29,824 nt of DNA. Source: a virus. The notes under the pieces were generated by a model, which saw only the letters and a list, made by a program, of their open reading frames with translations, was not told the DNA's origin and did not search any database. Location: positions 1 to 29,824 of the IMG/VR virus record IMGVR_UViG_3300020470_000142; one strand, given 5' to 3'. A program made the position numbers and the translations under genes. Positions 1-29,824 of the stretch are shown in pieces. Each line of letters starts with the position of its first letter. The stretch's first letter is position 1.

Positions 1-95
1 GATCTGTGCTACGATTCCAGCAACGTTTGACAAGTTTGGTGATAGTTCTGGATCGCTATGCTGTGATCCATCTTCAAAATGTCTTGCGTTCCATG
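1..95. repeat. Terminal direct repeat, 5' copy
   Basis: Bases 1-95 equal bases 29730-29824 except at 16 (T/G) and 19 (A/G). Both copies lie in the same frame of the portal-MuF gene. The copy is best read as assembly overlap of a circular or circularly permuted genome. The two mismatches are probably strain variation. Confidence 0.9.
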
Positions 96-1671
96 CCTCT
101 CTTTTACGGATTGCCATTTCCTCTGTATCTGTTTTGGCAATCTTACTTGTTCTGGTTGCTATTGGGTACAATCTTCTGTATTGATTATTGCCCTCTATGT
201 TTCCACCGGCTTTCCAGATTCTTGGGTGGTTTTCTTTAAGGTCTTGTGCATAGGCTGGATCGAATGTTTCCCACTGGCTGTTGTTAAGACTAACGCTTTG
301 ATCTTCACCATCAACAGGAAAATTTGTGGGGTCAACATCACCGACACTCCCTTTTTTAACTAAATCGTGAATACACAGATCTTCTAAATCTTCTGTGATT
401 TCATCATCAGTTGACTTTATCAACCAACTTGCCAAACTTGTTACCTGTTCTTCATCTTCTATGATTGGTGTTTCTGGTTCTGGTTCACTTGTGTCTTGGT
501 TAGTTCCGATAGGAGCATCATGCATTCCCTCATAACTATATGCCGATCCGGCTTCCATACCATTCATGATATGGGAAGTTGCTCTGGTTATCTGTTCTGT
601 TCTCATAGAATTCACGGCTTCTACTTCAGAATAATCAAATTCAAAACGCAACGATGGATCAAAACGTCTTGCGATCTTGGTTAATGCCCATGCAATCTTC
701 TTGCCACGTTTCTCAACGTTTGACCAATGGATCACGGATTCTTGTCTTGCTGTTGCATAGTTAGCAGATCCCTCACCTAATACTGAAAGTGGTGTGCCAA
801 ATGCAGCTGTGATTGCAAGTTTGCTGAACTCTTTAACGCTTTTGAATTCTACATCACGTGGTGTAGTTTGTGCCATGTCAACTTGTACCTGTCCAGATAG
901 GACGATGGCACCACCCTCCTTGACCATTCCATTATATCGTTCAAGAACATCACGCCTTGTTTCCTCTTGCCAAATATCTAATTCATTTTTGGGTGACAGA
1001 ATCACATCTGGTCGTCCTTTTTTACTGGCTACTTCTACCAATCCACTAACATTCAGATCTGCTTTGATTTCCTGTTGAGTTGGTTGCACGGCTCCAACTC
1101 CATAAAGCCCTTGCAAACCAGTTGCCCATGTAGCGTTCCGAATATGAACAATCCGATCCGGTGGATATGTACTGATCGCACCGTCACTATCAAAACGATA
1201 TGCAATGATGCCATGTTCATTTGTAACGATACCCACCTGTTCTGGATGCAATCGGACAATGGACACCGGCACATCGGATTCACCAAGAATCAAAATGTAT
1301 GCGTTCCCAGCTGCAACCAGATCGATGGTTAACTGCTCTAAAAAACTAAATTGATCAACACCGGTGCTGGGTTCTTCAAGCAAATCAATTGCTGGATGGT
1401 CATCAATAATCTTTGAGTTTTTCCCTTTTCCACTAATCAGTTTCAAAGGTGTCATGGCTAAATCTTGTGAGATTCTTGATAAAGCTGCATACACATAAGG
1501 GTGTTGAACATAGGCACCTAGTGAACCCAATTGAGAATATGCAGATCGCCCACCGTTGGAGATATACGATGCCCCATGTTTGATCTCTGTTGGTTTTTCG
1601 TCAATACGTTCAAAATGTTTCTGTTCAGAACTTATACCAATACGTGTAAATAAACGCTCATACCATTTCAT
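1..1671 (-). CDS. Portal protein, N-terminal part of a portal-MuF fusion (continues at 29824)
   Basis: The ATG at 1671 follows AAGGTGA, which overlaps the TerL stop five bases upstream. The frame stays open to base 1 (557 codons) and continues in the same frame in the 3'-end block of the window, giving 838 aa on a closed circle. Residues about 1-380 look like an HK97-family portal: an early YVxAALSRIS segment, then LHPEQVGIV, then AAFGTPLSVLGEG with a following NYATARQE. Portals form the dodecameric vertex ring through which DNA enters the head. Residues about 440-557 form a second module with FPVDGE, IWKAGGN, REAW and ARHF motifs, which I remember from C-terminal parts of other phage head proteins but cannot name. 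The MuF domain follows. Portal identity is strong; the middle module is described only by its motifs. Confidence 0.88.
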   Translation of the reverse strand, partial: MKWYERLFTRIGISSEQKHFERIDEKPTEIKHGASYISNGGRSAYSQLGSLGAYVQHPYVYAALSRISQDLAMTPLKLISGKGKNSKIIDDHPAIDLLEEPSTGVDQFSFLEQLTIDLVAAGNAYILILGESDVPVSIVRLHPEQVGIVTNEHGIIAYRFDSDGAISTYPPDRIVHIRNATWATGLQGLYGVGAVQPTQQEIKADLNVSGLVEVASKKGRPDVILSPKNELDIWQEETRRDVLERYNGMVKEGGAIVLSGQVQVDMAQTTPRDVEFKSVKEFSKLAITAAFGTPLSVLGEGSANYATARQESVIHWSNVEKRGKKIAWALTKIARRFDPSLRFEFDYSEVEAVNSMRTEQITRATSHIMNGMEAGSAYSYEGMHDAPIGTNQDTSEPEPETPIIEDEEQVTSLASWLIKSTDDEITEDLEDLCIHDLVKKGSVGDVDPTNFPVDGEDQSVSLNNSQWETFDPAYAQDLKENHPRIWKAGGNIEGNNQYRRLYPIATRTSKIAKTDTEEMAIRKREAWNARHFEDGSQHSDPELSPNLSNVAGIVAQI

Positions 1672-1676
1672 TTGAT

Positions 1677-3167
1677 TCACCTTGTTCTCATGTGGTTCAC
1701 CTTATCATATCTGGAAAGATAACCGATCAAATATCTGAGCGCATCTAACGCATGATCATCCTGTTTCATTGGTTGATCTTTGTTTCGTGTTTTACTCCAC
1801 CGATATTTTCGCATTTCCTGTATCAGATTTGTACATGACGAAAAAATAAAAAGACGTGGTTGCCCATCTGCATAAATTTGCAGATACTCTTTAACCAGTC
1901 CAATCATTGTATTCATACCCAATTCTTTTGGGCTTGCTTGTGTTGTCACTTGGAGTTCACGTGCCAGAATCAATCGTGCATCTTTACCAGCGGAATCTGC
2001 CACGGTGAATCTTGGTTTTGGATCGTTTCTCGAAAGTCTTAACATCTCACGCCCATTCTCAAGCGTTGTCCTGTTGGTCATGTAGTATTCTCGAAACACA
2101 TACAGCGCATCATCTGCACCGAATAAACCAGATCGATCTCTATACACCCACAACGTTGCCCATGGATTCCTCACACCAAAGTCCACCGCTCTGTACACTT
2201 CACCATCTTCTGGTATCTGGAACGGTTCAATAACGTGATGACGTGGATCAAATTCAGAATACACCAAACCCTCTTGACTGACGAAATCACCAAACAGTCT
2301 TGTTCTTTGGACGGCTTCTGACATGTGTGCCACGGTGCGCCTTAACTTCAAACTATTGATCCATGGGTTGTCCAATCCAGATATTTGTACACGTGTGAAT
2401 CCATTGCGAATTTCCTCAACGAACTGATCAAACAACCAATTCAAACCATCAACAGGTGTGGCAGTTACTAATACACGCCCATTTAGATCAACCGTTCTCA
2501 ACAGACATTCTTGAAACACTTGATCATCGTTGCCTTCCTCATCAATCCATACCATCTTCACACCTTTTCCTTGGAACTTCTTGCGTCCTGCTTCATAACT
2601 AAGGCAGACAATCTTGCCACCGTTCTCGAATACAGCGGTGGCACGATCTTGAGCATTCCACTTGCTTTTGGTTGTGGTTCTTGGCATGTACTTATCCAGT
2701 TTTGGTCTTACATATTCTATAGAATCACCATACGATAAAGCGACACACCACACGGTGGTTGGTTGTTCTTGTATAAGATTCGATGGCAGATCGTTTAGTT
2801 CAAGCCATTGCTGTACACTCCAATCATTTGATCCTAAAGCGACAGCGACTGCTAACTGCGCACCCAGATCTGTTTTGCCAGCACGGTTCCCACCTCCAAT
2901 CAGATGCGCTTCTGTTCCCATATTAATTAACGCATGCTTTTGACTTGTTCTGGTTTCCTCTATGTTGCAATTAGGACAAAAGAATTTAGTGGTGTGTAGA
3001 TGTCGCATGGGTTCACCGCATCCAGTTGGTCTTTCGTCATTTTCAAGACCACTCCACCGTTCACATCTTGGTGACCATAAACGTGCCAAGGCAAGTGGGT
3101 GATTTGCTTGGATACTCAAAAGCAATTGCTGTTGCTCAAATATGTTCAGCAGTTCACGTTTGTTCAT
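1677..3167 (-). CDS. terL: Terminase large subunit (TerL)
   Basis: A 496-aa packaging motor. The ATPase half shows Walker A GGGNRAGKT (residues 91-99), Walker B VKMVWIDEE (203-211) and the coupling motif VTATP (234-238). The RNase H-like nuclease half shows AVDFGVRNP with D329, VADSAG with D391, and DDHALDALRYL with D470, D471 and D475. It binds TerS and the portal, cuts concatemers and pumps DNA into the prohead. An N-terminal segment has C35, C50, H56, H58, C64 and C67, including CPNC, which suggests an added zinc-binding element ahead of the ATPase. The gene starts two bases after a 17-aa micro-ORF, has only a weak Shine-Dalgarno of its own, and is followed five bases later by the portal gene. 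Confidence 0.96.
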   Translation of the reverse strand: MNKRELLNIFEQQQLLLSIQANHPLALARLWSPRCERWSGLENDERPTGCGEPMRHLHTTKFFCPNCNIEETRTSQKHALINMGTEAHLIGGGNRAGKTDLGAQLAVAVALGSNDWSVQQWLELNDLPSNLIQEQPTTVWCVALSYGDSIEYVRPKLDKYMPRTTTKSKWNAQDRATAVFENGGKIVCLSYEAGRKKFQGKGVKMVWIDEEGNDDQVFQECLLRTVDLNGRVLVTATPVDGLNWLFDQFVEEIRNGFTRVQISGLDNPWINSLKLRRTVAHMSEAVQRTRLFGDFVSQEGLVYSEFDPRHHVIEPFQIPEDGEVYRAVDFGVRNPWATLWVYRDRSGLFGADDALYVFREYYMTNRTTLENGREMLRLSRNDPKPRFTVADSAGKDARLILARELQVTTQASPKELGMNTMIGLVKEYLQIYADGQPRLFIFSSCTNLIQEMRKYRWSKTRNKDQPMKQDDHALDALRYLIGYLSRYDKVNHMRTR

Positions 3168-3169
3168 CT

Positions 3170-3223
3170 TTACTTATGACAATCACACGGATCGCATTCA
3201 CAACATGGGCATGCATCTTTCAT
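3170..3223 (-). CDS. Cysteine-rich micro-ORF, 17 aa, between TerS and TerL
   Basis: The ATG at 3223 overlaps the TerS stop (ATGA), and the TAA lies two bases upstream of the TerL ATG, so the frame fills the gap exactly. The peptide MKDACPCCECDPCDCHK has six cysteines at positions 5, 7, 8, 10, 13 and 15, plus a histidine. It could be a metal-binding microprotein, or a leader whose translation couples TerS to TerL, because TerL lacks a good Shine-Dalgarno. The Shine-Dalgarno for this ORF is itself weak (GGAAACAG upstream), so expression would depend on coupling from TerS. I know of no named family. The unusual composition and exact fit argue against chance, but nothing here proves translation. 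Confidence 0.45.
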   Translation of the reverse strand: MKDACPCCECDPCDCHK

Positions 3224-3648
3224 TCTGTTTCCGGTTCTATCTTCTGCAATTTGCGTTGGTTAACTTTTACTGCTTCCAGAAGTTCTTTGACGTTAACCTG
3301 TCGTGCTTCAACCTGTTCATGCAATGGGTCAACGATGTTCTGTGAATTTTGAGTATATCCATGACGTGTTTGAAGAATCCATGCAGCTGCTCTCCAGTCA
3401 CCACCTTTTGCGGAAGAATTAATACATGCAAGATTATTAACTGCACCAATTGCTTCTGCCTCTTTATAGCGTGTGAAAAAATCGTGGTACTGACCACGCT
3501 GATCTTCTTTACCACGTTGAATCCAATAATATAGGGTGCGCACAGTTATGCCAGCATATCCAGCAGACAGTTGAACGGTGCAACCAAGTCTGATCGCAGT
3601 ACAGATTTTTTGAATTACCTGTTCATTTAGTTTAGTTTTACGTGCCAT
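3220..3648 (-). CDS. terS: Terminase small subunit (TerS)
   Basis: A 142-aa protein directly upstream of TerL. Its N-terminal part reads as a helix-turn-helix: AIRLGCTVQLSAGYAGI, then VRTLYYWIQRG, the segment that recognises the packaging site in terminases of this type. A helical middle (DFFTRYKEAEAIGAVNNL) and the motif GDWRAAAWILQTR, common to many TerS proteins, are followed by a polar helical tail with EQVEARQVNVKELLEAV, probably for oligomerisation. Two ATGs occur in tandem (3651 and 3648). The second sits five bases after AAGGAG and is preferred. The ParB-methyltransferase stop lies at 3651-3653. The stop of TerS overlaps the start of the cysteine-rich micro-ORF. Confidence 0.85.
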   Translation of the reverse strand: MARKTKLNEQVIQKICTAIRLGCTVQLSAGYAGITVRTLYYWIQRGKEDQRGQYHDFFTRYKEAEAIGAVNNLACINSSAKGGDWRAAAWILQTRHGYTQNSQNIVDPLHEQVEARQVNVKELLEAVKVNQRKLQKIEPETE

Positions 3649-3650
3649 CA

Positions 3651-5264
3651 TCACTCCTTGAAACTTTCAACATATTGCCGTTTGGCATCTTCCACTCTTG
3701 CTTCTATTAGTTCAAAATAGTCATCAGTCATTTCACAACCAACAGCATGGAACCCCTCTATTATAGCACCGCATGCAGTAGTACCGGAACCCAAGAACGG
3801 ATCAAGAACAGTACCACCTTGTGGTGTTAGCAATCGACACAGCCACCTCATTAGTTTTAAAGGCTTGACAGTTGGATGAAAGTTTTTAATGTCATCACCA
3901 GTCCTACCAGCACCAGCCCTTGGAGAATTCAAACCATCTGAATCTTCTTTCCTATTAGTAACCACAGCACCTGTTCTTCCCTCAATATGTGCAAGCCCTT
4001 GGTTTTTTTCTTTCTTTTGTGGTTTTGTACAATGGAATGTGTTGGAAGGCCATCTGCCATTTTCACTCCAGTTATTCACAACAAAATCACAGGTGTTAAA
4101 TTTGTTCACAGTTGTTGTCAAGTTTTCATGTAATGGCACAGGTTTGGTTGCTTCTGAACTACCAAACCAGCAGTCATCGCCATAGGCAAATCTTCCGGCT
4201 TCTATGTTTAAACCACCGGTGCCCCACTTCAAAACGTTTTCAGCAATACTCTTGCATTCTGGGTCAATCGGTTTCCTTGCTAACACAGCCGGTTCTTGAC
4301 TTGGCTTTAATCCTGTGCCCCATCCAAACCATTTTTTTGCTTCATCTGTTGCTGGAGCAGTTATGTCTACTTCTACAGATTTGCTTGCACCTATGGTATG
4401 CCGTCCTTTTTCATTTTTGTTAGCGATTCCAGAAGATTTAGTTCCAACCTTAACACGCTGATCTGTTGCTCCAAACTTCTGATCGATGGCTTTGGATATG
4501 TCAAGGCTTTTAGGGAATCCAGATGTGTAGATCCAACTAATCATGTCACGCACTTCAAATCCGGCTTCTGCTATAGCAACACCCATTGGAAAGACTGTTC
4601 TTGATCCACTAAATGCAACCAGATGACCACCGTGCTTGAGAACCCTCAAGCATTCTTGCCACAACTCAACAGAATATGCGATCCCAGTACTATCCCAAGA
4701 TTTGCCCATGAATCCAAGTTCATAAGGTGGATCAGTTACTATAGAATCAATTGAGTTATCTGGCAACTCTTTAAGACGTTCAAGACAGTTGCCTTTTAAC
4801 AGTTTAAACGTCAGATCTGTAAAGACCTTGGGTGGTGGTTCTGGTAGTGGTGCCGGCTCATAATCACCGTCATTCATTAATGCATCCAGTTCATCTTGGT
4901 TGAATCCTGTTGCTTTAAGTTCATCTGGTGTCATGTCCTGTACGAGTTCAAGAAGTTTTGATTCATCCCAGTCTGCTATTTCACCAGTTTTATTATCTGC
5001 AATAGCCATAATCTTTGCTTTTTCATCGGTTATCTCAAGTATGGTGCATGGCACTTCTGTCATGCCCAAATGCTTTGCAGCTTTTAAACGAGTATGCCCA
5101 CAAATAATCATGTTGGTGTTGGCTTGAATCACAAGCGGTGTGCCCCAGTCAACCTCTTGCAGACTTTCAACAACGAATGGCACAGCATCATCGTTGTGCC
5201 GTGGGTTATCTTTCCAAGGCACCAGATCGTTGACGTTCATCCATTTGAATTCTTTAATACTCAT
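3651..5264 (-). CDS. ParB-domain / DNA methyltransferase fusion
   Basis: A 537-aa two-domain protein. Residues about 10-130 are ParB/Spo0J N-terminal-like: VNDLVPWKDNPR, then LVIQANTNMIICGHTRLKAA, then AIADNKTGEIADWD. After a proline-rich linker (PLPEPPPK) comes a beta-class amino-methyltransferase: motif IV DPPY at about 178-181, a variable central region that probably recognises the target site, a conserved TVKPLKLMRWL, and the S-adenosylmethionine motif TVLDPFLGSGTT close to the C terminus. DPPY favours N6-adenine methylation. Such fusions are common in phages and may protect phage DNA or mark it before packaging. I chose ATG 5264 because GGAGG precedes it; the frame extends to 5330 without a good ribosome site. 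The gene sits immediately upstream of TerS. Confidence 0.9.
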   Translation of the reverse strand: MSIKEFKWMNVNDLVPWKDNPRHNDDAVPFVVESLQEVDWGTPLVIQANTNMIICGHTRLKAAKHLGMTEVPCTILEITDEKAKIMAIADNKTGEIADWDESKLLELVQDMTPDELKATGFNQDELDALMNDGDYEPAPLPEPPPKVFTDLTFKLLKGNCLERLKELPDNSIDSIVTDPPYELGFMGKSWDSTGIAYSVELWQECLRVLKHGGHLVAFSGSRTVFPMGVAIAEAGFEVRDMISWIYTSGFPKSLDISKAIDQKFGATDQRVKVGTKSSGIANKNEKGRHTIGASKSVEVDITAPATDEAKKWFGWGTGLKPSQEPAVLARKPIDPECKSIAENVLKWGTGGLNIEAGRFAYGDDCWFGSSEATKPVPLHENLTTTVNKFNTCDFVVNNWSENGRWPSNTFHCTKPQKKEKNQGLAHIEGRTGAVVTNRKEDSDGLNSPRAGAGRTGDDIKNFHPTVKPLKLMRWLCRLLTPQGGTVLDPFLGSGTTACGAIIEGFHAVGCEMTDDYFELIEARVEDAKRQYVESFKE

Positions 5265-5273
5265 ATATCCTCC

Positions 5274-5328
5274 AATAAAAGAATGGTGGAAAGAAAAATA
5301 CAAACTCAAAAGAAACTCTCCACCATTC
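5274..5328 (-). terminator. Hairpin ahead of the ParB-methyltransferase gene
   Basis: A perfect 10-bp inverted repeat, GAATGGTGGA at 5281-5290 and TCCACCATTC at 5319-5328, encloses a 28-base loop. On the minus strand the second arm is followed by TTTTATT and then the GGAGG of the next gene. It could be a weak terminator or attenuator between the early genes and the packaging and head genes. The long loop makes it a poor classical terminator. Confidence 0.4.
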
Positions 5329-5349
5329 AAAACTTATCAATATTTTTTG

Positions 5350-5745
5350 TTAGCCAGAATCACCATTCTGACTGAAATTACATTCTTCATAAGAAGTCAT
5401 GCCCACTCCACAGTATATTCTAAGCACACGTGCCATTGCTCTTGTGCTTGCCATACGTCTGATGTGTGGTATTATCATCTTTCCAGTATTGCTTGGATCG
5501 GCATCGCCTTGATCGGAAAACTTTACTTCTCGAACTGCTCCACCAATAATCTTGCGACCTTTGGCTGTTGCTTCGAACACAAACAGATTATTCTCATAAT
5601 CTTCTCTGACTGGGTATGACTCTAATGATTCCATGCCCATCTGATGTGCTAACCAAAGCAAACCAGCAAACTTGATGAAAGTTTGATCACCTCTTTTGAC
5701 CACCCATTTGTTGTGCCATAAATATTTCTTTTGTTCATCGTTCAT
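5350..5745 (-). CDS. Possible ssDNA-annealing or binding protein
   Basis: A 131-aa protein with an excellent GAGGTGTAAA before its ATG. The notable region is C-terminal: GDADPSN, then a conserved-looking HIRRMASTRAMARVLR followed by GVGMTSYEE. This resembles the HxxRMAETRAxARALR pattern I remember from small bacterial and phage proteins, and has the shape of the core helix of ERF/Rad52-type annealing proteins (an alanine and arginine-rich helix followed by a glycine turn and an acidic patch). The N-terminal half (KFAGLLWLAHQMGMESLES) also fits that pattern. Family assignment is from memory and uncertain. Its place at the end of the early block, beside DNA-modification genes, suits a recombination role. 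Confidence 0.42.
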   Translation of the reverse strand: MNDEQKKYLWHNKWVVKRGDQTFIKFAGLLWLAHQMGMESLESYPVREDYENNLFVFEATAKGRKIIGGAVREVKFSDQGDADPSNTGKMIIPHIRRMASTRAMARVLRIYCGVGMTSYEECNFSQNGDSG

Positions 5746-5746
5746 T

Positions 5747-6037
5747 TTACACCTCTTTTATGAATAGAACTCTTTTATAATTTTTGTTAGCAACCCAAAT
5801 GTGGTGCCCACCCCTTCCACAAATATAAGAAGTATCCCTTGTGTGTTCTTTACACACACACAGAAGATATTCTAGAATTGAACCGCAGCTTTGATACGAT
5901 TCACCAAACACCGAGTTTTCTATATCTATATCATCTAAGATGCATTCTTCTATTGCAGTTTTTAATCTAATGATAGTGGCTGAATCATCATCCAATTCAT
6001 TTTTAACTATGAATTTTTGTCTTGTTGTTATTTCCAT
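5747..6037 (-). CDS. Small early protein, unknown function (96 aa)
   Basis: The start is supported by AGGTGTAAAAA before the ATG. The protein is acidic in the middle (a DDIDIE stretch) and has four cysteines: single ones in SCGS and ICGR and a pair in LLCVCKEH, with neighbouring histidines ending in GGHHIW. That could bind a metal but is not a standard zinc-finger spacing. It lies one base upstream of the 131-aa gene's start region and is clearly part of the same unit. A GC-rich hairpin sits just ahead of its ribosome site. I recognise no family. Confidence 0.65.
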   Translation of the reverse strand: MEITTRQKFIVKNELDDDSATIIRLKTAIEECILDDIDIENSVFGESYQSCGSILEYLLCVCKEHTRDTSYICGRGGHHIWVANKNYKRVLFIKEV

Positions 6038-6049
6038 TTTTTACACCTA

Positions 6050-6076
6050 TAAAAGTGGGTGGGGTTTCCCCCACCC
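6050..6076 (-). terminator. Internal terminator or attenuator
   Basis: GGGTGGGG at 6057-6064 pairs with CCCCACCC at 6069-6076 across a TTTC loop. The stem is far richer in GC than its surroundings. On the minus strand it is followed by ACTTTTATA and then directly by the ribosome site of the 96-aa gene. Its place inside a unit of co-oriented genes suggests partial termination that lowers expression of the downstream genes. Confidence 0.55.
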
Positions 6077-6086
6077 TTGGTTGTTG

Positions 6087-6365
6087 TTATTGTAGTTTTG
6101 TAATGATTCTTTCAATCACTTCCATTTCTGAATCAGTCAATCTGTATTCAGCATTTGAAAAGTCACCTTTATACATGTCTCTTCTGGGATACTTTACATG
6201 CCAGTTGTAGGCTTTAAGAATTAAGAAGTCGCCTGTTATTGTTTTTAAAACAAGCAATTTGTTTTTCTCGCTTTTCTTACCTTTGACAATGTGAGAATGA
6301 TCAAAGCCTGTTGGTAACTTGTCAATCCATTTTGGAAGTTTACGTTTTGTTTTTGTGTTTTGCAT
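6087..6365 (-). CDS. Small early protein, unknown function (92 aa)
   Basis: First gene of the early unit led by cassette A (6386-6447). Its ATG at 6365 follows AAAAGGTGAAAA. The N terminus is strongly basic (TKTKRKLPKW, then KGKKSEKNK). The centre is predicted beta (LLVLKTITGDFLILKAY), and an acidic helix ends the protein (DSEMEVIERIITKL). A small nucleic-acid-binding role is possible from charge alone, but no motif proves it and I recognise no family. Confidence 0.65.
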   Translation of the reverse strand: MQNTKTKRKLPKWIDKLPTGFDHSHIVKGKKSEKNKLLVLKTITGDFLILKAYNWHVKYPRRDMYKGDFSNAEYRLTDSEMEVIERIITKLQ

Positions 6366-6385
6366 TTTTCACCTTTTGGTTAGAT

Positions 6386-6447
6386 ATAGCCTAATTGCTA
6401 TATATATAGTTTAACCGATTCGGGAATAAAACGTGACAGTTTTATTC
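6386..6447 (-). promoter_or_regulatory. Intergenic cassette A: hairpin plus TATATATA promoter-like element
   Basis: Read on the minus strand, a 9-bp hairpin (GAATAAAAC / GTTTTATTC, arms 6439-6447 and 6424-6432) closes the previous unit. It is followed by CCGAATCGGTTAAA and CTATATATATAG (6398-6409), about 30 bases before the ribosome site of the gene at 6365. The same parts recur at 9388-9437 and 10414-10475. A combined weak terminator and promoter or operator is the simplest reading. The exact -35 element is not clear. Confidence 0.55.
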
Positions 6448-6455
6448 ATCTTTTT

Positions 6456-6815
6456 TTATTGCTTGATCCTTTTCTTTCTTTTGGGATCATCCTTGAATGA
6501 ATCTTCTATGAGTTGACCACCGGATGCTTGATATTCTTGACGTGAGTATTCAAGGATCTGTGTCAAGGCACGTGATTTAGAAACACCATGAATCGTTGCA
6601 ATCGTTCCAATATACTGGCGATCCATACTGGACAGCATCAGATTGGTTTTGCGGGTTTCATCTTCTATGTTTTCATGTACAGGATTGTGAATGATTTTTT
6701 TACAACCAGAACACACTATTTTGCTCCATCCAAATTTAGCCAGATCGTGCTTGTGTCCACAATCCAAGCAAGCCAAAACAATTCTTCCATTTGGCAAACT
6801 GTTAACGTTTCTCAT
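6456..6815 (-). CDS. Zinc-ribbon protein with an RHH-like C-terminal region (119 aa)
   Basis: Four cysteines, C16, C19, C35 and C38 (CLDC and CSGC separated by 15 residues), form a clear zinc-ribbon signature at the N terminus. The C-terminal half contains LMLSSMDRQYIGTIATIHG followed by VSKSRALTQILEYSRQEY, which reads like a ribbon-helix-helix segment, and it ends in a basic tail (DPKRKKRIKQ). A DNA-binding regulator is likely. ATG 6815 overlaps the stop of the upstream XRE gene and has AAGGAG six bases before it, so the two are translationally coupled and probably act together. It is the last gene of its unit, followed by cassette A. Confidence 0.6.
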   Translation of the reverse strand: MRNVNSLPNGRIVLACLDCGHKHDLAKFGWSKIVCSGCKKIIHNPVHENIEDETRKTNLMLSSMDRQYIGTIATIHGVSKSRALTQILEYSRQEYQASGGQLIEDSFKDDPKRKKRIKQ

Positions 6816-7540
6816 GTTATCTCCTTAATATATTTGATATTTTTGAATTCTTTAATCTCATAATTGATTTGACCATCATCTGTATGATTGATGATCTCAA
6901 GTATAAAGTTTTCAGTAGTTGGAACTACTGTTAATGAATCGTTCCAACCAACTTCATACACAAAACCTTTGTCTTTTACTTCTTCCATGAATTTCATCAT
7001 AGCATCCCAGTTTTCAAACACTTTCAATATGGTTCCATTCTGCACGATTATCCAACAGGTTAGGTTTACCTGTTCAAGTTGTTGCCAAAAATAATCTATT
7101 TCAACCATTTCAACCACGTTTGATACTTTTAAAAATGGCAAGTTACTACTGCATGTGTTTATCAGATGCTTTAGGCAATCACTAAAGTTGAATGATTTAT
7201 TTTGATCACGTTCAAGTTGTTTCCAATTTATGCAACTGATCATGTTCTTTTTATCGTAGTACCATGGCACAAAGTATTCAACATTCTCCACCACAGTAAA
7301 AGTCAACAGATCTTCATTCACGTCAAATTTGTTTGTTGGCATCAACCAATCTTGCAATTCTTCATACTCTATTAATGCCTGAATCATTTCAAGTTGTTCT
7401 TCTTTTGGTTCGATCTGTAGCCGTTCCCATCTGGATATGGTTTTCTGGTCAACATTCAACATTTTTGCAATTTCAGTTTGTGTATATCGTTTTTTTAAAC
7501 GCCATGTTCTCATGCGTTCCACTATTCTCATGCTATTCAT
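6812..7540 (-). CDS. XRE-family transcriptional regulator with a long C-terminal domain
   Basis: A 242-aa protein. Residues about 10-50 form a Cro/CI-type helix-turn-helix, with YTQTEIAKMLNV, then DQKTISRWE as the recognition helix. The remaining 190 residues have no family I recognise; they are rich in aromatic residues and mixed alpha/beta, and may sense a ligand or partner. The start at 7540 has GGGGTG before it and overlaps the stop of the previous gene (ATGA). There is no integrase and no obvious divergent repressor promoter, so this is more likely an early-gene regulator than a classical lysogeny repressor. Its likely targets are the three repeated intergenic cassettes, though this is inference. 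Confidence 0.78.
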   Translation of the reverse strand: MNSMRIVERMRTWRLKKRYTQTEIAKMLNVDQKTISRWERLQIEPKEEQLEMIQALIEYEELQDWLMPTNKFDVNEDLLTFTVVENVEYFVPWYYDKKNMISCINWKQLERDQNKSFNFSDCLKHLINTCSSNLPFLKVSNVVEMVEIDYFWQQLEQVNLTCWIIVQNGTILKVFENWDAMMKFMEEVKDKGFVYEVGWNDSLTVVPTTENFILEIINHTDDGQINYEIKEFKNIKYIKEIT

Positions 7541-7749
7541 TTGGCACCCCTTATCGCTTCATTAATTTCCTCTTTGCATTGGTCGATAGAAGTACACCCA
7601 AATATCACATGATGATTGATCAAAGCACCTCTAACAACATATAGCCATGCCCATGATGAATAGAAGTTATCAAAGCAACGTTTGATGGTTCTTCTTTTAA
7701 AGTTAGTTTTTATGATTGTATGATTTTTGTACTGATATATTTTGTTCAT
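7537..7749 (-). CDS. Small early protein, unknown function (70 aa)
   Basis: A strong GAGGTGTAAA precedes the ATG. The protein is basic in its first third (KTNFKRRTIKR), has an aromatic core (NFYSSWAWLYVV), and ends with a short helix (SIDQCKEEINEAI). It is too short and featureless for a family call. The stop overlaps the XRE regulator start, so it is co-translated with that gene. Confidence 0.62.
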   Translation of the reverse strand: MNKIYQYKNHTIIKTNFKRRTIKRCFDNFYSSWAWLYVVRGALINHHVIFGCTSIDQCKEEINEAIRGAK

Positions 7750-7763
7750 TTTACACCTCGAAT

Positions 7764-8024
7764 TTACTTGAACACATTTGCAATTAGTTTATTCATCAAC
7801 AGATCGTGCTTCTGGACACGATACCATCCAAACTCATAGACGATTATACAGGCGATCAGATAGTCAGAACTGTAGCCCATCAGGTGGTCATTCCATCCGG
7901 TGACAATCTTGCCATCTTCATTTCGTCCATACTTGTTCACCCAGTATCCAGACAGAATAGTGGTCAAGATTAGATGTGAATATTTATTGAGTTGATCCAT
8001 TCTTTTTTTCATTTCAAATTTCAT
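7764..8024 (-). CDS. Small early protein, unknown function (86 aa)
   Basis: ATG 8024 overlaps the previous stop (ATGA) and follows GGAGGTGCC, so I use it instead of a longer start at 8054. Residues include a basic N terminus (KFEMKKRMDQLNK) and a moderately hydrophobic helix around LILTTILSGYWV, then GWNDHLMGYSSDYLIACIIVYEFGW. The second stretch is hydrophobic enough that weak membrane association cannot be excluded, but it is interrupted by charged residues. No family recognised. Confidence 0.62.
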   Translation of the reverse strand: MKFEMKKRMDQLNKYSHLILTTILSGYWVNKYGRNEDGKIVTGWNDHLMGYSSDYLIACIIVYEFGWYRVQKHDLLMNKLIANVFK

Positions 8025-8359
8025 GGCACCTCCACAAGTCGGTACCCATTCCAACAGGTGCCATCATCTTCAGACACATCCCAGTATCCGTTTGATTCTG
8101 CTATGTATGAACCATCATCAAATACCCAGATCTGATCCCACATTCCTGTTCCATATTCTGGGTGATAGGTTTCAACATTTGATTTTGAATATGCGAAATC
8201 ATTGACGGCTTTGCACACCTCATCTAAATGGTCACCTGTTCGTATACCCAAGAACCATACATTCAAAGAATTTGTGATGCCACTTAGTTTATTGCCATCA
8301 AGATACCAGTTTGATCCATCGTCGTTAAACCATAAAGCAATCAATTTTGCGTTAGTCAT
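8021..8359 (-). CDS. Small early protein, unknown function (112 aa)
   Basis: The ATG at 8359 has GAGGTGCAAA at the right distance; an upstream start at 8371 does not. The sequence is rich in W, D and G (FNDDGSNWYLDGNKL, then IWVFDDGSYIAES, then WDVSEDDGTCWNGYRLVEV) and looks like a small all-beta protein with two or three repeated strand-turn units ending in D-D-G. Net charge is strongly acidic, a pattern seen in some DNA-mimic anti-restriction proteins, but there is no recognisable family member here. Confidence 0.62.
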   Translation of the reverse strand: MTNAKLIALWFNDDGSNWYLDGNKLSGITNSLNVWFLGIRTGDHLDEVCKAVNDFAYSKSNVETYHPEYGTGMWDQIWVFDDGSYIAESNGYWDVSEDDGTCWNGYRLVEVP

Positions 8360-8648
8360 TTTGCACCTCACTTACCATCCAGAACAGGAAACTAGATGCA
8401 TCACCATGCAAGTCTCTCCTTTTTTCATATATGAATTTGCAGTAGACCCTTCCCTGATCATCCACATAGGCAATGGAGTATTCACCGATCGGTACATTAT
8501 CTGGATGCGCAGATCGCACCTGTTTTAGATTTTCATACAGATCAAAGTTTTGCATGTGGTGTCGTATCTGCCAGATCGGCACTAGTTTATATCGTTGTTT
8601 ACTAAGATCAATATTTTCTGGATATTTCTTTATCAGTCCCAATCCCAT
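8352..8648 (-). CDS. Small early protein, unknown function (98 aa)
   Basis: ATG 8648 shares one base with the previous stop (TGATG) and follows GGAGGTGAG. The sequence contains DLYENLKQVRSAHPDNVPIGEYSI-type helix-to-strand transitions and a C-terminal segment with YCKFIYEKRRD. It runs into the start region of the next gene, so it belongs to the same tightly coupled chain. No family recognised. Confidence 0.6.
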   Translation of the reverse strand: MGLGLIKKYPENIDLSKQRYKLVPIWQIRHHMQNFDLYENLKQVRSAHPDNVPIGEYSIAYVDDQGRVYCKFIYEKRRDLHGDASSFLFWMVSEVQND

Positions 8649-9118
8649 CACTCACCTCCAAAGATTTGATCGATTCCTTTTGAGAACTCACTTTGCACAA
8701 CATCATCCACAGTTGATTCAACTTCCAGAATTGATAATCTTGCTGTTCTCCACCAGTTATCACTTGGTGGGTCGATACATTCTGCATCATCTTCTGTTAG
8801 ATAAATATAGAATTTATTATTTGATTGGAAGATGTGAAAACGTTCTTTCTTATCTTCTTGGTTTTCACTTGTGAAACTGAATGCCAGAATGGCATCTTTG
8901 GTTTTGGTCATCTCACAATCTTCACCGCCATGGTAGTTGATAACATAGATCATGAGTCTTGCTGTCAATTCAACAGCGATCAACTCTTGTTCTTGTTCTT
9001 GTTCATCTTCCATCTGGCAGTACATACACCATTCAGATTGATGATATGTGTGGTTGTGATAGTTGCATTTTGTCCAGTATGAATTCCAGTCATCTGGTAG
9101 GTTGTCATGTCTATTCAT
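8648..9118 (-). CDS. Early protein with an N-terminal Cys/His cluster (156 aa)
   Basis: GAGGTGTAAA precedes ATG 9118. Residues 18-34 contain C18, H21, H23, H26, C31 and C34 (ending EWCMYC), a likely zinc-binding knuckle. An EQEQEQE stretch follows; its DNA is a run of TTGTTC-type repeats at about 8980-9010. The remaining 100 residues are acidic, with predicted strands (ERFHIFQSNNKFYIYLTEDD). The cysteine cluster suggests a nucleic-acid or protein-binding adaptor, but no family is recognised. Confidence 0.62.
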   Translation of the reverse strand: MNRHDNLPDDWNSYWTKCNYHNHTYHQSEWCMYCQMEDEQEQEQELIAVELTARLMIYVINYHGGEDCEMTKTKDAILAFSFTSENQEDKKERFHIFQSNNKFYIYLTEDDAECIDPPSDNWWRTARLSILEVESTVDDVVQSEFSKGIDQIFGGE

Positions 9119-9144
9119 TTTACACCTCGAATAGTTATGGGTTG

Positions 9145-9363
9145 TTACAAGTTATATTGTTCTTTAATCCAAGATACATGCATTTGCAGATCCATGATAA
9201 GTTCTTCTAAATCATCCACATCGGATTGTACGCATCCGCTGTCAATTAAAAGCATCCAAGATTCATACTGATGCTGTATCAATTTGATTTGATTTCTGGC
9301 ACCGTTCTTTCCATAGATGGTTTGATTGATTAGTGTGTTTGTTATTTCTAGTTTGTTTTGCAT
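9145..9363 (-). CDS. Small early protein, unknown function (72 aa)
   Basis: First gene after cassette B, with GAGGTATAAA before ATG 9363. The sequence is largely helical (RNQIKLIQHQYESWMLLI, then DVDDLEELIMDLQMHVSWI) and could form an antiparallel helical hairpin. No family recognised. As the leading gene of the unit that carries the XRE regulator, it probably responds to the same control element. Confidence 0.6.
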   Translation of the reverse strand: MQNKLEITNTLINQTIYGKNGARNQIKLIQHQYESWMLLIDSGCVQSDVDDLEELIMDLQMHVSWIKEQYNL

Positions 9364-9387
9364 TTTATACCTCTTTAAGTTCTTACC

Positions 9388-9437
9388 TTATATATATAGT
9401 TTAACCGATTCGGAATAAAACGTTCCAGTTTTATTCC
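9388..9437 (-). promoter_or_regulatory. Intergenic cassette B: hairpin plus TATATATA promoter-like element
   Basis: Second copy of the element. The hairpin GGAATAAAAC / GTTTTATTCC is 10 bp (9412-9421 and 9428-9437) with a six-base loop. It is followed on the minus strand by CGAATCGGTTAAA and a TA-run (9388-9399). The stretch TTTAACCGATTCGG is identical to cassette A. The upstream gene ends at 9471, and 9446-9469 adds an AT-only stem flanked by GATC (GATCTTTTTT / AAAAAAGGATC), so the gap combines transcription end and restart signals. Confidence 0.55.
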
Positions 9438-9470
9438 ATATAACTGATCTTTTTTGTTAAAAAAGGATCA

Positions 9471-9704
9471 TTACATTTCCTCAACTTCTTGAAAAAGATC
9501 TGGAAACTTCTCAGACATGTCAGCCACCACCTTTTTAAAGACCATGCCATTCTCTTCAATAGTACCGGACATGGCAACCACCGGTGCATAGGTGTGAATG
9601 TATGTACCAGATACGAGTTGTGTGTCAACACGCTTGAAAATCGAATGTCTGATTGATGCTTTGTATTCCTTTTGAAATTCCTTTTTGATTCGGTATAATG
9701 TCAT
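9471..9704 (-). CDS. Small early protein (77 aa) with faint 6-pyruvoyltetrahydropterin synthase/QueD-like pattern
   Basis: ATG 9704 follows GAGGTGTAGC and is preferred to a longer start at 9746. The order of motifs (ASIRHSIF, then GTYIHTYAPVVAMSG, then IEENGMVFKKVV) recalls the QueD/PTPS core: a first histidine, an HGHxY strand and a DENGMVxDF turn. The protein is about half the usual length, one histidine of the HxH pair is a tyrosine, and the DF after GMV is missing. It is therefore either a degenerate relative or a chance resemblance. It is the last gene of the unit led by cassette C. Confidence 0.55.
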   Translation of the reverse strand: MTLYRIKKEFQKEYKASIRHSIFKRVDTQLVSGTYIHTYAPVVAMSGTIEENGMVFKKVVADMSEKFPDLFQEVEEM

Positions 9705-9705
9705 G

Positions 9706-9927
9706 CTACACCTCAGAATTGTTGTGGAATCGGATTGCCGTTTCAATCCATTGTTTGAAACTTAGATGGTGCAACCACATGACACAGGTACCTCTTGAAA
9801 ACCATGTGCCATTTTTATCGAATCCCTCTATGACCCACTGACCACCAGATCGATCACACCAGAATTCTAGGTCATAGCCAAGTTTTTTGATTCTATTATT
9901 TAGTTTGATCTTTGTTACCTTTTCCAT
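9706..9927 (-). CDS. Small early protein, unknown function (73 aa)
   Basis: ATG 9927 has GAGGTTTAAC before it. The protein begins with a basic segment (KVTKIKLNNRIKKLGYDLEF) and continues with WCDRSGGQWVIEGFDKNG, then a helix with SFKQWIETAIRF. The strand-turn-helix arrangement is reminiscent of small phage proteins of no known function. It is one base from the stop of the previous gene. Confidence 0.6.
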   Translation of the reverse strand: MEKVTKIKLNNRIKKLGYDLEFWCDRSGGQWVIEGFDKNGTWFSRGTCVMWLHHLSFKQWIETAIRFHNNSEV

Positions 9928-9928
9928 G

Positions 9929-10153
9929 TTAAACCTCATCTTCTAGCATCGAATCAAAATCATCGTGACGGTATCGACTCCAGACCAAAGCATGGTCATC
10001 GTCTTTCCACATCACTTTCAATATGCACATTCCATCTTCATCTCTATATTCGATAAAGTCACCCATAATACCTGTCATGGTTAGATTGACGAAAAAACTA
10101 TAGTATTCCACATATTCTCTTGCCAACCAATCTTCTGCCAGTCTGTATTTCAT
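9929..10153 (-). CDS. Small early protein, unknown function (74 aa)
   Basis: I chose ATG 10153 with its perfect GAGGTGTAAA; the frame is open to 10165 but has no ribosome site there. The protein is acidic (IEYRDEDGM, then WKDDDHALVW, then DFDSMLEDEV) with an aromatic N-terminal half (REYVEYYSFFV). No motif or family recognised. Confidence 0.6.
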   Translation of the reverse strand: MKYRLAEDWLAREYVEYYSFFVNLTMTGIMGDFIEYRDEDGMCILKVMWKDDDHALVWSRYRHDDFDSMLEDEV

Positions 10154-10154
10154 T

Positions 10155-10397
10155 TTACACCTCATTATTTTGTTGTTTATTGTTTTTTAAAGATCGTGGA
10201 TCGTTTGTGTTTGCACGATCAGCAATGGCTTTCGCTTCTTTTTCACTCCATCCATTATCCCACTCGTTTTCCCATTCTCCATCAATATACATGACCACAC
10301 GAAAGTCTGGATACTTCTTACCAGTTTCTGTTACAAACGATCCACGATCTTCCACTCGATATTCTACTATTTGTGCCAACCAATCTTTGTATTTCAT
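10155..10397 (-). CDS. Small early protein, unknown function (80 aa)
   Basis: First gene after cassette C, with GAGGTGTAAA before ATG 10397. Its N terminus (MKYKDWLAQIVEYRVEDRG) loosely resembles that of the next gene product (MKYRLAEDWLAREYVEYY), hinting at an old duplication. Three W residues sit in a WENEWDNGW run, followed by a short helix (SEKEAKAIADRAN) and an Asn/Gln-rich tail. No family recognised. Confidence 0.6.
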   Translation of the reverse strand: MKYKDWLAQIVEYRVEDRGSFVTETGKKYPDFRVVMYIDGEWENEWDNGWSEKEAKAIADRANTNDPRSLKNNKQQNNEV

Positions 10398-10413
10398 TTT
10401 ACACCTCTTAGAA

Positions 10414-10475
10414 TAGCCTTATTGCTATATATATAGTATATCATGGAGGAATAAAAACGTGCCAGTTTATTCCTC
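10414..10475 (-). promoter_or_regulatory. Intergenic cassette C: hairpin plus TATATATA promoter-like element
   Basis: Third, more diverged copy. The hairpin GAGGAATAAA / TTTATTCCTC is 10 bp (10446-10455 and 10466-10475). Its bases differ from cassettes A and B, yet pairing is preserved and the loop keeps ACGTGCCAG. The promoter side (10414-10436) matches cassette A over 23 bases with one difference, while the TTTAACCGATTCGG block shared by A and B is absent. It separates the methyltransferase from the small early genes. Confidence 0.55.
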
Positions 10476-10490
10476 AAATAACTCATATAT

Positions 10491-11183
10491 TCAGAACAAA
10501 CTTAACTGCACGATCCTTTTATGATCCATTCTTTGATTGATTCTATTCTTTGCATTCTCAAAGTATTGTTGATCGATCTCTATTCCGGTGAAATCTCTTG
10601 CCAGATCTACACAAACAATACCGGTGGTGCCACTACCCATAAAGACATCCAAAACATGATCATTTTGATTTGTGAATTCACTAATAAAGAACTCACACAC
10701 ATCTTTGTTCATAACAGCGTTGTGTCCAGATATTTTTGTGGAATTAACTGGGTATTCAATAACGTCTTTGACATAAACACTATTGGTTTGAATCGTTTGC
10801 CCATTGGTCAATATAAGAAAGTATTCATGTGCATTAGTTAATCTATTGCGCATGGAACTTGGTGCTGGATTTCGTTTGTTCCAAATGATAATTCTTTGAA
10901 TACTCTTGCTGTAGTTGCCAATGAACTTATACACATCACATCTATTATAATAGTTTGCCTGTAAATTCAGAATAACCTTGTCTGATACTTTCAGCATTTT
11001 GTCAGTTAGTTCATTCAAAAAGGTATAGTAACATTTGAACTCATCTTTGAAATTGTCATACTTCTTAAACCTTTTTGAATTATAGGGTGGACTGGTAAAA
11101 ATGCAGTCATATCTCATACCATTAGCAATGAATCTATCCATGGCATTCAAACAGTCATCATTTAGATAATTCATATTATTCAT
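10491..11183 (-). CDS. Site-specific DNA methyltransferase, beta-class, SPPY type
   Basis: A 230-aa enzyme. Motif IV is TSPPYN near residues 30-35, and the S-adenosylmethionine motif DVFMGSGTTGIVCV, followed by FTGIEIDQQYFENA, is near the C terminus. That order is typical of beta-class amino-methyltransferases. SPPY is most often found in N4-cytosine enzymes, so it probably modifies a different base from the DPPY enzyme at 3651-5264. No restriction partner is visible, so it is an orphan methylase, plausibly for protection against host restriction. The ATG at 11183 lies within the end of the ribbon-helix-helix gene (8-base overlap). A second in-frame ATG at 11174 is possible. Confidence 0.9.
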   Translation of the reverse strand: MNNMNYLNDDCLNAMDRFIANGMRYDCIFTSPPYNSKRFKKYDNFKDEFKCYYTFLNELTDKMLKVSDKVILNLQANYYNRCDVYKFIGNYSKSIQRIIIWNKRNPAPSSMRNRLTNAHEYFLILTNGQTIQTNSVYVKDVIEYPVNSTKISGHNAVMNKDVCEFFISEFTNQNDHVLDVFMGSGTTGIVCVDLARDFTGIEIDQQYFENAKNRINQRMDHKRIVQLSLF

Positions 11184-11322
11184 ATTGATTCACCATCTTG
11201 TTAGTATTTGCTTTCAATATTTCTCTAATTAACTTGGATAAAGTGATCCCCTTTTGATCTGCAATCAGTCGCAAGTCATCCAAAGTCTGGTCATCTATTC
11301 TGAATGTTACTTTGTTATTCAT
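11176..11322 (-). CDS. Ribbon-helix-helix (CopG/Arc-like) DNA-binding protein, 48 aa
   Basis: ATG 11322 overlaps the stop of the replication initiator (ATGA), and the gene ends inside the start of the methyltransferase. The protein begins MNNKVTFRIDDQTLDDLRLIA, with the beta strand VTFRID, then a first helix. DQKGITLSKLIREILK follows, with the ITLSKLIREIL helix typical of Arc/MetJ repressors. Such proteins dimerise through the strand and insert it in the DNA major groove. Its place between initiator and methyltransferase suggests autoregulation of this operon or control of replication. Confidence 0.75.
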   Translation of the reverse strand: MNNKVTFRIDDQTLDDLRLIADQKGITLSKLIREILKANTNKMVNQYE

Positions 11323-12209
11323 ACCAATCCCTGTGATTGTAAAATGGCATACAGCGTCGGATTGTGTTTTGCCTGTTCAATCATGTCATCAACATCCACC
11401 GGTGGTTCTTCTACTAACACCAAGTGGGGCTGTTCTTCTTCTTCAGTAAAAATCGGTGGGTCATCGGTGTGTGAATCCGTCACCGAAAAGTTCAAGAAGT
11501 ATCTCTGTAACTTGTTAAGATTCAAACCCTTTCTGCCACCTTGCTTCTGCTCACGTATAAACCATGACTGTAAACGGTTAAACCATCCATGTTTCCAACA
11601 TCTGCCAGTTTCATTATGGTGCTGTAACATCAACCAAGAATCAACGATCTGCAACTCGGTAAAGTGATCGACCTTATTGGTTTGCTCACACAGGACTGTG
11701 TATGCATCCAAAGGAACATCATCACTCCATTCGTTTAACCGTTGCCATCTTTCAACAAAGTTAATGAACTGCTTTTGTTCTTTTGTCATGTCATGTAATT
11801 GTATTAGTTCTTTATTATTATTTAATACATGTGGATCACAGTTCTGATCTATAGGTAGATCATCCATTTGGACTATAGATGGATCAAGGCTTTGATCTAC
11901 CTTTTTAATCGTCGGTGGTTCAGGGCTATGGACTATGGCTGGTTCAAGGCTTTGATCTATCGTTAGCACATATCTCTTGATCTGGTAGTAGTCAGAAGAA
12001 GTCAACCAGTTTTGATTCTCAAAGAATTTCAACGCACGTTTGACGCTTCCAAGACTCACACCAGATATGGTTGCAAGTTTTGACTGACTGCCTGTAAACG
12101 TTCGATCTTTACCTCCATGGCTGATTAAAGTTGTATAAACAAGAATCATTGATTTGCTCAATGATTTCAGTCGTTTATGGTCAGAATGATATAATAACCC
12201 ATAGTACAT
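11319..12209 (-). CDS. Replication initiation protein with winged-helix domain
   Basis: A 296-aa protein. Residues about 15-75 form a winged helix of the HTH_36/replisome-organiser type (SMILVYTTLIS, then SQSKLATISGVSLGSVKRALKFFENQNWL). Residues about 80-125 are a repetitive linker with an 8-aa period (DQSLEPAI, DQSLDPSI, DQNCDPHV), whose DNA forms the iteron-like array at 11833-11960. The C-terminal half (FVERWQRLNEW, then GRCWKHGWFNRLQSWFI) resembles the helicase-loader-contacting part of phage initiators. It probably binds the origin inside its own gene and recruits host helicase, as lambda O does. The start has AGAGGTGTTAA. No phage polymerase or helicase is encoded, which increases reliance on this protein. 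Confidence 0.72.
   Translation of the reverse strand: MYYGLLYHSDHKRLKSLSKSMILVYTTLISHGGKDRTFTGSQSKLATISGVSLGSVKRALKFFENQNWLTSSDYYQIKRYVLTIDQSLEPAIVHSPEPPTIKKVDQSLDPSIVQMDDLPIDQNCDPHVLNNNKELIQLHDMTKEQKQFINFVERWQRLNEWSDDVPLDAYTVLCEQTNKVDHFTELQIVDSWLMLQHHNETGRCWKHGWFNRLQSWFIREQKQGGRKGLNLNKLQRYFLNFSVTDSHTDDPPIFTEEEEQPHLVLVEEPPVDVDDMIEQAKHNPTLYAILQSQGLV
11833..11960 (-). repeat. Iteron-like repeat array inside the initiator gene, candidate origin
   Basis: Four 20-bp copies of a GG(A/T)TCA...GA(T/C)CTA(T/C)-like unit start at 11833, 11881, 11917 and 11941. Examples are GGATCAAGGCTTTGATCTAC and GGTTCAAGGCTTTGATCTAT. A weaker copy starts at 11857. Spacings are 24 or 36 bases, so the repeat is in register with the 8-aa protein period. 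Each unit has partial dyad symmetry with GATC near both ends. An AT-rich stretch at 11797-11830 lies on one side, as in lambda-type origins. Confidence 0.6.
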
Positions 12210-12223
12210 TTAACACCTCTTGT

Positions 12224-12252
12224 TTGAGTTTGTCGGACAATCACAGTATACT
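12224..12252 (+). promoter_or_regulatory. Promoter for the exonuclease gene
   Basis: TTGAGT (12224-12229) and TATACT (12247-12252) are 17 bases apart, close to the sigma-70 consensus, and lie 21 bases upstream of the ATG at 12274. AGTATACT is palindromic, so the same hexamer may also serve the divergent initiator gene, whose -35 is weaker. ACAGTATACTAT recurs at 15929-15940. Confidence 0.6.
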
Positions 12253-12273
12253 ATGAATAACCAAGGAGATCCA

Positions 12274-12801
12274 ATGATTCTTTATTTTGTTGACTGTGAA
12301 ACCACCGGACTATCACCCCAGAAAAACACGATTATAGAGTTCTGTGGAATTAAACATGAGAACAGACGTGAGGTGGCAAGGCTATACATGAAGATCGCAC
12401 CAACAGATGATGATCTGTCAAAGGCATCTAGTCAAGCCATGGCTGTTAATGGTTATACATCTGAAAAGTGGCACGATGCTGTACAACCAAAAGAAGCAGC
12501 ACAACGTATGGCACGATTCTTATATGGCACAAGTGAAACTGCGCTGGTTGCACATAATGTCAAATTTGATGCATCCTTTATCCGTCACTTCTTAAAGCGT
12601 TATGGAGTAGATCAGAACTTACCTTATAGGACTATAGACACAGTAAGTTTGGCATTTATTCACCTAAAACCACGTGGCTGTAACAGCATGAAACTTGATA
12701 ACATTCGAAGATTCCTTGGCTGGTCATTAGAGAATAATCATACAGCGACCAAAGATGCTGAAGATTGTGTGAGATTATTTGATCTATTGATCCCAGTATA
12801 A
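12274..12801 (+). CDS. DnaQ-like DEDDh 3'-5' exonuclease
   Basis: A 175-aa nuclease of the DNA polymerase III epsilon type. Exo I is FVDCETTGL with the D and E metal ligands. Exo II is ALVAHNVKFDASFIRHFL, and Exo III is NNHTATKDAEDCVRLF with the H-x4-D pair of the DEDDh class. It could proofread for the host polymerase, degrade ends or recycle nucleotides. ATG 12274 follows AAGGAG by five bases; upstream codons back to 12220 have no ribosome site. It is the first gene of a three-gene plus-strand group against the general minus-strand direction, with its own promoter. Confidence 0.9.
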   Translation: MILYFVDCETTGLSPQKNTIIEFCGIKHENRREVARLYMKIAPTDDDLSKASSQAMAVNGYTSEKWHDAVQPKEAAQRMARFLYGTSETALVAHNVKFDASFIRHFLKRYGVDQNLPYRTIDTVSLAFIHLKPRGCNSMKLDNIRRFLGWSLENNHTATKDAEDCVRLFDLLIPV

Positions 12802-12842
12802 ACCTTGAAAACTGTTATATTGTAAAGAGTTTGAGGTGAATC

Positions 12843-13211
12843 ATGTTTGGGCGAAAGTTGATTGAAAATATTAGTGGATCTCTGGATTCCACAGGTTGGT
12901 ATAAGGTTGATCTGGACGTTGAACATTTTTTGGTTAAGGTCAACATCATTGCTGTACAACTTTCTGGTGTCCATTCTGCAGCTACAAAAATCAAAATGGT
13001 TGCATCAAGAGATCCACAAGGCGATCAGCAGATCATAACTTCAACTGAATCTGTGAATTTTGAGGGATGCACAACAGCAACAATCAAATGTGCGTCATAT
13101 AGACCGGATGCAATAATGCCGGCAAATGATGAAAATAAGATATATCTGCTTTTTCAACTTAACGCACAGACAGCAACCATGGATCAAGTCTTGATCACGT
13201 ATGAGTATTAA
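12843..13211 (+). CDS. Small beta-rich protein, probable minor structural protein
   Basis: A 122-aa protein preceded by GAGGTGAATC. It is rich in alternating hydrophobic strands (HFLVKVNIIAVQLSG, KIKMVASRD, then KIYLLFQLNAQTATMDQVLITYEY) and has no signal peptide or catalytic motif. The fold looks like a beta sandwich. Its style is similar to the 124-aa gene after the major capsid gene, and its neighbour carries the fibre-tip module, so a decoration or adhesion role is plausible. Function is not established. Confidence 0.55.
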   Translation: MFGRKLIENISGSLDSTGWYKVDLDVEHFLVKVNIIAVQLSGVHSAATKIKMVASRDPQGDQQIITSTESVNFEGCTTATIKCASYRPDAIMPANDENKIYLLFQLNAQTATMDQVLITYEY

Positions 13212-13212
13212 C

Positions 13213-13491
13213 ATGGGATTGATAGACCCATTCAATAGCCAAGGTGGAACGGCAACAACACCAACAGGTGGAGGTGATATGAAACAACAGAATTTGTCTG
13301 CACAATGCAACGGTTCTGCACAATCGTTTACGGTTCAAGAAGCCTTTGATGGTGATTCGATTCGAGTATATTGGAACGGAATCAGACAACAACTGGGTGA
13401 AACAATAACGGTGATCAACGGCACCACATTTAGCACCACATTTACACCACAGGCATCTGATTATCTATTTGTAGATTATAATCAAGCATAA
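13213..13491 (+). CDS. Small protein carrying the fibre-tip module
   Basis: About 92 aa from ATG 13213; an ATG at 13201 would add four residues. The N-terminal third is a flexible Gly/Thr linker (GGTATTPTGGGD). The rest matches the C-terminal module of the tail fibre at 13576: a GS..FTV strand, DSIRVYWNGIRQQ against DSVCVYRNGLRME, then TTF.P...DYLFVDY against VTFGVAPDSGDIILVDY. It is convergent with the fibre gene and ends 84 bases from its 3' end. It may be an alternative tip, a tip partner or a spike on another structure. Confidence 0.55.
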   Translation: MGLIDPFNSQGGTATTPTGGGDMKQQNLSAQCNGSAQSFTVQEAFDGDSIRVYWNGIRQQLGETITVINGTTFSTTFTPQASDYLFVDYNQA

Positions 13492-13530
13492 AAAAAGATC
13501 CTGTCAGCCAAAGGATAAACCGACAGGATC
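13490..13530 (-). terminator. Intrinsic terminator after the tail fibre gene
   Basis: GATCCTGTC (13497-13505) pairs perfectly with GACAGGATC (13522-13530) over a 16-base loop, and the minus-strand product is followed by seven U (A-run 13490-13496). The T-run exists only on the minus-strand side. The stem would also block plus-strand readthrough only weakly. Confidence 0.8.
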
Positions 13531-13575
13531 AAAGGTAGGATGTCACAGGGACATAAGGGAATCAATTAACAATCA

Positions 13576-15402
13576 TTATCCAAGATAATCAACAAGAATA
13601 ATGTCACCAGAATCTGGTGCCACACCAAATGTAACACGTCCAACAGAACCAGCACCACTATTGGCAACAGAATATTGATCGGCATCACTTGGACTTCCGG
13701 CTTTTTCCATACGTAGTCCATTTCGATAGACGCATACTGAATCCAAACCGGCAGATGTTCTTGCCAGATCAAAGTTGGTCTGTGAACCATCACCGGTGAA
13801 TTTTTCCTGTCGTGATTCAAATGCCAACTTTCCAAGTGTCAAAGTTCCATCAGCAACTTTTGCACCTGTTACAGCAAGGTTATTGATCTTGGCTGTTACT
13901 ACAGCGTTGTTTGCCAACTTTGCATCTGTTACTGCGCCAGCATTAATTTTTGCAGTTGTTACAGCATTAGATGCCAACTTTGCATCTGTCACGTTTGCAT
14001 CGGTTATTTTTGCAGTTGTTACAGCATTATCAGTTAACTGTGCGGTGTTCACACCAGCGTCGGTGATTTTTAAACCATCTGCACCAACACTTAAAGTGGC
14101 ACCATCAAGATCAGCAGACAATACTTGACCTGTTAATGTTAAACCGTTGCCGGCAACATTTGAAGCAATAGCAAGTGACCCACCATCGTTTGCCAGACCA
14201 CCAGAAAGATTCAACTTGTTTGCTGTAATACCACCAGCCAATGCGGTGTTACTGATTCCATTTGCTTTAACTGCGATCTGTCCAGATCCGTTAATCTCAA
14301 TACTTGAATCATCTGCATTTACTTCTAATGCAGAACCGGCACCATTCTTTTTAAGACCACCAGCAAGAATACTGGCATCAAATAAAGCTGCATTGGCAAT
14401 TGCATTATCAGCAATTTTTGCACTTGTAATTGCATCATCAGCAATCTTGGCAGTTGTGATTGCATCGTTTGCAACTTTGGCAGATGTCACAGCACTATCA
14501 GCAATTTTTGCAGTTGTGATATTTGCATCTGTGATTTTTGCAGAAGTAACTGCATTAGAGGCAATTTGTGAAGAACCAACAGCGTTATTTGCCAACTTTG
14601 CTTGAGTAACAGCTGCAGCTGCAATGTGAGCGGTGCCCACACCATCGTTTGCGATTTTTACACCGCTTGAATCACGTGCAATAGTAGAACCATCGACTTT
14701 GACACGCAATGCACCACCATCAAATTCTAAAGCAGGATCAGATGCAAGATCAACAGCGATTGTGTTGCCTGTCTTAGAAATTCCATTCCCACCAGTTATG
14801 GAACCGGCACCAGAAAACTGTGCCCATACTAGATCACTTGTTCCGATAGCACTAACACCATCTGATTCAAGTGTATAGCCGGCATCTGCATTTGCAGATC
14901 CCTCACGAATGAAAACAGCTGCATGGTTTAACTTTGCAACTGTGTCTGCATCATCGGTTCTCGTTAGTACAAATGGAGCACCAACAGCACCCACCGTCGT
15001 TACTTTGTAGATACCATTTTGTTCTCGATCACTTACTGCTTGATTTTTAACTAGCACACGATCATCTGCTTGCAGTCCAACTCCATCGATGGATATGGCA
15101 CCATTTGAATTTGCTGTTAGAGTTGCACCAACTCCAGATGATCCGTTGTTATACGTAGCAACTAATGCAGCTGTGGTTGCAACACGGCATGAATCTTTCC
15201 AATGCAATCCAGCGATCAAGTTGTCCACATAGGCTTTTGTGGTTGCATGTCCATCTGCAGATGGTGTTGGTACACCAACAGCACCAGAAAATGTATAGTT
15301 GTCTGTTAGATCAAGTTTAGATGCGTTAACTGCATCAGCAGCTAGCAAAGAAGTGATAATGTTTTGCGCTTTAATTTGTTCGGATGTAATTTGAATTGCC
15401 AT
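13576..15402 (-). CDS. Tail fibre / receptor-binding protein with decapeptide repeats
   Basis: A 608-aa protein. ATG 15402 follows GATGAGGTAAATATC, so the open frame back to 15492 is discarded. The N-terminal 210 residues contain PTPSADGHATTKAYVDNLI, a motif of many phage fibre anchors, then a beta region (DDRVLVKNQ..NGIYKV). Residues about 270-540 are dominated by 10-aa repeats of the form AVTTAKIADN / AVTDAKLASN, interrupted by a different block around 370-440. These probably form a trimeric beta shaft. The last 80 residues are a distinct tip module (FTGDGSQTNFDL, then VYRNGLRME, then GDIILVDY). It has its own promoter and terminator, so it is expressed separately from the other tail genes. 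Adsorption is the likely role. Confidence 0.85.
   Translation of the reverse strand: MAIQITSEQIKAQNIITSLLAADAVNASKLDLTDNYTFSGAVGVPTPSADGHATTKAYVDNLIAGLHWKDSCRVATTAALVATYNNGSSGVGATLTANSNGAISIDGVGLQADDRVLVKNQAVSDREQNGIYKVTTVGAVGAPFVLTRTDDADTVAKLNHAAVFIREGSANADAGYTLESDGVSAIGTSDLVWAQFSGAGSITGGNGISKTGNTIAVDLASDPALEFDGGALRVKVDGSTIARDSSGVKIANDGVGTAHIAAAAVTQAKLANNAVGSSQIASNAVTSAKITDANITTAKIADSAVTSAKVANDAITTAKIADDAITSAKIADNAIANAALFDASILAGGLKKNGAGSALEVNADDSSIEINGSGQIAVKANGISNTALAGGITANKLNLSGGLANDGGSLAIASNVAGNGLTLTGQVLSADLDGATLSVGADGLKITDAGVNTAQLTDNAVTTAKITDANVTDAKLASNAVTTAKINAGAVTDAKLANNAVVTAKINNLAVTGAKVADGTLTLGKLAFESRQEKFTGDGSQTNFDLARTSAGLDSVCVYRNGLRMEKAGSPSDADQYSVANSGAGSVGRVTFGVAPDSGDIILVDYLG
13850..14640 (-). 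repeat. Tandem degenerate repeats coding the fibre shaft
   Basis: Units of about 30 bases, usually read as 60-base pairs, contain TTTTGCAGTTGTTACAGCATTA and its variants. At least 15 copies encode the AVTxAKIADN decapeptides, with a non-repeat break at about 14050-14360. Copies differ mainly at third positions but retain long identical stretches, so the array can expand or contract by recombination. Confidence 0.8.
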
Positions 15403-15435
15403 GATATTTACCTCATCATTTTTGGTGTTCGTTTT

Positions 15436-15464
15436 AAGATACACCAAATTGCTTAGACTATCAA
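15436..15464 (-). promoter_or_regulatory. Promoter of the tail fibre gene, with overlapping inverted repeat
   Basis: On the minus strand, TTGATA (15464-15459) and TATCTT (15441-15436) are 17 bases apart. TTTGGTGT and ACACCAAA (15421-15428 and 15441-15448) form an inverted repeat flanking the -10 and could be an operator or a leader hairpin. The spacer ends in AATTTGGTG, nearly the same as the AAATTGGTG of the promoter at 28404-28432, so the two may belong to one class of late promoter. Confidence 0.55.
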
Positions 15465-15507
15465 GAAAAAATATAATGAATAAAAACGCCATTTTTTCTT
15501 ACTTGTG

Positions 15508-15516
15508 TGCTATACT
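15508..15516 (+). promoter_or_regulatory. Extended -10 promoter for the small plus-strand genes
   Basis: TGC immediately before TATACT (15508-15516) is an extended -10 element without a good -35. The start site would fall about 40-45 bases before the ATG at 15569. Confidence 0.45.
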
Positions 15517-15568
15517 CATGTCAAGAGCATAAAAACTCGATAACAACAATTAACCAAAAGGTGTACAA

Positions 15569-15763
15569 ATGAAACAGCCATCTGAATCGTATAGAAAAAA
15601 ACAAATTTGGACTAAATTAATGAGAAAGTCAATAAAAAGGATTGGACGTGCAAAAGCAAGATTGATCTTTTGTGACTTATTACAAATGGTTCCAACTAAT
15701 GAAAAACATGAATTACATCAAGCGTTTGAATTCTGCTTTGATATGAATGGCGGTGCAGAATGA
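15569..15763 (+). CDS. Small basic protein, unknown function (64 aa)
   Basis: ATG 15569 follows AAAAGGTGTACAA, the ribosome-site style of the whole genome. The first half is strongly basic (SYRKKQIWTKLMRKSIKRIGRAKARL-type helix); the second half is acidic. A small nucleic-acid-binding or host-takeover factor is possible. It is transcribed divergently from the fibre gene. No family recognised. Confidence 0.55.
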   Translation: MKQPSESYRKKQIWTKLMRKSIKRIGRAKARLIFCDLLQMVPTNEKHELHQAFEFCFDMNGGAE

Positions 15764-15867
15764 ATGATCAAGAAGTACCAACCACGGCTGTCATGGTCTT
15801 TGTCTTTGCTCCTTTATGGGTTCCAATTCTTATGAATCTTGGTTATTGGGCATTCAATCTTAACTAA
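15760..15867 (+). CDS. Small membrane protein (35 aa)
   Basis: ATG 15760 overlaps the stop of the 64-aa gene (ATGA). The peptide begins with a polar MNDQEVPTT, then one hydrophobic helix (AVMVFVFAPLWVPILMNLGY) and a short WAFNLN tail. It is a likely single-pass membrane peptide. It lies beside the lysis genes, so an accessory holin or antiholin role is conceivable. The TAA merges into the A-run of the terminator on the other strand. Confidence 0.5.
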   Translation: MNDQEVPTTAVMVFVFAPLWVPILMNLGYWAFNLN

Positions 15868-15911
15868 AAAAATAGAACCTCATGTGGCTGACCGTTGCAC
15901 ATGAGGTTCTA
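15866..15911 (-). terminator. Strong intrinsic terminator after the lysis genes
   Basis: A 14-bp perfect stem (TAGAACCTCATGTG at 15873-15886 with CACATGAGGTTCTA at 15898-15911) and an 11-base loop are followed on the minus strand by seven U (A-run 15866-15872). It ends the head, tail and lysis transcript about 30 bases after the holin stop. Confidence 0.88.
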
Positions 15912-15941
15912 AGGTGTAAAATGCAATTACAGTATACTATT

Positions 15942-16241
15942 TTAATTGCGAATTGTCACGAATTGCCTTTTGATTTCCTCAACAATACTTTGTATATTTT
16001 GCAGTGATTGTTCAAGAAGTGACATGCGTTTGTCAAGATCTGATATTTCTTTAACGACTTCTTCCCGCATTTTATCTTCACGTGACTGTAAATCCACAAT
16101 AACTTTATCATAACGATCACGCAGATCCTTTTCTCTCTTATCTGATCGCCTTTGTTGCTCTTTGTATTGCCAAAGCAGAAACATCGCAAAAGCAACATTT
16201 GAACCACCTTGCATTAAAGCATTTAGCATGTGTTCTTCCAT
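15942..16241 (-). CDS. Holin, BhlA/UviB-like
   Basis: A 99-aa protein. An N-terminal hydrophobic segment (GSNVAFAMFLLWQY) is followed directly by a basic, highly charged coiled-coil (KEQQRRSDKREKDLRDRYDKV) and a long heptad helix to the C terminus (ISDLDKRMSLLEQSLQNIQSI). One N-terminal membrane helix plus a charged tail is the layout of the bacteriocin UviB/BhlA holin family. ATG 16241 shares a base with the stop of the lysin (TAATG) and has GAGGAAG before it. Last gene of the long minus-strand run. Confidence 0.68.
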   Translation of the reverse strand: MEEHMLNALMQGGSNVAFAMFLLWQYKEQQRRSDKREKDLRDRYDKVIVDLQSREDKMREEVVKEISDLDKRMSLLEQSLQNIQSIVEEIKRQFVTIRN

Positions 16242-16864
16242 TATGGTTCTTCCTCACAAAAATCAGACAGTTCACCTTTAATTATAGTATACGTGAATTT
16301 GTCATATCCTAGCACGGCAATTTGCTTTTTGCAAAGACTCAACAAAAAATCAAACTCATCAAAATCTTGAATCACAGTACATCCAGCGCTGTATCTTTCC
16401 ACTTCATTCACGATTCTTGTTTGACTTGCACGGTGAATATTTATACCAAAATAACCAACGTGTTCTGCCCCATATCGATCCAGTATTTCATCACGGTTTG
16501 CATCTCTCCAAACCTTGACAGGTTTCCTTTGACATAATGCTAAATATCGACCGGCATGCAGATCTAGTTGATATGCGGAACGACATTGCTGTGGGTCAAC
16601 TAGAATGGCTGTGCCATCGACACGAGATGGGTTGCGCAACCAGTATGTGCCAGCATCTGTTGTACACCTCAAAACCCATGTACACCATTTGTTTTCAGAA
16701 TCCCTACAAACAACAAATAGAAAATCATCAAACAAATTTGCTTCTGTATTAGGTGTGCGCAAGCCGATAAGATTCAGATCCCACTTCCCATCAAAGGTTA
16801 AGAATCCATGGCTGTCAACAGCATCCAATATTTTGGGTCTTTCATCACCTCTAATTTCCAACAT
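16241..16864 (-). CDS. YkuD-like (L,D-transpeptidase-fold) cell-wall enzyme, candidate endolysin
   Basis: A 207-aa protein with a catalytic-looking pair of motifs: FGINIHRAS (H144) and VERYSAGCTVI (S159, C162). This H...SxGC arrangement is that of YkuD-type L,D-transpeptidases. The upstream segments TTDAGTYWLRNP, GTAILVDPQQ and YLALCQRK..VWRDANRD match a phage family with this fold that I recall from Bacteroidetes and other phages. Placed between the tail genes and the holin, it is the best endolysin candidate; no amidase, lysozyme or peptidase motif occurs elsewhere. ATG 16864 follows GGTGAGCGGTG and overlaps the previous stop. Whether it cleaves or cross-links peptidoglycan is not known. 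Confidence 0.62.
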   Translation of the reverse strand: MLEIRGDERPKILDAVDSHGFLTFDGKWDLNLIGLRTPNTEANLFDDFLFVVCRDSENKWCTWVLRCTTDAGTYWLRNPSRVDGTAILVDPQQCRSAYQLDLHAGRYLALCQRKPVKVWRDANRDEILDRYGAEHVGYFGINIHRASQTRIVNEVERYSAGCTVIQDFDEFDFLLSLCKKQIAVLGYDKFTYTIIKGELSDFCEEEP

Positions 16865-18438
16865 CACCGCTCACCACTAATCACGCATATTTGTATCATA
16901 CTGGAATTGGTAGAAAAATCAAATGCAGATGCCACCACCATTCCTTGTGTATTTCGATAGTTTCCATTCAAACCTTGAATCAAATCTGTATCTAATTCTA
17001 AAATATCACCAGCAACAAATTGTGCAGTCACCATTTTGCATCTTAAAGTCACGCGCTCATAAGTGAAGTGATCCCATTTTGCCATCCGAGTCAGATCTGC
17101 CAAAGCCAGATCGGATTCATTAGTGTCTGGAGAATATAATGTTTGTGCTGATCTAATTATTTCACGGCTTGCAGGCAGACTTGAGACCCGTCCAGAAGTC
17201 TGACCAATACTGTGACGATACAATGAATTTAAAGGTATTGAACTTGAATATTCTAATTTGCTTATTGGATATATATTTGATTGATTTGGATCAAATATAT
17301 CATGGGCAATAACTGCAAAAATATCTCTGTTCTGTAATTTGCCAGCAACAAATGGTGCAGTATTTGGATCGGTGCAACTTCTCCAACTTACTGATCCCTG
17401 TCTAAATACTGCCCATTGTCCTACTTCTTTTGATTTATCTAGTATAGACCGAAAACCACGATTAAGTGGTGAATCCAGAACCAATCGCCATTTGTAGTTT
17501 GTTGTGGCTGATCCGCTGATCAGACTTTTCTGTGTTTGTCCATCATTATAATCAAACAAACCAGATCCAAACACACCACCGATACTCCAAGCAGATGGAA
17601 GTGTGTCATATAGTCCATTGCCACCTGTCCCTGTTGACTCTAATATTTTGCCAATCATATCAACAGGATGATCGTCAAGTTGTGCGCACCTAGTCACAAA
17701 TGAACCAGTCGAGGTGTTCAAATTATATGCAGATGTGATTGACGGAAAAACAGCCGTTCCGCTGTTTGGTGTTGTTGATATACTGGTTCCTGTTGTATTA
17801 TTGAATTCCAGAAAGAACGGATCACTGCTGGAGTTGCTTTGACATTTAATGATTCCATTTTGACCTGTTTCACGTCTTATAGCAGTTGTGTTTGTTACAG
17901 CCATGGATGAATCACCAACTGTCCAATTGCTTGTTAACTGTGTAAATGTTCCAAGTTCATAGAACCAATCTTGTTGTGGTGGGTTCAAAGTTGATAAAGA
18001 TGGAAAAGAACCGATCTCACTATTAACTGTGTTCTGCAATGCAGATAACAGATCAACAAACTGCAAAAAAAGTTCTTTTGACACACCTGTTCTTCGTATT
18101 GCCTTTAACTGACCTATTGCAATACGTTCATAATTGCTTGATCCCAATTTACAATATAAAGAAGCAAAAGAACCTTTTTGAACTGCCAAAAATAAATTTG
18201 TGCTGTCACCAACTAATCTAACTGAAAACCCACCAAATGATACGTTCCAAGAACTTGGTGTGACAGTTACACCGCTAACATTCACACCAGATCTTGCGAT
18301 CTTTAGGTTGCCGGTGCCATGACTATAAACGCTATAATCACGCCCAATCCCATTGCCCAGATCATGAAAACGTAATTCAAATACTGGTTGAATCGTTGTT
18401 TTGTATAGTTCAGAAATAAACGCATTTGACCATCCCAT
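16864..18438 (-). CDS. Tail-tip / hub protein (524 aa)
   Basis: Second gene after the tape measure. The sequence begins MGWSNAFISELYKTTIQPVFELRF, like other tail-tip proteins that follow the distal tail protein, and is rich in Ser, Thr, Asn and Gly strands (for example NTTGTSISTTPNSGTAVFPS). There is no peptidase or fibre repeat. The C terminus (TAQFVAGDILELDTDLIQGLNGNYR...) resembles a beta-rich hub. The function is inferred from position. It may form the hub on which the fibre is mounted. The ATG follows GGTGGGCATAAA. Confidence 0.55.
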   Translation of the reverse strand: MGWSNAFISELYKTTIQPVFELRFHDLGNGIGRDYSVYSHGTGNLKIARSGVNVSGVTVTPSSWNVSFGGFSVRLVGDSTNLFLAVQKGSFASLYCKLGSSNYERIAIGQLKAIRRTGVSKELFLQFVDLLSALQNTVNSEIGSFPSLSTLNPPQQDWFYELGTFTQLTSNWTVGDSSMAVTNTTAIRRETGQNGIIKCQSNSSSDPFFLEFNNTTGTSISTTPNSGTAVFPSITSAYNLNTSTGSFVTRCAQLDDHPVDMIGKILESTGTGGNGLYDTLPSAWSIGGVFGSGLFDYNDGQTQKSLISGSATTNYKWRLVLDSPLNRGFRSILDKSKEVGQWAVFRQGSVSWRSCTDPNTAPFVAGKLQNRDIFAVIAHDIFDPNQSNIYPISKLEYSSSIPLNSLYRHSIGQTSGRVSSLPASREIIRSAQTLYSPDTNESDLALADLTRMAKWDHFTYERVTLRCKMVTAQFVAGDILELDTDLIQGLNGNYRNTQGMVVASAFDFSTNSSMIQICVISGER

Positions 18439-18439
18439 T

Positions 18440-19312
18440 TTATGCCCACCAAGGTCGTCGCAATTGTGGTATTGTCTGACCTTCTTGTCGTATATCGATC
18501 ACAACTCCACTTGGATTTGGACGATCTAAAGTTGCCTGTCCCACAGCCGGTCCAATCGTTGCCAAACCAGATTCTTCTATCCAACTGTTTGCCTGTCCGG
18601 CACTTTGATCAACATCTGGATGAAATGCAAACATTTGTGCTGTGTCCACAACTAATCGCAATGACAGGCTAAACAATCTGCCACCCTCATTAGTAATTAT
18701 GTTTTGACCAACATCAGCATTTGGTCTTTTCAAAACAGGGAAGTATCTGTAATGTGTTATAAAAGTTGGTGCAGAATATGTGAATGCCATTCTGTTTTCA
18801 AGTTGAAGTGTTCCACCATTTGCAGTTACCCATGCTGTATTATTGAATGTTGATTTGATTTTATTTTGTTCATACACTAGTTCTGGATTCTGAGCAATCA
18901 CGGTGCAGTAGTCATTTGCACTTGGTTTAACTGTACCACCGATCATGCCACGGAATGGGTCACCATGGACAGCCATATTTAGCATACCACCAACTGGTGG
19001 CATCGTTATAGGATATGCCCATGCTTTTGAACTATCAACAGCAAACGCACAACTAAAGCCACGATCTAGATGATTCTGCAAAGCTGCAAATTTAATGGCT
19101 AAATCTTCACCGGCTGTGAATCGGTCACGCTGTATTGTAATTATCTGTCTATGTGTTGTGGTTGCACGATACATAGCACCATCCATTGCCACACCTGTAT
19201 TTCTTTCAACCTCAAAATCAAAGAAGAATTCTGCAAGTCCCTCACCAAGATCAATAGTGACTTTGTTTGATCCGTCTGGTTCTGGGAAAAAATAAAATTT
19301 AGGGTTTCCCAT
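18440..19312 (-). CDS. Distal-tail-like protein (290 aa)
   Basis: First gene after the tape measure, the usual slot for the distal tail protein. ATG 19312 has GGAG six bases upstream and overlaps the tape-measure stop region; a longer frame to 19348 is rejected. The N-terminal half (KVTIDLGEGLAEFFFDFEVERN, then HRQIITIQRDRFTAGEDLAIKF) is predicted beta. The rest is of mixed type and ends in a proline-rich PQLRRPWWA. No motif gives a specific family, so the role is positional. Confidence 0.55.
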   Translation of the reverse strand: MGNPKFYFFPEPDGSNKVTIDLGEGLAEFFFDFEVERNTGVAMDGAMYRATTTHRQIITIQRDRFTAGEDLAIKFAALQNHLDRGFSCAFAVDSSKAWAYPITMPPVGGMLNMAVHGDPFRGMIGGTVKPSANDYCTVIAQNPELVYEQNKIKSTFNNTAWVTANGGTLQLENRMAFTYSAPTFITHYRYFPVLKRPNADVGQNIITNEGGRLFSLSLRLVVDTAQMFAFHPDVDQSAGQANSWIEESGLATIGPAVGQATLDRPNPSGVVIDIRQEGQTIPQLRRPWWA

Positions 19313-19313
19313 G

Positions 19314-21776
19314 TCATACTCCAAACAAGGTTGATCGTGCGCCACCAAAGTCTTGGAATCGTTGTTCTATCCGTCGCACAAGTTCATCGATTGCGTTTGA
19401 TTCAACTATTTCTGCATTTACAACAACTGTGACACCGCCACCGGTCATACTGTTCATGGTTCTGTCAACCGCTTGACTTCTTCTGTTTGACTCTGGCACC
19501 ACGGTTTCACCACGGTGGAGCATCGCCAATCCATCATCAGCACCGGTGAATCGCAAACCGGTACTGGGCACAAATCTTCCACCACTTTCAAAGCCTAAAA
19601 CTTTCTGCCTGTTTTCACGTCGACCCTCTCTGGTGAATATGTTATTAAAAAATTCACCAAAGTTACTGAAAAAATTTGATACACGTTCGAACCAACCAAA
19701 CAGTGATTTTTTAAGTTCCTTGCCAAGGAAAATAACAAAATCAAACAATCCATCTCTAATTGCACGTGGTAATTGAAATGCTAAATTGATGCCGGCTTCT
19801 ACTATAGCCACAACCATTTGTGCAATAAATCTTGGCAATATATCAGCAAGAAGTATTGGCAATATTTTGGCACCACGTTTAAAGTTTTTAACAAAATCAT
19901 CAAATTGTTTTCTTAAATCCTTTGGTGTCGATTGTCCTAATTTTTCAAGGGCACCAACAACTGCAACAAGAGGACCAATAACTGGTGCCACGGCACCAAC
20001 AGCACCACCAAGTCCTTGAATGCCTTTACCAATAACTGTGCCAGCACCACCTAATTTTGATCTGGCATCCGATTTTAAAAATGCTGGCAGTAAATCTTTT
20101 GTAATTAAGTCACCTAATTTAGTTGCAAATTTACCAGCAACAATGCCGGCAAGAAGTGAACTTGGATCAGATATTTTACTAATAAAATTTGTGAACTTAG
20201 AACTAAACTTTTCTAAACTAGATGCTGATTTTTCAACAGTTTCTGTTGTATCTTGTATTGCTTGATCTAACCTTTTCTGTGCTTCAATCAGTTGTTCTCT
20301 TGCAGTAACGTTGAAAAAATCATCTTCTAAAAATCCTGCTTCTGCAAATGCTTTTAAGGAGTTTTCAAGTCTTCTAACATTTTCCTGTGCATCTCTTACT
20401 GCTTGTGGAGTTTCATCAAAAGTATCCATGGTTTTTAACACAAAATCCATGGCAAAATTTAAACGTTTTGCACTTCCAGATATTTGATTATTCTGGGCTG
20501 TTAGATCAGCACTTGCTTGGTTTGCTGTGTCCATGCTTTTAGCCAATTCTTCTAACTGATCTTTGAAATCATCGGATTCTTTATCAATCCCAGACAGAAT
20601 ACTTTCTAAAATATTGCCGGCTTCTTCTGCTTTATCGGTGTTTTTTGTTATTGAATCATTAACACCAGCCACAACATTTTCAAGAGCCAAACCGGCTTCG
20701 TTGGTTTTCATTCCAAGTTGTTCCATCTTCTGGAATGTTTCATCAGACATCAATCCCAATTTATTTAGAGCAAATGCCGGTGTTAACAACTTCATGGTCA
20801 GAAACGCAACCGCTTCTGCCACAATATTGTTGAACTTCATCAACATGAACTGAAAGAAACCAAAGGTTTCTGAACCAAGATTCACAAGAGCATTTGCAAA
20901 ATCGCTCACTTCATCTTTGTTATTTTCCATGGCTGTTGTAAAAGCCACCAGCAACGTCACACCTTTGAACATCAAATTGTTGAAAAATCCGATCCCACCT
21001 ATCGCTTCAACAAATGCCTGCTTAGCACGTCCAGTCGTTATTTCCAAAGCACTTAGGATTTCCTGAAATCTAGCTGCAGATGCACTTGCTTCTGGACCCG
21101 TCTTTACTCCAAACTTTTCTGTGAATTCCAGAAACTTTTCAAATTCTGCAGTCTTTCCAAATGCTTGCAAGAGTTGACCAGCACCACGTCCAAACAAAGT
21201 AAAAGCAATTGTGGTTCTTTTTGTATCGTTTTCAACGGCTTGCAATCTGCCAATCATTTCTTTCAGAATAACATCTGCAGATTTCATGTTGCCACTTGAG
21301 TCTCTAACACTAACACCTAACTGTTCAGCTGCTTCTGTGGCACGAGCTGCACCCACTTCAAGATCTGCAAGCACCTTTGGAAATCTTGCAATAAAAGATG
21401 CAGCTGAAGATGCACTTTGACCGCTTCCAACAAATGCCTGTGTAATTGCTTGAATAGATTGTGCTGATAAAGCACTAACAGCATTCAAATCGTTTAGTTC
21501 ATTAACACTATCAACCACAGAACGTGATAGTTCAAAACTTGCTCTGGCTGTATCTTCAATAACGTTTGTTAATGTTGAGAACGCACCTTTTATCAATCCA
21601 ATACCAGCTGCAAGACCAGTAACAGCAGATCCAACTTTGGATGCCATATCCAAACCAGATCGTTCTGCTTTTTTCATGTCTTTGCTTAGGTCTTTTGTTT
21701 CCTTGCCGGCTTTTTTAAGACCTTGCTGGGCATCTTTGCTGTTGATTTCCAGTATATATTTTACTACATTTGCCAT
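19314..21776 (-). CDS. Tail tape measure protein
   Basis: An 820-aa protein, by far the longest tail gene. It has an N-terminal coiled-coil (QGLKKAGKETKDLSKDMKKAERSG), hydrophobic, glycine-rich segments (AVTGLAAGIGLIKGAF; then GGAVGAVAPVIGPLVAVVGAL) and long helical regions. The C-terminal part contains RFTGADDGLAMLHRGETVVP, a motif seen in many tape measure proteins. It sets tail length; at about 1.5 angstrom per residue it implies a tail of roughly 120 nm. Position after the tail chaperones agrees. Start ATG 21776 with AGGATAG before it. Confidence 0.9.
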   Translation of the reverse strand: MANVVKYILEINSKDAQQGLKKAGKETKDLSKDMKKAERSGLDMASKVGSAVTGLAAGIGLIKGAFSTLTNVIEDTARASFELSRSVVDSVNELNDLNAVSALSAQSIQAITQAFVGSGQSASSAASFIARFPKVLADLEVGAARATEAAEQLGVSVRDSSGNMKSADVILKEMIGRLQAVENDTKRTTIAFTLFGRGAGQLLQAFGKTAEFEKFLEFTEKFGVKTGPEASASAARFQEILSALEITTGRAKQAFVEAIGGIGFFNNLMFKGVTLLVAFTTAMENNKDEVSDFANALVNLGSETFGFFQFMLMKFNNIVAEAVAFLTMKLLTPAFALNKLGLMSDETFQKMEQLGMKTNEAGLALENVVAGVNDSITKNTDKAEEAGNILESILSGIDKESDDFKDQLEELAKSMDTANQASADLTAQNNQISGSAKRLNFAMDFVLKTMDTFDETPQAVRDAQENVRRLENSLKAFAEAGFLEDDFFNVTAREQLIEAQKRLDQAIQDTTETVEKSASSLEKFSSKFTNFISKISDPSSLLAGIVAGKFATKLGDLITKDLLPAFLKSDARSKLGGAGTVIGKGIQGLGGAVGAVAPVIGPLVAVVGALEKLGQSTPKDLRKQFDDFVKNFKRGAKILPILLADILPRFIAQMVVAIVEAGINLAFQLPRAIRDGLFDFVIFLGKELKKSLFGWFERVSNFFSNFGEFFNNIFTREGRRENRQKVLGFESGGRFVPSTGLRFTGADDGLAMLHRGETVVPESNRRSQAVDRTMNSMTGGGVTVVVNAEIVESNAIDELVRRIEQRFQDFGGARSTLFGV

Positions 21777-21788
21777 ACTATTATCCTA

Positions 21789-21992
21789 TCACAACAGATC
21801 AACCATGTCACCAATCGAGATATTTGGAAAGATCATGCCTTTTTTGTTCTTCTGTTTGTTCAGACTCTTTTTGATTCTTAACGCACGTGTTTGAATGCAA
21901 TAATAGTTGAATAGAAGATCAGCCCATTCCATTTGTCTTAGTTCACTTGGTGGCGTTCCATACGATCTGCCAACAACATCAAGAAGATGCAA
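21789..21992 (-). CDS. Tail assembly chaperone, second frame (probable frameshift product)
   Basis: A short frame (about 67 aa from a poor TTG at 21992) between the 174-aa chaperone and the tape measure. The order SYGTPPSELRQMEWADLLFNYY matches the C-terminal half of phage tail chaperone pairs. No good start exists, and its frame is open back to a TGA at 22035-22037, overlapping the end of the first chaperone frame. It is most probably made by a +1 (or -2) frameshift as an extension of the upstream protein. The fusion would be about 244 aa. Confidence 0.6.
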   Translation of the reverse strand: MHLLDVVGRSYGTPPSELRQMEWADLLFNYYCIQTRALRIKKSLNKQKNKKGMIFPNISIGDMVDLL

Positions 21993-21999
21993 ATATGAT

Positions 22000-22524
22000 T
22001 CATCCAGTTTGCTGAAAGGTTTGCAGGTGTTTGGTCACCTCCTTGTGCGCACTTAAAGCCACCTCAATAATAGAATCACGATCTTCTTTTTGGATATGAC
22101 CACACCAAAGTCTTGGTGGCTGATCTTCCCAGCTTTCATCTTCTGCATTATCCACCAACAAGATCTCTTGAAATGTTACACCTTGATCTTCACTTGCTTG
22201 TGTCACAACCTGTTTCAATATTTTGTTTTGGTGATCTTCAATATGCTTGAACTTTGTTGGATCTAGACCATGCATGATGTTCAGCAACTGTTCAAGATCC
22301 TGTTCAGTTGCATCTTCACTTTCAACACGTTCAAAGATGTCTTTTTGTTTTGCAATTCTTTTTATCTCGTTAACATCTAAAACACTTGACGCTACAAGAG
22401 AAGAAGCCAAACCAGCTGCTTCCGCTTCAAGCGGTGACAGTGATTTGACTTTAAAAATAACTTGACCACCAAACGCTGTAACATCAACTGTGGTGACTTC
22501 TTGAATCCTTTGTATAAATTTCAT
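22000..22524 (-). CDS. Tail assembly chaperone, first frame
   Basis: A 174-aa protein between the tail tube and tape measure genes, the conserved position of gpG-type chaperones. It is mostly helical and acidic (ESEDATEQDLEQLLNIMHGLD), with hydrophobic N-terminal strands (FGGQVIFKVKSLSPLEAEAAG). It probably coats the tape measure and recruits tube subunits. The start follows TAGGAAATTAG. It ends at TGA 22000-22002, where a second frame overlaps. Confidence 0.7.
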   Translation of the reverse strand: MKFIQRIQEVTTVDVTAFGGQVIFKVKSLSPLEAEAAGLASSLVASSVLDVNEIKRIAKQKDIFERVESEDATEQDLEQLLNIMHGLDPTKFKHIEDHQNKILKQVVTQASEDQGVTFQEILLVDNAEDESWEDQPPRLWCGHIQKEDRDSIIEVALSAHKEVTKHLQTFQQTG

Positions 22525-23469
22525 CTAATTTCCTATTCCTGTGGCATCGCTGTTAACACATGTAATCTTTCCACCCACATTTGCATTGTCTGCAAGTCCT
22601 GTGAAAGTTAAGGTTCTTTCTACACGTCCAAACGCATTAACAGGATCTGAATGATCTGTGATGATTGCGTTTGTTAAATCAAATATAATCCGATCAGCCC
22701 CACTTGTGAATTCCAAACGCACATCACTTTGTGTACCGGCTATGAAAGCAGTTTGCAAAGCATCATTCTCTATATCCAACGTGGCTTCTAAAGTTATTGT
22801 TCTAACATCACCCACAGCCGGTTCACCTGTTTCCTTGTTACCTAACAGATCACGTCGTTCCAGATTGTTGTTGACAGTAAAAGTAAAACTTCTCACATCA
22901 TAATTTGCTCCATCAAAACTCAACTGACTAGCATGAAAGTGAAGAACAGATGTGCCTGTGCCAAAAGAACTTGTGATGTTTGCAGATCGTGCCAAAGAGG
23001 TCTTTCCAATAAAGTCAATAGTGGCAGTCATCTCACCACCGGCTTCACAACTGATTGCCAAGGTGCTAATTTTTATTCCTGTAAATCGTTCTTTTTGGTT
23101 GGTTATACCAGTACCACGTTGCACCTCAAGAGTTGCAGATGGCAATGACAGATCTGGTGTGTATTCATTAGTGTATGGGCCCGTTCCGCTGTTGGCTAGA
23201 TTTCCCAAAGCCATTTCAAATAGCAAACCCAATCCTTGATACATCACAGGCATCTCGATAGATCCCTCAACTCTCAAAAATCCGTCATACAATCCACCCA
23301 GCACACCACTTGCCGGTACAGACAAATTAGCCTTTTGACCACGTTCCTGTACTTTCTGAATTGAAACAGAATTGATTCTGTTTGATATGGTTGTGGATAC
23401 AGCCACACCCCATGTTGATTCTTTTGCATATTTTATAAAGGCACCATGCCCAGTTAATACAGCTGCCAT
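22525..23469 (-). CDS. Major tail tube protein
   Basis: A 314-aa protein with TAGGAG before ATG 23469. The sequence begins AAVLTGHGAFIKYAKESTWGVAVS, a common opening of siphovirus tube proteins (a strand followed by TWG), and contains QGLGLLFEMALGN, then repeated beta strands (ALEVQR, EMTATIDFIGK, RTLTFTGLADN). It is expected to form the stacked hexamer tube through which DNA exits. Location between the tail terminator group and the chaperones agrees. Confidence 0.8.
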   Translation of the reverse strand: MAAVLTGHGAFIKYAKESTWGVAVSTTISNRINSVSIQKVQERGQKANLSVPASGVLGGLYDGFLRVEGSIEMPVMYQGLGLLFEMALGNLANSGTGPYTNEYTPDLSLPSATLEVQRGTGITNQKERFTGIKISTLAISCEAGGEMTATIDFIGKTSLARSANITSSFGTGTSVLHFHASQLSFDGANYDVRSFTFTVNNNLERRDLLGNKETGEPAVGDVRTITLEATLDIENDALQTAFIAGTQSDVRLEFTSGADRIIFDLTNAIITDHSDPVNAFGRVERTLTFTGLADNANVGGKITCVNSDATGIGN

Positions 23470-23478
23470 GTCAATCTC

Positions 23479-24246
23479 CTAGGTTGGCAATAAATCTTTA
23501 GTTTTCATTAAACATCTTATATCATAAATCTGTTTGTTTGTTGTAGATAACCTAACAAGAAACGCATAGTCAGTATTGTTAGCACCACCTTTTGCACGTG
23601 CCACAACATATCCACCTAGGAATCTTGTGGATGCAAGGTCATAACGTGAATCACTATTGCTTCCACCACTATCTAACGAATTAACGATAACAAATTCAAC
23701 TTCTTCAAAAAGCAATCTTCCGTTGCTTTCTGTTGTTCTTGTCTCTAATAAACCACGAAATGAAAAGAACACATCAATTTCTTCTGTTGTCTGTTTCACA
23801 AATGTAGTTGTGGGTGCGTTTGCTGTTGGCACCAATCCATACCCATCGACAATACGTGCCAAAGGCGCACCCAGAAAAATGTATCCGTTTTTTGGTGTGC
23901 TGATCGTTATAGAAGAAGATCGATCTGTTGATTCAGTTGCATATCCATAATATACAAAGAATTGCACCAAACTATTCGGTGCGGGCACTTGGATGTTATC
24001 AAGTTGTAGAACCAAATTTTTGTTTGCATAGTTTGCACCGGCTTTTCTCTGGAATTGTTGCACAACTCCATTGGCATCTGTCACAACTACATCCAGAAAG
24101 TCTGATCTGATTGTATCCCAAAACAGATCCCAATCAGATGGCACGGTGATTTCCACATCGTGGTTTGCCGGTATACTGTTGGTGGTGCTAAAGTCAAGCG
24201 TTATAGATTTCCTATAAATATATTCTTCATTAAACCAGAAAGCCAT
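23479..24246 (-). CDS. DUF2341-like beta-sandwich protein in the tail operon
   Basis: A 255-aa protein. ATG 24246 overlaps the tail terminator stop (TGATG) and follows GAGGTTTGTG. The N-terminal half reads YIYRKSITLDFS...SIPANHDVEITVPSDWDLFWDTIRSDFLDVVVTDANG, then VQFFVYYGYA, which follows the W-Y-R-K strand, then D...T-D and F-YYG pattern of DUF2341. This domain is often in sugar-binding or adhesive surface proteins. The C-terminal half is different and ends SRYDLASTRFLGGYVVARAKGG. Position between tail terminator and tube is unusual; it may decorate the tail or tail-neck. Family assignment is from the pattern only. Confidence 0.48.
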   Translation of the reverse strand: MAFWFNEEYIYRKSITLDFSTTNSIPANHDVEITVPSDWDLFWDTIRSDFLDVVVTDANGVVQQFQRKAGANYANKNLVLQLDNIQVPAPNSLVQFFVYYGYATESTDRSSSITISTPKNGYIFLGAPLARIVDGYGLVPTANAPTTTFVKQTTEEIDVFFSFRGLLETRTTESNGRLLFEEVEFVIVNSLDSGGSNSDSRYDLASTRFLGGYVVARAKGGANNTDYAFLVRLSTTNKQIYDIRCLMKTKDLLPT

Positions 24247-24707
24247 CACAAACCTCTATCTGACACAAAACTAATTTCTGCCTGTAATATACACACACCA
24301 ACTTGATTGAATCCATAGCGATCACCATCAACTGTTGCAGATTGGAATACGATGTTGTCAATTCTTCCGGCAGTTAGTCCCAAAGTTCTATCTTCTAGTA
24401 TTCTGTTTTGCACATCTGCACCAAGATTCACAGCATTAACGGTTCGATCATAGTTACTTGAACCACTTGCAAAGCAGTAAAGTTGAAAAGTCATGGTGCC
24501 TTGGTATCTTGTCAAGGTTGTTCCATTCTCTTGAGTTTGAGAAATATAACCAATATAAACAGAAGGAACAGCCGGTGCTTCTGCAAATCGCCCTTTGTAA
24601 ATAGCCAAAGACATATCAAGACCACTATAATCTCCACCACCAGAATAATCATGTGCTGATCTAGTTGCCAACGCATTCCATGTTTCTACTATGATTGGTG
24701 TGGGCAT
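24246..24707 (-). CDS. Tail terminator-like protein
   Basis: A 153-aa protein in the slot of the tail terminator, after the gp10-like gene. The sequence (AVPSVYIGYISQTQENGTTLTRYQGTMTFQLYCFASG, then NRILEDRTLGLTAGRIDN) has the mixed alpha/beta outline of lambda gpU-type proteins that cap the tube. No definitive motif. It starts one base after the previous stop and overlaps the next gene. Confidence 0.6.
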   Translation of the reverse strand: MPTPIIVETWNALATRSAHDYSGGGDYSGLDMSLAIYKGRFAEAPAVPSVYIGYISQTQENGTTLTRYQGTMTFQLYCFASGSSNYDRTVNAVNLGADVQNRILEDRTLGLTAGRIDNIVFQSATVDGDRYGFNQVGVCILQAEISFVSDRGL

Positions 24708-24708
24708 T

Positions 24709-25131
24709 TCAGATTCCAGATGGAGACAGTTGGAGTTTTAGCAATTTTCTTAAAAAGTCTGGCAAGTTCTCTTGTTCTTCTTTGACTGATCTGCCAAGGA
24801 AAAAGAATGGCTTTATGCCACTTGTTCCAAACTCAAGATCATCTGCATAGTCTACCACACCACCACGTGACATTCCACCGGCTTGCAAGGCAATCCCAAA
24901 CCCATCTCTGGTGTCTATGAATCCACTAACAATACTGGATCGCAACCTACCAGTCAATTTGTAGTCACGTTCAAAACCGGCACGTGTTGTTGGTTGGTAG
25001 AAATCCTGTGTGGCTGTTTTTTTACCACGTCGTTCCAGATCAAACTTGAATTTGTGCAGTCCTTTTTTAAAGTCACGATTAAATGTGTTTGCACGATCAT
25101 TCATCATCTTTTCAAATTCTTCACCAAGCAT
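24709..25131 (-). CDS. HK97 gp10-like head-tail/tail completion protein
   Basis: A 140-aa protein with AGGTG before ATG 25131; the GTG at 25140 is less likely. Features are basic helices (FNRDFKKGLHKFKFDLERRGKK), then TGRLRSSIVSGF, and the typical ending YADDLEFGTSGIKPFFFLGRSV followed by a helix. LEFGT and KPFFF are hallmarks of the gp10 family. It probably joins the connector and tail or helps tail completion. Confidence 0.72.
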   Translation of the reverse strand: MLGEEFEKMMNDRANTFNRDFKKGLHKFKFDLERRGKKTATQDFYQPTTRAGFERDYKLTGRLRSSIVSGFIDTRDGFGIALQAGGMSRGGVVDYADDLEFGTSGIKPFFFLGRSVKEEQENLPDFLRKLLKLQLSPSGI

Positions 25132-25140
25132 CGTTGTCAC

Positions 25141-25752
25141 CTATAAGATTGATCGTGGCATTCTAAATTGCCACAGAACTTGTTTTGCTTCTTCTGGTAT
25201 AACTCTGGATGATAGATTCACAGATATTCCGGCAAGAGCCATGGTTTCTTTTCCTTGGCTTTGTTTTGCTCGTTGTAGATGTGAACACAAAACACAAATG
25301 GCATGCTCTAATGCCGGTGGAGCAGATGCAAAACCGGCATTGCAAACCACTTTGTTTGCTCTGAATCCACGATAAAATGTATCTGGCTTTGATGGCTTGA
25401 TTATCAATCGACCGTTGATGCTGTCTATCTCAATATTTGAAAGTGTTAAAGCGGTGTCACTTCCATAGACTCTTAAAACATCGCTGTGTACAGATGCAAC
25501 AGAATTGATCGGTTTAACGTTTAACTGTAAAACGGTTCTGTCACTATCTGTCGGTGCATCAAAATATAACGTGTATGTGGTTTGAGAAAGTTGAGCCGTT
25601 GTGGTGGAACTCGATGGCTTTGGAAAACCAAGGAATTCTGCCACAACGGCTTCAACACGATTCAGCATGTTCTGCAGTTCAGTATCAGATCCGGTGTTTG
25701 CACCGATTTCGGTTAAATACTCTTTTAGAGTCGCAACTGATACTAACGACAT
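25141..25752 (-). CDS. Head-tail connector (HK97 gp6-like adaptor)
   Basis: A 203-aa protein after the capsid genes. It starts with helices of the adaptor type (LVSVATLKEYLTEIGANTGSDTELQNMLNRVEAVVAEFLGF), then beta strands (YTLYFDAPTDSDRTVLQL; INGRLIIKPS), and finishes with helices (PALEHAICVLCSHLQRAK). That alpha-beta-alpha order is usual for the dodecameric adaptor that sits under the portal. The Shine-Dalgarno is weak, and the start is four bases after the previous stop. Confidence 0.72.
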   Translation of the reverse strand: MSLVSVATLKEYLTEIGANTGSDTELQNMLNRVEAVVAEFLGFPKPSSSTTTAQLSQTTYTLYFDAPTDSDRTVLQLNVKPINSVASVHSDVLRVYGSDTALTLSNIEIDSINGRLIIKPSKPDTFYRGFRANKVVCNAGFASAPPALEHAICVLCSHLQRAKQSQGKETMALAGISVNLSSRVIPEEAKQVLWQFRMPRSIL

Positions 25753-25755
25753 ACA

Positions 25756-26130
25756 TTATCCACGCGCCAATTCAAATACCAACAAACAATCCAGATCGAT
25801 TGCCAACCCTGTACCATTATGAGCATAATGCACGATCAGTTCATCAGTAGCAGATACTGTTGAATCAAGCAAGGGTGCCAACGCTTCATTGGTTACAGCT
25901 GCAAGATCGTCTGTTTGAAAAGAACGCTCAAACAAAACATCTGATCCTTTTTTGATCTGCAATTTTGAGTAGTTAGTATTGTTTGCAGTTATACCTGCTC
26001 TTGAACAAATCACCACACTAGCAAGTTTTGCATTGCGATCGCATGGGATATTTCTTAAAGTTCCAGAACTACCTAGTGATGCGCTTTTGACTGCTTCACA
26101 ATATAGCCTGTATGTTTTATTATCTGACAT
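25756..26130 (-). CDS. Small protein after the major capsid gene, possible head decoration
   Basis: A 124-aa protein with AGGAG before ATG 26130. It is beta-rich (YSKLQIKKGSDVLFERSFQTDD, then TDELIVHYAHNGTGLAIDLDCLLVFELARG) and lies directly downstream of the major capsid gene, the usual place for a decoration or head-fibre protein. It has no recognised motif. The strand pattern resembles the plus-strand protein at 12843-13211, though I could not align them convincingly. Confidence 0.55.
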   Translation of the reverse strand: MSDNKTYRLYCEAVKSASLGSSGTLRNIPCDRNAKLASVVICSRAGITANNTNYSKLQIKKGSDVLFERSFQTDDLAAVTNEALAPLLDSTVSATDELIVHYAHNGTGLAIDLDCLLVFELARG

Positions 26131-26144
26131 TATAAACTCCTAAA

Positions 26145-27602
26145 TTAGTATGAACTATTGTAACCGAAAACAACATTTTTCTTGTCTGTTTTGTCTGGTG
26201 TATCCATCACAGATCGTAAAGTAGCAACGATCTCAATGGCTCCAGCACGGATGTCTTTTTGTGTTTCTACTAGTATGCCACGTCGCAAATATTGATAGTA
26301 AGATTCACGAGCAAAGATCAAAACACCAGATTTGGTTTTGGTCACGTTGTCATATTTACCAGATGCATTTAGATCGGCACCAAGGAATCGTGACATGATG
26401 ATGGGGATACCCATAACACTTGCGATCTGTCCTTTAAGAATAGCTGCATTTGCTCCAAACACATCAAGTGTTTTGGTTTCAGTCATGTTCATAATACCAG
26501 ACACCATAACCTCTGGAGACACCACAATGACTTTATCAGCCACACCGAATTCACCCATTTTACCAAGCATGGTGATCAAATCAGCATATTCAAGGGTGGT
26601 CGCACCAGCAGCTGCAATGTCATGTGTAGATGAACGATCAAAGGCATGCTTTCTTAAACCATGAAACAAACGACGATGATCAGATGCTGTACCTAGACCA
26701 ACGGTGCCCCATCGATCTCGAATGTTCCAAGAAGCCAAAGCATCTTGTGCGCCAGTAGTATCACCATTAATAATTGCATCTTCATAGGCATCTTCGATGT
26801 CTTGACTTAAAACATTTTGAAGAAGTGATGTCATAGCAAAAGCTGCATCTTCACTAGCTGCATCGTCTACAATAATACGTGATGCCAAACCAGATATGCT
26901 GATTGATTTTTGACTTGTTGCCACATCACTTGCAGTATATAATGCCGGATCATTAGAAGTGATCTGCCCTTTTAAGTATGGACGTGAACCACGATCCATT
27001 CTAGGCAAAAGCAAGGTGTTTCTTTCTACTTCTTGAACTTGTAATAACTGACGCAATCCACCACGCTGTTGGAACGATTGAAACAAATCAGAACTAAATT
27101 CATCTGGTATGAATTCCGCACCGGTTCCGGCTACATCATTGAATGCTCTTTGAATCGCTGGAAGAATGACCTTGGGTGCTTTCATTAGATGCTTGTACAA
27201 ATTTGCATCTGCCCTTGGTGTGTATGGGTCACGCATACATAGACGTGCCAAAGTTCTCTTTTGGGTCATGTCTAAAAGTTCTGCATGCCAGTCGTTGGCT
27301 GGAACACTTGCATCCAACAAACCTTCTTGCTGTACAGGTACAGATCCACGTCCCTCAATACTTTTTTTGATTGTCTTATTTTTTAGAACAATCGATCCAT
27401 CTTCTTCACGATAACGTGACAGAATTGAATCATCACCAATAGGTTGAACACTTTGCTGATTGTTCTCCACTAAAGCCTTTTGGATTTTTTTAAGTTCTTC
27501 AACTTTAGAATCAAATTGATTCATTTTTTCTTCAGCATTTTGCTGTCGCACAATCAAGTTGTTTAACGCTTCACGTGCTTGCTTTGGGTTTGTATATTCC
27601 AT
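26145..27602 (-). CDS. Major capsid protein, HK97 fold
   Basis: A 485-aa protein. Residues about 1-115 are a coiled-coil delta domain (REALNNLIVRQQNAEEKMNQFDSKVEELKKIQKALVENNQ-like heptads) that acts as internal scaffold and is removed by the protease. The mature part includes TGAEFIPDEFSSDLFQ, then the E-loop and spine, then AIINGDTTG, a frequent signature of HK97-type capsids, and EFGVADKVIVVSPEVM. Start ATG 27602 has AGGAG before it. It forms the icosahedral shell with the preceding prohead protease. Confidence 0.93.
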   Translation of the reverse strand: MEYTNPKQAREALNNLIVRQQNAEEKMNQFDSKVEELKKIQKALVENNQQSVQPIGDDSILSRYREEDGSIVLKNKTIKKSIEGRGSVPVQQEGLLDASVPANDWHAELLDMTQKRTLARLCMRDPYTPRADANLYKHLMKAPKVILPAIQRAFNDVAGTGAEFIPDEFSSDLFQSFQQRGGLRQLLQVQEVERNTLLLPRMDRGSRPYLKGQITSNDPALYTASDVATSQKSISISGLASRIIVDDAASEDAAFAMTSLLQNVLSQDIEDAYEDAIINGDTTGAQDALASWNIRDRWGTVGLGTASDHRRLFHGLRKHAFDRSSTHDIAAAGATTLEYADLITMLGKMGEFGVADKVIVVSPEVMVSGIMNMTETKTLDVFGANAAILKGQIASVMGIPIIMSRFLGADLNASGKYDNVTKTKSGVLIFARESYYQYLRRGILVETQKDIRAGAIEIVATLRSVMDTPDKTDKKNVVFGYNSSY

Positions 27603-27618
27603 GGGATTTCTCCTGTCC

Positions 27619-28380
27619 TTATGAAAGTAAGTATTTGATTAATGATTTAATGTTGGTTTCTTCATCTTCTTCTTCATCGTCATAAAAGTCTTTGTCTTTT
27701 TCATCGTCATCATCGTGACCATATCCAGATTCTTCGACTTCTTCAACTTCTTCGACTTCTTCAACTTCTTCTGGTTCTTTATCCATCTTGGCAAAAGACA
27801 CAATGAATTTATCTGCCTGTTCTTCTATATCCAGAATGTGTTTGACATGTTCAAGTTGAGTTGCCGGTTTTGACAATAGTTCTGTTCTCACCATCTGTCT
27901 GATCATCTCTTGCAAAGGTGTAAAGTTCTTTGCAATCGCTTCAGAATTTGCCGGTATCGTTACCACAGAAACCTCAAGCAATTCATTATCGCTGTAATAC
28001 ATTCCAGATTTCCCAAATGCTTTATGGTCCGATGGAAGTTCTGATCTCATGATTCCTTTTTGTGGTTGGAATCCAACTGATACTGCTTTCAAATATCCGG
28101 CTTCAACTTTACGTGCTACTGTTGCACCCAGTTCATCTTCCATATCAAATTCCACATCAATCTCAAGTTGTCCATTAACAACACCAATATTTTTGGCACG
28201 TCCTATGGGCAACATGTCTTGCCGATGATTTAACAGGATGACTGGATTGTTTTGGTATCCATCAAGAATCCAAGAATCTTGATCTATCACATCATTATAT
28301 CGATCTGAATTTGCAGTAGATGCAATGAACGAAGCGGTGCCAACTTCTTTGGCTGTTATTTCAGCAAACTTTTGAATCAT
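27619..28380 (-). CDS. Prohead protease, HK97 S78 family, with acidic repeat tail
   Basis: A 253-aa protein. The catalytic half shows STANSDRYNDVIDQDSW, PVILLNHRQD (H52), YLKAVSVGFQP (S101) and ELLEVSVVTIPANSEA, matching the S78 assembly protease family, which matures the capsid by removing the delta domain. The last 55 residues are an unusual acidic low-complexity tail (repeated EEVEEVEE, then DDDDEKDKDFYDDEEEDEE) ending in a short helix (NIKSLIKYLLS). The DNA there is a run of CTTCTTCGA-like repeats. The tail could recruit the protease into the prohead. A consensus-like promoter sits just upstream. Confidence 0.9.
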   Translation of the reverse strand: MIQKFAEITAKEVGTASFIASTANSDRYNDVIDQDSWILDGYQNNPVILLNHRQDMLPIGRAKNIGVVNGQLEIDVEFDMEDELGATVARKVEAGYLKAVSVGFQPQKGIMRSELPSDHKAFGKSGMYYSDNELLEVSVVTIPANSEAIAKNFTPLQEMIRQMVRTELLSKPATQLEHVKHILDIEEQADKFIVSFAKMDKEPEEVEEVEEVEEVEESGYGHDDDDEKDKDFYDDEEEDEETNIKSLIKYLLS

Positions 28381-28403
28381 AATTAACCTACAATAATGAT
28401 TTG

Positions 28404-28432
28404 ACTTTACACCAATTTAGGATTCTTGTCAA
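28404..28432 (-). promoter_or_regulatory. Promoter upstream of the protease-capsid genes
   Basis: On the minus strand, a perfect TTGACA (28432-28427) and TAAAGT (28409-28404) are separated by 17 bases, in the 69-base gap ahead of the protease gene. The spacer ends AAATTGGTG, close to the fibre promoter at 15436-15464. It could boost capsid expression within the long operon. Confidence 0.65.
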
Positions 28433-28449
28433 AAAAGAATATTGTAACA

Positions 28450-28887
28450 TCATTTACGTTCTCTGAACAGCCTTGTGCAATCTTCATTGAAAACGTCAAC
28501 AGGATCGGTGCCACCCTCAACTTCTACAGATGACACACAGGCATCTAATATTTTTAATGTGTTTGAAATATTTGATATTTCCTCACATTCTGCACCAGAA
28601 GTTTGTGCATCGTTTCCACGGGTTTGCAATCTGCAAAACATTTCACGGCATAAAAGGTCACCATGTTTATCAATATGGTTTTGTGAACAACTAACAGCAA
28701 CCAACTCTGGACTGGTCACCTGTTTGATTATTTCCTGTTGATCTTTAGCAACTTGATCTGATACAACCACCGGTGGTATGTCTTGATCTGCCTTTTTATT
28801 TATAAGCAACACAGAACCGCCACCAATAATCAAACCTGCTAAACTTGCAATGATATACCCAGTTAACATCTCACCATCCTTTTTCAT
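28450..28887 (-). CDS. Single-pass membrane protein with cysteine-rich outer part
   Basis: A 145-aa protein. ATG 28887 overlaps the portal stop (ATGA); ATG 28869 with GGTGAG is an alternative. A hydrophobic helix (YIIASLAGLIIGGGSVLLI) lies near the N terminus, then a charged segment and an outer region with six cysteines (SCSQNH, LLCREMFC, ECEE, DACVSS, EDCTR). The pattern suggests disulphide-bonded external residues with the N terminus inside. There is no signal-peptidase site or spanin helix. Such a gene between portal and protease is not standard. I recognise no family; an accessory lysis, superinfection-exclusion or assembly role are all possible. Confidence 0.6.
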   Translation of the reverse strand: MKKDGEMLTGYIIASLAGLIIGGGSVLLINKKADQDIPPVVVSDQVAKDQQEIIKQVTSPELVAVSCSQNHIDKHGDLLCREMFCRLQTRGNDAQTSGAECEEISNISNTLKILDACVSSVEVEGGTDPVDVFNEDCTRLFRERK

Positions 28888-29824
28888 TTGACCACCGGTG
28901 CTACAGTACACCGGCAGTTTATATCTTCTGCCGGATCACCGAATCCAGATGGATACATGGTGGAACCGTTCATGGTTTCCCACGCATCATCTACACCAAT
29001 GATCTGACCATCTAAATCCAAATGGGTTTCACGTGTGTTGCCATCTCTTGCGCTGATCCATTCTTTCATCACAGTCAATCCGGTTTCCTGACTTCCTTGC
29101 CTGTATGCTTCAACTGCAGATCTGTTCACGGCTCTTGTTGATTCGGTTCTGGCAATCATCATGGCACGTCCAGCACCAAAAGCTGCAATTTGATCGATGT
29201 TCGATGCAATCTGATTAACGCTTTGACCGTTGATCAAACCATCTTGTATTGATTTAGTAACTGCATTTGCAGTCGTTCGTGAAATCTCCATGGATAATGA
29301 GGTGATCAATTCTTCCATTATATCGTTACCACCAAACATTAGATCCATTGGTCTTGGCATTTTTGCAAGCCTAAATATGGCATCAAGTTCTGCTGTTCCA
29401 TTTAGATTCCAAACACGTTGAAATACTCCACCAATACTGTTGAAGATCAAGCGTTTTTCTTCTGCAATCGCTTCCAGTTCACCCAGATCAATAATAGACT
29501 TTGTGCGCACATATCTTCTGATTCTCCTTGCATATCTTTGTGATGCTTCTTGCAAATAGCGTTTGGTTGCCTTTTCAAACATACGTTGTGCTGGTTCTTG
29601 TTTTGCTTTCACCCAATAATCCCACCGCTCACCACGTCGCTGTGATTTTTGTTCTTCCAGTTTTGCTTTTAGTTCATTCAGCACAGACTTCATCTTTTTC
29701 TCACCTAGTGAACCAACAGCCAACCACTTGATCTGTGCTACGATGCCGGCAACGTTTGACAAGTTTGGTGATAGTTCTGGATCGCTATGCTGTGATCCAT
29801 CTTCAAAATGTCTTGCGTTCCATG
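28884..29824 (-). CDS. C-terminal MuF-like part of the portal fusion (5' part lies at 1-1671)
   Basis: This is the remainder of the portal frame after crossing the window ends. The frame is open to base 29824; a TTG at 29762 could be mistaken for a start but is an internal leucine codon. After a helical, basic stretch rich in K, R and E comes a typical phage Mu gpF-like domain: ARTESTRAVNRSA, then KEWISARDGNTRETHLDLDG, then SGFGDPAEDINCRC near the end. MuF proteins are minor head proteins made beside the portal and involved in head assembly. The stop overlaps the start of the following membrane-protein gene (ATGA). Portal and MuF are usually separate genes, and fusion into one chain with a further middle module is a less common arrangement. 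Confidence 0.88.
   Translation of the reverse strand, partial: WNARHFEDGSQHSDPELSPNLSNVAGIVAQIKWLAVGSLGEKKMKSVLNELKAKLEEQKSQRRGERWDYWVKAKQEPAQRMFEKATKRYLQEASQRYARRIRRYVRTKSIIDLGELEAIAEEKRLIFNSIGGVFQRVWNLNGTAELDAIFRLAKMPRPMDLMFGGNDIMEELITSLSMEISRTTANAVTKSIQDGLINGQSVNQIASNIDQIAAFGAGRAMMIARTESTRAVNRSAVEAYRQGSQETGLTVMKEWISARDGNTRETHLDLDGQIIGVDDAWETMNGSTMYPSGFGDPAEDINCRCTVAPVVK
29730..29824. repeat. Terminal direct repeat, 3' copy
   Basis: Matches 1-95, with mismatches at 29745 and 29748. Joining the copies makes a circle of 29,729 bp and restores one 838-codon portal-MuF gene. Confidence 0.9.

Follow-up and report, generated by a model that had tools for sequence, protein, structure and literature searches.

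A cysteine-rich micro-gene between the terminase genes of a marine phage appears to be a copy of a portable, probably metal-binding module

The DNA analyzed here (the window) is a stretch of 29,824 nucleotides from a marine phage, positions 1 to 29,824 of the IMG/VR record IMGVR_UViG_3300020470_000142. Table 1 lists the features of its packaging region, in which the genes for the terminase small subunit (TerS) and large subunit (TerL) flank a very short open reading frame (micro-ORF). The listed start of TerS is a GTG at 3654, and an ATG at 3651 or 3648 is the likelier one. Since the stop of the methylase gene (MTase) overlaps the TerS start as TGATG, the four genes form one overlapping run. 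Upstream of MTase, at 6456-6815 of the minus strand, lies a gene for a 119-aa protein, in which what looks like a zinc ribbon (CLDCGHKH...CSGC) precedes a ribbon-helix-helix (RHH)-like segment.

Table 1. Genes and sequence features around the TerS-TerL junction of the window
Feature	Coordinates	Strand	Basis
ParB_N + N6_N4 DNA methylase gene (MTase)	3651..5330	-	Pfam; first gene of the coupled MTase-TerS-micro-ORF-TerL run
TerS, terminase small subunit	3220..3654	-	phrog_4102, E 1.8e-21
ATGA, TerS stop overlapping micro-ORF start	3220..3223	-	sequence
17-codon micro-ORF MKDACPCCECDPCDCHK, stop TAA	3170..3223	-	translation; core kept in 6 relatives
Conserved core C-P-C-C-E-C-D-P-C-D-C-H (pattern C-x2-C-x-C-D-P-C-D-C-[H/D])	3176..3211	-	C, C, C, D, P, C, D, C invariant in clade
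Micro-ORF TAA + AG, 2 bases before TerL ATG; no Shine-Dalgarno-like site	3168..3172	-	sequence
TerL N-terminal four-cysteine element (C35, C50, C64, C67)	2967..3065	-	invariant in five aligned TerL, including L159 (47% identity)
TerL, terminase large subunit	1677..3167	-	Pfam Terminase_6N, E 1.2e-12; phrog_2, E 3.8e-31

The micro-ORF reads on the minus strand from an ATG at 3223 to a TAA at 3172-3170, and cysteine accounts for 6 of the 17 residues of its product, MKDACPCCECDPCDCHK. The plus strand of 3170-3223 translates as LLMTITRIAFTTWACIFH. The TerL ATG stands at 3167, 2 nt beyond the micro-ORF stop. An initial annotation had pointed out this frame without naming its strand, which is the minus strand; its coordinates, cysteine content and fit to both borders were right.

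It was also proposed that a chance frame would rarely fit both borders and have such a composition. The window contains a single frame that starts with ATG, is 12-30 codons long and encodes at least 6 cysteines, and 30 Markov-resampled windows contained 6 such frames, so that about 0.2 would be expected per window. Composition alone is therefore only moderately rare, a point in favor of a chance frame in a short gap, and conservation must decide.

We compared the window with six IMG/VR loci (L002-L007) that have the same TerS-TerL pair and a readable gap. Their TerL proteins are 80-86% identical to that of the window over 495 residues (84% over 366 residues for the truncated L007). All six contain, in frame between TerS and TerL, the core C-x2-C-x-C-D-P-C-D-C-[H/D]. 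The core peptide of the window is CPCCECDPCDCH; L002 has CPCCNCDPCDCH, L003-L005 have CSVCECDPCDCD, L006 has CECCGCDPCDCH and L007 has CPVCECDPCDCD. The codons vary (TGC/TGT; CCA/CCG/CCT) at the invariant cysteine and proline residues, and the window differs from its closest relative, L002, by three synonymous codon changes and one nonsynonymous change. L007 has a gene of the PAPS reductase family (PF01507, E 1.6e-27) inserted between TerS and the core, at about 2134-2995, and the core downstream of it is open and intact. The L007 cysteine frame probably begins at a GTG, with an 11-nt overlap with the 3' end of the PAPS reductase gene. Since the frame is missing from none of the six gaps and the core is frameshifted in none, the comparison upholds the earlier view of a real gene. 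Conservation refutes a chance frame for practical purposes, as all comparative results speak against it, and we regard its probability as negligible.

The motif C-x-C-[DNE]-P-C-x-C was absent from the DNA examined of 74 loci with a distant TerS (25-41% identity), indicating that terminases in general do not need the module. A DNA similarity search against cultured phages gave no match. In a protein search of phage records, all TerL matches were below 60% identity, the best listed being about 24-29%, and no close cultured relative was found; the TerL relatives in cultured phages are thus too distant for testing the TerS-TerL gap. Searches of phage records by tblastn with the cysteine peptides or an RHH fusion (described below) returned nothing or chance matches, and the low-complexity filter may mask such cysteine-rich peptides.

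When IMG/VR was scanned for CDPCDCH alone, 105 stretches were found, versus 7 for a residue-shuffled pattern of equal degeneracy. Upstream cysteines at -5 and -2, which were not part of the query, were present in 64 of 65 distinct peptides, and the seven-codon core occurred in 46 nucleotide spellings. The unasked upstream cysteines and the many codon spellings point to selection on a protein motif, C-x2-C-x-C-D-P-C-D-C-H. That the core of the micro-ORF is under selection as protein sequence is well supported by these comparisons. The residue following the motif is usually G, W, P or a stop.

The module was found in several gene contexts. In the window group (a), the core stands alone between TerS and TerL. 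In group (b), the order is TerS, one or more intervening genes, the cysteine frame, a helix-turn-helix (HTH) gene and TerL, while in group (c) TerL is followed, sometimes after one more gene, by an 82-86-aa cysteine protein and a large ORF read as a putative portal. In group (d), the module is fused to an RHH domain directly upstream of MTase-TerS-...-TerL. In group (e), micro-ORFs of 19-40 residues lie directly 3' of a gene with a putative ribonucleotide reductase-like C terminus, and in group (f) small proteins carry the C-terminal tail CDPCDCHWG-x-x. The module was also found near a UvdE-like gene, away from terminase.

Four large phage contigs (L098, L160, L165 and L182) have a micro-ORF of 19-40 codons, ending in CPCC[GE]CDPCDCH, directly after a gene for 824-836 aa, the C terminus of which (GCVTCKSCGAGKCG) looks like that of a ribonucleotide reductase. 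A relaxed form of the motif occurs inside long proteins and in metallothionein-like micro-ORFs. Among these, a fusion of prohead protease (Peptidase_S78) and capsid in L201 (252-2828) has an N-terminal CETCNCDPCTC, and the viral contigs L213, L230, L245, L253, L265 and L284 contain metallothionein-like micro-ORFs (CNNPxCxCENCTCDPCEC...CGC). Similar micro-ORFs were seen in contigs of Dehalococcoidia/Chloroflexi metagenome-assembled genomes (cellular L344 and L358). Most matches of the motif in genome contigs were frames open by chance, but a few, e.g., those in L341 and L344, could plausibly be cellular or prophage copies.

The terminase contexts differ in their relatedness to the window phage. 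Group (d) is a distant relative, with identities of 56% for MTase, 46-47% for TerL and 29% for TerS. In L159, an RHH protein with a CDPCDCH module is encoded directly upstream of the homologous MTase, itself 56% identical to that of the window. In group (d), the operon is headed by the module as part of an RHH fusion, whereas in the window the module stands alone between TerS and TerL, so that it has moved within one operon. The TerL of group (b) is barely similar to that of the window (22%, E 7e-6 in a single comparison), and no similarity was detectable between the TerL of group (c) and the window TerL.

In group (b), the cysteine frame runs for 70-86 codons without a stop through the HTH gene, which is read in another frame, and in most of the 17 loci it stops on the TerL start (ATGA, TGATG or TTGA). 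Loci with an HTH-crossing frame that stops at or close to the TerL start include L089, L112, L116, L126, L131, L137, L147, L166 and L170, among others. When the HTH gene was shuffled synonymously, the cysteine frame stayed open with a probability of 0.001-0.33 per locus, values that are not to be multiplied because the loci are related. Such a frame could be an overprinted gene or a translational relay.

Beyond the core, the frame of the relatives runs on for 41-50 codons (37 in L002), for a total of 54-66 aa, and stops on the TerL start, as ATGA in L002-L005 and L007 and as TGATG in L006. The window frame has two codons (His, Lys) past the core. The description of the frame as exactly filling the gap thus holds for the window but not for its relatives. 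The difference in length could mean that the window copy arose from the longer frame by truncation and is a remnant in decay. However, the post-core extensions of L002, L004 and L006 are dissimilar in sequence, the window core is intact, and other phages have stand-alone copies that terminate immediately after CDPCDCH (the L098, L160, L165 and L182 micro-ORFs). We therefore consider a remnant rather unlikely.

TerL is not preceded by a Shine-Dalgarno-like site in any of the seven group members (the window and six relatives), whereas a ribosome site such as GAGG or AGGAG does precede most of the window genes checked. The coupling geometry, which is well supported, is that of termination-reinitiation, with ATGA at the TerS end, a 2-nt gap at the window TerL and ATGA or TGATG at the TerL of the relatives. 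The overlaps and the lack of a ribosome site at TerL are consistent with reinitiation from the micro-ORF to TerL, and they support the proposal in the initial annotation that the frame may couple the translation of TerL. In other systems, strict coupling was shown by experiment for 13 of 14 gene pairs with an ATGA/TGATG overlap (PMC6728339). The window frame itself ends 2 nt short of TerL without an overlap, and this counts against coupled synthesis with terminase.

We also surveyed the junctions of all distinct cysteine frames with neighboring frames of at least 70 codons. Of 97 such frames, which are related within groups, 66 started between -30 and +10 nt from the upstream stop (38 at -4 and 13 at -1), and 67 ended between -20 and +15 nt from the downstream start (31 at -4). 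Among random frames from the same loci, 49 of 600 began at the upstream stop and 148 of 600 ended at the downstream start. The cysteine frames have a clear preference for 4-nt overlaps with their neighbors.

Polycysteine leader peptides of mycobacteria are described as cysteine-responsive attenuators. They resemble the present frame as a short cysteine-rich frame before an operon gene, and hairpins are present in the relatives of the window. Between the cysteine core and the TerL start, strong hairpins of unrelated sequence were found in L002 (1050-1178, z -3.6) and L006 (3455-3598, z -4.0), and a further unrelated hairpin in L004 (4820-4960, z -1.5) has a T-rich tail and was scored as terminator-like. 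It could thus be argued that the micro-ORF is a regulatory leader of which translation alone matters, carrying ribosomes from TerS to TerL, through a terminator-like hairpin in the relatives, and possibly sensing the cysteine supply in the way of the polycysteine attenuators. The frame indeed reaches the TerL start across the window group, through the hairpins of L002, L006 and L004, the cysteine frame of group (b) crosses the HTH gene and in most loci stops at the TerL start, and TerL has no ribosome site. On the other hand, invariance is not confined to the Cys codons but extends to Asp, Pro and the exact spacing, in contrast to the mycobacterial leaders. The module also occurs inside and at the C termini of long proteins, from which it follows that it works as protein sequence. 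In addition, neither a hairpin nor a terminator was found in the TerS-TerL gap of the window, so that the terminator hairpin expected before TerL in a cysteine-leader attenuator is absent from that gap. A regulatory leader therefore seems improbable.

The cysteine module probably binds metal, judging from its C-x2-C-x-C-x2-C-x-C-H spacing, in which Asp and Pro are fixed as well, and from its resemblance to the first of the cysteine clusters in bacterial metallothionein. Metallothioneins of the SmtA/BmtA type (PF02069, Metallothio_Pro), which bind several Zn(II) or Cd(II) ions, and the window peptide (CECDPCDC) have a C-x-C-x2-C-x-C cluster in common, and a Synechococcus protein that matches PF02069 (L331, E 8.8e-9) starts with CACDPCDC, the same octapeptide pattern. 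In contrast to bacterial metallothionein, the phage peptides have an additional upstream C-x2 and a His after the core, and the window peptide, which ends two residues past the core, does not have the second Cys/His half. The PF02069 profile did not match the peptide, a doubled form of it or a longer relative, although 17 aa can hardly reach the threshold. Since the match and the second half are both missing, the phage peptides were not filed as metallothionein.

Like zinc knuckles and ribbons, the module is a short portable Cys/His cluster, which occurs alone, at either terminus or fused to RHH; its spacing, C-x2-C-x-C-D-P-C-D-C-H, was matched by none of the entries searched in Pfam, NCBIfam and PDB. 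Profiles from Pfam, NCBIfam and PHROGs did not match the cysteine core of the peptide or its longer relatives, except at chance level in PHROGs. The families phrog_27696 and phrog_21897 (44 and 60 positions, unknown function) aligned weakly over the core (E 0.08-0.96), and membership in them was rejected because the scores are at chance level. The sole profile match was to the RHH part of the fusion (RHH_1, E 2.4e-5; phrog_876, E 4.8e-6). A PDB sequence search with the cysteine peptides gave no meaningful match, and an Rfam search gave none. No paper with the string CDPCDC was found in the literature searched, which did not include subscription papers, and the papers found on metallothionein in connection with phages, or on small phage proteins rich in cysteine, described nothing that matches the module. 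In an AlphaFold model of an 82-aa cysteine protein (overall pLDDT 64), the core is of low confidence and has no secondary structure, which counts against the metal-binding product that we propose below.

The likeness to metallothionein also raises the possibility that the peptide serves the infected cell in general by buffering or delivering metal, with the late operon as a merely convenient site and no action on terminase. The CxCDPCDC pattern is common to the module and the Synechococcus protein, metallothionein-like micro-ORFs (CxxPxCxCENCTCDPCEC type) are present in other viral contigs, and the module also lies beside a likely ribonucleotide reductase gene, UvdE-like genes and on the tails of unrelated small proteins. 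The occurrence far from terminase argues against a strictly terminase-specific role and leaves room for a more general one. Nevertheless, the linkage to terminase is repeated in several lineages, and the module shifts its position within the same MTase-TerS-TerL operon; moreover, a 17-residue peptide has room for few metal ions, and the phage peptides do not match PF02069. General metal buffering is thus a possible but somewhat doubtful explanation.

We favor, with moderate confidence, the explanation that the micro-ORF is a genuine, translationally coupled micro-gene, the product of which is a metal-binding copy of the portable module made together with terminase. The module recurs in terminase operons even of lineages in which TerL is only distantly or not detectably similar, and this argues for the explanation. 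Ribosomes ending TerS would restart at the micro-ORF and again at TerL, and the peptide would be made in step with terminase. The five cysteines of the motif and the His (with one extra cysteine here) would most likely enclose one or two Zn(II) ions in the manner of a single metallothionein cluster, and another soft metal at the cysteines is conceivable. The gene neighborhood faintly hints at an accessory role in packaging. The metal-loaded peptide might conceivably serve the terminase as an accessory or docking element of TerL, or it might keep TerL metallated. TerL was noted earlier to start with a zinc-like Cys/His element of its own; the four cysteines are indeed invariant, but the His is not, since it differs in the 47%-identical TerL of L159. 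With this invariant four-cysteine element, joint metal chemistry or docking is conceivable.

Taken as a sequence family, the micro-protein is a stand-alone copy of an unnamed module. Many uncultured phages, unrelated to one another and mostly from aquatic sources, carry this module, frequently within the packaging operon or next to it. A micro-gene that might have been taken for chance is thus an instance of a module common to many unrelated phages, and a frame of 17 codons is missed by gene callers with the usual length limits. More tentatively, this undescribed, portable metal-binding module may be a shared building block in tailed phages, in the form of terminase-coupled micro-proteins of 17-40 residues or of attachments, that acts in packaging or in its timing. 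Should the peptide indeed bind metal and affect TerL, the packaging machinery, long described as TerS, TerL and portal, would have an added component, and the motif would be a recognizable tag for more hidden phage micro-proteins.
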